This document shows, piece by piece, positions 1 through 64,000 of a stretch of DNA of 64,000 nt. The position numbers were made by a program, and so were the translations under genes. This DNA is from Dipodascopsis uninucleata var. uninucleata (Eukaryota > Ascomycota > Lipomycetes > Lipomycetales > Lipomycetaceae): positions 434,001 through 498,000 of the forward strand of contig JAJLTO010000005.1 in the NCBI GenBank assembly GCA_030568195.1, written 5' to 3'. Numbering within the stretch: position 1 is the stretch's first letter; each line of letters opens with the position of its first letter. The notes beneath the pieces are model-generated. The model saw nothing but the letters and a program-made list of their open reading frames with translations, searched no databases and was not told where the DNA came from.

Positions 1-546
1 CCTGGCAAGAAGGTTGGTATTATTGGCATCGGTGGTATTGGTCATTTTGGAATCCTTTTCGGAAAGGCCCTTGGTGCAGAAGTCATTGCCATCTCGCGAA
101 CTGATGCCAAGAAAGCCGATGCTCTAGCTCTCGGTGCAGATGGTTTCATCGCCACTGCCGAAAAGGACTGGGCGGAGAAGCACATAATGACCTTCGATGT
201 TATTGTCAACTGTGCGAACTCCTCTAAGAACTTTGATATTGCTTCGTACATGTCCCTCATGAAGGTTAATGGCCGATTTATTAATGTTGGTCTTCCAGAG
301 GGTGACGGTTTCAAGATCAATCCATTTAGTATGTTGAAGAATGGTGTTCTCTTTGGCTTCTCTCACATTGCAAGCCGAAAGGAGATCTTGAAGATGCTTG
401 ACATTGCTGCTGAGCAGAACATCAAGCCTTGGATAGAGAAGATTCCAGTCGGTGAGGAAGGTTGTGGACAAGCTTTGTCCAGATGTCATGCCAATGACGT
501 CAGATACAGATTCACTCTTACTGACTACGAGAAGGAGTTTGCTTAA
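1..546 (+). CDS. NADP-dependent zinc alcohol dehydrogenase (cinnamyl-alcohol type), 3' part only
   Basis: The reading frame is open from base 1, so the 5' half lies outside the window; 181 residues remain. They begin in the Rossmann fold with the dinucleotide-binding motif GIGGIGHFG and continue through a typical medium-chain dehydrogenase C-terminus (DVIVNCANSS, GRFINVGLPEG). The GxGGxGH form of the glycine motif and the overall pattern match the cinnamyl-alcohol/ADH6-ADH7 branch, which reduces aldehydes with NADPH in the cytosol. The catalytic zinc ligands would be in the missing part, so activity cannot be judged. It converges with the TAF7 gene across a 324-bp spacer. The family call is firm; the exact substrate is unknown. 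Confidence 0.85.
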   Translation, partial: PGKKVGIIGIGGIGHFGILFGKALGAEVIAISRTDAKKADALALGADGFIATAEKDWAEKHIMTFDVIVNCANSSKNFDIASYMSLMKVNGRFINVGLPEGDGFKINPFSMLKNGVLFGFSHIASRKEILKMLDIAAEQNIKPWIEKIPVGEEGCGQALSRCHANDVRYRFTLTDYEKEFA

Positions 547-870
547 ATGTTCTCTCCACGATATATCTTCGTATGAAACGTAATATAATGAAAAAATTTA
601 TTTCTACTTTACTGGAAAAGCCATGTTCTTGATATAGTATTTGATTTCATTTTTTTGACTGTTTGAGTTTAGCAGAGTACTTGTACTAGAAACAAAAAAG
701 TAACTCATTGATAGAATTCAACTGTTTGTATTCTAAATGTTTTTAATTCAGTCCTAGCTCCATATCCTTAGTGGAAAAAATCCTATATTACAGTAATATA
801 TGGCCAGCATTCAGATTATTTACAAAACTATCAACTTTGCGTAAATCTAAACGATTATGGCCATTGATGT
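547..870. other. Convergent 3' spacer, no gene seen
   Basis: AT-rich spacer between the 3' ends of the alcohol dehydrogenase and TAF7. It holds only short AT-rich runs suited to 3' processing; no coding or RNA signal was found. Confidence 0.6.
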
Positions 871-2280
871 CTATTGCTGTTGAGCCTCGTCGAGCTCATT
901 TCTCTTTAACGAAAGTTCTTTGTTAAGTTTGCTAACAACATCCAAGAAGCGATTGCGTAGGATAGGATTTGTAGCGTTCTCAGCATCGCGCTCTTTGCTC
1001 TTTATTGTTATTTCGAGCTCAGAAATTTCTTCCTTTAATAACTCTGTGTGATGGAGTGCTTCCAGCTCATCATCATCCATCTTAGAGCTCTGCTTTTTGC
1101 CTTCATCCTCATCGTTGTCATCCTCATCATCCTCATCCTCATCCTCATCACTCTCGTTACCAAAAAGCGATTCAATTTCATCTCCAGCCTCCGTGCCTTC
1201 TAACTCTTCAACTTCACCTTCACCATATCCTCCAAGCATATTGTACGGTACGTCTGGTTCACTTAGAGCAACACTTCCCTCTCGCCCTCCAGTAAACTCC
1301 GCACCTGGTGTTTGAGGTAGATCATCCGTAGCATCACCTTTGTTGAGGTCGAAGTCGTTTGTATTGCTCATTGAGCTGGAATTATCTTCATCTGCATCTG
1401 TAGCCTGCTTCAGGGCCTTTGTACGAATGACAACCTTTGGAATAGGCTTCTGTTTAGGATGTTCGTTCTCAACAACCTTGATGATTCGCTTTCTGAAGCG
1501 TCTCTGGCGAGCGAATCGCATTGGTGGAGTAATACCATGAGGATATGGTAACTCTTCCTTTCTATTCTTTTTCATCTCCGGCTTTTGTAGTTCATCGTCC
1601 GGTAGTATTTTGGATTTGAAACCAGCAAATTCGCTTTCTGATTGAAGTTTGTCTAGTACTAGCAGCATCTGACAGATATCAGAGACTTTGTATATATTCT
1701 TTCGATCTAACGTCTTTTGAGTCTCTATAATGCAAGGCAAATCAACAAGAACGGCATAAAATAGTCTATCGTGTATACCAACTATGGCATGTCGTGGGTC
1801 TTTGAACTTGATCCATACGTCTCCAAAATCCTGTCCTTCAATAGCAGCTCGTAGTCGCTCGAGATATGGACTCCGATCCGACTGCTCTTCCTGGGAGAAA
1901 GACTCCATTTCAAATCTGAATATAAGTCCCTCCTCAATCAGCGGATCATCTTCACGATCTGGCGCCTCTGAGTCATATCCTTGTCCTGGTTGTCTTACCG
2001 GCTTAACACGAATTCGTGGTAATCCATGTCTGGCAGGTCCGCCTGATTGCTGCGGTAAAGGAGGCTTGATGGATATTCTAGGCGTTGCCAATTTTTCACT
2101 TGCAGTGCTTGGTGCTACTGATATAGTATTTGTACCTGCTTTCCCCTTCTTTGACTGCTTTACCTTAATCTTGGGCAGAGGAGGCGAGCCTGAGTCTCCG
2201 CCTTTCTTGGATTGCCGATTATCAGTAGGTGAAGCAGATCCTGCATCTGACGAGTTCGCATTCAACTTCAGCCGAATCAT
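871..2280 (-). CDS. TAF7: TFIID subunit TAF7 (TAFII55 family)
   Basis: Single-exon protein of 469 residues, read from the ATG at 2280 (MIRLKLN); the frame is open a little further upstream but has no ATG there. After a basic, low-complexity N-terminus comes the TAFII55 domain (roughly residues 110-275), recognisable by LIFRFEME, the VWIKFKDPRHAIVGI region and the signature TPPMRFARQRRFRKRI. A strongly acidic tract rich in Asp/Glu follows, then a C-terminal coiled coil (ELLKEEISELEITIKSKE). TAF7 is a core subunit of the Pol II initiation factor TFIID and binds TAF1. Fungal homologues have the same order of conserved domain, acidic tract and coiled coil. It is divergent from the VPS51-like gene, with 363 bp between the starts. 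Confidence 0.9.
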   Translation of the reverse strand: MIRLKLNANSSDAGSASPTDNRQSKKGGDSGSPPLPKIKVKQSKKGKAGTNTISVAPSTASEKLATPRISIKPPLPQQSGGPARHGLPRIRVKPVRQPGQGYDSEAPDREDDPLIEEGLIFRFEMESFSQEEQSDRSPYLERLRAAIEGQDFGDVWIKFKDPRHAIVGIHDRLFYAVLVDLPCIIETQKTLDRKNIYKVSDICQMLLVLDKLQSESEFAGFKSKILPDDELQKPEMKKNRKEELPYPHGITPPMRFARQRRFRKRIIKVVENEHPKQKPIPKVVIRTKALKQATDADEDNSSSMSNTNDFDLNKGDATDDLPQTPGAEFTGGREGSVALSEPDVPYNMLGGYGEGEVEELEGTEAGDEIESLFGNESDEDEDEDDEDDNDEDEGKKQSSKMDDDELEALHHTELLKEEISELEITIKSKERDAENATNPILRNRFLDVVSKLNKELSLKRNELDEAQQQ

Positions 2281-2643
2281 TTTATTCCAAATATTCACCT
2301 GTATCACTATTCTATGTCATATATTTAAAAAAAATCTGTCAAAATAAGGCTGCACACAATGTACCGTTGAAAACAAGATTGGTTTTTTTGCGTTTCTATG
2401 GTTGAGATTATGCAAACAATTATGTTTTACTAGGAAATTGGGAACATATCTTGAAATTTAAAATATGAAAAATTCACTTCTGTCAGGGAAAGTAGTATTT
2501 CTCGCTATATTTATTTAACTGCGCCGCTATTTCATCATAGTGCCAGACAGATATTTTAGTTAATTGCTCGTATGCATATTTTGTTTTAGAATAGCTAAGA
2601 ATCAAAGTATAAGTACAGAATTAAATTAATAGACATATCGCAG

Positions 2644-3408
2644 ATGTCGCATATCTCATCAGCGCAGGGAACGCCTAGAGTTTCTTCAGATTCAAGTAAT
2701 ACAGTACAGAATGGAATTATAATATCAAATAGGCAGCGGGACAACAACTCTAGGGCATCAAATAGAAATGCATCGGCATCAGCTGCTAGGAGAAATGCTT
2801 TGCGAGCGTTCTATGCTATTGGACAAGAAGAGCACGGTAATGGAGGCTCGCCATCAGACATCGATCGAGGTGACTTCAAGGCAGATGCATATATTGATAA
2901 GCTCGTAAGGGAAAACGGTGTAAACGAGCTATTAGCGAAAGAAAATAAACTTCTACACGAGATAAAAACGTTGGATGGTGAAGGAAAGGCTTTGGTATAT
3001 GACAATTATTCGAAACTGATTTCTGCCACTCAAACCATTCAGAAGATGCGAGGAAGCATGGATCCTCTACAACCAACTACGTCCGCACTCTCACCAGCAA
3101 TTGAACATATTGCTGAAGTCTCAACAACATTAATCTCAACTCTGTCGGAGAAGAGAAAGAAAATGACTATTTTAGACACAGATGCGAATCGCAAATTAAC
3201 GGCAAAAGAGAAAGCAGAAACTATAAGAATGATCTTGGAAGCGCCTAACAGGATCAGCGAACTAATGAATGCAGGCGAAGTTGGAAAAGCACAACAAGAA
3301 TGGTCTGCTATGGAGCCTGCATTGTTATTACTATCCTCTTTTAAAGGAGTAGATAAGATTCGTCAACAATGCATTGATGCATTGGAAACTACATCGGACA
3401 GGCAATAG
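2644..3408 (+). CDS. VPS51: VPS51-like GARP tethering complex subunit
   Basis: Intronless, 254 residues. The first 75 residues are Ser/Asn-rich and probably disordered. The core (about residues 78-160) matches the Vps51/Exo84/Cog1 N-terminal family: FKADAYIDKLVRENGVNELL, then LLHEIKTLDGEGKALVYDNY and SKLISATQTIQKMR. This region forms helical bundles in tethering complexes. The rest is helical and charged. GARP tethers endosome-derived vesicles at the late Golgi. The protein is short, like yeast Vps51 and unlike the long animal homologues. The family call is good; assignment to GARP rather than another tether rests on the motif pattern and the short length. Confidence 0.78.
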   Translation: MSHISSAQGTPRVSSDSSNTVQNGIIISNRQRDNNSRASNRNASASAARRNALRAFYAIGQEEHGNGGSPSDIDRGDFKADAYIDKLVRENGVNELLAKENKLLHEIKTLDGEGKALVYDNYSKLISATQTIQKMRGSMDPLQPTTSALSPAIEHIAEVSTTLISTLSEKRKKMTILDTDANRKLTAKEKAETIRMILEAPNRISELMNAGEVGKAQQEWSAMEPALLLLSSFKGVDKIRQQCIDALETTSDRQ

Positions 3409-3573
3409 GATCACGAAGATCTTGAGAATTCATTGCGTAAGGTCTATGTTTAACTGTGTATCATAATAAACAAAATGTTTTCGCATCAGAGTGAATCCAG
3501 AAAATTTAAAATAACAGGAGAGATATGAAAGGAATGAGGGCTAACTAGAGTTATTATTGAAATAAAGCTAGAA

Positions 3574-4176
3574 CTAGAAATCAGCTAGTTCTGTAGCCAC
3601 AATATCTTGAATATTTTGTGCTTTGCCTGCGATAACACTTCTTTTACAAGTGGTATACCGTCGTGCTTTTTGTGGTAACAAACATAACAAAGAGTCTAAG
3701 ATTTGCTTGATTTCACCAGGTTTTTCAGCTGTCTTAGCTTGGACGTCAGAAGTCTGCAGCTTAGTTTCTTCTGTCCAAAATTTAGGATCGTTTATTATGA
3801 TAACCTTACCCTCTTTGCTGTCATTGGTATTAGTTGTTCTGATTTTGAACTGTCTTTCGAGTTCGTAATCTCGGACTTCTTCAAGAAAATCCTCTGCTTC
3901 AACTCCCAGATGATTCACTTGCATTGTGTCTCCTAATGCCGCTTGTGTGCAACTTATGTATTCGGTATCAGGATCCTCACTCGAATGGCTATCAGGACTC
4001 AACAGTGTTAGAGACAGATTTTCATTGCCATGCTCCTCAATTTTCGTTCTATCTCTAAGTAGTACTGGACTCTCACATCTGCCTCCATTTATTTCGTTAA
4101 TTGCCATTGGAAGAGCATGCACGGTTGCGATTACTGCCAGACAAGCGTAAACCTTTAAAAGACCTCCGGTTCTCAT
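3574..4176 (-). CDS. Secreted or vacuolar orphan protein
   Basis: A 200-residue reading frame that starts with a classic signal peptide: MRTGG, then the hydrophobic core LLKVYACLAVIATVHA with likely cleavage before LPMAI. The mature part is acidic in its first half and carries few cysteines (about four). It includes a charged helix-like stretch (DFLEEVRDYELERQFKI) and a lysine/arginine-rich end (LLPQKARRYTTCKRS). No known domain was recognised. It converges with VPS51 (165 bp apart) and is divergent from RPC34. It could be a lineage-specific secreted protein; the absence of any stop over 200 codons in AT-rich DNA and the clean signal peptide favour a real gene. Confidence 0.55.
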   Translation of the reverse strand: MRTGGLLKVYACLAVIATVHALPMAINEINGGRCESPVLLRDRTKIEEHGNENLSLTLLSPDSHSSEDPDTEYISCTQAALGDTMQVNHLGVEAEDFLEEVRDYELERQFKIRTTNTNDSKEGKVIIINDPKFWTEETKLQTSDVQAKTAEKPGEIKQILDSLLCLLPQKARRYTTCKRSVIAGKAQNIQDIVATELADF

Positions 4177-4681
4177 TTTGGTATATTATACTTTCTGTTC
4201 TGTATTATAGTATACAATATCTAGAAGGCGATCAAGAGATCGTGTATATACTTCGTTAGCTTCGAAACAAGAGAAGATGAAAACGTTGATCTGTATCGTT
4301 GGCAACCTCTGTCTTATAAAGAAATATCTGTTAATCCTACAATTATGATTCTAAGGAGTCATGCAAAAGACTACATATATATCTTTCTACTTCTACGGTC
4401 ATGTTTCACTAATTTTTCCTGCTAATCTTACTAAATGGTCAGAATTTGAATTCCATTTAACTAGCTCTTTAGCCAGACAGAAAATAATTAAATATATGAT
4501 ATTAGGGTTTTAATTGTGTAACCCACCGAAACTTCAACTCCCAACGCGAAGTAAAAAAATTATTGTAGACGTTTCAATCAGGATTATAATAAACTTCACG
4601 ATAGATTACTATATCTATAAATTGGCAGTACGTACGGCATTGATAGCTGGCTTACTCAGATGTTTTTTGCCATATAGCAAG
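4177..4681. promoter_or_regulatory. Divergent promoter of the secreted orphan and RPC34
   Basis: 505 bp between two divergent starts. It contains a TTAGGG motif near 4503 followed by GTAACCC, the same telomere-repeat-like word seen in the eL33/U3 promoter. The RPC34 frame is open upstream of its ATG, but no earlier ATG in that frame gives a sensible N-terminus. Confidence 0.4.
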
Positions 4682-5934
4682 ATGCCACCAGTCAAGTCAA
4701 TGGGGGCTTCTGAGAACGGGGTTGCTGGTGGTTACTCGTTTACCAGGGAGCAATCAGCTCCGTATTCGACTAGCAGAGGTCATTCACCAGGTTCAGATTC
4801 AATGCAACTTTTAGATAATCTAAGTCGACCAGCTCAGAGTATGTATATGAAAATGATGAATTCGAAACCAGAAGGTCACATCTATACACAGGGCGAGCTG
4901 GCGGGCATGGTTGGCATTAGTGATCCAATGAAGTTGATGACTCTTATCCAAGAGAACATGAACATGGTAAGTCATAATAATCTCCAGAGTATCGCCTGGA
5001 ACGAATTCACTATCTCGACTAAAGGCTATCTGAAGTGACTATCTAACTAATAATGCTTTAGGGTCTAGTGAAAATGCTGAAACAAGGCGATGATCTCTGT
5101 TATCAAGCTATCAAGAAGGAAGAGGCGGAAAAAATACAATCTATGAGTAAGGATGAAGCAATGGTATACTCTTACATAGAGACAGCAGGAACGGAGGGCA
5201 TATGGACAAAGACTATAAAAGCGAAGACGAACCTTCATCAGACAGTTGTTCAGCGTTGCTTGAAGAGCTTAGAAGGCAAACGCTATATAAAAAATGTTAA
5301 ATCAGTGAAATATCCAACAAGAAAAATATATATGCTTGCATCTCTCCAACCATCTGTTGACGTAACAGGAGGACCTTGGTTCACAGATTCAGAGCTTGAT
5401 ACAGAGTTTATATCAAGTTTACTATCGATTATATATCGCTTTATTGCGTCGGAATCATTTCCAGGCGAGGATGAAAAACCTCTTAAAGTACCGTCAACCA
5501 GTAGCTCCTTGAACAAAACTAAAAGGAGGAAAAATGCGAAATTGTCGAAACCTTCTATAGTTTATAACCAATTGTCATATCCAGCATCATATTCTGCCTA
5601 TCCTAGCTTATCACAAATTCATGATTTTGTTCAAACATCAGGAATCACTACAGTTGATCTGGCAGAATCAGATATAAAATCACTATTGGACGTTTTAGTG
5701 TACGATGGTAAAATAGAGCCATACAATGACGGATTAAGTTATAAGGCCCTTTTGGATGCAACTAGTGACATTGATGGTCCAGGGGGGGATATGGGTGCTT
5801 CAGAATTAGATCATAAGTGGGATGCATTTACAGAGTCACCTTGCGGCCACTGTCCTGTATTTGAGTTATGCCGTCCAGATGGACCTGTCAGTGCTGCAGA
5901 GTGCATATATCTTGACGAATGGCTTGTACAATAA
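4682..5934 (+). CDS. RPC34: RNA polymerase III subunit RPC6/RPC34
   Basis: Two exons, 4682-4966 and 5062-5934 (385 residues); the 95-nt intron has GTAAGT, a CTAAC branch site and a TTTAG acceptor, phase 0. Two tandem winged helices follow a disordered N-terminus: the first spans the splice (HIYTQGELAGMVGISDPMKL), the second has EGIWTKTIKAKTNLHQTVVQRCLKSLE and YIKNVKSVKYPTRKIYML. The C-terminus carries four cysteines spaced CX2CX5CX10C (CGHCPVFELC ... AEC), the [4Fe-4S] site known in human RPC6. The protein opens promoter DNA and contacts TFIIIB at tRNA and 5S genes. Length and motifs fit a complete gene. Confidence 0.93.
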
Positions 5935-6273
5935 AGAAAAGCTTTGATCTTATGGAATACAAAACGTATATAAAAAGAATATACTCGCATTTGCATAGAA
6001 AGTATAACGTTTGTTATATAATAGGTATAATATTAAATTTTGTGTCGCTCTTTGTCCTTTTAATATTATCTATTAATGTCAAATTAACAAGTTAAGATTA
6101 CCAGATTGCTTTACAACGTAGCAAATATCTTGAGTTTTGAATTATATACAATGCCATCCGCTATAATATTGACCTATAATTACAAAGAGGAGATGAGGTG
6201 AGATGAGTAAAGTTTTTCACAACGTGTAAGTAATCTGAACATTAACGAAACGCTGGACTGGCTCCCGCAGAAT
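5935..6273. other. Convergent 3' spacer
   Basis: 339 bp of AT-rich DNA between the 3' ends of RPC34 and SCO1; nothing recognisable. Confidence 0.5.
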
Positions 6274-7606
6274 TCATTCCCAGAATTTCCAGAAACTTGG
6301 CTTTTTGAACGCTACGTCTCTTCGTTCTTTTGCAGGGAGCCAATTTTTTATCTTCTTCGATATCTCCATAGTAGCTTCATTGGCGTCATACCGTCGTCCA
6401 TAAACATTGACGAATTCACCTTCGGGATCTAGACAGTTATGTTAATTAAATTTAGCTTTCTTAAGCTTCTAATAAATCACATTTAGCATACCCATTAAGT
6501 AGAAAAAGATAGAGTGATCGACAATATAATCCTGTCCAGGTTTGACATCAGGAGGTGTAGAAAAGTAAACTCTGTAGGCTTTACAACACGCCTTCACCTC
6601 TTCCCAAGTTCCCGTCAAGCCTACTATGTGATCAAAATCAAATTCTTGAAGATACTGCTTCATGACTTCAGGTGAGTCTCTTGCAGGATCACAAGTAATA
6701 AATATAGGTTGAACGTCTATTCCATCCTTTTTCAAATCTAAAATAATATAAGTAACTATATAGCTTAGGAGCCATTCTACATCGTTCACTCTACTCACTT
6801 CTAACTATGACAGCCAATTTGTCTAATTCGTCAGGACAAATATCAGGACAAAGCGTGAATCCAAAGTAGACCTTACTTGTGTTAGAAAATGTTAAAGATA
6901 GATGATAAAGGATAATATAATATACTTAGCATACCAGACTAAACTTGCCCTTCAAGTCCTCATCAGTGAAAAGGTTTCCGTGTTGATCTACTAATTGAAA
7001 TGGTCCTCCAATTAAAGCTTTACCGAATGACTGGCTTTCTTTTTCCTCTCCTTCAAAAAATAGCTGTATTAGTATTAAGCTCTTTAATCAGTGCACAAAA
7101 GAATTAAGAAGCCCAACTTACGATAGGCTTCAGCGGCCCGCTGAACTCTTCGCCGATAGTTAACTAGCAAAGCTGTAAGAAGTAAGAATAGCACACCACC
7201 AGCGATTTTAAATGGCTAAAGTATAACGTTAACATATGAATTGCTGATTATAAGGTACAATGTACATATCACGCACTATATTTCTATTCTTGTCTTTTAC
7301 TTCAATAACAATCGAATCATCTGAAGGCTGATTTTCTTCAGCCATAGGTCGAACTTTCGATACTACTTGTGACTCATTATCTTCAGTAGTCTTTTTCTCA
7401 TTTCTCAGGCTCCGATAAGTCGAAAATGATCTATTGTAGTATTTATTTGATTTCCAGGTCCCCGATGTACTCGAAATGCCAATTGGGCTGATATTTTTCC
7501 TTACACAGCCCGTTGGCCGCAAGAGAGTTAAGCAATGCAGCAACGAAATCTCATTTCTAAGCGATGTCACCCGGAGGATTTTATCAAGAACAGGTTTCAG
7601 CGACAT
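6274..7606 (-). CDS. SCO1: SCO1-type copper chaperone for cytochrome c oxidase
   Basis: Six exons on the minus strand: 7277-7606, 7122-7215, 6935-7050, 6799-6871, 6492-6737, 6274-6428. All phases agree and give 337 residues. Introns are 61-71 nt with CTAAC-like branch points; the first uses a GTGCGT donor. The N-terminus ([13 protein letters not shown]) is basic and hydroxylated like a mitochondrial presequence. A single membrane helix follows ([15 protein letters not shown]), then the thioredoxin-fold domain: [13 protein letters not shown], the copper motif [14 protein letters not shown] and the distal histidine in [14 protein letters not shown]. It delivers Cu to the CuA site of Cox2 in the intermembrane space. 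The last exon must be spliced to create LMDPEG. It shares a 181-bp divergent promoter with ORC3. Confidence 0.93.
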
Positions 7607-7787
7607 CTGCAATGCTCTAGACGCGAACTATAAACAATTAGTGTAAGAATACATATAAAGAATGAAGTTTGTGAAAATATGTATGAAGCCGCTTAGTAAA
7701 GTTTTTGGGACTGATTGCTCAAAAAACGTATTTCGACTCCTGAAATCCTTCTAATAATTACACAATAATTGATATTTCAATTCGTAT

Positions 7788-10204
7788 ATGTATAATACAA
7801 TGTCGGAAGGCGGATTAGAACCTTCAAAAAAGAAGCTAAAAACGTCTGTTCAATCTAGAGATACAGAAAATAACACAAATGATTTGATAGGGGACAGAGA
7901 TGCACATAAGGTGAGGTATCAAAAGATTGGGGTCAGAGAGATCGATTCTCGCAATTACATTATATCTAACAATATTACAGACTTGTTATGTTTTAAAGCC
8001 TCGACAAACACCAAGGAAGCGATCTAGATATACTCCATTCGTGAGTCTTCATCCATCAATACCGGAACAAGTATCTCATACGTTTTACAGATGGAACCTT
8101 TATGTGGATCTAATGAAGAAGACATACACTAAGATCAACAATATTTTGCGTGCTTCAGACGAGTCGACAATCAAGAGTATAGTTCAGTTTGTTACCAAAT
8201 CTCCCAAATATGATGAAGAGACGTATCCTTTGCTACCTTCATTGATTCTTACTGGTGTGAAGGTTGCGAATCAAGCTCGATTGTATAGCAACCTTACATC
8301 CCATATCGCCAACAACAAACATTTAGGTATAGCTGTTTCGAGTATTACCTCAATAAACACAGCTCAATTGAAATATGCGCTTAAAACTATTATAAGTGAT
8401 ATTATTGGCAAAAGCTCTACAAATGACGAAGAAGATGAACTTACACGACCATTAGTATCAGATCTAGACGTGAATACGCAGGAAGTCATCGATAGACGCC
8501 TTAACTATGACTTAGATATCTTGGCTGAGTACTGTAGGACTAATCCAGAATTGAAGCATATACTTGTTATTATCCAAGACGTCGATGCATATAGTGGTTC
8601 TCTTCTTTACAATTTAATTCGTGTATTGAAGGTTTACAGAAGTAGAATACCATTTTCTATAGTTATGGGCATTTCTACGACTTTAACTATTTTTAATGCT
8701 AAGGTTCCTCGATTAGCGATTCGATTGATGGATTGCAAAGTTTGCGATGCTGTTAAAACGGAAGCAAGCCTTCTGAGACTTATAGAAGATATTTTTCTGA
8801 CGAGAGACATTAAGTTAATGCTTGGGCCAGTTATGTTACGAAATATATTTAGAAGATACAATTTGCACACGAAGAGTATATATACACTAACCTCGGGAAT
8901 ACAGGTAAGAACACACTCTTCCAAAGCCAAATATTAGCAAATGGGTTTTTAATATTCTAACACTGAGTCTAGTATGCACTAATGACACATTTTTTTGCCA
9001 ACCCACTTAGCATAACTATGGATACGGATACTACTATGCTAACAAGAAATTTTACTGATAATCACGCTACTGCAATGCGAACTCTACAATCATTTAGAGA
9101 TTATATTACGTTAAAAATGGATCAAAAAGTAGAGAACAAAGACGAAATAAGAAAGCTTATTACTGATTCGAAGGCACTGCTCAAATTATTTTTGTACTCA
9201 AGAGAATCATTCCATAGCTACTTGAACGGACTTACTGATGTTCTGAAGCTGCTAGCTACCTTATTATCTCTATATCAAGAGGGCTCTACTAGCTATCAAT
9301 ATAAAAGGTCGCAAATGGATTTGCTAATAGATGCTTTGTCTGGAAAGCTAATAGAAAGCTCACTTCTAAAAGAACTGGAAATGTTTTTAAATCGTATGAA
9401 TGTCGAAACTGTTGAAAAGCTCCTGTCTCTTCTGAATGATAACTTCTCGAGCAATTCGGATATAACAGCAATGAAAGCAAGGTGGAAGGTAGAAGAAAGA
9501 ATTGGGAAATCAAGCCATAGAGAGTTGAATGCGGATATATCAGTCTCGTTAAGTAATTATATCAGGTGAGATGCATATTTAATGGATTGTATGCTATCAT
9601 CAGCCTCTAACAAATCTATTGCAGGTCAAGCATCAAGCCTTACACAGATTTTGTTTTCCATGAAATATTGGTATTTGAGGGATCCCCAATTTATGAGAGT
9701 GTTTTTTCTCCTAAATATAGAGCTACAATAGAAAGGGGTCTCTCAGATCCTAACTATTACCTTGACCAGCTTCCTCAATTGGATAGTGCTGAAGATGGAA
9801 ACGACCTCGATATTCTTCCGATATCTCTGGCTTACAGGCTATACAAAGAGTCTGGACCACTGATTAATGTATATGACTATTGGAGTGCCTTTCATCAAGT
9901 TTTGACAACCGGTGAATTACATAATATGGTCGATATTAGTGACTTGAAAGAAGCGGAAACTGCTCACAATGAAGACAACACTTCCAAACAACAGTGCAGC
10001 GAAGTTAATGAAGAGCAGAAGGCATGTGAAAGTGAGATTGAAGATGGTATTTTCACAAAACAGGAAACGCTTGCATGGACGTTAAATTCCATAGCAGAGC
10101 TAAAACATCTGGGGTTGGTTCGTGAGTCGACTGGGAAAAGAAATGCCAGAGGCACGAACGGGTCCGTCTTTTTGCTGCAGAAGTTAACTTGGGAAGGATT
10201 ATAA
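7788..10204 (+). CDS. ORC3: Origin recognition complex subunit 3
   Basis: Four exons, 7788-7910, 7981-8904, 8973-9565 and 9625-10204, all in phase, give 739 residues. Introns are 59-70 nt with CTAAC branch sites. The first exon is a basic, disordered tail; the second opens with TCYVLKP, the usual entry into the ORC3 N-terminal AAA-like domain. Recognisable core pieces are PSLILTGVKVANQARLYSNL, HILVIIQDVDAYSGSLLYNL (degenerate Walker B region) and SIVMGISTTLTIF. The C-terminal half is helical and ends in a winged-helix-like segment. ORC3 is part of the six-subunit complex that marks replication origins. Identification rests on the order of these blocks and the length, which is in the family range. 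Confidence 0.88.
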
Positions 10205-10780
10205 CATACAACTTAGTAATTGCTATCATATAATAATGATCCTATATATTAACAAATATTTATGCTCAGAAAGTGTATGACACATATCCATATTTATGTA
10301 GTACCGTTTGTATCAGTTGTCGACATATATTTTATAGCTGTCGGAATTTATATTTAAAGTCCATGATTTCTCGGAGATTGCATGCTACCTCGCTATAATA
10401 TAATTGCGAGTTCAACAATCACGTGATATAAATTGTTCTCTATCCGTAAAGGAGGCTATTTCATTTTTTTGTTATATTTTCACTGCTTCATTGATGAAAA
10501 ACAATTGTATCGGCCCATCACAACATACATTAAAGCAATTTTAGTACTTAAAAAGGAGGACATTTTTGTCATAGATTTGACTGAACTACGTTTGTTATCC
10601 TAAAAGTCTTGAACGTCGTTTATTATTGGACTACGTCGAGAGATTCGGAGAGATCTCGACTTACCACTAATCTTCCGTTTATTGAAAAGTGCTGTATTTT
10701 GCAAAAGTAGTATTTAACATACAAGACTCTAAACAAGAGTTCAAGGATAAATAATTTTGTGCAGCGGATAGACCCACAAT
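10205..10780. promoter_or_regulatory. Spacer and promoter region upstream of ISD11
   Basis: 576 bp between ORC3 and ISD11, both on the plus strand. It contains a perfect ATCACGTGAT palindrome (10418-10427), a Cbf1/bHLH-type site, about 360 bp before the ISD11 start. Confidence 0.45.
10418..10427. promoter_or_regulatory. Palindromic E-box ATCACGTGAT (copy 1)
   Basis: Perfect 10-bp palindrome with the CACGTG core flanked by AT on both sides, the preferred context of Cbf1-like bHLH factors. Two further identical copies lie at 32668 and 56333. Confidence 0.55.
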
Positions 10781-11098
10781 ATGAGTGCACCTTCAGCACA
10801 TACAACCGAGGCAGCTCTTTCCCTCTATAGATCATTGCTGAGAACTTCAAAAAAGTTCACATCATACAACTTTAGAGAGTACGCTCTGAGGCGAGTAAGA
10901 GACGGTTTTCATAGTTGTAAGAGCGAGTCAGACCCTAGATCTATTGAGGGTCATTTGCTGGAAGCTAGAAACCAACTACTTATCATGAAGAGACAGACCA
11001 CTATCAGTGAAATGTATAAGTTCGATAAATTAGTTGTCGAGCAACAGCAGCCAGTACGTCTTTTGAAGAAGGATACAACCGGTGAGGTTTCTAAGTAA
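10781..11098 (+). CDS. ISD11: Iron-sulfur cluster assembly LYR protein ISD11
   Basis: Intronless, 105 residues. The LYR tripeptide lies in LSLYRSLLRTSKKF and is followed by the family block NFREYALRRVRDGF, both diagnostic of Isd11/LYRM4. The protein is basic and small, as expected. In mitochondria it binds and stabilises the cysteine desulfurase Nfs1 together with acyl carrier protein. The last codons (GEVSK) lie just before a TAAGTC string, so a donor-like sequence overlaps the stop codon; reading straight through to the stop gives the usual length and is preferred. Convergent with eL33. Confidence 0.92.
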   Translation: MSAPSAHTTEAALSLYRSLLRTSKKFTSYNFREYALRRVRDGFHSCKSESDPRSIEGHLLEARNQLLIMKRQTTISEMYKFDKLVVEQQQPVRLLKKDTTGEVSK

Positions 11099-11860
11099 GT
11101 CAATAGCGAATTAATACTTTTGTACTATATGTGCATACGTATCAGAATTATGACTTTGGAGTATAGAAGCCAGTATACGGCGGTTGACTTGATTGATTTG
11201 CATTTGAATGAATGAGATGGAATTGCCGGTATGCACATCAAGAGATCGTATAATGCGATTAAACTAAATGCAATACTAATACTCATAGTCTGGATTAAGC
11301 CTCTCCTCTCATTATTTTTAATTTGGTTTTTCATTTTATTTGGAAACATACTCGAAATATGATCATATTTCGAGAGTTTGTATGTGATTAGTGTTTACTG
11401 AAATATTTTATGGATGGAACGAATTTTTTGTCACGAATACTTAAGCTATAGCAAACTGTTTAACAATCTGCATTTGTACATAATGACTGATAGTTCATTA
11501 TACATCCTATTCATGTAATTCATGAATAATAAACTGTGACGTATCCCACCTCTAATGGTACATTGTCTTTTTATACCAAACTAATATTGTAGAAATTAAG
11601 AACCTACAGGAACCTCAAAATTAAACTGATCTAGAAACTTCAAATACACTATTCTAGACAACTTAAAAAATGTACGAACAGTTTATATTGGAAAGAAAAT
11701 GCAAATATTTCATAATTTTTTTATTCTCTGATATATTACAATACACCGCTGAAATAGGGCAATCTAGCTTCACAAATGCTTATAATTTCAGCCTCTGCAT
11801 CCTTTTGAATTTTTGAGATTTTAAGACAAACTATTTGAAATAAAACTATGAGATGCACAT
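11099..11860. other. Convergent spacer between ISD11 and eL33 genes
   Basis: 762 bp, AT-rich, no coding signal. Its one notable feature is the 24-bp perfect palindrome listed separately at 11351-11374. Confidence 0.5.
11351..11374. repeat. 24-bp perfect palindrome
   Basis: CTCGAAATATGA followed directly by its exact reverse complement, framed by an outer pair ACATAC (11346-11351) and GTATGT (1180-equivalent at 11380-11385). It could fold as a hairpin in either transcript or as a cruciform. It sits between two convergent genes, so a role in 3' end formation or as a binding site is possible but unproven. Confidence 0.8.
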
Positions 11861-12376
11861 TTAGATGTTCGATGGGTACAACATAATTCGAACACTAGCA
11901 CCGAAGGTCTTTGGTGGAAGATTGGAACGGAACTTGGCACGAACAACACCAGAGCTTCCGTGAGCACGAGTGATTTTTCTGTGACAGTCAGTATTGTACT
12001 GAAAAAGAATTTAAAACAACAGCATAAATATGTAACATACCCCCATATAACACGGATCTTAGAGCCCTTAATCTCCTTCTTAGCTCTGTAGACGTAGGCA
12101 ACACGCTTTCCGAAGTAGAAGGCAGCATCCTTCTTGGAAGAAACACCCTCTATAAAATGTTAGTAACAAGAATTCACCATAATGAAATCGACATAATTAT
12201 CGTTAACACATACCAATCTGAATCAATGAAGTTCCAGGGTGACTGTTTCTTTTTCCTCGCTGATGAGCAAGGTGCTTTCCCTTGACATAAACTACAATGA
12301 TAATGTTAGAATATTTGCATATGAAACTCTCAAAAGAATCCAATGAAAATAGCATACGTCTATGAGTCTCCGTCAT
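11861..12376 (-). CDS. RPL33: 60S ribosomal protein eL33 (L35Ae family)
   Basis: Four exons on the minus strand: 12358-12376, 12214-12291, 12041-12149 and 11861-11978, with introns of 66, 64 and 62 nt, all GTATG-type donors. Spliced product is 107 residues, the same length as yeast Rpl33. Sequence landmarks: [54 protein letters not shown] and the C-terminus [15 protein letters not shown] second in-frame ATG three bases upstream (12379) would add one Met; the family start matches the inner one. Most ribosomal protein genes of fungi carry few introns, so three within 324 coding bases is a high density. It is divergent from the U3 snoRNA gene and its promoter holds a HOMOL-D box. Confidence 0.96.
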
Positions 12377-12571
12377 CATGAACAGTTAAATTATACGTCG
12401 GACTGTTCCGTTTTAATCGAAATTTGGTTGTTAAGAGTATACAAAAAGTGAAAGACCTTCGATATCTCTATCCTCCAGTTTCGAGTATGAGGATGATGTG
12501 TAGCTGGAAGTTTGTGTGTTGAGCAGTACATTTGGGATTTGTACACTCTAGCCCAACTCATCTTCTTCTAT

Positions 12572-12579
12572 TGTGACTG
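12572..12579 (-). promoter_or_regulatory. HOMOL-D box
   Basis: TGTGACTG on the plus strand, so CAGTCACA in the eL33 direction, identical to the HOMOL-D element that drives ribosomal protein genes in fission yeast and many other ascomycetes. It lies about 195 bp before the eL33 ATG, allowing for a 5' leader. Confidence 0.85.
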
Positions 12580-12581
12580 CT

Positions 12582-12598
12582 TTAGGGCTATGACCTAA
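12582..12598. promoter_or_regulatory. Inverted TTAGG/CCTAA pair
   Basis: TTAGG (12582-12586) and CCTAA (12594-12598) separated by 7 bp, three bases beyond the HOMOL-D box. TTAGGG-type words are bound by Tbf1/Teb1-like Myb factors. Confidence 0.5.
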
Positions 12599-12632
12599 CA
12601 AAAGTGCCCTATACTGGAAAATTTTTTTCTTA

Positions 12633-12653
12633 GGGTTAGAGCTCCGCTAACCC
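12633..12653. promoter_or_regulatory. GGGTTAG/CTAACCC inverted repeat with telomere-like motif
   Basis: Seven-base arms GGGTTAG (12633-12639) and CTAACCC (12647-12653) with a 7-base spacer; with the two preceding T and A bases the left arm reads TTAGGGTTAG, one and a half telomere repeats. A Tbf1-type site is the likely reading, comparable in role to HOMOL-E. Confidence 0.6.
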
Positions 12654-12667
12654 CTGAGATCAAAGGA

Positions 12668-12675
12668 TATATAAA
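12668..12675 (+). promoter_or_regulatory. TATA box of U3
   Basis: TATATAAA starting 53 bp before the first base of the U3 RNA, a usual distance for Pol II snoRNA genes in fungi. Confidence 0.65.
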
Positions 12676-12720
12676 GAGGACCTGTCTCGGACCTTTAGAG
12701 ATTTTTTTCTTTTCTTCTTC

Positions 12721-13090
12721 GTCGACGTACTTCAGTAAGGAACCCCCTATAAGTTTTGATTATGTTACTGGTATACTTTTTATGATGTTGATGGCTAACA
12801 ACCCTACAGTAGGATCATTTCTATAGGTCACGTCTTTCTTTGAATTTTTCAAAGAAGCTACAGAATCCAACTTGGTTGATGAGTTATGCGCCTTGCCATC
12901 CAAGAGTGAGGCTCTTTTTTCCCATTAACATATTGGATATGAAGCTTTGGTTTCTAGTCTGAATGTTAAGGTCCTTTTGCATTTTGTAGTTTTCTATAGA
13001 TGCAGAGGATTAGCGATGATCTCAACCCTTGTTATCTATGTCTCTCCGGAGAAAAGAACTTGGGCGGATGGTAAAGGTAGTCTGACAAGT
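12721..13090 (+). ncRNA. SNR17: U3 small nucleolar RNA with a spliceosomal intron
   Basis: The 5' exon GTCGACGTACTTCA (12721-12734) is the start of yeast U3. A 75-nt intron (12735-12809) follows with GTAAGG, a CTAAC branch site (12795-12799) and CTACAG. The second exon opens with box A (12812-12827, GGATCATTTCTATAGG), then the conserved hinge AATCCAACTTGG with box C' TGATGAG (12877-12883), box B GAGTGAG (12904-12910), box C in GCGATGATCTC (from 13013) and box D GTCTGA (13080-13085), ending at ACAAGT as yeast U3 does. Mature RNA would be about 295 nt. U3 guides early 18S processing through pairing with the 5' ETS and pre-18S. The intron position equals that of the S. cerevisiae SNR17 genes. 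Confidence 0.95.
12735..12809 (+). other. Intron of the U3 snoRNA gene
   Basis: 75 nt, donor GTAAGG, branch site CTAAC ten bases before the acceptor CAG. Removing it joins CTTCA to TAGGATC exactly as in mature yeast U3. Confidence 0.92.
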
Positions 13091-14496
13091 TCAATAATTC
13101 TGTATTTTGGTATTTTAGTATATATCTGATTAATAAATGAGTTAAATATTTTGAATTCGTATTTTTTTTCGTAGAGATTGGAAATGAAATAGTGTTTTTA
13201 TGTCAGTTGAGTATAATTATATAAAGAATTTGCTTTTGTAAACTTTTATCTGCTCTTATTTCAGAGTGACTTTCATCGTTTTTCTATATATTATAGACAG
13301 TAAGTACAAGCATGTGTCCATACATAAAGATAACTTGTGTTAGAGATAGGAATCATAGCAAAGTGAGTAGTGATATTAAACTTATTATAAAATGGTTATT
13401 ACTTCTAATGTAATAATGTTACTTATATGGTAGTATCGTATGATAGGAGAGCGAGTCTATATGAAATAGAAACTTACTGAGAATTTCAAATGGCTATCTA
13501 GCGTATTGGCATAGAATTAATTGCATTATTCGGCTTACTATTATTAGACTTCCTTACAACTCTGAATATATCAATACTTAGTTTACTATCTTTAGAAACG
13601 AATGGTTATAAATTATCGTCAAGCATGAGTTGCATATAAATTGTTTGTGAATAAGTCAAACCTCGAAACTATATTATACCGGAAGTTGAGCAACGTCGTA
13701 GGGAATTACTTCATAGTAGACGTAACGGTAAGTAAGAAATGAGATGGATTTTAGGCAAGCGCCTAACATAAACGCCACACAGCTTGTGCCCTCAGCTCCA
13801 TGCTGGGCGCCACCATTGTATTAAGGAGGACCCTGATAAATCGATGAGCTTGGCATCAGGATTCGAAGTCCAATTGCTTCATCAAAATAAAAAGATTATT
13901 ATATGCTCTAGTAAAGAGTACACACAATTAGACAACAGGTAGAATAGGAATAACCCAGAGGAACCGGTAAAACGAGTTCAACAAACTTTCGATATTCTTT
14001 ATCATGCGAGATGGCACAGACCAAACCAGATCATACTATCAGACGCGAGAATATTTACGAGGGCCCTTTTAACTAGGATGTATGTTGCAATATATGATAG
14101 CTTTCAATTGATCAGTGTATTTATGAAAAGTCTTAAATACAACTATGCTATTAAGTAAAGTTTGAAAATATCTCTTAGTATTACTACTTTTGGAGAGACA
14201 ATTCTGAATACTTTGCTATCACTATCGTCAAATAGCACGCCTGATGATTCGAAATTTTTCTATATAGACTAGTAATTGATAAAGCGTACTACTAACGAAG
14301 GTAATGTAAGGATAATATAAAAGCCAGAAGATCATGTTCTATAGAGATTTTAGAAGAGAAGATGCATATCATACATTGACTCCATCGTCGCTTAACAATA
14401 GTAATATAGGGCCACTATAAGTATCTATACAACATCCAAAAGTAGTATAAGTAAATATCTTATAAGAAAGAGAGCAATAATTTCACTCAGTGAACT
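13091..14496. other. Accessory spacer before the permease pair
   Basis: 1.4 kb without a gene. Most is featureless AT-rich DNA. A possible LTR end lies around 13800-14100 (separate entry). Confidence 0.5.
13800..14100 (-). mobile_element. Possible LTR-retroelement end, fossil
   Basis: Read on the minus strand, roughly 13820-14100 looks like an LTR that ends near 13816, followed by TGGCGCCCAGCATGGAG, which resembles a tRNA primer-binding site (TGGCGCC type). No second copy, target duplication or internal coding part was recognised, so this is a weak call: a degraded, old remnant at most. Superfamily cannot be told from the LTR alone. Confidence 0.22.
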
Positions 14497-16108
14497 ATGG
14501 CTGACACAGACTTGAGCGAGACGGAGAAGCATATCGCCAACGACGTTGCTAACGCAGACGATGCTCAGCTTGGTCACTTAGGCTACAAGGCTGAGCTCAA
14601 GAGAAGCTTCTCGTTGCTGTCGATGATAGGATTCGCATTTGCAACCTTGACATGCTGGACTGCCTCAGGTCTTCTTCTTTGAGCTCTGTCATTCTTAATG
14701 GCGATCCATCGGCTCTCTTTTGGGAATGGTTGGGTGTTCTGTTCTCTCCATGTTCGTCGTCCTGAATATCGTTGAGATTTGCAGTGCTTACCCAGTTGCT
14801 GGTGACCAATAGCTGGGTTTTCTTGATCGCCAATTTCAGTCCCTGGGGCCGTGGACTTTCCTACGTTACTGGTTGGATTCAGTTAGCCGGATTACTCTGT
14901 AGGGGTTCTACGGCTCTCTTCCAGCTCGGTATCTTTGTATCTGGGATTGCAATTTTGAACAATGAGGAATACGAGGCAAAGAGCTGGCAACTAGTTCTTT
15001 TATGTTGGGCTCTCTGCCCTGTTTATTTAGCAATCAATGTCTTTGGAAGCAAGCTGTTAAGTTGGATAAATGGTATTGCTCTTGGTGTTCCATTGGAGGA
15101 TTTATTATTTCGACTGTTGTTATTCTTGTAGTTACAGACGGTAAGCGAAATACTTCATTTGTATTCACCAGCAGTGATTGTAACTGCGGATGGTCAAACT
15201 TTGACATTGTTGCTATTCTTGGAATTCAGAACTCCGCCTATGGTATGTGTTGCCATGACGCTCCAGCTCACATGGCTGAAGAGCTTCACAACGCTAGCCA
15301 TGATGCAACACGAGCTATGATTTTACCTGTAGCCATTGGTTTCTTTACTGGATTTGTCAACATTATTGTTATCTTATTTTGTCTGGTTGATATCGATGCT
15401 GCAGCTGATTCAGTTACAGGCTCTCCTCTGCTGGAGATCTTCTATGATGCTACTAAAAGTAGAGTTGGTGCCTCATGCTTATGCTCAATTACATAATCAC
15501 ACAATTCTTTGCTTCGAATGCACTTTTGACAGAAGGGTCCCGGTCGATATTTGCTTTTGCTCGTGATCGAGCCGTGCGATTCTCCAAGTACCTGTGTGAA
15601 GTCGACAATAACTTAAACGTTCCAGTTTATGCTCTTGTTCTCTCTGCTTTTTTTTTCAGCGTGTTTTATTGCCATCTATTTTGGATCTTCCACTGCCTTT
15701 TTGACTGTATTGTCCATTGCTACAGTTGGTATTTACGTTTCATATCTCATTCCAATACCTACCATGGTGTTTGTGGGCGAAAATTTACTCCTGGTCACTT
15801 ACAAGCTTCCAGAGTCACTTGGATGGCTGTGCAATATTTTAGGATCACTCTACTTGATTTTCTGCGTTATTTTCTTCTTTCTATCAACTGAAATGCCAGT
15901 CACTGGTAGCAATATGAACTATTGTATTGCTGCTTTCGGAATTACCGGTCTCTTCTGTATATTGTGGTTTATCACTGGCAGAAAATCCTACATTCGCGAT
16001 ATCAATATCTCTGGTTTCGATGCTCAAGAAGACTTTCAGAAAGACGATTTGAGTGATGAGACGAGTCTTAAAGGCCAGACTAAATTTATCCTTGCATTGA
16101 TTTCATAA
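14497..16108 (+). pseudogene. Broken amino-acid/choline-type permease, tandem paralogue of the intact gene at 18601
   Basis: Pieces of the same protein as the intact permease appear in order across all three forward frames: the N-terminus LGYKAELKRSFSLLSMIGF, then SPWGRGLSYVTGWIQLAGLL, DAPAHMAEELHNAS, LLTEGSRSIFAFARDRA and finally TEMPVTGSNMNYCIAAFGITG. At least five frame changes and several stops separate them, including one where the partner reads SITLIAQFF. The ATG and C-terminus are still present, so decay came by small indels rather than truncation. Nucleotide identity to the intact copy is uneven: 15255-15299 and 15890-15924 match it without a single difference, while other parts differ at every third base. 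Confidence 0.88.
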
Positions 16109-16583
16109 TATTTTTCTAATTTCATTTTACTGCTACAAGTTTGGTTTTATTTCTGGCGACATGGATTGATTTGTTCTTGTAGAAAGTAAGGAAGGGTTTA
16201 TACATAGAAGCTGAAATAGTTTCGCTCCAATAAGATTAGTTCTAGAATTTCCCTCGTGGAGTCATGCGCGACAATGTTCGCAGAACTGTTGGGCTAGACG
16301 GGTGATTTGGTCAAAGCAAGTTAGCATAACCAAATACCCACTTCCAAGTTCGCAAAATTGGATTTAATTCTGCGCGGGCCAACTGTGCAGGTCTCTCTGT
16401 CTTGAAAACAGAATGACGGTTTTCTGATAGGGCATTTTGTCCTTATTAGGCATGCGTTAGGTTCGGATGAGTTTAGATAGCGTCCGGTCGCGTATTGAGA
16501 CGTTTACTATACTAGGACTCCGGGGAACAAAAAAAATATAGCCATAATATTTAGCAAGTATAACAGGAAGATACCTATAAGTA

Positions 16584-16811
16584 TCATAACATTACACATC
16601 TCTTTTGATGGCCTTTCTGTACTTGATACGTAGCTGCCCAACTGAAGGTATATCCCGATTGGCTATCAGAGAGGCCAAGCCTGTCAACTTCGTGGTTTAT
16701 GTAACAGCTCTTCGGCGGTTCTAGTCGCCGCACATACGTCAAATGGTCTCTCAAAAGTATTGAGCTGTGATTTAACATTGGTATATACACTAAAACCTTT
16801 AGGGAAAACAT
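16584..16811 (-). mobile_element. Possible Ty1/copia-like RNase H relic
   Basis: A short minus-strand frame contains DSQSGYTFSWA, which recalls the start of the RNase H domain of copia-type elements. Nothing around it can be assigned with confidence. If real, it is an old, heavily decayed fragment with no recognisable ends. Confidence 0.2.
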
Positions 16812-18546
16812 ATCCCGATTAGTGAAATAAGGTGTGGATAGTAGATTAAAGTTTGGTAGGAGTTGGTAGAGTATAATTCTTTCAACTTATCAGAAGTGCC
16901 TGAATAGCAATAACAATAGATCTGACCATAAGCTATGCAATGGTCAACAATAATAGAAGATAAGAGCCAAGTAGGAGCTATGACGAAGTCTGTTTAAACA
17001 ATGCAGGCTCTTGAAATGCAAGATGTGCTCGGCTACAAGGAAGGCGCCGATATCTCGTAGTTGTTGGGATGACAAAATGTACCTCAGCATTCTCTCGATG
17101 AGTATAACATAGACACAGTCATCCAACAACCATCAGCTTGTGCAGCTAATCGTTGCTACTAGCTGGAAAACCACGATCAGCGGAAGCATACCAATTTCAG
17201 TCAATTGCGCCTGCCTGCATCTAATTACCGGAAGCGCATTAAAGTGCCTCCACAACGCCAGGCGCCAGGCTGCACATTTAGTAGTCGGGCATCGCTCTGT
17301 CTGTTTTGCGAACATACTCTTTAAGGTGATACATCTATTTTCGGTTCCTTGTCACCAGGTGGCCAGGCGTACTTTAAATGTATCGGTGGCGCACACCTGG
17401 AAAAAATGACCTGCTATAGTTAAGCTTGAAGAATGAAATAAGACTCTTCTGCATTTTTAGTCATGTCGCTAGGGACAAGAGATTGCTGTCTAGACCTAGT
17501 TAAGTATCGGCAGACGAGTCTTAAGTCACCGCAGAAACTCACTGACCGTTTATGAGTAATGAGACTTGCAGACTACATCATGTAGCTACGACAGTAGTTT
17601 GCTGATAGTCTGTTCATAACTGTGAGATAAGCTTGGTGAAAAGGGCGATCAAAGCTCCTGCCTCTACGAGAATTCTAATTTTTTGTTTTACGGGCGACAG
17701 TCGAACAAGAAATTCTCCTCAATTTCATCTCTTGTTACAGTGCTAGCGCAGATGCAACCGGCTGATGAATCAACAGAGTCATTAAAGCCACAGATTAAAT
17801 TTACTGAAGCCATCAAGGACTGGCTGACGCCTCATAAAATTACAGGAAAAGAGTACACACGAGAGCGCCGCATGCTATATCGACAATTTAGCCAGTACAA
17901 AATTCTACCGCAATTTTCTAGTGATTGTTCTGGTTGCGGTTTGAAATCGCGATAAAATGAGGCAATAAGTGCTTCCAAGTCCTAGATGAACGCATTTATG
18001 GAATTGTACTTTATTTCTTATCGGTGATAGAGCTGGGGCCTGCTTCGAACTAGATAATATCTAGTGGCCTATAAGCTCAGCTGAAGATAGAAGAGTTATA
18101 TAAATTCCAAATTATAGGCAGGTAAATCAAAATCCAAACGATAAGCTTTTCATCTGTATCAAAGTTTTTAAATTAATAGTATTAAAGTTTAAATCGACTA
18201 AAAAGTGACACCAGCCCTGAATAAAGTAGGCTTCTTATACATTCGGACATCAAGGAGAATGCTCATACATAATTGTTGTCTAGAAAAATAATTATGATGA
18301 CCTCTTAATACTGAGTTATAATTTGCTTCGCGTATAATCAGAAGAATGGCTTGTAGCGGACTATACTAGTGCAAGTCTCTGATCTGTAATGCGAAATATA
18401 AATATTCCACATTTCCTCGTCTACACATTCCATCTTTTCTTCCTCACTGTCGCTGTCTAAATTTCCTGAACTCTCTATATGCTACGGACTTACCAGTATT
18501 AGATTGTCATAGAACAGCTGTTAGTATTGATAAACAGCCTCATATC

Positions 18547-18569
18547 ATATATATATATATATATATATA
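18547..18569. repeat. (AT)n dinucleotide run
   Basis: Eleven AT units, 30-50 bp before the permease start, where a TATA function is possible. Confidence 0.8.
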
Positions 18570-18600
18570 CAAGTTCGCTATTTCGTAAATAGAAGCAAAA

Positions 18601-20175
18601 ATGGCTGATGTTGAGACTCAAATGAAAAGAGCGAACATGGACGACGAGCAACTTGGTCAGCTGGGATACAAGGCCGAGCTAAAGAGAAATTTCTCTCTGT
18701 TGTCAATGATTGGCTTTTCTTTTGCTATCCTAACCTGTTGGACAGCTCTTGGTTCTAGTTTGAGTTCAGTCATGCTTAACGGTGGACCAGCAGCACTCTT
18801 CTGGGGATGGATCGGTGTTTGCTTCTTCTCGATGTTTGTTGTCTTGAGTATGGCTGAGATTTGCAGTGCTTATCCAGTTGCTGGTGGTCAGTACAGTTGG
18901 GTTCTTTTGGTATCCAAACTTTCTCCGTGGGGTCGTGGTTTCTCTTATATCACTGGCTGGATTCAACTTGCTGGCTTACTTTGCATGGGCTCCACTGCCA
19001 TTTTCCAATTCGGCTCTTTCGTTGCTGGTATGGCAATCTTGAACAATGAAAATTACGAAGCGAAGAACTGGCAAGTTGTATTGATTTGTTGGGCTATTGC
19101 TTTTCTCTGCACTTTCATCAATCTGTTCGGGAACAGGATTTTGAACAGAATTAATGATGTTGCATTGTGGTGGTCCTTGATTGGTTTCGTCATCACTACT
19201 GTTGTTATTCTTGCCGTTACGGATGGGAAGCGCAGTGCCTCATTTGTGTTTACCAGTTCTGTTTCTGATGAGTCTGGATGGTCAAATTTTGGTATTATCA
19301 TCATCCTCGGTATCTTAAATTCTGCCTATGGTATGTGCTGCTATGACGCTCCAGCTCACATGGCTGAAGAGCTTCACAACGCTAGCCGTGACGCACCACG
19401 AGCTATGGTTTTATCTGTAATCATTGGTTTCTTTACTGGATTTGTCTACATTATTGCTATCTTATTTTGTTTGGTTGATGTCGATGCCGTTGTCAGTACC
19501 AATACTGGTGTTCCTCTCTTGGAGATCTTCTATGATGCTCTGAGAAGCAAGGTTGGTGCTTCATGCTTATGTTCGATTACTTTGATCGCACAGTTCTTCG
19601 CCGCCAATGCTCTCTTAACGGAAGGATCCAGATCTGTCTTTGCTTTTGCCCGCGATGGAGCTATGCCATTTTCCAAGTATCTTTGTAAGGTCGATGAAAG
19701 ACTTGGTGTCCCAGTCTATGCTATCCTTGTTTCCACTTTCTTTCAGTGCGTTTTCATTGCTATCTACTTTGGATCTTCTACGGCATTTTTGACGGTCTTA
19801 TCCATCGCTACAGTTGGTCTTTATGTATCATATTTGAACCCTATTCTTGCAATGATGATTTGCAGACGCAACTTCGTTCCCGGACACTACAAAATGAGTA
19901 GCTTAATCGGATGGACTGCAAATATATTGGGATCTCTCTACTTGATTTTCTGCATTATTTTCTTCTTTTTCCCAACCGAAATGCCAGTCACTGGTAGCAA
20001 TATGAACTATTGCATCGCTGCTTTCGGAATTACTGGTATTTTCGGTACTATCTCATGGTTTGTTACAGGTCGCAAGGACTACATTCGTGAGATGCAAGTC
20101 ACTAGTATTGAGGGCAAGGCTGTTGAGGAGTATTCTGGTACTGACTCCGTGTCTGAGAAGAAGGGAGAGAGCTAG
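18601..20175 (+). CDS. Amino-acid/choline/GABA permease of the APC superfamily (ACT family)
   Basis: Intronless, 524 residues. The N-terminus has the family signature LGYKAELKRNFSLLSMIGFSFAILTCWTA; about twelve hydrophobic helices follow, with PVAGGQYSWVLLVS and SPWGRGFSYITGWIQLAG in helices 3-4, EELHNASRDAPRAM before helix 7 and LLTEGSRSVFAFARDGAMPFS in the long loop. The C-terminal tail is charged. This is the yeast-family pattern of Uga4, Hnm1 and Bio5, plasma- or vacuolar-membrane importers of GABA, choline or related amines; the substrate cannot be read from sequence. It is the surviving member of a tandem pair; the upstream copy at 14497-16108 is broken. The promoter has an (AT)11 run just before the ATG. 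Confidence 0.92.
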   Translation: MADVETQMKRANMDDEQLGQLGYKAELKRNFSLLSMIGFSFAILTCWTALGSSLSSVMLNGGPAALFWGWIGVCFFSMFVVLSMAEICSAYPVAGGQYSWVLLVSKLSPWGRGFSYITGWIQLAGLLCMGSTAIFQFGSFVAGMAILNNENYEAKNWQVVLICWAIAFLCTFINLFGNRILNRINDVALWWSLIGFVITTVVILAVTDGKRSASFVFTSSVSDESGWSNFGIIIILGILNSAYGMCCYDAPAHMAEELHNASRDAPRAMVLSVIIGFFTGFVYIIAILFCLVDVDAVVSTNTGVPLLEIFYDALRSKVGASCLCSITLIAQFFAANALLTEGSRSVFAFARDGAMPFSKYLCKVDERLGVPVYAILVSTFFQCVFIAIYFGSSTAFLTVLSIATVGLYVSYLNPILAMMICRRNFVPGHYKMSSLIGWTANILGSLYLIFCIIFFFFPTEMPVTGSNMNYCIAAFGITGIFGTISWFVTGRKDYIREMQVTSIEGKAVEEYSGTDSVSEKKGES

Positions 20176-21570
20176 AATATTGATTTCAAAAGCAATTAGC
20201 ATAATCTTTCTTGTTTTGTTTTTTATTGTAATTTATGACGATTATTATTTGGATTAGGTACTTTGTTAATAGCCGAGATACAATATTTAAAGAGTTGATT
20301 TATTTCGAAAATTGTCTCATACTACTTGTAATTATAGTGCTAAGAATTTATGAATATATGGGATATCAACAAGTATAGGTGTGCAAGATTCGAGATTTCT
20401 AGTTAGATCATGGACTCGAACTGTCGAATTAGATTCTTCAAGATAATACGATACTAAGAATTTTAAAACTATGAAGCGGACTTGTGACAGGCTCGCTCTC
20501 GTCATTATCACCACCAAGATAAGAAGAGCCAGCTGCGAAATATTCACAAGAGATTTACAAAAGTTAACGCAATAATTTATCAGCATTTCTATAGCATGAT
20601 CGGTAAATTCAGTTTTGATTGTTTTAGTATTAACTAAGGTCCTTAAATGACGACATCCAGGAAAAATGCCATAATTTCGAACAGATTTTATGTATCTCAA
20701 GATAAAAAGTAGTCATTAGTTGAGGGAATGAAAATAAAGAATAACATAAATAATCTGAACAGAAAAAGTTAAAAATAAACAGTGAGTATAGAAACTTGTC
20801 AATATATATATAAAAGAAGATCCCAAGGAGTAAATGAAGACAAAATCACTGGTCGACTCTCGTAAAAGGGACGAAAAAGTCATAGCAATTATATTCAAAG
20901 AGTAATCGGTTCGATATTTATTAGCGTTTAAGAAACCAGACTCTAAAACAATAAATTCAAATTAAAAAAGCAAGGTAGTTGATAATGCAAAAAGCACTTC
21001 AAGTGAATAGGAGAGAGCATGAGAATCGACTGCATGAAGATACCATCTTTGAGAGGATGTAGTTGTCTCCAGCAACAAATAGCATCCTCCATACTCTTTA
21101 AAAGCCTAAAATCTGCAAGGTAATAGAGAGGATAGGAGAAGAAACTAATATAAGAAGATAAAACGCAAACAAAATTTCTGGAAAGAAAGAATTGCAGGCA
21201 ATGTAATATACAACCGAAAGAGTCTGACATCAAAAGGAAGATAGTTGAACGTCATACCTACAGGCTAAAAACAAAAATAAACATAGGAAGAATTATAGCC
21301 AAGCCTAGCTATATAAAGAAAGACTTATAAAGTTCCAATCTTTTCGTATGAAGATTGATAAAATTGAAAAATATCAACCAACCAAATTTCAGAGATAATT
21401 TTATATCGAATCCAACTCCAAAAATAATAGTCATTGATAAGAATATAAAAAATGGAATTTAAACAATTTAAATAAAACCAGAGCGGAAATAATTAACTAG
21501 TCTCGACGACAAGGAAAAGATCCAAAATAAATAACAACTGTAACCAACATTATATAGTAATAGCTGACGA
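20176..21570. other. Convergent AT-rich spacer
   Basis: 1.4 kb between the 3' ends of the permease and the polyglutamine regulator. Strongly A-rich on the plus strand; several short open frames but none with protein-like composition. The left part may hold long 3' untranslated regions. Confidence 0.5.
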
Positions 21571-22551
21571 CTAGGAAAAGCCACTGAACATTCCTTCCCA
21601 CGTCTCTCCCGCATCTAAGCCAAGATCTAGACTAGAGCTATTAATATGATCGTCAACATTCAGTCCATCAACAAATCCAGCCATCGCGTGCTGATTCTCA
21701 ATGCTGGTATCAGCAGTTACAGTTCCTGGCTGTCGACGAAACATCATAGGAGATGCAGCATTAGTAAAACCGCTACCAAGATCCCATCCTTCTCCCAATT
21801 CGCCCCACTCGCGATTCTGAACAAGCAAACCTGCCCAGGGATCGGGCGATGTTCCTTCTATGGGAGACGAATCGCTGGTAGTAGGCGGACCGGGAGCAAA
21901 CTGCTGAGTCATCATAGGAACGCTAATATCGTTATTTGTATCTGAAGTGAACGATATATTATATGCAGTATTTAGTACTCTTGGGGATGAAAACGATACT
22001 GGATATGGCGAAGCATACAATTTTTGAGCTCTAAGAGCCTGCTGCTGTTGCTGCTGGCTCAGATCTAAAGTCTGAAAAGAAGGAGAAGAGAAGTTTCGTC
22101 CGTTCGAAGAAAACTGTTACCTAGACTGCAGTATTTGTCCATGATTGTATACTGATGGAGGATACTGCATGTGAACGCTGGTTCCATTACTAGGAGGATT
22201 AGTGATATAAGCAGGCGATGAGTTGTATCTGTTTTCAGACAGCGATGGTCTCTGATGCTGAGTATGAAGCGACTTTTCATCCGCAATGGGGGCACTCTGA
22301 TCACGATAGAGCTTGAATTCATCCCCTGACTTTCCAAGTTGTTGCATATCATTTAATGAATTCGGCTGTGATACTAGATGATGTGCATGCTGTGGTGCTA
22401 AATTTCTTATGTCGCTGAGATGACTCTGATGGCTCTGCGGAAGGTGTGGGGACTGTTGATGATGTTGATGATGTTGTTGTAACTGTTGCTGTAACTGCTG
22501 GTGATGATGATGTTCCTGATGTTCCCGATGTTGCTGCTGTTGCTGTTGCTG

Positions 22552-22599
<48 letters not shown>

Positions 22600-24512
22600 T
22601 TGCTGTTGCTGTTGTTGCTGTTGTTGTTGTTGCTGTTGTTGCTGTTGTAACTGCACTTTTTGCTGCTGTAGTCTCTGTTGCCGCTGCTGCTGCTCTTTTG
22701 ATTTCCAAGCGGGATTACTCGTTCTCTCTTCTGCTATTCTTTTACTCCAAAGAACCAAGTTACCAGACATTGCCATGAAACACCATTTTTTGTCTTGACA
22801 CATCACCTTGGCAAGCTGCTCAACTCGTTCTACAGCACGGTTGGCATCTTCTCGAAGCTCATCGGAGTAGGAATCAATATAGTCATACTTTATCGAAAGA
22901 GCAACTAAAAAGCATCTAACATTGGCGTAAAACAAGATCGACCATATAGATGGTCCAGAAAACAGCAAATTGACTGTTGCGTGCTCTAAGATAGCAGACA
23001 CTGATTCACGCGCAAGTGAGAGACGTAGTTGATTTAGAGAAGGAATGAAACTTGAGAAAAGATTGGTCTCTGAGTTAAATGTTGGTCTGAAGAATGGCCC
23101 GTAAAACAGTAACTTAATAGTAACAAAACTAAGCACCAGATGAGATCTCGTCACGCTACTCAGATGGTTGTTGTCCAATCTTTTGCCAAGTTCAATTATT
23201 TTCTCTTCGACGCTACGGAACTGCGCAGCAGTAACCGACTGAAAGCGGTCTGCTCTGAAGCACACTGGATTAATATGTGACAAGACCACTGCTTGGTGAA
23301 TTAGCTCCAGAAAATACTCGTGTGGTGGTGCTGATTCATCATCTAAATCAGTAGGATCAGGGAAAGGAATATCAACGTCAGACAGAGATATCATTAAAGG
23401 ATAACCTTTTCCAGTACTAGTCCACTTGTCTTTAGCAAATAAAGCCCAAAAGGTACGTCGCTTGACTTCTTGTATCAATGGCGGATCGCTTCGATAAGAT
23501 TTCTGCTGATGAAGTCGTAGCTCTAGTGCCATTCTCACAGCCTACATTACAAAAATAAGAATACGTTATGTTAGTCCTTTACATAAAATGACACCAGCTG
23601 GAGACTTAATATACAGATTCTGTGACTTACATGAGCGAGTCGTAGGGGCCACGCCTCAACTTCGTCGATCCGCTTCGATTGTAGTTCCAGTGTTAAATGA
23701 ATCAATGCCAGTGCTTGACATGCCTGTAACGAAGGCTCATATTGTGTAAAGAGAGACGCGAGCTGATTCTGTAGAACACGCTTTATATGTCTAAAATCTC
23801 TCGATGATGTTACAGCATCAGGCAGTCTACAAGCCACGCCGTACATGGCAGATAACAACACCTGCGATGGTTCAATAGACTCGAAGTACACACGAGGAAC
23901 AATAGGAATATATGTATGCACATGTGAATAGTAGAGATTCCTTAGATATCGCTCAACTTTCTTGTCGAGCTTGAGTACAGTATCCAAATCTTCGTCAAGC
24001 TCGGATATCGTGCTCCGATTCTGCATATCTTGACGAAGATGTAATAGCTGCGCCGTTTCGGGATCATCCTTACTCAGGAACGAAAGATTAGAGAATTGAA
24101 AACCTCCATAAGCAGAAGTAGAGCCATCAAGCATGATAGAACCGTCATTAGGAGCTCTGATGGAGCCACCGCGGGGTTTGAGTTCCGTCTCCGAGTCGTA
24201 GCAGTCAATGCCATGGTCGTAGCACCACGCGCATGCACCGGATGGGCTTCGCGGTTGAGGCTCGCAGCGAAGATGACGCTTTCTACATGCTAGACATGAT
24301 CGCTTGCTAGTCGGCACTCCAGCGTTACTACCTCCGCCGCTGCTCAAAATGGTATTGCTGCTGATGCTACTAATGCTACTTGTGCTGCCACTATTAATGC
24401 TGTCACCACTACCTCCACCCACTGAGCTTACCGTTGTCGTTGTCGTTGTCGTAGTCGTTGTGGGGCCTAAGATATCAGCAGTTGCAACTCCTATCGTCGC
24501 ACCCGCCGTCAT
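21571..24512 (-). CDS. Zn(II)2Cys6 transcription factor with long polyglutamine tract
   Basis: Three exons on the minus strand: 23631-24512, 22153-23541 and 21571-22071, about 923 residues. The start is the first ATG (MTAGATIGVAT); the frame is open further up but has no ATG. Thr, Ser and Gly runs precede the zinc cluster CLACRKRHLRC...CAWCYDHGIDC, spaced CX2CX6CX10CX2CX6C. A fungal middle homology region follows (YYSHVHTYIPIVPRVYF through SIKYDYIDSY). The C-terminal third has roughly forty glutamines, then His/Gln repeats. The first intron (89 nt) is clear. For the second, a GTATAC donor at 22152 keeps the phase with the TTTCAG acceptor; a better-looking GTAACA donor 20 bases further on would need a weaker GAG acceptor. 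Target genes unknown. Confidence 0.82.
22525..22660 (-). repeat. CAG/CAA glutamine-coding repeat
   Basis: Imperfect trinucleotide repeat of CAG and CAA codons on the minus strand inside the regulator gene. The two codons are mixed, which slows slippage; the tract probably acts in activation or phase separation. Confidence 0.85.
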
Positions 24513-24929
24513 CTGTTGTAATATTGATGTGCCTGCCGTATTTTCTATCTTTGTTTCTACCTGATTCCGTAGCGATTTCGTACAAAATATCACTGCAGAT
24601 GCCTTAAAGCCGTCGATTTTTTTCTATTTTTCTTCTGATATCGAAAGTTTCCACAATCCTATAAATTACCACTTTATTGAGCTAATTTAAACTATTTAGG
24701 GCTTAAAAATCTTAAGATCAGAAGCATGTGCTCTTCTCTTGTCTTGATACTGCATCGCGCAGAGAGTGGAGAGGCGGAAACTCCCACCATTGAACCTTTT
24801 GGGCGAACAGGCAGGCACTGTTACTGGAGAAGTGGTTTATGGTTTATATTTGCCCATGCCCCTGATCAACCAAACTTGGATATCCAAAGAACCAAGACAA
24901 GCGAAGTCTACGTTAAAATTGGCCAGATC
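24513..24929. promoter_or_regulatory. Divergent promoter of two zinc-cluster genes
   Basis: 417 bp between the two chosen starts. It includes GGCGGAAACTCCC near 24772, a CGG-containing word of the kind zinc-cluster factors bind, though in the part that would be coding if the rightward gene began at its outer ATG (24726). Confidence 0.4.
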
Positions 24930-26718
24930 ATGAATACACCGTCTTCAGAGCGATCTAATTCTTTTGGGTCGGTGATGCAGCCACGTAAACGAATCAAGAC
25001 TACACGGGCATGCGATCAGTGCCGGAAGGCACGCTCAAGGTAAGCAAGCTTGGAAGAACTGAGAAACTGCCCAACAGCAAGTAAAAGCTCTATGAGCTGG
25101 GCTGTATCCAGGTGCAGATACCGGAACTCCAGTGTATAAGATATGCAGAGTACGATGATTCTAGGTATGACAGAATCGGTTGGAATAATTGCATATTACA
25201 GTGGAATTAGAGCAGAAGTGTCACTGGTGAGGTGAAGAATAGTAATGTGCTAGACATGTGCAAGGTAGCATGTATTACACTGAATAAGGCTGACCATGAT
25301 GCAGATGCGAGGATCCACCGGCAGTTACTTCTGCAGCTTCCACAGGACGCTGTAGGCGTTGTATAAAACTTAACAAAGATTGCACGTTCGTTCTGTCAGT
25401 AACCGAGACGAGAGGAAGGCCAAAAACACTTGATGGCGACGAAGGCGGACTTGGTTCTGCATCGCCATCAGCAGATTATATCAACATGTTCAAGCGAATA
25501 TTTTTACCTCATTGTCCTATAATTTCTACGATTGATTTCTCATCCTCTGTTCATAGTACACATATCTTGTTGACATGCTGTATGCGCTACGTGGGTGCGC
25601 TTTTCGCCGGTGCGTCTGAACAGGATCTGTCCGAAATCAGGACGTCCATGAAGTCATACTTGTTTACGCAATCACCACTTACGCGAGCATTACCGCAGAA
25701 TGTTCAAGCTTTAGCACTACTAGCATTACGGATCGAAGATCGGAGTGCTGGAATACTGCTCACTACTGCTATTCGAATGGCATGCTCGCTGGGGTGGAAT
25801 CAATCAGTTAAACCCAATTCACCAGCAGCCCCGTTGGCAATGACAGACTATCTTTGGTGGACATTAGCGTGTGAGGATATTTGGCTCTATGTTTTTACGG
25901 GCACCCCTTCTCTAGTGTTTTCAAGAGATTTCAAAGTAAGAACTCCTACATTAAAGCAGCAGCCATTTTTCTACCATTTTCTGTCATTATCAAATGTGGT
26001 CAGACGTCTTCTAAGGCCAGAAACGGTAGACAACATGATCATGTCTAGCGCTAGTGAGCTGTTGTCAACTTGGGAAGCTACATGTCCTGATATTGTAAAC
26101 ATTCCAATACCTGAATTAGGTACAGATGAAGAGCAAAGTAGTGAAACCCCTTCGCAAAGCATAGGTGATGGTACACCGCCGGCGCCGGCTCAAGCATCAC
26201 GTCCTATTATGACATCTGTCCTAGGTGTAGAATCTACTTCGCAGCTGCAGACACCAATAGATGATTCGACATCTCGTACTACTGCAGAACCCGAGATACA
26301 ATCTGGGTTAACGCCAAATTCTATAATTCAATTAGTCTACGCCGCAGTTGTTGGCTTGTTGGTATTGGACGCTTCAGAAAGACGCTCTCACGAACTACAT
26401 CATTTGGTAAATGGGCAGCGCCGTGCAGTTTTAATAATTGCAAATAAGATTGAAGAGCGTTTTCGAGGGGCAGCATTCATTCGATGGCGTGTTTTAAGAA
26501 AGTTATCGGATATAATACAGGTGGCTTTATATATATTGAATATGGAACAGAGCCATGATTGGATACATTCAGGTGGATCTAGAAATATTGAGACGCTTGA
26601 TGATCTCTGGGACTGGTGGTCAATAGCCGATGCGGAAGCTGCTAAGAAAGAAGGGGTCTTGATAACTCCCCAACCTACGTTAACACAAGGTGAAATGGTC
26701 AAGCGATTCCATCCATGA
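24930..26718 (+). CDS. Zn(II)2Cys6 transcription factor
   Basis: Two exons, 24930-25039 and 25305-26718, 507 residues. The intron (265 nt) splits an Arg codon inside the zinc cluster and has GTAAGC, a CTGAC branch site and GCAG. Joined, it reads CDQCRKARSRCED...GRCRRCIKLNKDC, spaced CX2CX6CX15CX2CX6C, preceded by a basic PRKRIKTTRA segment. The rest is a compact middle homology region (YINMFKRIFLPHCPII, TRALPQNVQALALLALRI, ACSLGWN, WWTLACEDIWLY). An in-frame ATG at 24726 would add 68 residues of unlikely composition, so the start at MNTPSSERS is preferred. It is divergent from the polyglutamine regulator. The regulated pathway is unknown. Confidence 0.82.
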
Positions 26719-28624
26719 CATTATAAAAACATAACTTTTACTTTTAACAATATTTACTGCTGATTTTAGAAAACTGCTAGAATTTTAAGACTTGTCTTCG
26801 CTTTTGGCTTTGGTCACTATTAAAAGCAGTTATTAATTCATTCTCGATCTGGTTTCATCATTTTGGAAGCTAGTTATGATTTGGATCTTTTACTCTGCTT
26901 TATTGTTAGAGTCCTATTTCAGCTAAAGCACATATTTAAGCTTCGTTCGTTATTAAGACTCTCCATTTAATTATTGATAGCCTTGAAGGAATGCTTTACG
27001 TTAACTTCGTTCTGTTGTATTTTAAAACATCTCACTCGGTACTTTGGCTTTGCTGGTTGGCGCTTTTAAGGGAAACTATCTACTGCCGTTCTTTTTCAAT
27101 TAGTATAACTATAATCATTACATGTTATTGTAGCCAATGACCATTATTTCACGAGCCCTTTCATAAAGCAAAAGCATCGCATAATGCCCTAAGACGGATT
27201 GCGTATGTTTTATTAGAACCAATACATGGGTATTCAATAAAGATAAAGTGTACAATGCGATACTGCAAATAGAAAGTTCATTTTAGTGAAATTTAACTAG
27301 CCGAGGAGATTATATGGAAGTGTCAACCCTCTACTTAATCAAAATGTCCTAATTCACCTGAAAATGCACAGCTGTAGTCTCAGAAATATACAGCTGGCCA
27401 GAAAACATAGCGGGATTTGTTGTCAGTCTATCCGGCCCTCTCCAGGATTTTGACATGCACCGTGAATCTATGGAAAAAGCTCTTATCTACGTATCTTCTA
27501 TATCGTAGACATCTCTCTCAGCACATGTCTCTTATATTACGTACCTAGGTTCGCTTTACCACAATATGCCAGTTGAAAGATGCCCTTGGCACATTTGACA
27601 TACTAGCGCGAAACATAGCTCCAAACGATTTGTTGTAAACTTGTAATGATAAAGTTTTGTTGCACTTTCAAATTTGGGTAACTTATTAAAAGGTGAGTAG
27701 GCACTGAATTGTCCTCACGAAAGCACTCAACCAACAATCATACATATCATAGAGCATAACGTACCTCAGCGCCAATCAAGCTTTGCTATCATGAACATAT
27801 TTTGATGGTGTCGCTGAAATTGTCGCAACCCTTGACATGAGAAAATGTATACAGAAAGTACAAGGATTACGGAGAGCAAAGTGTCCATGCAAGAGCAGAT
27901 ACAACAAAAGCATAAACAGTAGTATACAAGGCTTAAAACGTCTAGTTGTAACAAAAACAGATCCTAATGATAGCGAACCGATCATTTGGACAAACATGAT
28001 CCGACAAGTAGACCTATATACAGCATTTATTAACTTAGAAGAGATGTCCTGTGCTCGCTGCAAGCTAAAGTCAAAATTGAACTATTCCCCTCTTTCTAGC
28101 ATTATATTTTGCCTGTCGCTATGTTAAATAGCGGATATAAATTGTTGCGTTTTTTGGGTCCTCAAAAATCTCTATATACTGAGCATTCCTCTCTAGAGTC
28201 CACTAAAACATGGCTCTACCATTCTTATTTAGCAGTCATTTGTAGTGGCAATATATTATCCAAACTTGAATTAGTTGTCCTAACCAAAGAACAGTACATG
28301 CTTGGAGATGCGAGAAGTTTCTATTTAAAATAGGGCATATAGTCTAACAATGCATATTCATATTGTAAGAATTCCTGTCTCTTTATAATGACCGCAATAG
28401 GATGTCTCGGCTATCTTCAACCGACGTAATCGTATTCAGCTCTATGACGATGTAGCTCATATCGTACCAGAATTCAAAATTTTTAATCATTTCTGCTAGT
28501 ATCGCTGACAAATAATTGACTATAGCAACTTATAATTCTGGATTGGAGTAATAGGGCAGGTCAATACCTACAATCTACTGAAAAGTGTAACTACTAGGTA
28601 GACAAGCTTTCTTTCTCACTTAAT
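26719..28624. other. Convergent spacer with no supported gene
   Basis: 1.9 kb between the 3' ends of the zinc-cluster gene and BNA1. Open frames of up to 96 codons (27776-28333) overlap on both strands and have no protein-like pattern. No RNA gene recognised. Confidence 0.45.
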
Positions 28625-29261
28625 CTATTTTACATCACAAAGAGTACCGCACTTCTTACAAGTTCGTTTGCTTGTGTCATCCGTGAATCTAAGCACAGCA
28701 TCTTTGATCTGCGATCCCAAATCTGTGCAGTGAAAACCTTCTTCGTAGACCATTTCCGAACAGTTCTGACAATACCAGCGGAGCTTATCTATAGAATTCT
28801 TTGGACGTAGTTGCTCGACGACGATTCCAACTGTGTCGGCAAACCTAATGGGGTTGTGAGGGACGTTTTCTAAACCAATCTGTTAGCACTGTCTGCACAT
28901 AATATGAAAGATCTATATAAGCATTCAGATAGTGCTATTATATCTGCTCAATCACGTCATATACAGATATAGCCCTGTAGTGCTGCAGTGCCTTACCTGG
29001 AAGCATGAACATGTCGCCTTCGTTGATGTGGACGTCTCTGAATTTTCCTTCATCAACCACTTTAAGGAGCATATTACCCTTATACTGATAAAACCATTCT
29101 GGGGTCTGGTTGATATGGTAGTCCGTTCTTCGATTTGGACCGCCGACGATCATTACAGTATATCCACCGCGATACACACAGAAGTTATTAATTGGTGGCT
29201 TTAGCAGATGTGAATTTTTTAGTAGCCATCGCGGTATGTTAATTGGAGGTCCAAGAGCCAT
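28625..29261 (-). CDS. BNA1: 3-hydroxyanthranilate 3,4-dioxygenase
   Basis: Two exons on the minus strand, 28997-29261 and 28625-28869, 169 residues; the intron is 127 nt, GTAAGG to TTTAG, phase 1. Sequence landmarks: [28 protein letters not shown], the iron site [14 protein letters not shown] (His and Glu ligands), [11 protein letters not shown], then [18 protein letters not shown] with the third ligand. The C-terminus has the second metal site of the fungal and bacterial type, WYCQNC ... CKKCG. The enzyme makes 2-amino-3-carboxymuconate semialdehyde in de novo NAD synthesis from tryptophan. Without splicing the frame ends shortly after LPG, so the intron is required. Confidence 0.95.
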
Positions 29262-29346
29262 CCTGTGGAATCAGTATATTGAGTAATCCTCCAATTTCAG
29301 ATGCTAAACCGTCACTGTAGCCTCAACCTCGCTTTCTCGATGGCCT

Positions 29347-29505
29347 TCACAAACTTCGAATTAAATCTGGTATTTTCTTCTCTAATGTCTTTTCAATACC
29401 TACAGCCCAGCATAAAATATTATCGCGTGAGTTCAATGGTTTAGGGTTTGGTATTTGGCTATCCTTCACTGCTGGATGCTTCATAGGCAATGCAATACTG
29501 GTAGC
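29347..29505 (-). other. Candidate terminal exon of an unidentified small protein
   Basis: After a strong pyrimidine-rich acceptor (CTCGTTCTTCCGTCGCAG) the minus strand stays open for 52 codons to a stop: ALPMKHPAVKDSQIPNPKPL, then a helix-like end VGIEKTLEKKIPDLIRSL. An internal ATG would also allow a 45-residue single-exon protein. It lies just upstream of the BNA1 start and would overlap its promoter. No upstream exon with a matching phase was found. Confidence 0.3.
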
Positions 29506-30147
29506 CTGCGACGGAAGAACGAGACAGAAAACATAGAATGCGAATCGAATAGTGCCATAGCTTCGTCACACGTAGACTAAAAAATCTTTAACGGACCGAC
29601 AAACTAACTAAGTTCATACGTCTCCACTGCGCCAGTCATCATGACTTCCCAGGTACAAATTCTACACTCAAAATGTTACTAAAGGACAGGCGCAACAGGA
29701 TATGTCACGTTATACCATTTGGCCGGGTAAAATAACGCGTGAGGCGCGACAATGAATTCGAGACGCGGTATTCATTAAAGTTCGGCACGGTTCCTGGTGA
29801 TACAGTGAGTTGCGAGAAGTAAACGCGTCCATTTGATTATTTTTCGGCCATCTCATCCCTGCGCTCGCAGAATCATGCCAAAGGACTAATGAGCAACCAT
29901 AAAACGACAAGGACTTGCATTTATCATCATGGAATGAAGTGTATTCATATCAAGACGCCCGGATTAAATAATACACCAAATTAGGCAGATGAGCTAGAGA
30001 AACACCCCCTTGACAGGATTTTAGAGTTATATAATAGGACTCCTCTATTATTATCAAGTAGATTGACGGTTAATAGTAGATGAGATACGCAGATTGCTGA
30101 CGAGCAAAAGATATATACTCGCAAAAGGCTGATTCTTAAAATTCCAA

Positions 30148-30322
30148 TTAACTCCTCAGCACTTGGCGTACTCTTAAATTTCTATTTGCGTAAGGCGACC
30201 TCATCTCTAGTTTATAACTTGTTTTTACATTCTTGAACGGCAATGCGTACACACCGACAGTAGCAAACAAGAAAATTCCAAGGACAGCAACTAGCAGGAG
30301 CGAATAAGGGTCAGCGTGCTGA
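30148..30322 (-). other. Candidate exon with one membrane helix
   Basis: On the minus strand an acceptor TTCTTCTGTAG opens a frame QHADPYSLLLVAVLGIFLFA, then TVGVYALPFKN and a basic tail to a stop. It looks like the last exon of a small tail-region membrane protein. The partner exon would have to lie inside or beyond the gene on the other strand; none was recognised. Confidence 0.25.
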
Positions 30323-30332
30323 CTACAGAAGA

Positions 30333-31343
30333 ATGAGATCGAGGGCCCAAAGACCTCCAAATATCATCCTCCCCCCGCCCGTGTCGTTTACGGCGGTGGT
30401 AGTATGTGAGGGCCCAAAGACATCATCCCACAATGTGGTAGCGCAAAGTCCAATGTTGTCTGCTAGAGGTCCAATTCTCAGCAGGTGCGGTTCAGGTCTG
30501 GCTGTAGTAAGCAGTGAAACACTTGCACCAACATCATTGGATGTGACAGGCTCGACTGCAATGTGTGTTCCAGAAGCTGGATTACTATCAGGCGGATGCA
30601 GTACCAAACGAGCAAAGTTACTACAGCCTGCCACTCCCGATATGGGTGCTTACACTCCGACAAATATGCGTGGTCCATACACTCCAGTAGCCGACTTCAT
30701 GACAGACTTGATTACTCCGAATGAAGTCGCTCGACTGGCTTACAATAAGAGTCTAAGGGAATATAGCAATTCGTTTGTGAGCAGCAACAATGAGGATAGT
30801 GAATCGGATGCTAGCTCTGAACCTGACACTCCTCTACTTTACGATGACATCACAAAATCAGCTTGGAATCGTCTGGAGATGTCGATAGTCAATAGAGCGA
30901 TCGACATTTACTCTGATCAGTTATCGCTTGTGCCAGGGCCCAGTATTCCGCCTAACTTACTGAGAAAGATTGTGAAGACGGTTCAGAGACTCGTCCGTGA
31001 CGCTGGCTTTGACTTCCTGCACTCTTCAAGTGACATTCGAAGGCGGGTAATATATGAGTTAAGCACTGAAATATTTATTGATGAAGACAAGTCAGGCCAT
31101 AAAGCTCGTGGCTGTGGTCTGGATACGCCGTTTCTGCAGTCAGTAAAGGACTTTCCAGTGCAGTCGTGGGCACGACAAGCTAGGGCGTCTGATATCAAAA
31201 AGGATGGTAGCCTCGAAATGAGTGCGACGGAGTCCCGTTTAATGTTTGAATATACAGCATCAAGTCTCGGCTCACCGTTTCGTGAAAATCTGTCGCCGTT
31301 AGCACGGCCGGAGAATAAAAGAAAGTTGTCGAAACTTTCATAG
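30333..31343 (+). CDS. Orphan protein, possibly regulatory
   Basis: An uninterrupted 336-codon frame from an ATG. The first 110 residues are Pro/Ser/Thr-rich and likely disordered. The middle has a segment with repeated Thr-Pro (DMGAYTPTNMRGPYTPVADF, PDTPLLYDD), an acidic serine patch (NNEDSESDASSE), then a more ordered, helix-rich part (RKIVKTVQRLVRDAGFDFL, RRRVIYELSTEIFIDEDK). The many Thr-Pro and Ser-Pro pairs suggest a target of proline-directed kinases. No domain recognised. The N-terminus is uncertain: two copies of AGGGCCCAAAGAC (near 30344 and 30409) lie in the first coding part, and a start further in is possible. Confidence 0.55.
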   Translation: MRSRAQRPPNIILPPPVSFTAVVVCEGPKTSSHNVVAQSPMLSARGPILSRCGSGLAVVSSETLAPTSLDVTGSTAMCVPEAGLLSGGCSTKRAKLLQPATPDMGAYTPTNMRGPYTPVADFMTDLITPNEVARLAYNKSLREYSNSFVSSNNEDSESDASSEPDTPLLYDDITKSAWNRLEMSIVNRAIDIYSDQLSLVPGPSIPPNLLRKIVKTVQRLVRDAGFDFLHSSSDIRRRVIYELSTEIFIDEDKSGHKARGCGLDTPFLQSVKDFPVQSWARQARASDIKKDGSLEMSATESRLMFEYTASSLGSPFRENLSPLARPENKRKLSKLS

Positions 31344-33701
31344 GCAGCATTCTCGATTTTAAGAATCCGAAACTTACTGGATCTGATAAGTTTCATCTAC
31401 TTGGACGTTTACGACTGTCGGTTTACTTTGGCTTCCCGGAATTAGGTGATCATCGCGAAGGTCAAGATCGTCTGTTACCTTTCACAGTAATTTTTTATTT
31501 TGGACCCCAGCAGGAGTTGCAGCTACGTTTATGATTTTGTATTGGTATCCTCCATCTTAGTTATTTTCCAATGTAATGTCAATTTCTTACGCCTTTTGTT
31601 ATCGATAAATGTTAGACAGCGATTTCGTATCTGATTTTTATTATTTTTTGGAACGACTGCCTATACCAGCAAACTAGACGTCTATCGTTAACAGTTTTTT
31701 TGCTAACTATATATTTTGTATATGATTTGACATACCTATTTGTATGCATAGAAATATATGCGCTACATGCATGTGAATATGATATTACACGACTGGCTCT
31801 GGTTCTACAACTTTGCGACGCTTGCTCTTTGACGACATGATTGATACATGTATAGCTATCACATATTTAAGCTCTTTTACATTAGCTGCACAATATTCAA
31901 GTATTTACAAGCTATTAAGCTCAAGTCTTGTTGAAGATAACCATTTTTATTACTGTACCACCCATACGTGCGGTAAGTAATCTATCTACAACCACCGGAT
32001 TGCACGAATATGATAGATTAGTTTATATGAGATCTCCTACCCCAACGATATCCATCTGCCACTAGTGGCTTCTATATTATATTCCGTTCATCTCGCGGAC
32101 ACATCCGTTTAGCCATCATCGTGCATGCCTGCCCGCAGTTCATATTTTTCCTGTTGTCTCCCCATTTGCGATGTCGCTGAATGACCACTTTTGTCATTGC
32201 TGCCTGCTACTCTCAATTGTCCTTCGCCCCCCTCTTTATCCCCTCTCCAACCCTGCATATAACTGGTCATTCGCCACTTACCTGTATAAGCTATTATGCT
32301 CATAGTCTTAGATTTCCCTTTTCGCTCTCCGAGCGCTCACCGACTAGACGTAGCACTTTCTGCAAATATAATTTTATTAACGAGCAAGCATTATTACTGC
32401 TCTTACTATTATTATTATTACTAGTAGCAGCGTCGCTTTGGGATTAACTGTACTTTATGTTTGTTTTGTGTTTTATGTTGTTTTGTTGTGTTTCGCTTTC
32501 TGCCACGATCCCTAGCCTTTTTATCCTCCTGACTATAATGTCCAAAATTGCTTCTTCTTCTTTCATGCTTCTCTTCCTCCTGTCGCTCACCTCTCTTCTC
32601 ATCGCCCTGCTGTCCTCACCTTCGCATCCATCTCCGCCGCCAGATCAGGTGCGTCTACATCAATTGTATCACGTGATGGTATATGCGGCGCGTTTTATTG
32701 CGTGTGATAATGCAAAGGAGATTGCGTAGAATTTTTGCTACCGAATTGGTAGAGAAAACAATTAAGTAATATATTCGATCATTATGCCTAGTTTGTACTA
32801 GTGAGATGCACTCATTATTTTTAGAATTTTTAGTGAAACTTTAAATTCCGGTCTGCATCTAAACACAAGAGGACGTGTGTAAATAAAACGTGCGGATGGT
32901 GTATAGCCATGAAATACTGATGAATATGTGCGTAAAAGGAAAAGAATAGATAATATAACAAATTATACTGCTTGATTCGGAAGTGTCAGGAGGCGGAATA
33001 TTTAGTAAATATTATGATTTATTACATTATATTTATGTATGCCCAGAGAAATGCTGTGGAAGCTTAGCCACTGAAAATAGAGACTACGGACAAAACTGAC
33101 ATGTAGGCGTTGCGTGCGGTGCAAGTTGCTAGTGCGCGCAAGAGTCATAAATGATACAAAATTTCAAACTACAGTTACTCCGTCTGAGCCCTCCTGATAT
33201 GATCGTCGTAATGTAGTGGTCTCTACGAACAGACTGCGTCCCACGTATAGACTGTAGACTGCAGTGAGCATTTTTGGTCCTGTGAAATAATATTATACTG
33301 AATTGATTTTAAAGTTTCAAAGCTTCGCCCATTCTCGTTGTTCAAGCCAAACCATAAGCGACTCATCCCAAGAATAACTGGTTTCTTTTTTGAAGTCTGT
33401 AGCAGGTGCTATTTATATAAAAAAGAAACATTTTTGATCCGTTTATATAAATACATTGATCTGGGTCGTGTCGGTGTAAATAGAGCGCACTGAGTGACAG
33501 GCTTCCCGTCATATACATATATTAACGGTGCATAGCTATTAATCTACTAGTCATTGACTCTTAGGTTCCATATTGTAGTTTTATTCTGCACATATAGTTC
33601 TCAGTATATAAAAGTAAGTGCAGCTCACTCGATGCTGATTTCATATTGTTTGTTTGCTGTCTACTGACTGCCGCTTGTTTCGTTTTGCATGGTAGATCTG
33701 A
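31344..33701. promoter_or_regulatory. Long spacer and leader region upstream of GDH2
   Basis: 2.36 kb between the orphan gene and GDH2. It contains a tiny basic frame on the minus strand (31785-31838), a strongly pyrimidine-rich block (about 32380-32640), an ATCACGTGAT palindrome (32668-32677) and, close to GDH2, an ATG at 33689 that opens an overlapping upstream frame. A long, complex promoter would suit a nitrogen-regulated gene such as GDH2, but no GATA-type cluster stands out. Confidence 0.45.
32668..32677. promoter_or_regulatory. Palindromic E-box ATCACGTGAT (copy 2)
   Basis: Identical to the copies at 10418 and 56333. It is 1.0 kb before the GDH2 start. Confidence 0.5.
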
Positions 33702-36700
33702 ATGTTCCGAGAAATCAAAATGTCCCCGCCACATCTCGCCGAGTTCCAGGACGACTCGCTGAGCGCGCTGAACCTCAGCATGCGTTCGATATCGCCAGAC
33801 CACAACCATCTCACCTTGCCTTCCGACTCTAACGACGAAGACTCGGATCGTGACTACAGCTTCTTTGATTCCTATGACCACCATCGAATTGTTAAGACTG
33901 CTCCATTCTATACATCGAAGCCCTTCGCTGAGAAGGGTAAGCAGATGGTGGAGGGTATGTATTACTGTTACTGGCTACATGACGTCTTACGTCCGATGAT
34001 TTGGCTAACGTTTCAACACTGGTCGTGCATATGTGCACGTTCGTGTTCTATTCTGCAGTTATTAAGGAAATAGATCAGCGCGGTTATCTCCAAAAGGATC
34101 GCATCGAAGCCGAAGTAAAGGTAATTAATTGCACGTTGTTTCCTGTTGCGATTTGTGATCTGGCGCAGCTTTTCATTGCTTGCCGCTCTCTCTGTAGCAT
34201 CAACTACTGTTTGAGGTCCTTTCTAGCATATTGCTAACCTTCTTTATTGTTGATTCTCTAGTGGTTCTATAATTCTCTTGGAATAGATGGTAAGTTGCAT
34301 TTACTCCTAATTCTCCATCAAGGTTGCTGTGTTGAGTTACAGTGACAACCACAATTCGGCACTAGTGTAACACAAAATAAACCTTAACCTATGAATCACG
34401 CATGCACGTGCCACATTTCCTAATGTTGACTCCCAAAGGAGTCCGCGAGTAGCCGAGGTGCGCTGAACATCTTTCTAACTTTTCCTTTCTTTATGCTTTA
34501 GATGCGTACTTCTCCACGGAATCTGTCGACAATATAGCGGACCAAATTCTTTCGATATATGGAGCTAAAATTGCTGCTTTTTACCGAAAGGACCATAAAC
34601 TCGAACTCCGGTTAGACAATGAAGGTGAAAACCGGGCTGTATACATCGACACGTCTAAGCCTGGCAAACCCAGCGTGAAGCGCAAACGTCTTGGTTACGA
34701 GGAGCGTATTGATAGCAAGTACTTAGACAAGTCCAGCAGCGGAAAGGCATACAGACTTGAAACGTTTCGTTCGCCTGCACCAGTGATTAAAGATGGAGCT
34801 GGTGGTGACCAGCATATCAGATGCTACTTCATCTATAAATGCGAGTTTCCTGACGGACCTACCGCTGAAGATGAAACTGATATGAAGAAGATTTCGGATA
34901 GGATGTATTATGAGAAAGCATCTGAGAACACTAAGAATATCTATCAGTCACTAATTGAGATTCTGATCAACCGAACTTCTGGTGGTCCCGTTATAGACAT
35001 GTTGGAAGTGGAAAACTCTAACGAACGACGACTTGTAATTGCCTATCGTCAGAAGTCTGCCACAAATTATTTTTCGGCTCTGTCAGATTTATACCACTAC
35101 TATGGCTTGACATCGTCTCGAAAGTATGTTGAAAATTTTGCCAATGGTGTTACGGTCATGTGCATTTACTTGTCGCCTTCCCGAGGTGCCCCTGCCAATA
35201 TCTCCATCGAAGAGACAATGCACCAGGTCATGAAGGAGGCATCACTGCTCTACTGTTTGCCAATCAACATTTACCAGAACTTATTTGCTGAACGGAAGCT
35301 CAGCTTACAGGAAGCCATCTACGCACATTGCGTCACTATTTTCGTGATTCACTTCCTGAATCGTCTAGGTCCTGAATATTCTACGCTGCAGTCGATTCTT
35401 GATGCTGACAACCCATCTCACATGGAGGTCTTGCATAAATTGAAGCGTCGCTTACGTCAAGAGACGTTTACCAAGGATTATATATATAGTATTATCTCGT
35501 CGCAACTGAAGCTCGTTCAACAGTTTTATCGTTCGTTTGCGGCAACCCATTATGTACAGACGTGCAGTCATGGTACTCCATTCAGACCATCTTTGTCATA
35601 TCAAAGAATCCAGGTTGAAGATATTCTTACGGATGAGGAGCTTAAGAAACTTGTCCGACGTGAAGCTGATAATGATCATCACGTTTTAGTTATGGATGCT
35701 TTTCGTGTCTTCAATAACCACGTCTTAAAGACAAATTTCTATATTCCCACAAAAGTGGCTTTGTCATTCCGTCTGAATCCAGCTTTCTTACCGAAGGTTG
35801 AATATCCTCAGCCACTATATGGTATGTTTTTCTGTATCGGACAGGAGTTCAGAGGATTCCACCTTAGGTTTAGAGATATTGCTCGTGGAGGTATTAGAAT
35901 AGTTAAAAGTCGCAGTCCAGAGGTTTACAATCTTAACGCAAAGTCTCTCTTTGACGAGAACTACAATTTGGCCAATACTCAGCAACGCAAGAATAAGGAT
36001 ATCCCTGAAGGTGGATCAAAAGGTGTGATTCTTTTAAATTATGAATCGCAAGATAAGGCCACTGTCGCTTTCCAGAAGTATATCGATAGTATTATGGATC
36101 TTTTATTACCTGGTACTACCCCTGGTGTTAAGAATCCAATTGTTGATCTCTATTTGAAGGAGGAAATTCTCTTCATGGGTCCTGATGAAAATACTGCTGG
36201 TCTTGTCGATTGGGCTACTATTCATGCTAGAAGCAGAGGTGCGCCATGGTGGAAGTCTTTTTTTACAGGAAAATCTCCCGAATTAGGTGGAATTCCGCAC
36301 GATGAATATGGCATGACTAGTCTTTCGGTACGCGAGTATGTCCTGGGAATTTATCGAAAGCTCAACATTAAACAAAGTGAAGTTAGAAAACTTCAAACAG
36401 GTGGACCAGATGGAGATCTAGGCTCAAACGAGATATTGCTCTCCGGGGAGAAGTACATTGTCATTATAGATGGATCGGGCGTCCTTGTGGATCCGAATGG
36501 AATTGATAGAGACGAATTAGTGCGCTTGGCAAAAGCACGTAGAATGATATCTGAATTCAATAAGTCGAAGCTCAGCAGTAAAGGTTATAAAGTATTGGTC
36601 GATGAGAAAGATGTCAGACTGCCAACAGGAGAGATTGTTCAAAATGGTACTGTATTCAGAAATACTTTCCATCTCAGGGCAGGATCAGAGAATATTACTC

Positions 36701-37389
36701 TGATGGTTCCTTGTGGTGGTCGTCCCGAAGCCATTGATATTAATACAGTCGACCGCTTAATAGTCGACGGCAAGTCTTGTGTTCCATACATTGTCGAAGG
36801 AGCCAACCTATTCATAACACAGGAAGCTAAGCTTAAACTTGAGAACGCCGGGGCTATTGTATTCAAAGATTCCAGTGCTAACAAGGGCGGCGTCACTTCC
36901 TCCTCTCTCGAAGTTCTGGCATCGTTAGCCTTTGATGACGACGGATTTTATAAAAATATGTGCGTTTCCAACGAAGTGATGCCTGAGTTTTATAAAGAGT
37001 ATGTCAAAGAGGTGCAGAGTATCATCAAAAGAAATGCACGCCTCGAATTCGAAGCCATCTGGCGTGAGCACCAGAAGACTGGCAAGTCTAGATCACTTCT
37101 TTCCGATGAGCTTTCCAATGCTATCACCAACTTAACTGAAGAATTGAAGTCGTCGAGTTTGTGGGATGATCTTGAATTTAGGAATAGTGTTCTCAAAGAG
37201 GCTCTACCACGGTTGTTACAGGAGAAGATTGGCATTGAGACGATTGTTAAGCGTGTTCCAGAAGCATATATGCAAGCTATTTTTGGCTCATATCTTGCTG
37301 GAAGATTTATCTACGAACGAGGATCCTCTCCAGATCAGTTTGCATTTTTTGAGTTTATGGTTAACAGGATGGGATTATTTGCAAACTAG
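33702..37389 (+). CDS. GDH2: NAD-specific glutamate dehydrogenase (large fungal type)
   Basis: Four exons, 33702-33954, 34059-34120, 34262-34289 and 34502-37389, in phase throughout, 1076 residues, close to the yeast enzyme. Introns are 104, 141 and 212 nt; the third exon is only 28 nt and encodes WFYNSLGID, which joins to DAYFSTESVDN as in homologues. The N-terminal third is regulatory; the catalytic domain shows HLRFRDIARGGIRIVKSR, DIPEGGSKGVILL, MGPDENTAGLVDWA and the dinucleotide half with VEGANLFIT and DSSANKGGVTSSS. It deaminates glutamate to 2-oxoglutarate and ammonium in the cytosol or mitochondrion. A second ATG at 33720 has the better context (A at -3). An out-of-frame ATG at 33689 may damp translation. 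Confidence 0.95.
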
Positions 37390-39075
37390 GTAGCCGGAAA
37401 ATAAATGTTATCGAACAGAGTATATGTTGGTCTTGGATCAATCAATTGGGAATCACAGTACAGTAGCTTGTGATCTTCCCGCACCTAGTGCTGTTGCGAT
37501 TTTTATCGCCTATATAATATTGAATTATATATTTTGCGGTGGACTGTTTTTTTGTACTAGTCATGGTACGTATATAAGATATCATCTATACACTTCATAG
37601 CCATCTTTAGTTCCAGATTGTTAGCTAAAGTTGTTTTCTAAATAGTCTTATCTTGATTTTTTTCGTTAGTCATCAGTATATAAGTCAACTGTCTTATATT
37701 ATTCCGTCAATATTTCTGTAATAGTAATCTAGCAGAAGTTTTTATCTATAGTTTATCTTCAGCAAATCACTTTGTCCAAAATAAAGTATACGCCACGAAC
37801 AGTGCGGCTTCTTATATCGACTCGCGATAAAGACTGGAGATTTAAGAGATTCCTAATACTGCATAATCTATTATTAATTACCAATTTCAATAGTAAATAT
37901 TTGAAGAGCCACTCTTAGACACAAAACCTGTTTAATATTGGGGACACTACTACTATTAACTTGTAGACTGTAATTGCGTACCGCTAACACGACGAAGTGC
38001 TGAACAACTGAAGCAGGCAGGGAAACAGAATACTAATCAAAACTGAGTGTTGTAGTAGCCCATTACTTCTTGATGAATAGCTAGAGACCTACAGTCAAGA
38101 TTGTGTTAGCTATTGACAGCACTAGTCATAGCGTAGCTCGTCTCTTAGTTTGGAGAGTACAACTTTATTGTATCTAACAGATACTCAATAAGCGACTCAA
38201 ATGTCGACAGACCCTTCTAGCTGGTACTGAATTATAAAGCATATCAAAATGCTTATTACCTATCACCCTGGATAAGCATTAAGCTATGGTTCGAGAATCA
38301 AAAATAGTGCCTGCAGCCATCTTTCAGTGAGTGGATTCTTGGTATTAAGTGATGTCCTGCGGCTCAAGAGTTGTCGAGGCCCGGCTTTCTAGAGAGCCAA
38401 TGAATACTTGGTCATTGGGATTATATCCGCTTCATAATGTGAACACATTTCTTTGAATAAACCTCTCTACATGACATTTTTAGTTATAAATTGTTTGAAA
38501 ATTACTCAAAATATGCTATATATGTAACTCCACTATCTTTCTAGGTTTTCTGACAGTTCTGTGTTGTGAAGAGCTGACATTACTCCCTTCGAAATAACAG
38601 ACACACGATTTGCCGACTCTCCCCCTGAAAATAGCCTGCGTTTCCAAAACTAACTTGACGCTCCCGAAAGTCAATGTCGAACGAGATTTCTCTATTTTCA
38701 AGCAAAAAATAGTCGGCTTTCTCATATATCCAAATATTTTATTAATTTCATTGCATAAAGAACTATAAAATATTATATCTAGAATTATACAGAGTCGACT
38801 AATAGAAACTAACAAGACTCGGGATCTCACACTGTATCTTTCATCGGACCATTTTAAAACCTTGACACAAAACCGGATCTCGGAGTTTTATCTTCGGTTT
38901 CAACCGACGTCGAATCTTTGCTCTGAGTCTGTATATCATTTAGTTTCCGGTATAATAGTTTTATGGCACATTTTATTGTCGTATGCTATATAATAATTAT
39001 CCTAAGAGGGAACTTGCTTCTGAAAATTAGCCTTGGAGCTCTTGAGCTGGTGCAGAGCTCCATTTCTTCTCAATC
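37390..39075. other. Spacer between GDH2 and HEM14
   Basis: 1.7 kb, mostly AT-rich and without coding signal. The last 45 bp hold the hairpin listed at 39035-39061. Confidence 0.5.
39035..39061 (+). promoter_or_regulatory. Stem-loop in the HEM14 leader
   Basis: Inverted repeat GGAGCTCT (39035-39042) and AGAGCTCC (39054-39061) with an 11-base loop, ending 14 bases before the HEM14 ATG. If transcribed, it would place a GC-rich 8-bp stem right before the start codon. Confidence 0.55.
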
Positions 39076-40796
39076 ATGACAACATCACAGACGATAAAAA
39101 ATGTGGCAATTCTAGGTAAATTTTTAATGTCTATATCTGCACATAAAATAGCTTGCTGATATATATCCTGTTGACTATAGGTGGAGGAATAACTGGTCTA
39201 TCAACAGCATACTACCTCTCACGAATGCTTCCTACGGCTAAAATCACACTTTATGAAGCTTCAAACAGAGTTGGTGGATACATACAAAGTGGTAGATACG
39301 AGCTACCTAACCATGAGGCAAAGATTTTATTCGAGCAAGGTCCCAGAACCTTGCGAGTCAGCAAGCGAGTCAGTTCAGTTAATGTTTTTAGTCTGGTAAG
39401 CTCAAGAGGAAATGGCTCCGCAATGAATATGTCTAACATTATACGAACATAGCTCCGTGAACTGAACTTGACGAACGAGTTGATATTGGTACAAAAGAAC
39501 TCTGCTGCATCTCGAAATCGTTATATTTTCTATTCTGGTAGGATTAACATGGTGCCGTATTCCTTACTCTCCATTTTGCGTTTTTACTTTTCGCAACCTC
39601 TGTTTAAGGGTATGTTGCCGGAGCTATTGATGGAGCCTTTCAGAAACGAAAATAAGAAGTCAAGACTAGTCGTGGAAAGAGACGATGAATCAATTGGCAG
39701 CTTCATGAGTCGTCGATTTGGTACTAGAATTACCAATCGCTTGATATCTGCTGCTATTAATGGTATATATGCTGGCGATATTTACAAGCTTAGTATAAAG
39801 AGTATCATGGAATATATATGGAATCGAGAAAAGCTCTTCGGTCGTGTAATAACCTTTTTTCAGAAGCCTAGAGAAAATATACCAGTTCATCCATATGCAT
39901 CTAAGCATAGAAAGAATTTAGAAAAGCTTATGGAAGAAAATAAAGAGCTTATGGATAATCTGAAAAATGTCAGTATTGTATCATTTAAAAATGGTATGGG
40001 AAAAATCGTTGATAAGCTACTAGAGGAACTCTCGAAGAATAAGAACATAACGATAAAATATAACGCTCCAGTTACGGATATAAAAAATGAAGAAGATGGA
40101 ATAATAATCTCGACTGGCAGTACATCTACTCAAAAATTCTCGCATGTAATATCGGCACTTCCAGCTCGCCATCTGGCGAACATAGTTCCTCAACAAATTG
40201 GTGATGCCTTACGAAATATCCCCACAGTATCCGTTAACGTTGTTAATTTATTTTACAACAAAAAAAATCTATTACCGATTACTGGTTTCGGTTATTTAAT
40301 ACCTCTCGCTGTTCCTGAAGTTGACAATCCAGAACTTGCTCTAGGTGTTGTATTTGATTCGGACGCGGTGACCAAAGATAGACGTCTTGACACAACACCA
40401 GGTAACTTACAAGACCCAATTGAAGGAACGAAGTTAACTGTTATGTTAGGTGGACATAATTGGGAAGGTCGTAAGCCAGTGACGGATCCTGAAATGGCTG
40501 TATCTCAGGCTAAGGATCTGGTAAGGCGGCATCTGAAAGTTAAAGATGTGCCATGTCTGACCAAGTCCACGTTCCAAGATTCTTGTATTCCGCAATATGT
40601 TGTTGGCCACCAAGCAAATTTACGGAAAGTTCATGACTGTGTTCTCAATGAGTATAATGGTCGCCTTCTTTTGCTAGGAGCTTCATATCTCGGAGTTTCA
40701 GTTAACGATTGTATATATTATAGTCGAGTGGCTGTTGAAGATCTCATAGACAAAAATGGTGTCGGGGTTACTGGATTAGAATCCAAAGCTCTTTAA
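39076..40796 (+). CDS. HEM14: Protoporphyrinogen oxidase
   Basis: Three exons, 39076-39115, 39181-39395 and 39453-40796, 532 residues; introns of 65 and 57 nt with GTAAAT and GTAAGC donors. The first splice builds the FAD-binding motif NVAILGGGITGLSTAYYL from both sides, which fixes the boundary. Further landmarks are YEASNRVGGYIQS, FEQGPRTLR, ESIGSFMSRRFGTRITNRLI, FKNGMGKIVDKLLEEL and the C-terminal LLLLGASYLGVSVNDCI. The enzyme makes protoporphyrin IX on the inner mitochondrial membrane, the step before ferrochelatase. No clear cleavable presequence is seen, as in other members. It converges with the WD40 gene, 210 bp apart. Confidence 0.94.
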
Positions 40797-41006
40797 CTAG
40801 GTGTTTTCGAAATACTTTTTTATGTTATATATAGATGATTCTAATTAATATTTGACAATTACCGCTCAGTAATACTCGAAATGGATTAGTGTTCTAGTAG
40901 TTCCAGACCAGAACCTCTATACTTAACAAGCATATACCTATTTAAAATACATTCCATATTCCATCTTATGTTACAATGACATTATAGTGACAATTTTAGA
41001 ACTCTC

Positions 41007-42300
41007 TCATATATCCTCGATCCATATTTTTACTAAACTGTCTAAGCCAGCTGATGCAATAATATTTGCTGTTGGGTGTGAATCGACAGCTAATACTGCG
41101 TCTATACGATAATGTAAGAATCTTACATATAATAGACAATTATTCTCACTCACGTCAAACATACCTTTGTGTGCATTTAGTTCTTGTACAATCTCTTTTG
41201 TCTGGATATTCCAAAAGAAAACCTTTCCGTCTTCTGAGCCGCTAACACTTTATATAATAAAGTTAGTATCCAATCGAAAAGTATTCGAGTATGAAAAAAA
41301 ACTGGTTGTCCGACATGTACTTACACCCATACACCTCTAGTTATTGAAAACGTTGATACAGAAATATATTTCTCATTTCTATGGCCCTGGTAAGTCCTTA
41401 CACACTTGCCCTTCAAATAATCCCATAATCTAACCGAAGAATCAAGCGCACCCGATAACAAATACTTTCCATTAGGTGAAAATCTCACGCTAGAAACTGG
41501 CGAATTATTGTCTTCTATCATAGTTTTTAGGCATTGGCCTGTGGCTGTATCCCACAATCGGATTTGACCGTCATGACTGCACGAAACTATCATTGTTCCG
41601 TCTCTGCTGAAATTGACTGCCGATACTGGATCAGAGTGTGCTGGCAATGTTCTTAGACATATACCGCGCTTTACGTCCCATATTTTAATGGATTCATCAA
41701 AGCTGCCAGATGCAATTAAATTACCCTTCGGACTGAAATCAACGCTGTATGCATAGTTCGTATGTCCCTTCAATGTTCTCAAGACGATACCCTGATCTGA
41801 AATTAGTCTAAAGTTCAAATGAGTAATGACCTCAGAACTTACCGATAAAATATCCCATATTCGAACTGTCTTGTCGTCAGAGGCAGATGCTAATATATTC
41901 GAGTTTGACGACCATGCTATATCATTTATTCCTCTTCCATGCCCTTCTAACGTGATTTCATATTCACCACTTTTCGCATGCCAGATTTTGATTGTTTTGT
42001 CAGACGCTATAGATGTATTGTTAGTTCTTAGCGCTACAGTCAAGATCAGACTAACTTACAAGCCGTAGCTATCCACTTCCCGTCGAGACTAAACTTTACA
42101 CTTGTGACTCCTGCATCATGGCCCTCCAATACGAATTTCAGCTTATAGCTGGGCCTGAAATCATTCGCCTTTGGCTGACTATCCAGCTCCATTTTATCGT
42201 TGATGGCCGGATTGCCAGGACTACTGTTTTGTTGCCGCATCAGAGGTTCACTCTCCGTAGTATCTCCACTACTGTTACCTGGTGATTTTTCAAAGTCCAT
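41007..42300 (-). CDS. SWD3: WDR5/Swd3-type WD40 repeat protein, probable Set1/COMPASS subunit
   Basis: Five exons on the minus strand: 42060-42300, 41843-42006, 41325-41791, 41165-41247 and 41007-41101, giving 349 residues; introns are 51-77 nt. After a Ser/Pro-rich tail of about 55 residues come seven WD repeats: [104 protein letters not shown] and the last [14 protein letters not shown]. The [13 protein letters not shown] and GHRNEKY ... [17 protein letters not shown] blocks are those of WDR5, the H3K4 methyltransferase core subunit. Another WD40 family member cannot be fully excluded. Divergent from COG4 across 287 bp. Confidence 0.85.
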
Positions 42301-42587
42301 GTTCCCTTCCCTATAATTTTACTTTATTCTTCGGTCGTCCTCTAATCAAATATGCATTACAAGGTTGATCAAAGTGAATACAAGTTCCTCTCTGCAAAGA
42401 AAATTACTGCCTCATTTTCAGGGGTTTTGGTATCTGGATTAGGGCTAAGAGGACATGGAGGAGCCTGATGTGTCCTCACCAACAGAATTTCGAGACTAGC
42501 CACAGCCAATTCAAAGATATATCAGACAAGACAGAGATCGCATCGGAGATACTGCATCTTCATTCTCGTGCGATCTGAAAAGAAAAA
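42301..42587. promoter_or_regulatory. Divergent promoter of SWD3 and COG4
   Basis: 287 bp containing ATTAGGGCTAAGAGG near 42439, another TTAGGG-type word like those of the eL33/U3 promoter. Confidence 0.4.
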
Positions 42588-44906
42588 ATGGCAGAGGATG
42601 CACCGCCAGATATTCTGGAATGCGCTACATACGAAGAAATAGAGGCCAGCGTAGGTCAGCTACACGCCGAATCGGATGCGGTCAATGTGCAATTAAAGGA
42701 TATCTACAATACTCAATTATCGCCATTGTCATTCTCTCTCCAGAGACTGGATATCCTCGGTGCATCTCTAAGTAACCCGATGCAAACAGCACGGTCTTTA
42801 TCACAGGTGGTGTCAGATGCGGCGTTCGTGGCATCAAGAATTTCTCAAAAAGTTCGACAATTGGACATGGAGCAGTCGCGAGTTCAAGAAGCTCTAGATT
42901 ATGTCTCAAAAACACAAGAATTAAAGAAATGCATCATTGGTATATATGATGCCACCCAGGTTAGAGACTGGGAGTCTGTAGCACAGCATATTAATCGTGC
43001 TTCCAAACTGCCGCCTGATTTAGTACGAGGAAAGTTCGCCGAGGTCATGGTACCAACAGAAGAAAATCCAGATAGTCCCTCAATTGCACTACAAAATGCA
43101 ACGGAGACATTTGGAGCACTATTCTTGAGAGAATTCGATGCCGCGGCAAAGGAGAAGGATGTCGAGAAGATCACAAGGTTCTTTAAGTTATTTCCTTTGA
43201 TCGGAAAGGAGAAGGAGGGGCTCGACATATATGCTAAGTTTGTTTGTACTATCATTGCGAGCCAGAGCAGGCAACTCATGAGCACAAAGACAGAGGGACC
43301 ACTATTTTTTGGTATGGTTATTTCACGTCTTTTTGAAAATATTGCAACAATTGTGGACCAGCATAGCCCCATAGTAGAACGATATTATGGTCGTGGAAAG
43401 ATGCAAAGAGTAATCGAGAGAATCCAACTCGAGGCAGACACACAAGGTGGTATTATCATTGACACCTATTTTGATGAACGCAACATTAATCGTCGTTTAT
43501 CTGATATGAAAAGTTATGCATTCAGTTTTCTTGTTCAGAGCTTCATGCCCACAGGTATGGGCATGGGAATCGGTATGGGAATTAGATCCCCAAGTCCTGC
43601 CATGTCATCAGATCAAAGTAATGTCAACATTCAAAATATTGATACCTTACTTAATGAATGTGCGGTGATCATAGGAAGATGGAGTTTATATTGCAAGTTT
43701 TTGGCAATTAAATGGTGGACGCAAGAAGTAAGCACGGATTCAGTAAAAAATGAAATCTCAGCTAAGAAAACGACATCTCTAAAGATGCCACCTATAATAC
43801 CAGAAAGCAAATTATATCTCAAAGTGAATTCCAAGTTAGCTCCAGCATTTGAGTCGATGGCCACTTTTTTTTTCCGGCGATCTGTTGAGAAGGCCTTCCA
43901 ATTGGATGAGTCTCCCAATTTAGCAAAGCTTCCTCCTGAGCCTTCGCCAACATCGCCTTTGATCACGTCGGCAATAGATGACGTTATGTACGTCCTTAAT
44001 GCCGTCCTCGAGCGCTCCGTATCTACAGGACATTCGAGATTAATTCGTAATGTTGTCAGCAATGTTCGAAGAGTTTTAGAGTCAGATTTAGTTGGTATGA
44101 TTCAGCGGAAGATGAGAGACGAAACATACCCAAAGGCAGGAACGTCTGGAAATCAAACTTATCAACCGCCACCAGTAGATAAGGTTAATGGGTTTTTGGT
44201 CTTGCTCAACAATCTTGATGTTGCAACTGAATATATTGAACGTATAATATCGACTGTCGTAGCATCCTGTGGAGACGGTGATGTCGTATCAGTCGTTCCT
44301 TTTGGTGATGAGCATAACGCGGTGGTTAGCTCTCTAAAAAGCTTGAGCACGTCGTTCGATTCTCGTGTTAAAGAGCTTTTACAGGACGGTACGCAAGTGA
44401 TATTTGTTCAAGTCATCAAGCCACGGATCAGACCACTGATATCAGAGTGCTTCAAAGATACAGTGTACATATCTCAGGGATCTGGCAGAGATGTGGACGA
44501 CGAGGACCTGTCACAACAACAAGCAGATCTTGTTAGACTACGATTTTCCTATGGATGGGACGCTTTGATGCATCCAATCCGTAAAATTTTGACAGAAAGA
44601 AATTATTCCAGACTTCTTATCCTAACGAGCGAAAGTGTTTCATCTATACTAGAAAAGCGGATTTGGGCAATGTCTGGCCGTGTTAACGAGTTGGGTGCTA
44701 TTCAGCTTGAGCGTGATGTTGCTGGTATTATCTCACATGTTTCTCAGGGCAAATGGTATTCTCTCCGTGAAAAGTTTGTACGTGTTGCTCAAATTGTAAT
44801 GGCAATTGGTCTTGACGAGCAAGAGATTGAAGCTGGTGGTATTGACTGGGTTCTCACTGAAGAGGAGAGGAAACGAGCTGCTTCGATTAGAATAGATGAT
44901 ATGTAA
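42588..44906 (+). CDS. COG4: Conserved oligomeric Golgi complex subunit 4
   Basis: Intronless, 772 residues. The N-terminal coiled-coil region (YEEIEASVGQLHAESDAVNV) is followed by the COG4 block ELKKCIIGIYDATQVRDWES, AAQ-like VAQHINRASKLPPDLVRGKF, then VEKITRFFKLFPLIGKEKEG and KFVCTIIASQSRQLM, all typical of the family. The C-terminal half (VNGFLVLLNNLDVATEYIER, FSYGWDALMHPIRKIL) keeps the conserved E/D-domain helices. COG tethers retrograde vesicles within the Golgi. A short Met/Gly-rich insert (MPTGMGMGIGMGIRSPSP) near residue 320 is species-specific. Length fits the family; the gene looks intact. Confidence 0.92.
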   Translation: MAEDAPPDILECATYEEIEASVGQLHAESDAVNVQLKDIYNTQLSPLSFSLQRLDILGASLSNPMQTARSLSQVVSDAAFVASRISQKVRQLDMEQSRVQEALDYVSKTQELKKCIIGIYDATQVRDWESVAQHINRASKLPPDLVRGKFAEVMVPTEENPDSPSIALQNATETFGALFLREFDAAAKEKDVEKITRFFKLFPLIGKEKEGLDIYAKFVCTIIASQSRQLMSTKTEGPLFFGMVISRLFENIATIVDQHSPIVERYYGRGKMQRVIERIQLEADTQGGIIIDTYFDERNINRRLSDMKSYAFSFLVQSFMPTGMGMGIGMGIRSPSPAMSSDQSNVNIQNIDTLLNECAVIIGRWSLYCKFLAIKWWTQEVSTDSVKNEISAKKTTSLKMPPIIPESKLYLKVNSKLAPAFESMATFFFRRSVEKAFQLDESPNLAKLPPEPSPTSPLITSAIDDVMYVLNAVLERSVSTGHSRLIRNVVSNVRRVLESDLVGMIQRKMRDETYPKAGTSGNQTYQPPPVDKVNGFLVLLNNLDVATEYIERIISTVVASCGDGDVVSVVPFGDEHNAVVSSLKSLSTSFDSRVKELLQDGTQVIFVQVIKPRIRPLISECFKDTVYISQGSGRDVDDEDLSQQQADLVRLRFSYGWDALMHPIRKILTERNYSRLLILTSESVSSILEKRIWAMSGRVNELGAIQLERDVAGIISHVSQGKWYSLREKFVRVAQIVMAIGLDEQEIEAGGIDWVLTEEERKRAASIRIDDM

Positions 44907-45317
44907 ATAATTGCATCAGCAAAACTAAATACTTGCTCCTTTTAATATTAAATACCGGTAATTGTCGCGTTGAAATAATGGATTAATTTTGCATTTTAAA
45001 CAGCTAAGTTTAAAGTTGAAGTTCAGTATATTTCGGTTTTCTGTCCAGATAGAAGAGCATTTAGAACTTTAAAAAATGCGCGGCTCAAATATATACAGGC
45101 GCTTCTGATCCACAAGAGAATTTTTCAATGACACACATTCGCATATTGTCCTCGTTAGTACTCAGTAGTGAATTACATGTTGTGTCTGCACTTGCTGCGC
45201 ATTTAAAGTGTAGTTAAAAAATTTAGCTCAATATTACTCAAGACGGGGTCGTTTTTGCTAAACAGACGCCTCTACCTGATAACGATCCGGCATCTTAGGT
45301 GGTTCCCGTCCTTATAC
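44907..45317. promoter_or_regulatory. Spacer and leader of SUA5
   Basis: 411 bp. A 9-codon upstream frame (45177-45206) lies in it, and the SUA5 frame is open from a TTG at 45255. Confidence 0.45.
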
Positions 45318-46523
45318 ATGATGTCATCTTCATCTGATAGTTCACGCTGGGAAACGAGGGTCCTTCCAGTTCATGCCGAGGATATCAAATTTGGACCGAA
45401 GGATGAAATTCCAACCATTGATAGCCAAACTGAGACTTATAAAAATTTGAATGAGGCTGTTAATATACTGAAGACAGCAGCAGGTCCGGTGGCCTTTCCA
45501 ACTGAAACTGTTTATGGTCTTGGTGCGTCAGCACTATCTACCAATGCAGTACGTCAAATTTTTGCTGCTAAGAATAGACCATCAGATAATCCTCTGATTG
45601 TACATGTTAGTTCTTTGAATCAACTAGAACGTGTATTGCACACTAAAGTTCCGAAGATCTATGATCCTCTGATTGAAAAATTTTGGCCTGGTCCATTGAC
45701 GATCATCCTACCTTTGCCAGAAGATACTCAAAAAGATGGCTCGCCAATACTTTCCCCAGCTTGTACTCCTGGACAGAGCACATTCGGAGTCCGGATGCCT
45801 TCAAACGTCATTAGTAGATCACTGATTGCATTATCTGACCTTCCGCTAGCTGCTCCGTCGGCTAATGCTTCCACGAAGCCTAGTCCTACAAGGGCTGAAC
45901 ATGTTTATGAGGACATGAATGGAAGAATACCAATAATTCTTGATGGAGGCTCTACTGACTGTTCTGTTGGATTAGAGAGTACTGTGGTTGATGGTACAGT
46001 GACCCCACCCGCTGTTTTAAGGCCCGGTGGTGTTACTATTGAAGCTATAAGAAGTGCTGGAGGTGATTTATGGAAGGACGTCATCACAGGAAAAAGCGAG
46101 GCTGGCAAGAACGAAGCTGTTCGTACGCCCGGAATGAAATATCGTCATTATTCGCCGAGGGCTCGCGTAATTACATTCATTGGTGATGGAAATGGATGTA
46201 ATGGTGCGATCACAGAGTTCTTGACTCGAGTAGAACCTGGAATTGTCATAGGATTACTGCAGTCAAAATACTTCGATCATACACTGTGGGACGATAGCCT
46301 CCAGTCAAAATTGAATTTCTGTGAGAACTTGGGAACGACTGGACCTGAAATCTCACACAATATTTTCTCTGCCCTTCGAAATTTCGACAAAAGAAATGTT
46401 GATGTAATCTTAGTAGAAGGTGTAGATGAGAGCGATGAGGGTGCTGCTATTATGAATAGATTACGGAAGGCATCGAGTGAGATATTTGAAAATGGCAAAC
46501 ATATCAAAAAGACGGATCATTAA
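45318..46523 (+). CDS. SUA5: Threonylcarbamoyl-AMP synthase (YrdC/Sua5 family)
   Basis: Intronless, 401 residues from the first ATG (MMSSSSDSS). The YrdC domain covers about residues 45-240: GPVAFPTETVYGLGASAL, IFAAKNRPSDNPLIVHVSS, FWPGPLTIILPLP, APSANASTKPSPT and GLESTVVDGTVTPPAVLRPG. The extra Sua5 domain follows after the linker with MKYRHYSPRARVITF and ends in NRLRKASSEIFENG. The enzyme makes the TC-AMP used for the t6A37 modification of ANN-decoding tRNAs, in cytosol and mitochondria. Upstream, the same frame runs on without a stop from a TTG at 45255 through a basic segment (see findings). Convergent with PMR1. Confidence 0.95.
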   Translation: MMSSSSDSSRWETRVLPVHAEDIKFGPKDEIPTIDSQTETYKNLNEAVNILKTAAGPVAFPTETVYGLGASALSTNAVRQIFAAKNRPSDNPLIVHVSSLNQLERVLHTKVPKIYDPLIEKFWPGPLTIILPLPEDTQKDGSPILSPACTPGQSTFGVRMPSNVISRSLIALSDLPLAAPSANASTKPSPTRAEHVYEDMNGRIPIILDGGSTDCSVGLESTVVDGTVTPPAVLRPGGVTIEAIRSAGGDLWKDVITGKSEAGKNEAVRTPGMKYRHYSPRARVITFIGDGNGCNGAITEFLTRVEPGIVIGLLQSKYFDHTLWDDSLQSKLNFCENLGTTGPEISHNIFSALRNFDKRNVDVILVEGVDESDEGAAIMNRLRKASSEIFENGKHIKKTDH

Positions 46524-47262
46524 GGTGTTCTCCTCAAATGCTCATTTTTCGTGTATTTACTTGATTGTATATAGATTCATAAAGTGAAAAGGCTTTTGTT
46601 TGTGGAGTTAGGAGAATATGTAAAGTTAGTCCACGATTTTGCAATGAATGACTTTTCAGTCGAATTATAAACTAATTATTAATGATGTGTTCTCATAAAT
46701 ATCGTTATGACAACTTACATCGTAAGAGAAGAACTTAACTGTAAACCAATTAGTATTAGTGATGTACCTAGAATTAGGTATTCTTATCACAGAAGATATA
46801 TATAATGATTAGGATACTAATACAAAACTTTTGATTGAGACGCTTGAAATTACATCCACGGCAAAATATAAAGATCCAAAGGGGAAGTAATCAGATTTAC
46901 TTTGATAATACTAAAATATCAAACATAAAGAAACTAATTTATAGAAAAATGATAATTGCTTTGCTATGTAATTTTTTCACATATATCTAACATTATAAAA
47001 TCTTGATCAAACTTCAATTATACTTAATATCATTAGTTTCTTTCTTCAACCAATATATAGCTTTCCATGTTATATAACATTATACTTATAATAACAAAAT
47101 GAGTGTGTTATATAAACTAACAGCATTAAGGTCAACTGCATAGTTCCAGAGCATTCTTCTGGATGAGCCGATAATGATGAATTGATAATGTGTTGAATAG
47201 ACGAATGCCATGGGATGAGATGCTGATATACAAGATGTAAACTAAAAGATGCGTCGATGAAT
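46524..47262. other. Convergent AT-rich spacer
   Basis: 739 bp between the 3' ends of SUA5 and PMR1; no gene, nothing beyond AT-rich runs. Confidence 0.5.
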
Positions 47263-50200
47263 TTACACATTTACACTATAACCACTGACCCATCCTTTGC
47301 GTCTGGAAAGGTACTTTCTCAGTTCATCAACCCATAAAACAGAACTTCCGATTGCAGTCAAAGTGAGAAGATCTAACAAGCTCAGTGCTTCTGTCTGGAA
47401 AACATGCTGAAAGAATGGGACATATATGACACAAAGCTGTCCGATTAAAGATCCTCCGACTGCCATATTAAAAATTTTATTCGACCAAATACCAATTTCA
47501 AAAACACTCTTTGATTCATTTCGACATGCAAGTGCATTAAACATATCAAACAATACGAAGCAAGTGAATGTCATAGTAGTGTCGCGAGATGTAACGACGT
47601 TGTCATGCATTTCAGTGATAAACACTATCAGAGTACCAGCGAAAATAACCGCAGCAGCTGTCAAAGTTCGTTTAAACAGCTTCGAAGTCAATATCTTTGC
47701 ATTTCGTTGTCGTGGTGGCCTAGTCATGATAGCAGAATCGACTGGCTCTACACCTAATGACTGGGCTGGTGGACCATCCATCAAAATATTAATCCAAAGA
47801 ATCTGCATAGCATTGAGTGGATTTGGAAGTCCAAATGCCGTAGCTAAAGCAACGAGTGAAAGTGCTGCTATGGAAGTGGAGAGTTGAAACGTCAAGAAAT
47901 TTTGGATATTTGAAAATATTGCTTTGCCTTCTTCAATAGCAGACAATATAGTGGAAAAATCATCATCTGTAAGAACCATATCTGCAGCTTCCTTTGCTAC
48001 ATCTGTACCCATATTACCCATACTGATACCAATGTCAGCCATCTTGAGTGCGGGTGCATCGTTCACACCATCTCCAGTCATTGCAACTACGTCACCACGA
48101 GCCTGTAAGGCGCGCACAATCTTCATCTTATGTTCTGGAGTAGCGCGAGCGACAACACTTACATTTCTAAGAAGATCTTGGATTCCCATCTCGTTGAGCT
48201 CATTGATAGTATCACCTCTAACAACAGATTTGTCCACTCCTTCAGCATTGACACCACCAAACATAGGAATACCGATTTTGCGAGCAATTGTTCCAGCTGT
48301 CATTTCACTATCACCAGTAATCATAATAACCTTGACACCGCCCTGCGCCAGACGCCAAATGGAGCGAGAAACGTGCGGTCTAGGAGGATCGAACATACCC
48401 ATTAGGCCCGTGAAGGTGAGATTTGAAGGATTTTCTGTTGTATCGCCCGTTCCAATCGCAAAGGATAATATGCGGAGTCCATCTTTTGCCATCGCATTAG
48501 CGGCAGAAATGATCTTCTGCTTGGTAGTTGCATCAAGTATAATAGTCTGATTGTTGCTAGTTAAATAACTTGTACAGAACTCAAGGACAACTTCAAAAGC
48601 CCCTTTGACGTGAATAGCAGCAGTTCCTGGAGTAGACTCATCTCCTATTCTCGAAGCAACTGCCATCCACTTTCGGCTAGAAGAGAAAGGTGTCTCGTGC
48701 ACACGCTTTCTAGTTGGTCTAATGTCCTCCATACCAAATTTTTCTAAAACTTCACATAGGGCAACATCTGTTGGAGGCCCGTGATATTTTCGCTGCTCCT
48801 CGACGTAAACTGAGTTATTGCAGTTTGAACCAACAATCAAACTGTTTATAATAGCATAATTATCATTAGTCGACATCCCATCCTTGACGTCGAGTGCTTC
48901 AGCCAATCCTACAGTCCAGATCTTTGTAACTGTCATATGATTTTCTGTAAGAGTACCAGTCTTGTCACTGCAGATAATATTAACACAGCCTAGCGTTTCA
49001 ACTGATGGCAAACGACGCATGATGGCACGTCTCTTGGCCATTCTAAGAACGCCAAGGGCAAGTGTAACAGTAACGATGATAGGAAGACCCTCTGGAATGG
49101 CCGCCACAGCAAGAGAGACACCAATAGTAAACATTTCCAACCAGGAACGGCCCTGAAAAACCCCAATAAGACAAATACATCCAATAACGGCGAAAGAAAG
49201 ATAAGACAGGTCCTTTCCAAGCTTATCCATGCTTTGCTGGAGTGGAGTCTTGGGCTTCTCAATGCTTGACATCATAGAGAAGACAGACCCAAATTCTGTC
49301 AAACGTCCAATACCAATAACAATTCCTTTCCCGCGACCATCTCTGACAAGGGTGCCCATAAATCCACAAGATATTCTTTCGTTAACAGGTACAACAGTCA
49401 CATATTTGCTCATATCGACAGGTTCAGAAGTCTTCTGAACTGGCCGATTCTCGCCAGTTAAATTTGATTCATCTATCTGAAGTCCGACAGCTTCCGTTAT
49501 TCTGACGTCAGCTGGAATCCTATCTCCAACAGAAAAGGACACTAGGTCTCCAGGTACCAGATTAGTCGCAAGTGTAGTCATAGTTGTTCGACCCCTGATA
49601 AGGTGCGCATTGGGAGGCATCAATCTATTTAGTGCCTCCAAAGACTTCTCCGAGCGATATTCTTGTACAAATCCAACTATTCAATGAGTCAGCATGATCA
49701 CTGCAATTCCAATATCTTCTTAGAAATCTGTTCTTTCATTAAGTTCACCAGTATATGCCAAACCTGTTCTACAACTTGTCAAAGTGAAGTTCTAGTTATT
49801 GGTTAGAGTATGAGACTTCTCCGTGGCATACCAAGCTTTTGATTCTCTCAAAGGACTAAGCAATTAAATTGATAAAATCAATATGATCCTAATCAATCAA
49901 TTGCATCAATTAATTTAAAATCATTTTAAGTCCAAAGTTCAGCGAGCAAGCGATCATTATATTATGCTTAGTATTCAATGCCCCAGTATGTCCATCTCTA
50001 CTCAAACTAGATATCACAAATCTCATTATAGAACTACCACGTTCGCAAAATATCAAGACAAATCCCCAAATGTATGATGTGAGTCACTTATTCTTTATCA
50101 AAACTCACCAGTAATAACAATAAAAATAGCGAGAGAAATCGATATCGCGTCATCAAAGTTGCCCATAATAAAGGATACCACAGCCGAACCAAAAAGTAAT

Positions 50201-50451
50201 AAAATAAGTGGATTCTCGTAGAACTGCTGTAGGAACTTAGTCACTATATTTTCTTTCTCGTTACTTTCAAGCTCATTAGTTCCATGGATACCACGTCGAT
50301 ACGCTGCGTCCTGCGCTGATTCAATACCCTGTTCTAGAGATGTATGTAGTCTGGCTGCCGTTTCTTTTGTCGATAGCCCACAGTACACCAATGATGGTGA
50401 CTGAGCAGCCACCCCACCAGACATATCAGACAATGGAATAGAAGATTCCAT
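47263..50451 (-). CDS. PMR1: Golgi Ca2+/Mn2+ P-type ATPase
   Basis: Two exons on the minus strand, 50109-50451 and 47263-49676, 918 residues. The 432-nt intron joins [10 protein letters not shown] to [16 protein letters not shown], contiguous in all homologues. Landmarks: [15 protein letters not shown] (cytoplasmic N-domain), actuator motif TGEN, PEGLP in helix 4, the phosphorylation site [14 protein letters not shown] at about residue 350, KGAFE in the nucleotide domain, [33 protein letters not shown] and helix-6 [16 protein letters not shown]. The KGA...E and [10 protein letters not shown] patterns mark the SPCA/PMR1 branch rather than PMCA. It loads the Golgi with Ca and Mn for glycosylation. 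A single Ca site is expected; no EF-hand is seen. Confidence 0.95.
49677..50108 (-). other. Long PMR1 intron
   Basis: 432 nt, GTGAGT donor and GAATAG acceptor. At least four times the size of most introns in the window. No snoRNA or extra exon was recognised in it, but an alternative donor-like GGTATGCC lies within. Confidence 0.85.
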
Positions 50452-51306
50452 TTCTTGTTTTATCTTCTCCTATTTCCAACTTGAAGAGTCTTCAATTTCA
50501 AGCCACTTGTTATCTCTGTCTTTTTCTCTCTCCAGATACGCCTTACGTGCTCTCTGCTCCTTAAACTGTGTAGTCCTTTTTAAGTGAGTGTCCCTACAAA
50601 TTTTAGCTTGCTTTCCGTTGCACAATACTTTCATAGGGAAAGGGGTTGTGCAACCATCTCGCTGTCTTCAGTATGACGGATGCCCAGCCTCCGGTCAACA
50701 CAGCCAAAAAAACAATTGTGTCTGTTGACAGATAAATCGTAGAGAATGCTACTTACTACTTTAATAAATCAAGTTCAGATGGTTAGAAATGCTATTACTA
50801 TAATCCTACACTGCTTTTATTAACTGAAGTGTTCTGTGTCCGACTATCTGGTCAGAAGGTAATGAAAGCATGAGCGAGGTATAGCTTTAGATAGCAATGC
50901 CAGGATACAGCAAAATTTCTTATTTATCATATCTGAAAGTCTTCTAAGTGTAATTAAAACCGCAAATATGAATCTGTAGTGTAATATGTCCTACGTTATA
51001 CAGATTGAATTTAGTATAATTATATCTTATCTGAATATATATTAACAACATTTTGTATTCTACATTCATTAATATCTAAATCTAGAGCAAGATGACTGAG
51101 CTGCTAGTTGATTCTGAACAAATTCACAGAAGTATCGCCTGTAGTGATTAGAGTAAATCAACGGAAAACAAGATATCACACTTAAGAGCGTAGCTAAATA
51201 TTGATATGTATCGAACACCAAACAATTTTACCCGACTAAAGTTCTTAAAAGTATGATATTATATGAGCAAATGACATGAGATCATTGCCAAAAAAAAAAA
51301 TCAGAT
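50452..51306. other. Spacer between PMR1 start and ISC1 end
   Basis: 855 bp. The right end is the PMR1 promoter reading leftward into the gene; it holds an imperfect inverted pair GTCAACA/TGTTGAC at about 50693-50729. The rest is AT-rich. Confidence 0.45.
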
Positions 51307-52860
51307 TCACGTCGCACCAAAATCATCCTTCATAGGGCGACTAGATATACTAGCACTAACACTCTTTCGTACAAATGTTGCGTCGTCCGGCGCAGATGTC
51401 GACATAACAAGACCAAGTTCCCAGGAGACTTCTTCTTCAAACTCCTGCAAAGTGCGCAGCTCAAATCTTCCAAACAAAAATCCTATGAGTCCGTCTATTA
51501 CACCGGTAACAGCGATTACTACTGAACCAAGAAGAACAAGGAAAACGGGCCATCCTTTACTTATCCAGAAGCATCCAATGTGCAATGCAATCAAGGCTAC
51601 CACACTTACCCAAAAATGTAGTAATCGCCAAAACTGCTGAGCAACAGCAGTGGGTCTATAACTTGCAATTGTAGTGAGAATAGAATTGTAGTTATCAACA
51701 GCAAATTGTATCGGCCGTCTTTCTTCTCTATATTGCTGGAGTCCTGAGTTGAGTATTTCAGGGACTTGAGGAACCATACGAATTTTCACCATTAACCCAA
51801 AGTGGTCGGAGGCAGAGCAGCCCAGCCCTGGAACTGGATCAACAAAAGCAACGCTAATATCATCAATGTCAGATATTCCAGGTGCATGGAAGCAATAATC
51901 AAGTCGTTGGGCTTCTGATATATGACGATCAGCTCGCCAAGTATTAAGCTGCGAATCACAAGTAACACCTAATATCTTAATCTGCTGTTCAGGCGTTAAT
52001 GACGCTACATCTATATCATCTGGCTCTATTCCTCTGAATGTTGTCCAACTATCACGTAATCCTGCTCGTTGCGTAAGCAACTCGTAAGTTAGACTGCCAG
52101 GACGTGAATTGAAATCACCCACCGCCAATACTAGGTGACCTCTTTCAACTGCCGCACGAATCTGCCTCGCCATCTGCCACGCCTGGAGAGTTCTGTGACA
52201 AACATAAGATGCATCACCCGGACCATAGGGAGCATGCATATGAGTATTGAAGAGCTCTATAGGAACACCACTTGGATGGCGAATCACAGCCGTTGCGATG
52301 CCTTTACCCACATACCAATCACCACGAAAGAATGCACTAGGACGACCGTTGATTGTATACGGCTGCATATTTGCTGACTCCATGGGAAAGCGAGACATGA
52401 TAACTAGACCGGAGCCTGCAAGCATACCACTATAAAAGTACTTCACATAAGGAAATTTCTTCTTATTCCGGCGGATGATGTATGAAAAATCACTAGACAC
52501 CCAGCATTCTTGAAGAGCGACAATATCCGCGTCTGATTTTGACAGCTGATCTGCAATATATCTCATACGCTGTTCTCTGTATTTGGAAACAAACTTCAGA
52601 CCCCTATTAAATAATAATTATACTGTTATTAACAATCTATACTTGTAATAAGTTTTCTATATAAGCTGTTCTGCTACCGATCTACTTTTGTGAACTTACC
52701 AGCAGTTTAGAGTCAATAGCTTGAAGGACAAGCCATCTGCAATCGAGCGTTCATTCATACTGACAGCTGTACAAATTGAACTTTTCAAGTTTGGTATATC
52801 ACTCTCGATATGCCGAACACCTTGGCTCTTTGTCTTTGATTTCTTACTTCGATTTCTCAT
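51307..52860 (-). CDS. ISC1: Inositol phosphosphingolipid phospholipase C (neutral sphingomyelinase type)
   Basis: Two exons on the minus strand, 52700-52860 and 51307-52603, 485 residues; the 96-nt intron joins LLTLNCW to GLKFVSKYREQR, as in homologues. Endonuclease/exonuclease/phosphatase fold: catalytic Glu in IVALQECW, GLVIMSRFPM, NTHMHAPY, GDFNSRPGS and the terminal SASDHFGLMVKI with Asp-His. The C-terminus has two membrane helices (WVSVVALIALHIGCFWIS and FLVLLGSVVIAVTGVIDG). The enzyme releases ceramides from complex sphingolipids at ER and mitochondria. It is 8 residues longer than yeast Isc1 by my count and appears complete. Confidence 0.93.
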
Positions 52861-53489
52861 AAAACAATAGAAAATCAGATATTACTGAGTAGTATATGCC
52901 TTGAAAGTACATCGTTCCTAACTCAGCAGGAAAATACGGGTTGGGGTAATTACTAACGGCTTTCATACAATATTATAATATATAAACTATTAAATCAAAT
53001 TTACTGTATGTGTATGCTACAATATGAAATTCTTACAGTCAATGATATTCCATTGAAAAAATCGAATATAAAAAAAGAGCAAACATAAACATATTAACAC
53101 CATAACCAGACTCAAAAAGTTCATGACACGAACATAATCCAGAGGATCTGCTACCTTTTTCCAGCGTACTAACATAGCTATTCTAACACAGCATAATTTT
53201 TATGATAAACAGCAAGCACTCATAACAATAGAAATGAACACAGAACAAACAATCCTATATAGAACAGACCATTTAATTCGAGACTGAAGTAAACCATCAT
53301 AAATACAATTTTAGATGCGGATGTTTCCATGTATATGTTGGAGAAAAAAACTGCATATAAACAAGTTCTTCCAAAAAGTTCAGAAGAAATATAGCTCTAT
53401 AATCAAGGTCATAAAATAATGTACTGACAAGGAAAAATCAGCATCACAAGTAAATACATAGCCAGAAAAATATCCATTCATCGGCAAGC
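52861..53489. other. Spacer, ISC1 promoter side
   Basis: 629 bp, AT-rich, no coding signal; includes the 3' end region of the small membrane protein gene to the right. Confidence 0.45.
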
Positions 53490-53963
53490 TTAGTAGTTGC
53501 TGCTATAGTTGTAGTGACTCTGCGGTGGGTGGCCGGAAACACGGTTCATCTCAATTGGCTCTTCCTTAAGAGGCTGATAAGTCGTCCGATTGTTGTTAAT
53601 AGCAGGCATAGGTGGCAGACCCGACGATGGAGGCCCAGTATAATAAGGAGAGTACTGAGGAACCTGATAGTTGCCATTTGGGAGCGGCGCTCCAGATCGT
53701 GAACGACTGCTCTTTCTGCAACAGCATGTGCAGCAGCTCGCACAAATAGCGCAAGTAGCCTGCGCACCACAAAGAATTATTCTCAATAACCAAGCGATCA
53801 GAGAAAGAGCTAAATTATTTAAGAGAAAGAGGAGAACACAATTAGCAAAGGACTATATCAGCAAATAAATAATTTCAGTTGCGATATCTCCAGACTACTT
53901 ACCAATGCATACGGCAATGACTATGCCAACAATTGCAATGATCTTGCAAGCTTTGTTATCCAT
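53490..53963 (-). CDS. Small cysteine-rich single-pass membrane protein
   Basis: Two exons on the minus strand, 53903-53963 and 53490-53809, 126 residues; the 93-nt intron (GTAAGT, TTTAG) splits an Ala codon inside the membrane helix. The protein begins MDNKACK, then one helix (IIAIVGIVIAVCIALSLIAW), then a juxtamembrane cysteine cluster (CGAQATCAICASCCTCCCRK) with nine cysteines in about 20 residues, suited to palmitoylation, a basic stretch RSRS and a Pro/Tyr/Asn-rich tail. This layout is common among fungal plasma-membrane or endosomal adaptors, but I know no function for it. Without the splice the N-terminal helix would be lost. It lies next to an RCR-family gene of similar size and layout. 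Confidence 0.75.
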
Positions 53964-55144
53964 ACATGTATCCCATGATTTGAATGCTAACGCATTATAC
54001 TGTTAGTAAAAGTCTTGATTTATGGAGAACGACACATTCCGCACTATCCGATAAGTTTGCTTTTGCATTCTTACATTGGGTAAAAGAGTCGTCTAAAAAA
54101 CGCTTCTGGTGTGACATTAACATCTCTGTCGCTATATCTGATCTCGGTAGAAACATGGCAGCTGTGGATTTGCGAGTTCGTAAATATAAAGTGAATCGAA
54201 CAATTGTTATTGCTGTTGGTAAGTATTGCTGTTGCTTAAGATGAAGTCGAAGAAAAAAATTTGCGAGTAAAACAAGTGTAGTAGATATATATATGTATGT
54301 GTAGAGAAGATAAGGCTGCAGGCACTAGTATGTGGTTTAAGCGGACGCCTTCGTATGGATGGCTAGAAATATGACAGCAACAAAAGGGCCCTACTTATAG
54401 GTTCTAAGACACTGATAATAGTATTTATAAGGAGATATAAACGCTGGGATTTATTTAATTGTTGATTCTCGAGATGGAAGTGTTCGGCTATTTAAATTAA
54501 TATAAAAATTGCAAAAATAGAAATATCTGCAAGTGAATTAATTCTTTATTGTCTGTCGACCAGCCTTCCTTCGACCAGATATCTTAGGAAACTAAGGGAC
54601 TGCGTAACGCAGTATTGAGAGGGGCCAAAACCTTAAAAGAAAGGCTTAGAGCGGATTTCCTGGCGCAGCATTCATTATGTAATATTTATATAATATAGTT
54701 CTATTTAATTACTTATGAGAGCTCTATGATTACTAATATGGACTTTGACTCGAACAGTGGTGAACAATGCAGACAATGCATAACCTTTTCTATATATTCT
54801 TCGGCGAGATAAAAGCAAGCGAAGTCAATATAAAGAAAAGAATGTTGAGTAGTAACAAAATAAGGAGAGAAGCTGATCAATAGCTCGTATATAGATCATA
54901 AAATATAGTATGGTTCAGATCAGGAGAGTTTTGATACGACAGTTACGATTTATTAGTTATACACATTATCAAAATGTATGTTATTACAGCAAAATGTTAC
55001 TTATAAATAAATAAATAAAATAAAAAGGGCTGTATAGAACAAAAGAACCTCAAAATCCCAAAAAAAAAACTTTCAAGTAAAGTAGTAGCAGCATACTACA
55101 GCGTATTATCATTATTTCACAATCATAGACGAATTGATGATCCC
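53964..55144. other. Spacer with a structured GC-richer island
   Basis: 1.2 kb between the two small membrane protein genes. Mostly AT-rich; the stretch 54550-54680 stands out by three successive hairpins (separate entry). Confidence 0.45.
54550..54680 (+). other. Candidate structured RNA or hairpin island
   Basis: Within about 130 bp: a direct repeat TCGACCAG (54556-54563 and 54571-54578), a stem CTTAG-GAAA-CTAAG with a GNRA tetraloop (from 54583), a stem ACTGCG-TAA-CGCAGT (54599-54613), and a CCTT...AAGG stem near 54631. The stretch is clearly richer in G+C than its surroundings. It matches no snRNA, tRNA, 5S or SRP pattern that I know. Confidence 0.3.
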
Positions 55145-55974
55145 TTATCTCTTGGCAGCAGCGGGAGGGGACGTAGGAGGTCGATATTGCATCTCGTACG
55201 ATTCTTCGTTCATATTGCTGCCTCCAACTTGTCCATTCTGACCGTAGTAGTAAGTTCCAGTTTGTTGTTGATTCTGAGCTCCGCCGTATGGACCAGGAGA
55301 TGGACTGTATGGTGGAGGAACGCTCGCGTTGCCCTGTCCATTATACTGACCGTAGTATGGCGTAGTTCCAGTATGCTGTGCCTGCTGCGGTGGTGGACCA
55401 GGAGGCGGAGGATAATAACCACCACCTTGACCCATCCAGGCTGTTCCATATATTGGCTGCTTGCTACAATCGAATATTCGCATTAGTCATTTGCAGCTTT
55501 ATTAAATAAGAGAATTTTGTTGACTTACCGCTGCTTCGACAGTCTTCTGTTACGTGTGCATCTGCATAGAGAACTCTGTCAGTACTATTCAATCTGCCGT
55601 TCAAGGTAGCAAAATATTCCAGATCACTTACACAAATAGATAAAAGAACACAAATGCAAATAACACGACGATACCTAAGAGTAGCCATCGACCCCTAATG
55701 TGCATTTCGTTAGAATCGCGTATAAAAAATTATCTGCTTAAGCTGATATAGAGAACTTACCATCGATACCTAAATGCAACACTGTTAGTCGTCTATAGAG
55801 AGCATACACTACAAAACATTTACTCTATAAAATATTTATTCGTATGCTACGATTAACTTACCAGGTTGAGTTACAGCCATATGGATAACAATCTATTATC
55901 GCTTGTTAGAAATCATTGGAAGGCTTCATACCCCAAATCGAGTTGCAGTTACTCAAACATACTGTTACCGCCAT
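55145..55974 (-). CDS. RCR-family membrane protein (Congo red resistance / chitin regulation domain)
   Basis: Six exons on the minus strand: 55932-55974, 55862-55892, 55761-55769 (9 nt), 55632-55694, 55529-55561 and 55145-55463; every phase fits and the product has 165 residues. It begins MAVTVCLSNCNSIWDCYPYG and CNSTWYRWGRW, a short cysteine-bearing lumenal part, then one membrane helix (LLLGIVVLFAFVFFYLFV), a basic segment CTRNRRLSKQR and the family signature KQPIYGTAWM. The tail is rich in Pro, Gly, Gln and Tyr and contains PPPY, a PPxY site for the Rsp5 ubiquitin ligase, as in Rcr1/Rcr2. Those proteins control cell-wall chitin and endosomal sorting of transporters. The smallest intron (55893-55931) is 39 nt. 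Confidence 0.85.
55761..55769 (-). other. 9-nt micro-exon of the RCR-family gene
   Basis: GTATCGATG flanked by CTAAC...TTTAG upstream and GTAAGT downstream. It completes Trp, adds Tyr and Arg and opens another Trp codon (W-Y-R-W). Confidence 0.75.
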
Positions 55975-58900
55975 AATAAATCTGTCTCTTCAGAAGCGCG
56001 AAAGCATCTGATACGGGCGCCATTTTGAAGTTGCTAATAAGGCAGTTATTTTTTGGGGGGTGGTCTAGAGATACTAGTGAAACCGATAAATATCAGTATT
56101 CTCAAAGCGCAATTAACTAGACGTTCCTATATCGCTTACCTTTACTAGTAGCAGATATGACAGTTCAAACAGCATAAATTATTTTTGTAAATATCCGAGT
56201 ACTGCGAGCTCTGAAAATTTTCTCTGAATTCCACTTGAGCGCCTAGCTGTTCAGTATTGAGGATCACAGTAACCGATTTCTGAACGGTATTAATCCAAGT
56301 CCGCATCTATTGATGATCATCAGATGATATAAATCACGTGATATGACTCTCAGAAACATGGCTGTGCAGCACAACCGCGCCCTCGTCCAATCTGAGCTGT
56401 GACGTATATGGATTTGGGAAATTATGGATTATACAGCCAAGACTCGAGCTATATTCAATTCTGACACATATCACAATAGTCTGTATATAAACTATTTGAG
56501 CTGATACTGGCTTCCTTAGCCGCTTCTCTGATACTGACTGTATTGCACATTATATCATGCTTTCTATAACTCTACTTGCAGTAAATTACCAAATGTACAT
56601 GAGTGATGCTAGGAAATAGCAAGCAGGCCACTATCTGTTTAGAAAAAGGTGTACGGTGGCAATGGTCTGCCAGGCTCTTTTTATAAAAGAACAAGATTCT
56701 GTACTGTATAGTCTGCCCACTCTCTATTTTCACCCCTACCCTATGGTAACCCACCCATCCCACATAAGTACCTGAATTCAGGTTAGGACCAGATTTGTGA
56801 CTGGCTAGCGAATGCACTATTCAAGTCCGCTCGGCGGCGTTATGTGATATGAAGTTCTAAGGTGCATGCCATATTGATATCCATAACGGTAACCACTCCC
56901 ACATTATCGATATATGAAGCGACTTCCCCTTGAGAGTAGATGAGCGAATATGAAATATACTATTCCTCACTCTATTAGACAATATCTGATATCGTGAAAA
57001 TATCGAAACAACAAAGCTCTCTTTTGTTGGTCTCAATTGTGGCACGAATAAAGCTATTGGCTCGGCAAGCGTCTGGCAACTTGGCAACTTCGTTGCTTTA
57101 TAGTAGGTGCTCTCAAAGACGGAAAAAATCCCTAAGCCAGCCTGGCCAAAATTTTAACGCGAGTGTCTGGAAATACTTCGTCAAGAATTACAATTAGCAT
57201 TTAAATCTGATTATACACGTAAAGGCAAGAAGATTTCTGTTTCATTGGACTCAATCAGAGCGAAGAGGCGCTTAACACGTCCTATACGATGTCAACCCAC
57301 GTATAAGATATGACGGTCCAGCAAAGTGAGAGTTGTTAATCGATTTACCTGCATCTATCATATACTATACAGCAATAAAAAATGAATTAGGTACAATATT
57401 ACTCGTATATGACACGAAGAAAAAGAAAGCACACCCCACGAGAAATTTATTTAAAACATACTTAGGTCAGCAGATTTTTTAGACCTCTCTCTGTGGACAG
57501 TCCTAAAGCAAGAATGAGATTTGCAGCTTACGAAGCTTTTTATAGTACATTGATAAGAGCAGTGATTGAATGATAAGGTATTGCGAGAGATCAAAAAGTG
57601 GGATCGCAACGGTAGTCGACCGGAATATCTCAATTTTTGAAGAGCTGTCGTACATTTAGGTTTTCCCATCCCTCAACTGTATTAGAATAACCGATTGTTT
57701 ATTATGCACAGACCCAACTCAAATTTAACAAAATGCTCCGCATCAAAGCACAGTCTCTAGCGGCGCTGTAATATGATACCGAGAATTGCACGTTGTATTC
57801 CGGTAATGACAGAAGAAAACTTGACAAGCATTTCAGTTATCTGCTATCAAAAGATAAATATTATGGGAGATCGTTGAACAGTGTTAGTCTACGTCAATCT
57901 GGCTTCGCCTCGAGGATCTCATGTATTGATCTTGCTGCGATAATGGAGTAGACTTTAAGCAAAACTCTCACACATCGGCGATACTAAAGAGGTTATAAGA
58001 GCGATAATCCTTTTTTATGGCAGGATTAGTATTTTAATATGTCTCTCGATGTGTATTAGTTGATATCTTATATGGCAGTAACTTACTACCGTACAGAAAC
58101 CTTTCTATGCAAAGCATGTAGCGTAAGAAATCCAGTCACCATCGCTATTGCAACAACTACGTCCTGTAGTATCACCGCACATTAGGGAATAAAAAGTTTG
58201 ATCCTTTCTAACCATTAAGACAGCATCCCTACAGTATGGGTACTGAAAAGAATGATCTGTAACATGCTATAGTCGATAGTCTCTATATTCCACACTCCTA
58301 AGTGCACAAGACTAGTGAGATCATTCTATTGTTTTTGGGAATTGCGTAGAAAAGAGCCAGTCGGATTCACTTCTTTATAGCATATATCTAGTTTCTTAAA
58401 CTATAGATAGATTATTGATATATGCCAGACTAGTTTGCTATCGAAATGACAGCTGACCTCCGGATACCTATCAGAACGTCCATTAAGTAGTTCTCAATTC
58501 ACGAGAACATACTAAGGAAACTAACCATATTTTCTACCATGGAATAATTTCTCAATCTTTATGGAAAATTCTTCTCTTAAACTTTTGGTATTATCAGAAT
58601 CAGCTTTCCTTATTATGATTTCGATCACCCAAACCCGTTGGCTGTATATACGTTATGTTGTTCATGTGAACAATAAGCGATAATGCAAAATTGACGAGCA
58701 TTCTTCCTACATTACGCAGCCACGACTCTGCAATATCTGTTCCTTAAATGAATATCGCATTGTCACAAAAAAACATGGAAATTCCAGAGGTGTGTGCGCT
58801 ACTTTAAGGATTTTATGAGCAACTCGCTACATGCCTGGCTCCTGGTGACTAGTTCCGCAGCTGAAACACACGTCACTATATAGACCAATACCTATTGACT

Positions 58901-60073
58901 ATTAATATTCTTGCTCCTCAAGTCAGTCATATCTTTAATTTCTTGTTTATTCCAACAGCGACCAGCACAAGACAAGAATGTCGCAAGTGAATTTGGACGT
59001 CTAGGGGCACCACTTGGAATCGGTGACATAAGTTACATTACTACTTCTCCCAATTCTGGCAAACTACTGGAAACCAAAAAATACAATGTTTGAAACAGAA
59101 AAAAAGGAACTATTGCCAGCATAGGGCTCTTGTGTGAGCCGCGATTGAGTCTACTTTGATTCACCATTCCTAGCTGTATATTATAACAATAGTAAGTACA
59201 AATGGTGTACCTAATCTTAATAATGACGAAATACTCTATATCAATAAGCACATTTCTATTTGCTAGAGACTAAAATTCTTATCAGCCTATAAAGGTAAGA
59301 AATGAAAGTTTAATTGGTAAGTGCAGCACGGACACGAATAATAGCCATCTTAAAAAACGCAGCTTGAAAGAACAAAATCAGATTAGTATTAACATATGAA
59401 AAATTTTGTCTATCTCTCCCAAAATATTACGCCATATTACTGTAGACCCATAGTGATTACAACTTATGCCGCGGAAATATGCTGGATTGGACAGCTAACT
59501 CTAGCATTTAGATTAGAGAGTCCTCCTGTCACTAGCAATTCCTCGGAACATGAGTCTTTCCTGACCAGCTCGTAAGCTGTGAATGAAAACATTTAGTTGG
59601 TAGGCCCTGTAAGATGCCTCACAAAAAATTCTTTTCCTATAAATCGCTATCTTGACAGCGAAAGATAGACTCATGGCTGGCCAGATAAGGTGTTAAGGTG
59701 TTAAGGCTTGAACCAGAATGCAGTACTACCTGCGCTCTAGTTTGTACCTTCCACCACAGCTACTTCGCAATGGCTTATGAGAGTTTTGATCTAATATCTT
59801 AGTTAACCACTAAAAGGAATTGCTAATCAGCACGAAAGTTCAACTTATTTTATTCAGTTCTAATCTTTGGTGCCATGCTTCAATTTTATTGTATTCAATG
59901 TCTTAACACTGCACCCTTCTATACTCTTCGTCCTAGTTACAATATTTCAAATAGCATATTGCTAAGCTGTCTTCTTCATTTATTTCATCGTCAATAGCAG
60001 TTGCTTAGAAGTTACAGGACTAGAGTGACTAGAGTTGCAAGAGACGTAGAATTTTTAGCTGCACATTTTAGTT
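55975..60073. other. Gene-free stretch of 4.1 kb
   Basis: The largest gap in the window. No open frame here has protein-like composition and no RNA gene was recognised. It contains an ATCACGTGAT palindrome next to a TGATGATCATCA palindrome (56311-56342), a short tandem AAGGTGTT (59687-59706) and, at the right end, the promoter of the ABC transporter. Decayed mobile DNA is possible but not shown. Confidence 0.5.
56333..56342. promoter_or_regulatory. Palindromic E-box ATCACGTGAT (copy 3)
   Basis: Third identical copy. It lies 360 bp upstream of the RCR-family start, about the same distance as copy 1 from ISD11, and 11 bp beyond a 12-bp palindrome TGATGATCATCA (56311-56322). Confidence 0.55.
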
Positions 60074-63000
60074 ATGGAGAGCGCGTCGAAGTATAGCGAG
60101 AAACTGCCTTTTTTGCGAACGTTCTCATTGAAATCAGAGAGTCAGTCCTCAGTAAACGAAAAATCATCAGTAGTGGATATCCGGACAGATGAGTACAGTC
60201 ATCTTCCTGAAGCTGAAGCAAAGATCTTGCGCGAACAGGTTGAAGTGAAAGATGTTAAGATCTCATTCTTTACCTTGTATCGTTATTCCACAAAGCGGGA
60301 TAAGCTGTTGCTAGTCTTTGCTACCTTTATCTCTATAGTTGAAGGAATATTGAGACCTGCACTCTCTCTAGTATTCGGTGCTGCAGCCCAGGTCTTCACT
60401 GACTACTTTCGTCAACGTGTATATTTCGATGGTGAATACGAAGGATTCTTTGGCGATGAGCATACAGATCAAGGATTTCATAATGGCACTTTTTATAACT
60501 CGACCATGAGTGGTATGAATGAGACACGATATGATTCTTATCAGCAGTTTATGAACTATGGCACACGATTGTATAGTGTGCAAGAATTTCAAGATGAAGT
60601 TAATAAACTGGCTCTTTACATTGTATACTTTGGTATAGCAGATTTGATTTTATCATACTTCGCTGTATATATTTTCATTGACCGCGGTGAACTGCTTTCG
60701 GGTAGAATCCGTGAAAAGTATCTTGCTGCTATTCTTCGACAGAACATTGGTTATTTTGACAAGCAAGGTTCGGGCGGAATTACTACTAGTATTTCTGGTG
60801 ATACTATGGTTGTTCAGGAAGGTATGTCGGAGAAGGTATGCTACGTCGTCTCAAATGTTTCTGCCTTCTTCGCTGCTTATGCCTTTGCTTTTGAACGTCA
60901 GTACCTTCTTACCTTTGTATTAACTTCTGTCGCATTTGTCGTCTCTGTTGCATTGATAGTTGCATCTGGTGAGATGCGTCGCAATTACAAGAAAGCCGTT
61001 GATGAACTTGGACTGGCTAGCACTCTTGCGGAGGAAACTTTATCTAGTATTCGGAATGTCCAGGCTTTTGGAATTCAGGACAGACTGGCACAGCAGTTCG
61101 ATAAACTCATCGGCGTCACAGAAAAATGGAATATTAGAGCCGGAGGCGCGTTAGGTATCTTGACATCCCTTGTATTCTTTGGTTGGTTTAACAATGATGC
61201 CCTGACTTTTTGGTATGGATATAAACTTCTTCGCAGTGGTCAGGCCTCTGTCTCTCGACTAATTTCCGTCTTGCTTTTGATGAATCAGGGAGCCGTTGCT
61301 GTTTCAAATATTTCTCCACACTTCCGAAGTCTTTCTAGTGCAATTGCGGCCGCGTCAAAATTATTCGCTACTATTGACCGTAGGTCTGTCATTGATTCAG
61401 CATCCGACGAGGGAATTAAACTTGATAAAGTTGAAGGCCATATCGAGTTAAAGAACGTTAAATTCATTTATCCTTCAAGGCCAGATGTCACTGTTCTAAG
61501 CAATTTCTCACTTGATATTGGCGCTTCAAAAACTGTCGCTCTTGTTGGGGCCTCTGGATCGGGAAAGAGTACTATTGTTGGCCTGATTGAGCGATTCTAT
61601 GAGCCTTTAGCTGGTACTATTACCTTGGATGGTGTTCCTATTGAATCTCTTAATGTTAGATGGCTCAGACAGCAGGTTGCTTTAGTTTCACAGGAGCCAA
61701 GTCTTTTCGCATGCTCTATATATGACAACATTGCTTATGGTCTGATAGGCACTAAGTACGAATATGCTTCTGAAGTTGAGAAGCGTGAACGTGTACGTCA
61801 GGCCTGTATTCAAGCCAATGCAATGAGCTTCATCGACACTTTCCCTGAGGGTCTCGACACAAATGTTGGGGATCGTGGATTTCTCATGTCGGGAGGTCAA
61901 AAGCAACGTATAGGTATTGCCAGAGCAATTGTCAGTGATCCGAAAATTTTATTACTAGACGAAGCAACTTCTGCTCTGGATACTAGATCTGAAGGTATTG
62001 TTCAGGATGCTTTGGATAAAGCTTCTAAGAACAGGACTACGATTGTCATTGCTCATAGATTAAGCACTATTAAAGATGCGGACACAATTGTCGTGATGCG
62101 TAAAGGTCAAATTGTCGAAATGGGTACTCACTCTGAGCTGCTTGCCAAGAAAGGAAACTATTATGAACTCGTTCAGGCACAGGATGTCAAAGTCGATAAA
62201 AAGTCATCCGCTCAAAATGATTCTGAGAAGTATGAAGATAAGAGCGAGAAAGAGCTGGAAGAAGATGAAATACATGGACTTTCAAAGTCGAATTCTGGAC
62301 AATCAGTTTCAAGTATGATCATAAAGAGCCGTGAGGAACCAGAAGAAGTTGACGAGAATAAATATGGATATTGGGAGCTTATCTTTTATCTCTTTAAGCT
62401 TGGCAAGGATGATAGATGGGTCAATATTATAGGTCTTGGTCTTACTGTCGTCAGTGGGTTTATTTATGTCTTCTTGTCTTTACTTTATTCTAACTGTCTT
62501 GATACTCTCTCTCATCTTCCCGATTATGATTTTGTTACCCCACGAATGTATTTGTTCGCCGGTCTTTTCTTTGGTCTTGCTTGCGTCGCATTTATTTCAA
62601 CTATGGCATCTATTGCATGCTATTCTTATACATCTCAAAAGCTTGTTAGAAAGATTAGGCTTATGATGTTACGTCAGTATATGCGCTTAGATCCAAAATT
62701 CTTTGATACTGATGGAAACAGCTCTGGTGCTCTGACTTCACGCTTATCTAATGATGCAGCAGCCGTTGAGGGTCTTTCGGGGGTTACATTTGGTCAGATA
62801 TTGAGCGCTGGTATGATTCTATTGACATGTTCTATTTTTTCATTAGCAATTTCTTGGAAGTTTGCTCTTGTTACCATAGCCACGATGCCAATTATTGTAG
62901 GAGGTGGTTTTTTCCGTTTGTATGTTCTTAATAGTTTCCAAATTAATCTGAAAGCTTCTAATGAGAAGGCTGCCAGCTTTGCATGTGAGGCTGCTTCTGC

Positions 63001-64000
63001 GATTAGAACAGTTCTTTCATTGACTAGAGAGAATGATGTTCTGTCGAAGTACCGGGCCACTCTGGATGGTCAGAGAAGGGACTCTCGCACAATCAATATT
63101 AAGTCTGCAATGTTCTACGGTGTTTCTCAAGGCTCCCAATTTTTCATTTTTTCCTTGGCCTACTGGTATGGTGGTTCTCTAGTTGTGACAGATAATTACA
63201 GTATTATTCAATTCTATTTTGCCTATACTGCAGTTATATTTGGATCTATATCTGCAGGTATCACCTTGTCATTTGTTCCTGATTTGGGAAAGGCTAAGTT
63301 GTCAGCTGGCTATATCAAGAAGATTCTTGACCTGAAGCCAGAGATCGATACTTGGAATCCAGCGGGCGAAAAGGTTCCTGAAGACTGTAAAGGAGAAATT
63401 GAATTTAAGGATGTGCATTTCCGCTATCCAACTCGGCCACAGGTCCCAGTTCTTCGCGGACTGAACTTGAAGGTCAACAAGGGGCAATATGTTGCTTTGG
63501 TGGGATCGTCTGGCTGTGGTAAGAGTACTACTATTGGTCTATTGGAATCTTTCTACAGACCTTTGGCAGGTTCTATACTACTCGACGGAGTGGATATCTC
63601 GAAATTCAACATCAACTCTTATAGAGATCAGATTGCTCTTGTTCAACAAGAACCTACATTATATGCTGGAACTATTAAGGAAAATATCATGTTTGGTACT
63701 TCTAGAATTGATGTTACTGATGAAGATGTTTACGCAGCTGCTAGACAGGCTAATATTCATGACTTCATTGAATCTCTCCCTGATGGATATGAAACATTTG
63801 TTGGCAATAAGGGAACGCTACTTTCTGGTGGTCAGAAACAGCGAATTGCAATTGCTCGCGCTCTTATCCGCAACCCGAAGATTCTGCTTCTCGATGAAGC
63901 GACCTCCGCTCTTGACTCCGAGTCAGAGAAGATTGTTCAGGCTGCTCTAGATGCTGCGGCTCGTGGTAGAACCACCATTGCTATCGCGCACCGTTTGAGC
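60074..64000 (+). CDS. Full-size ABCB transporter (multidrug/peptide exporter), 3' end missing
   Basis: Open from the ATG at 60074 to the last base, 1309 residues, no intron. Order: acidic N-terminal tail, first six-helix membrane domain with an N-glycosylated outer loop (HNGTFYNSTMSG), first nucleotide-binding domain with Walker A GASGSGKST, signature LMSGGQKQR and Walker B ILLLDEATSALD; a charged linker (KKSSAQNDSEKYEDKSEKE); second membrane domain; second nucleotide-binding domain with GSSGCGKST, LLSGGQKQR, ILLLDEATSALD and the H-loop AIAHRLS, where the window ends. Only some 40 residues should be missing. This is the P-glycoprotein type (fission yeast Pmd1), a plasma-membrane exporter of lipophilic drugs or peptides; the substrate is not readable. 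Both ATP sites look competent. Confidence 0.94.
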   Translation, partial: MESASKYSEKLPFLRTFSLKSESQSSVNEKSSVVDIRTDEYSHLPEAEAKILREQVEVKDVKISFFTLYRYSTKRDKLLLVFATFISIVEGILRPALSLVFGAAAQVFTDYFRQRVYFDGEYEGFFGDEHTDQGFHNGTFYNSTMSGMNETRYDSYQQFMNYGTRLYSVQEFQDEVNKLALYIVYFGIADLILSYFAVYIFIDRGELLSGRIREKYLAAILRQNIGYFDKQGSGGITTSISGDTMVVQEGMSEKVCYVVSNVSAFFAAYAFAFERQYLLTFVLTSVAFVVSVALIVASGEMRRNYKKAVDELGLASTLAEETLSSIRNVQAFGIQDRLAQQFDKLIGVTEKWNIRAGGALGILTSLVFFGWFNNDALTFWYGYKLLRSGQASVSRLISVLLLMNQGAVAVSNISPHFRSLSSAIAAASKLFATIDRRSVIDSASDEGIKLDKVEGHIELKNVKFIYPSRPDVTVLSNFSLDIGASKTVALVGASGSGKSTIVGLIERFYEPLAGTITLDGVPIESLNVRWLRQQVALVSQEPSLFACSIYDNIAYGLIGTKYEYASEVEKRERVRQACIQANAMSFIDTFPEGLDTNVGDRGFLMSGGQKQRIGIARAIVSDPKILLLDEATSALDTRSEGIVQDALDKASKNRTTIVIAHRLSTIKDADTIVVMRKGQIVEMGTHSELLAKKGNYYELVQAQDVKVDKKSSAQNDSEKYEDKSEKELEEDEIHGLSKSNSGQSVSSMIIKSREEPEEVDENKYGYWELIFYLFKLGKDDRWVNIIGLGLTVVSGFIYVFLSLLYSNCLDTLSHLPDYDFVTPRMYLFAGLFFGLACVAFISTMASIACYSYTSQKLVRKIRLMMLRQYMRLDPKFFDTDGNSSGALTSRLSNDAAAVEGLSGVTFGQILSAGMILLTCSIFSLAISWKFALVTIATMPIIVGGGFFRLYVLNSFQINLKASNEKAASFACEAASAIRTVLSLTRENDVLSKYRATLDGQRRDSRTINIKSAMFYGVSQGSQFFIFSLAYWYGGSLVVTDNYSIIQFYFAYTAVIFGSISAGITLSFVPDLGKAKLSAGYIKKILDLKPEIDTWNPAGEKVPEDCKGEIEFKDVHFRYPTRPQVPVLRGLNLKVNKGQYVALVGSSGCGKSTTIGLLESFYRPLAGSILLDGVDISKFNINSYRDQIALVQQEPTLYAGTIKENIMFGTSRIDVTDEDVYAAARQANIHDFIESLPDGYETFVGNKGTLLSGGQKQRIAIARALIRNPKILLLDEATSALDSESEKIVQAALDAAARGRTTIAIAHRLS

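Follow-up and report, generated by a model that had tools for sequence, protein, structure and literature searches.

Does the U3 small nucleolar RNA (snoRNA) locus at 12721-13090 (+) of the window, by which we mean the whole 64-kb stretch of DNA analysed here, carry a spliceosomal intron close to its 5' end, and does this intron sit where those of the Saccharomyces cerevisiae U3 genes sit? Judged from the sequence, the locus is very probably an independently transcribed, working U3 snoRNA gene of an ascomycete fungus, split by an intron after nucleotide 14.

The U3 gene and its conserved boxes

The covariance-model search proposed in an earlier note on this DNA returned a full-length match to the Rfam family Fungi_U3 (RF01846) at 12797-13090 (+), with a score of 158.5 bits against a gathering score of 95 and an E value of 3.2e-40 (cmscan, 64 kb). 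The match spans 274 of the 274 model positions without a break and was the only one in the 64-kb window to reach the gathering score. When the region 12500-13400 was searched up to E = 1, one Fungi_U3 match was listed, the program having dropped, as overlapping, three weaker matches from its clan.

Based on exact strings of our own choice, six boxes were located on the forward strand. Box A' (12728-12733) lies entirely within exon 1 (12721-12734, 14 nt, +; GTCGACGTACTTCA), which agrees at 14 of 14 positions with the printed S. cerevisiae U3 5' end. Box A (12812-12820) lies entirely within exon 2 (12810-13090, 281 nt, +), which was identified by its boxes and the Fungi_U3 match and also carries boxes C' (12876-12882), B (12904-12910), C (13013-13021) and D (13080-13085). 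Additionally, 12860-13000 was searched for box D', and a single CTGA was found there (12959-12962).

Because exon 1 sits farther upstream, the first 13 model positions were placed on the final 13 nt of the intron instead; in this part of the alignment, five base pairs of the first hairpin were flagged as non-standard. A U3 covariance model can mask an intron in this way, its 5' end being aligned onto intron sequence. Taken at face value, the single unbroken match, which begins with 13 positions within the supposed intron, would speak for an intronless gene whose RNA begins at about 12797, the upstream 14-nt match being a product of chance. We regard this reading as extremely improbable. A start at about 12797 puts branch-site and acceptor sequence where box A' belongs and brings with it the five non-standard pairs of the first hairpin, whereas the A'-bearing 14-nt exon has its single exact occurrence 75 nt upstream, flanked by GT and AG. 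In the whole 64-kb window, GTCGACGTACTTCA occurred exactly once; with up to three mismatches allowed, five matches were found, four of them with exactly three mismatches, where 3.28 were expected by chance.

Fungal genomes usually hold several U3 copies, nearly all of them at most three (Canzler, Stadler and Hertel 2017; PMC5832005), which would leave room for a functional copy elsewhere and for a decayed or unspliceable pseudogene at this locus. Such a pseudogene is very unlikely here, however: the six boxes are intact, the splice signals are present, the full-length model match lies far above the gathering score, and blastn found no second U3 copy in the 64-kb window. Repeats of at least 14 nt were likewise not found within 12400-13400.

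Upstream of the U3 gene, which we continue to read as working and intron-split, a TATATAA box (12668-12674, +) lies 53 nt from the U3 5' end, and a HomolD-box-like site, TGTGACTG (12572-12579, +), lies 149 nt from it as a further candidate promoter element. TGTGACTG, which we take to be the HomolD sequence, is weak evidence when considered alone, because it occurs three times in the window versus 2.08 expected (at least three occurrences in 35 of 100 shuffles); individually, both candidate sites are weak. According to PMC5832005, the U3 promoter comprises a TATA element and a Homol D box. The distance of the TATATAA box differs from that in the SNR17A promoter construct, which is 86 nt in PMC6171561. 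By homology, the precursor would start at 12721 from a TATA-type promoter, and the 3' end of the U3 RNA was likewise placed by homology.

A pattern search for U3 relatives among viral and prokaryote contigs gave 38 loci (20, 14 and 4), none of which was accepted as U3. Neither GATCATTT nor TGGTTGATGA was present in the 500 nt that start at any of the 20 exon-1 pattern matches; among the other 18 loci, 14 had the box A string only (one of these also had GTCTGAY) and four had box C' only, so that A and C' occurred together in 0 of 18.

Intron and splice signals

The spliceosomal-type intron covers 12735-12809 (75 nt, +) and has a GTAAGG donor, a GGCTAAC branch site and a CTACAG acceptor, with the branch A at 12798, 11 nt before the intron end. 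Its excision gives a predicted RNA of 295 nt, the first 32 nt of which are identical (32/32) to the S. cerevisiae U3 5' end as printed in PMC6171561. Among the 37 GT..AG pairs scanned (GT start at 12716-12780, AG end at or before 12879, length at least 30), only 12735-12809 restored 32/32, and the runner-up reached 20; the alternative acceptor at 12812 gave 18/32 to the same printed 5' end. A 75-nt intron of spliceosomal type after nucleotide 14 of a U3 gene had been proposed in the earlier note, and its coordinates proved exact. When the first 110 nt of the spliced RNA were aligned with the first 117 nt of the S. cerevisiae RNA, 91 of 107 columns were identical, with 13 gap positions. The pattern GTAAG-N40..70-GCTAAC-N5..20-YAG-TAGGATCATTT, which was composed post hoc, occurred once in the window versus 0 times in 100 shuffles.

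A structured or self-splicing intron was also considered and was rejected: the U3 intron is poorly structured (z +2.07), and 199 of 200 shuffles folded at least equally well.

In the survey of PMC5832005, U3 introns show the branch consensus RCTRAC (129 of 138), located 6-36 nt from the acceptor, and CAG acceptors in 129 cases versus TAG in eight; their mean length is 92 and their mean branch distance 15 nt, and the commonest donor pattern is GTRWGT (88 of 136). The branch site GCTAAC of the present intron matches RCTRAC, its CAG is of the commoner acceptor type, and its length of 75 and branch distance of 11 nt are close to the published means. The donor GTAAGG departs from GTRWGT at the final base, which was counted against the intron. 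Thus characterised, the intron has the published attributes of a spliceosomal U3 intron, namely GT-AG ends, an RCTRAC site 11 nt from the acceptor, and a location in the 5' arm of M1, between boxes A' and A.

The donor of the S. cerevisiae U3 intron is GTATGT, compared with GTAAGG here, and the genomic SNR17 junction, on its donor side, presumably places the intron at the same point. The earlier note had assigned the intron to the site known from the SNR17 genes, and this was borne out by the U3 5' end in PMC6171561 and a primer in PMC3454408, which cross the same point; the latter, EJ snR17F, begins with GACGTACTTCATAGGATC and crosses the same exon junction. SNR17A and SNR17B therefore resemble this gene in the exon junction and in the identical 32 nt of the spliced 5' end. 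Moreover, the first position of the branch site is G, not U, both here and in the S. cerevisiae U3 genes (PMC3454408). The S. cerevisiae introns, at 157 and 130 nt in the same paper, differ in size from the 75-nt intron found here.

Predicted effect of splicing on the 5' hairpins

Spliced nt 1-39 were predicted to form a single hairpin that spans the junction, with a free energy of -12.3 kcal/mol. Mononucleotide shuffles of these 39 nt had a mean of -5.2 kcal/mol, and three of 500 reached -12.3. When the full spliced RNA was folded, the junction hairpin was still predicted; it was missing from the predicted unspliced fold. For spliced nt 1-62, two hairpins were predicted (M1/M2; -20.6 kcal/mol).

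By homology, the spliceosome would excise 12735-12809 and link the A'-bearing 14 nt to the 281 nt that carry box A and the C'/B/C/D core. Splicing would close hairpin M1 and make A' and A adjacent. The 5' domain of U3 base-pairs with the 18S precursor, and by analogy the adjacent A' and A may constitute the domain for this pairing. Splicing does not create box A, because A' lies whole in exon 1 and A lies whole in exon 2 (12812-12820); on this point, the earlier suggestion that box A is formed solely through splicing was mistaken.

With an 18S sequence entered by hand, pairing to the 5' end of 18S was predicted at -17.8 kcal/mol for the spliced 5' end, -18.6 kcal/mol for exon 2 plus the last 14 intron nt, and -12.5 kcal/mol for exon 1 plus the intron start. 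As a test of splicing, this pairing was uninformative and slightly against it.

U3 introns across fungi

A literature search by title and abstract gave PMC5832005 as the one paper on U3 introns across fungi among the matches listed. In this survey of 147 fungi and 310 U3 genes, an intron was present in 138 of the genes, from 78 of the fungi, and 133 of the 138 introns were located within the 5' half of M1. The statement in the earlier note that introns in snRNA-like genes are rare is thus wrong for fungal U3. Three main intron positions were distinguished, one of them typical of Saccharomycetaceae and Sordariomycetes, and introns were reported in the great majority of Pezizomycotina analysed and broadly in Basidiomycota (PMC5832005). 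Neurospora crassa has three U3 genes that bear an intron (PMC2780460).

As far as the text of PMC5832005 can show without its figure, the intron described here sits at the Saccharomycetaceae/Sordariomycetes position. By the same text, it resembles those of the Sordariomycetes U3 genes in lying in the 5' half of M1, at a position shared with Saccharomycetaceae. Because this position is reported for both groups in PMC5832005, a shared site outside the budding yeasts had already been published. The U3 intron of this locus is a further instance of a known recurrent feature that has been catalogued in many fungi and, as found, contributes a single data point to an established pattern.

Nadsonia fulvescens is placed outside the Saccharomycetaceae. 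In PMC5832005, U3 introns within Saccharomycotina are stated to occur in Saccharomycetaceae only, and none is reported for Taphrinomycotina; the same paper also gives a GC-GG U3 intron in N. fulvescens, which is at odds with the statement. A single gain followed by losses and sliding could not be distinguished there from independent gains on the available data. The idea that the U3 intron is old in ascomycetes and was lost elsewhere, which the earlier note had put forward, therefore stands as one of two published scenarios, but these data do not decide in its favour.

Introns of neighbouring genes and placement of the lineage

Because only one coding intron emerged from an automatic search, nine introns in neighbouring protein genes were called by hand, the first of which was identical to the automatic one. 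They are 41-212 nt long, and three genes carry two of them each. All nine have GT..AG ends; as the introns were picked for such signals, these ends are not independent evidence. Only five of the nine begin with GTAAG. Within the last 45 nt, the branch-like sequence nearest the end was CTAAC in five, CTAAT in one and weaker in three, in one of which it lies too near the intron end to be genuine; these exceptions weigh against the present reading. Two introns in the GDH gene and a third close to the beginning of a gene of the amine-oxidase family are less sure, because fewer than 30 open codons are present on one side. The signals of the U3 intron fit this set, to which they appear broadly similar. 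S. cerevisiae introns are unlike it.

Over one stretch, the Rpc34 protein (5074-5934, +) was identical at 87 of 130 positions to 5fj8_P (Pol III subunit RPC6), its nearest match among solved structures, which we take to be the S. cerevisiae chain, and at 49 of 130 to 7a6h_P, presumably the human chain; 5fj8_P and 7a6h_P were identical to each other at 46 of 130. Solved structures offered too few fungal comparators for placement, and comparisons for Taf7, the Ca-ATPase, Sua5, the Isd11-like protein, GDH and Orc3 gave nothing decisive. Rpc34 and the intron set would together fit an ascomycete outside the Saccharomycetaceae. We lean tentatively towards a deep Saccharomycotina lineage, the protein comparison being with 5fj8_P and 7a6h_P.

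It is possible, at a confidence that we put somewhat below even, that the gene belongs to a non-Saccharomycetaceae Saccharomycotina (for example, a deep lineage like Lipomycetaceae) or Taphrinomycotina lineage and links the introns of Saccharomycetaceae and Sordariomycetes at the same base. If this is true and the lineage is one reported without U3 introns, the gene would make a single old gain followed by many losses more likely than repeated gains and would extend the published map of U3 introns. It would matter more in that case because an intermediate between Saccharomycetaceae and Pezizomycotina would hold the same site, which bears on a single gain.

Other features of the window

The C-terminal cysteine cluster of Rpc34, CGHCPVFELC, was aligned with cysteines in 7a6h_P and not in 5fj8_P. 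Downstream of U3, a decayed tandem duplicate of an amino-acid permease gene (14557-15962, +) is spread over several frames; across an alignment of 1440 columns, 62 of them gap positions, its identity to 18640-20051 (+) is 75.1%. The intact permease ORF is located at 18601-20175 (+). The sequence at 22117-23532 (-) encodes a protein containing 39 consecutive glutamines and adjoins an exon at 23571-24512 (-) in which a Zn2Cys6-like motif was recognised by eye. An apparent, very short intron of 41 nt (23542-23582) joins the polyglutamine and Zn2Cys6-like exons.

Two small reading frames, 53490-53852 (-) and 55145-55486 (-), have parts rich in Pro, Gly, Tyr or Gln, and the first also has a Cys-rich stretch; they perhaps encode CYSTM-type proteins. 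At the end of the window, an uninterrupted frame of 1314 codons (60059-64000, +), in which two ABC-type ATP-binding halves were recognised by eye, continues past the last position.
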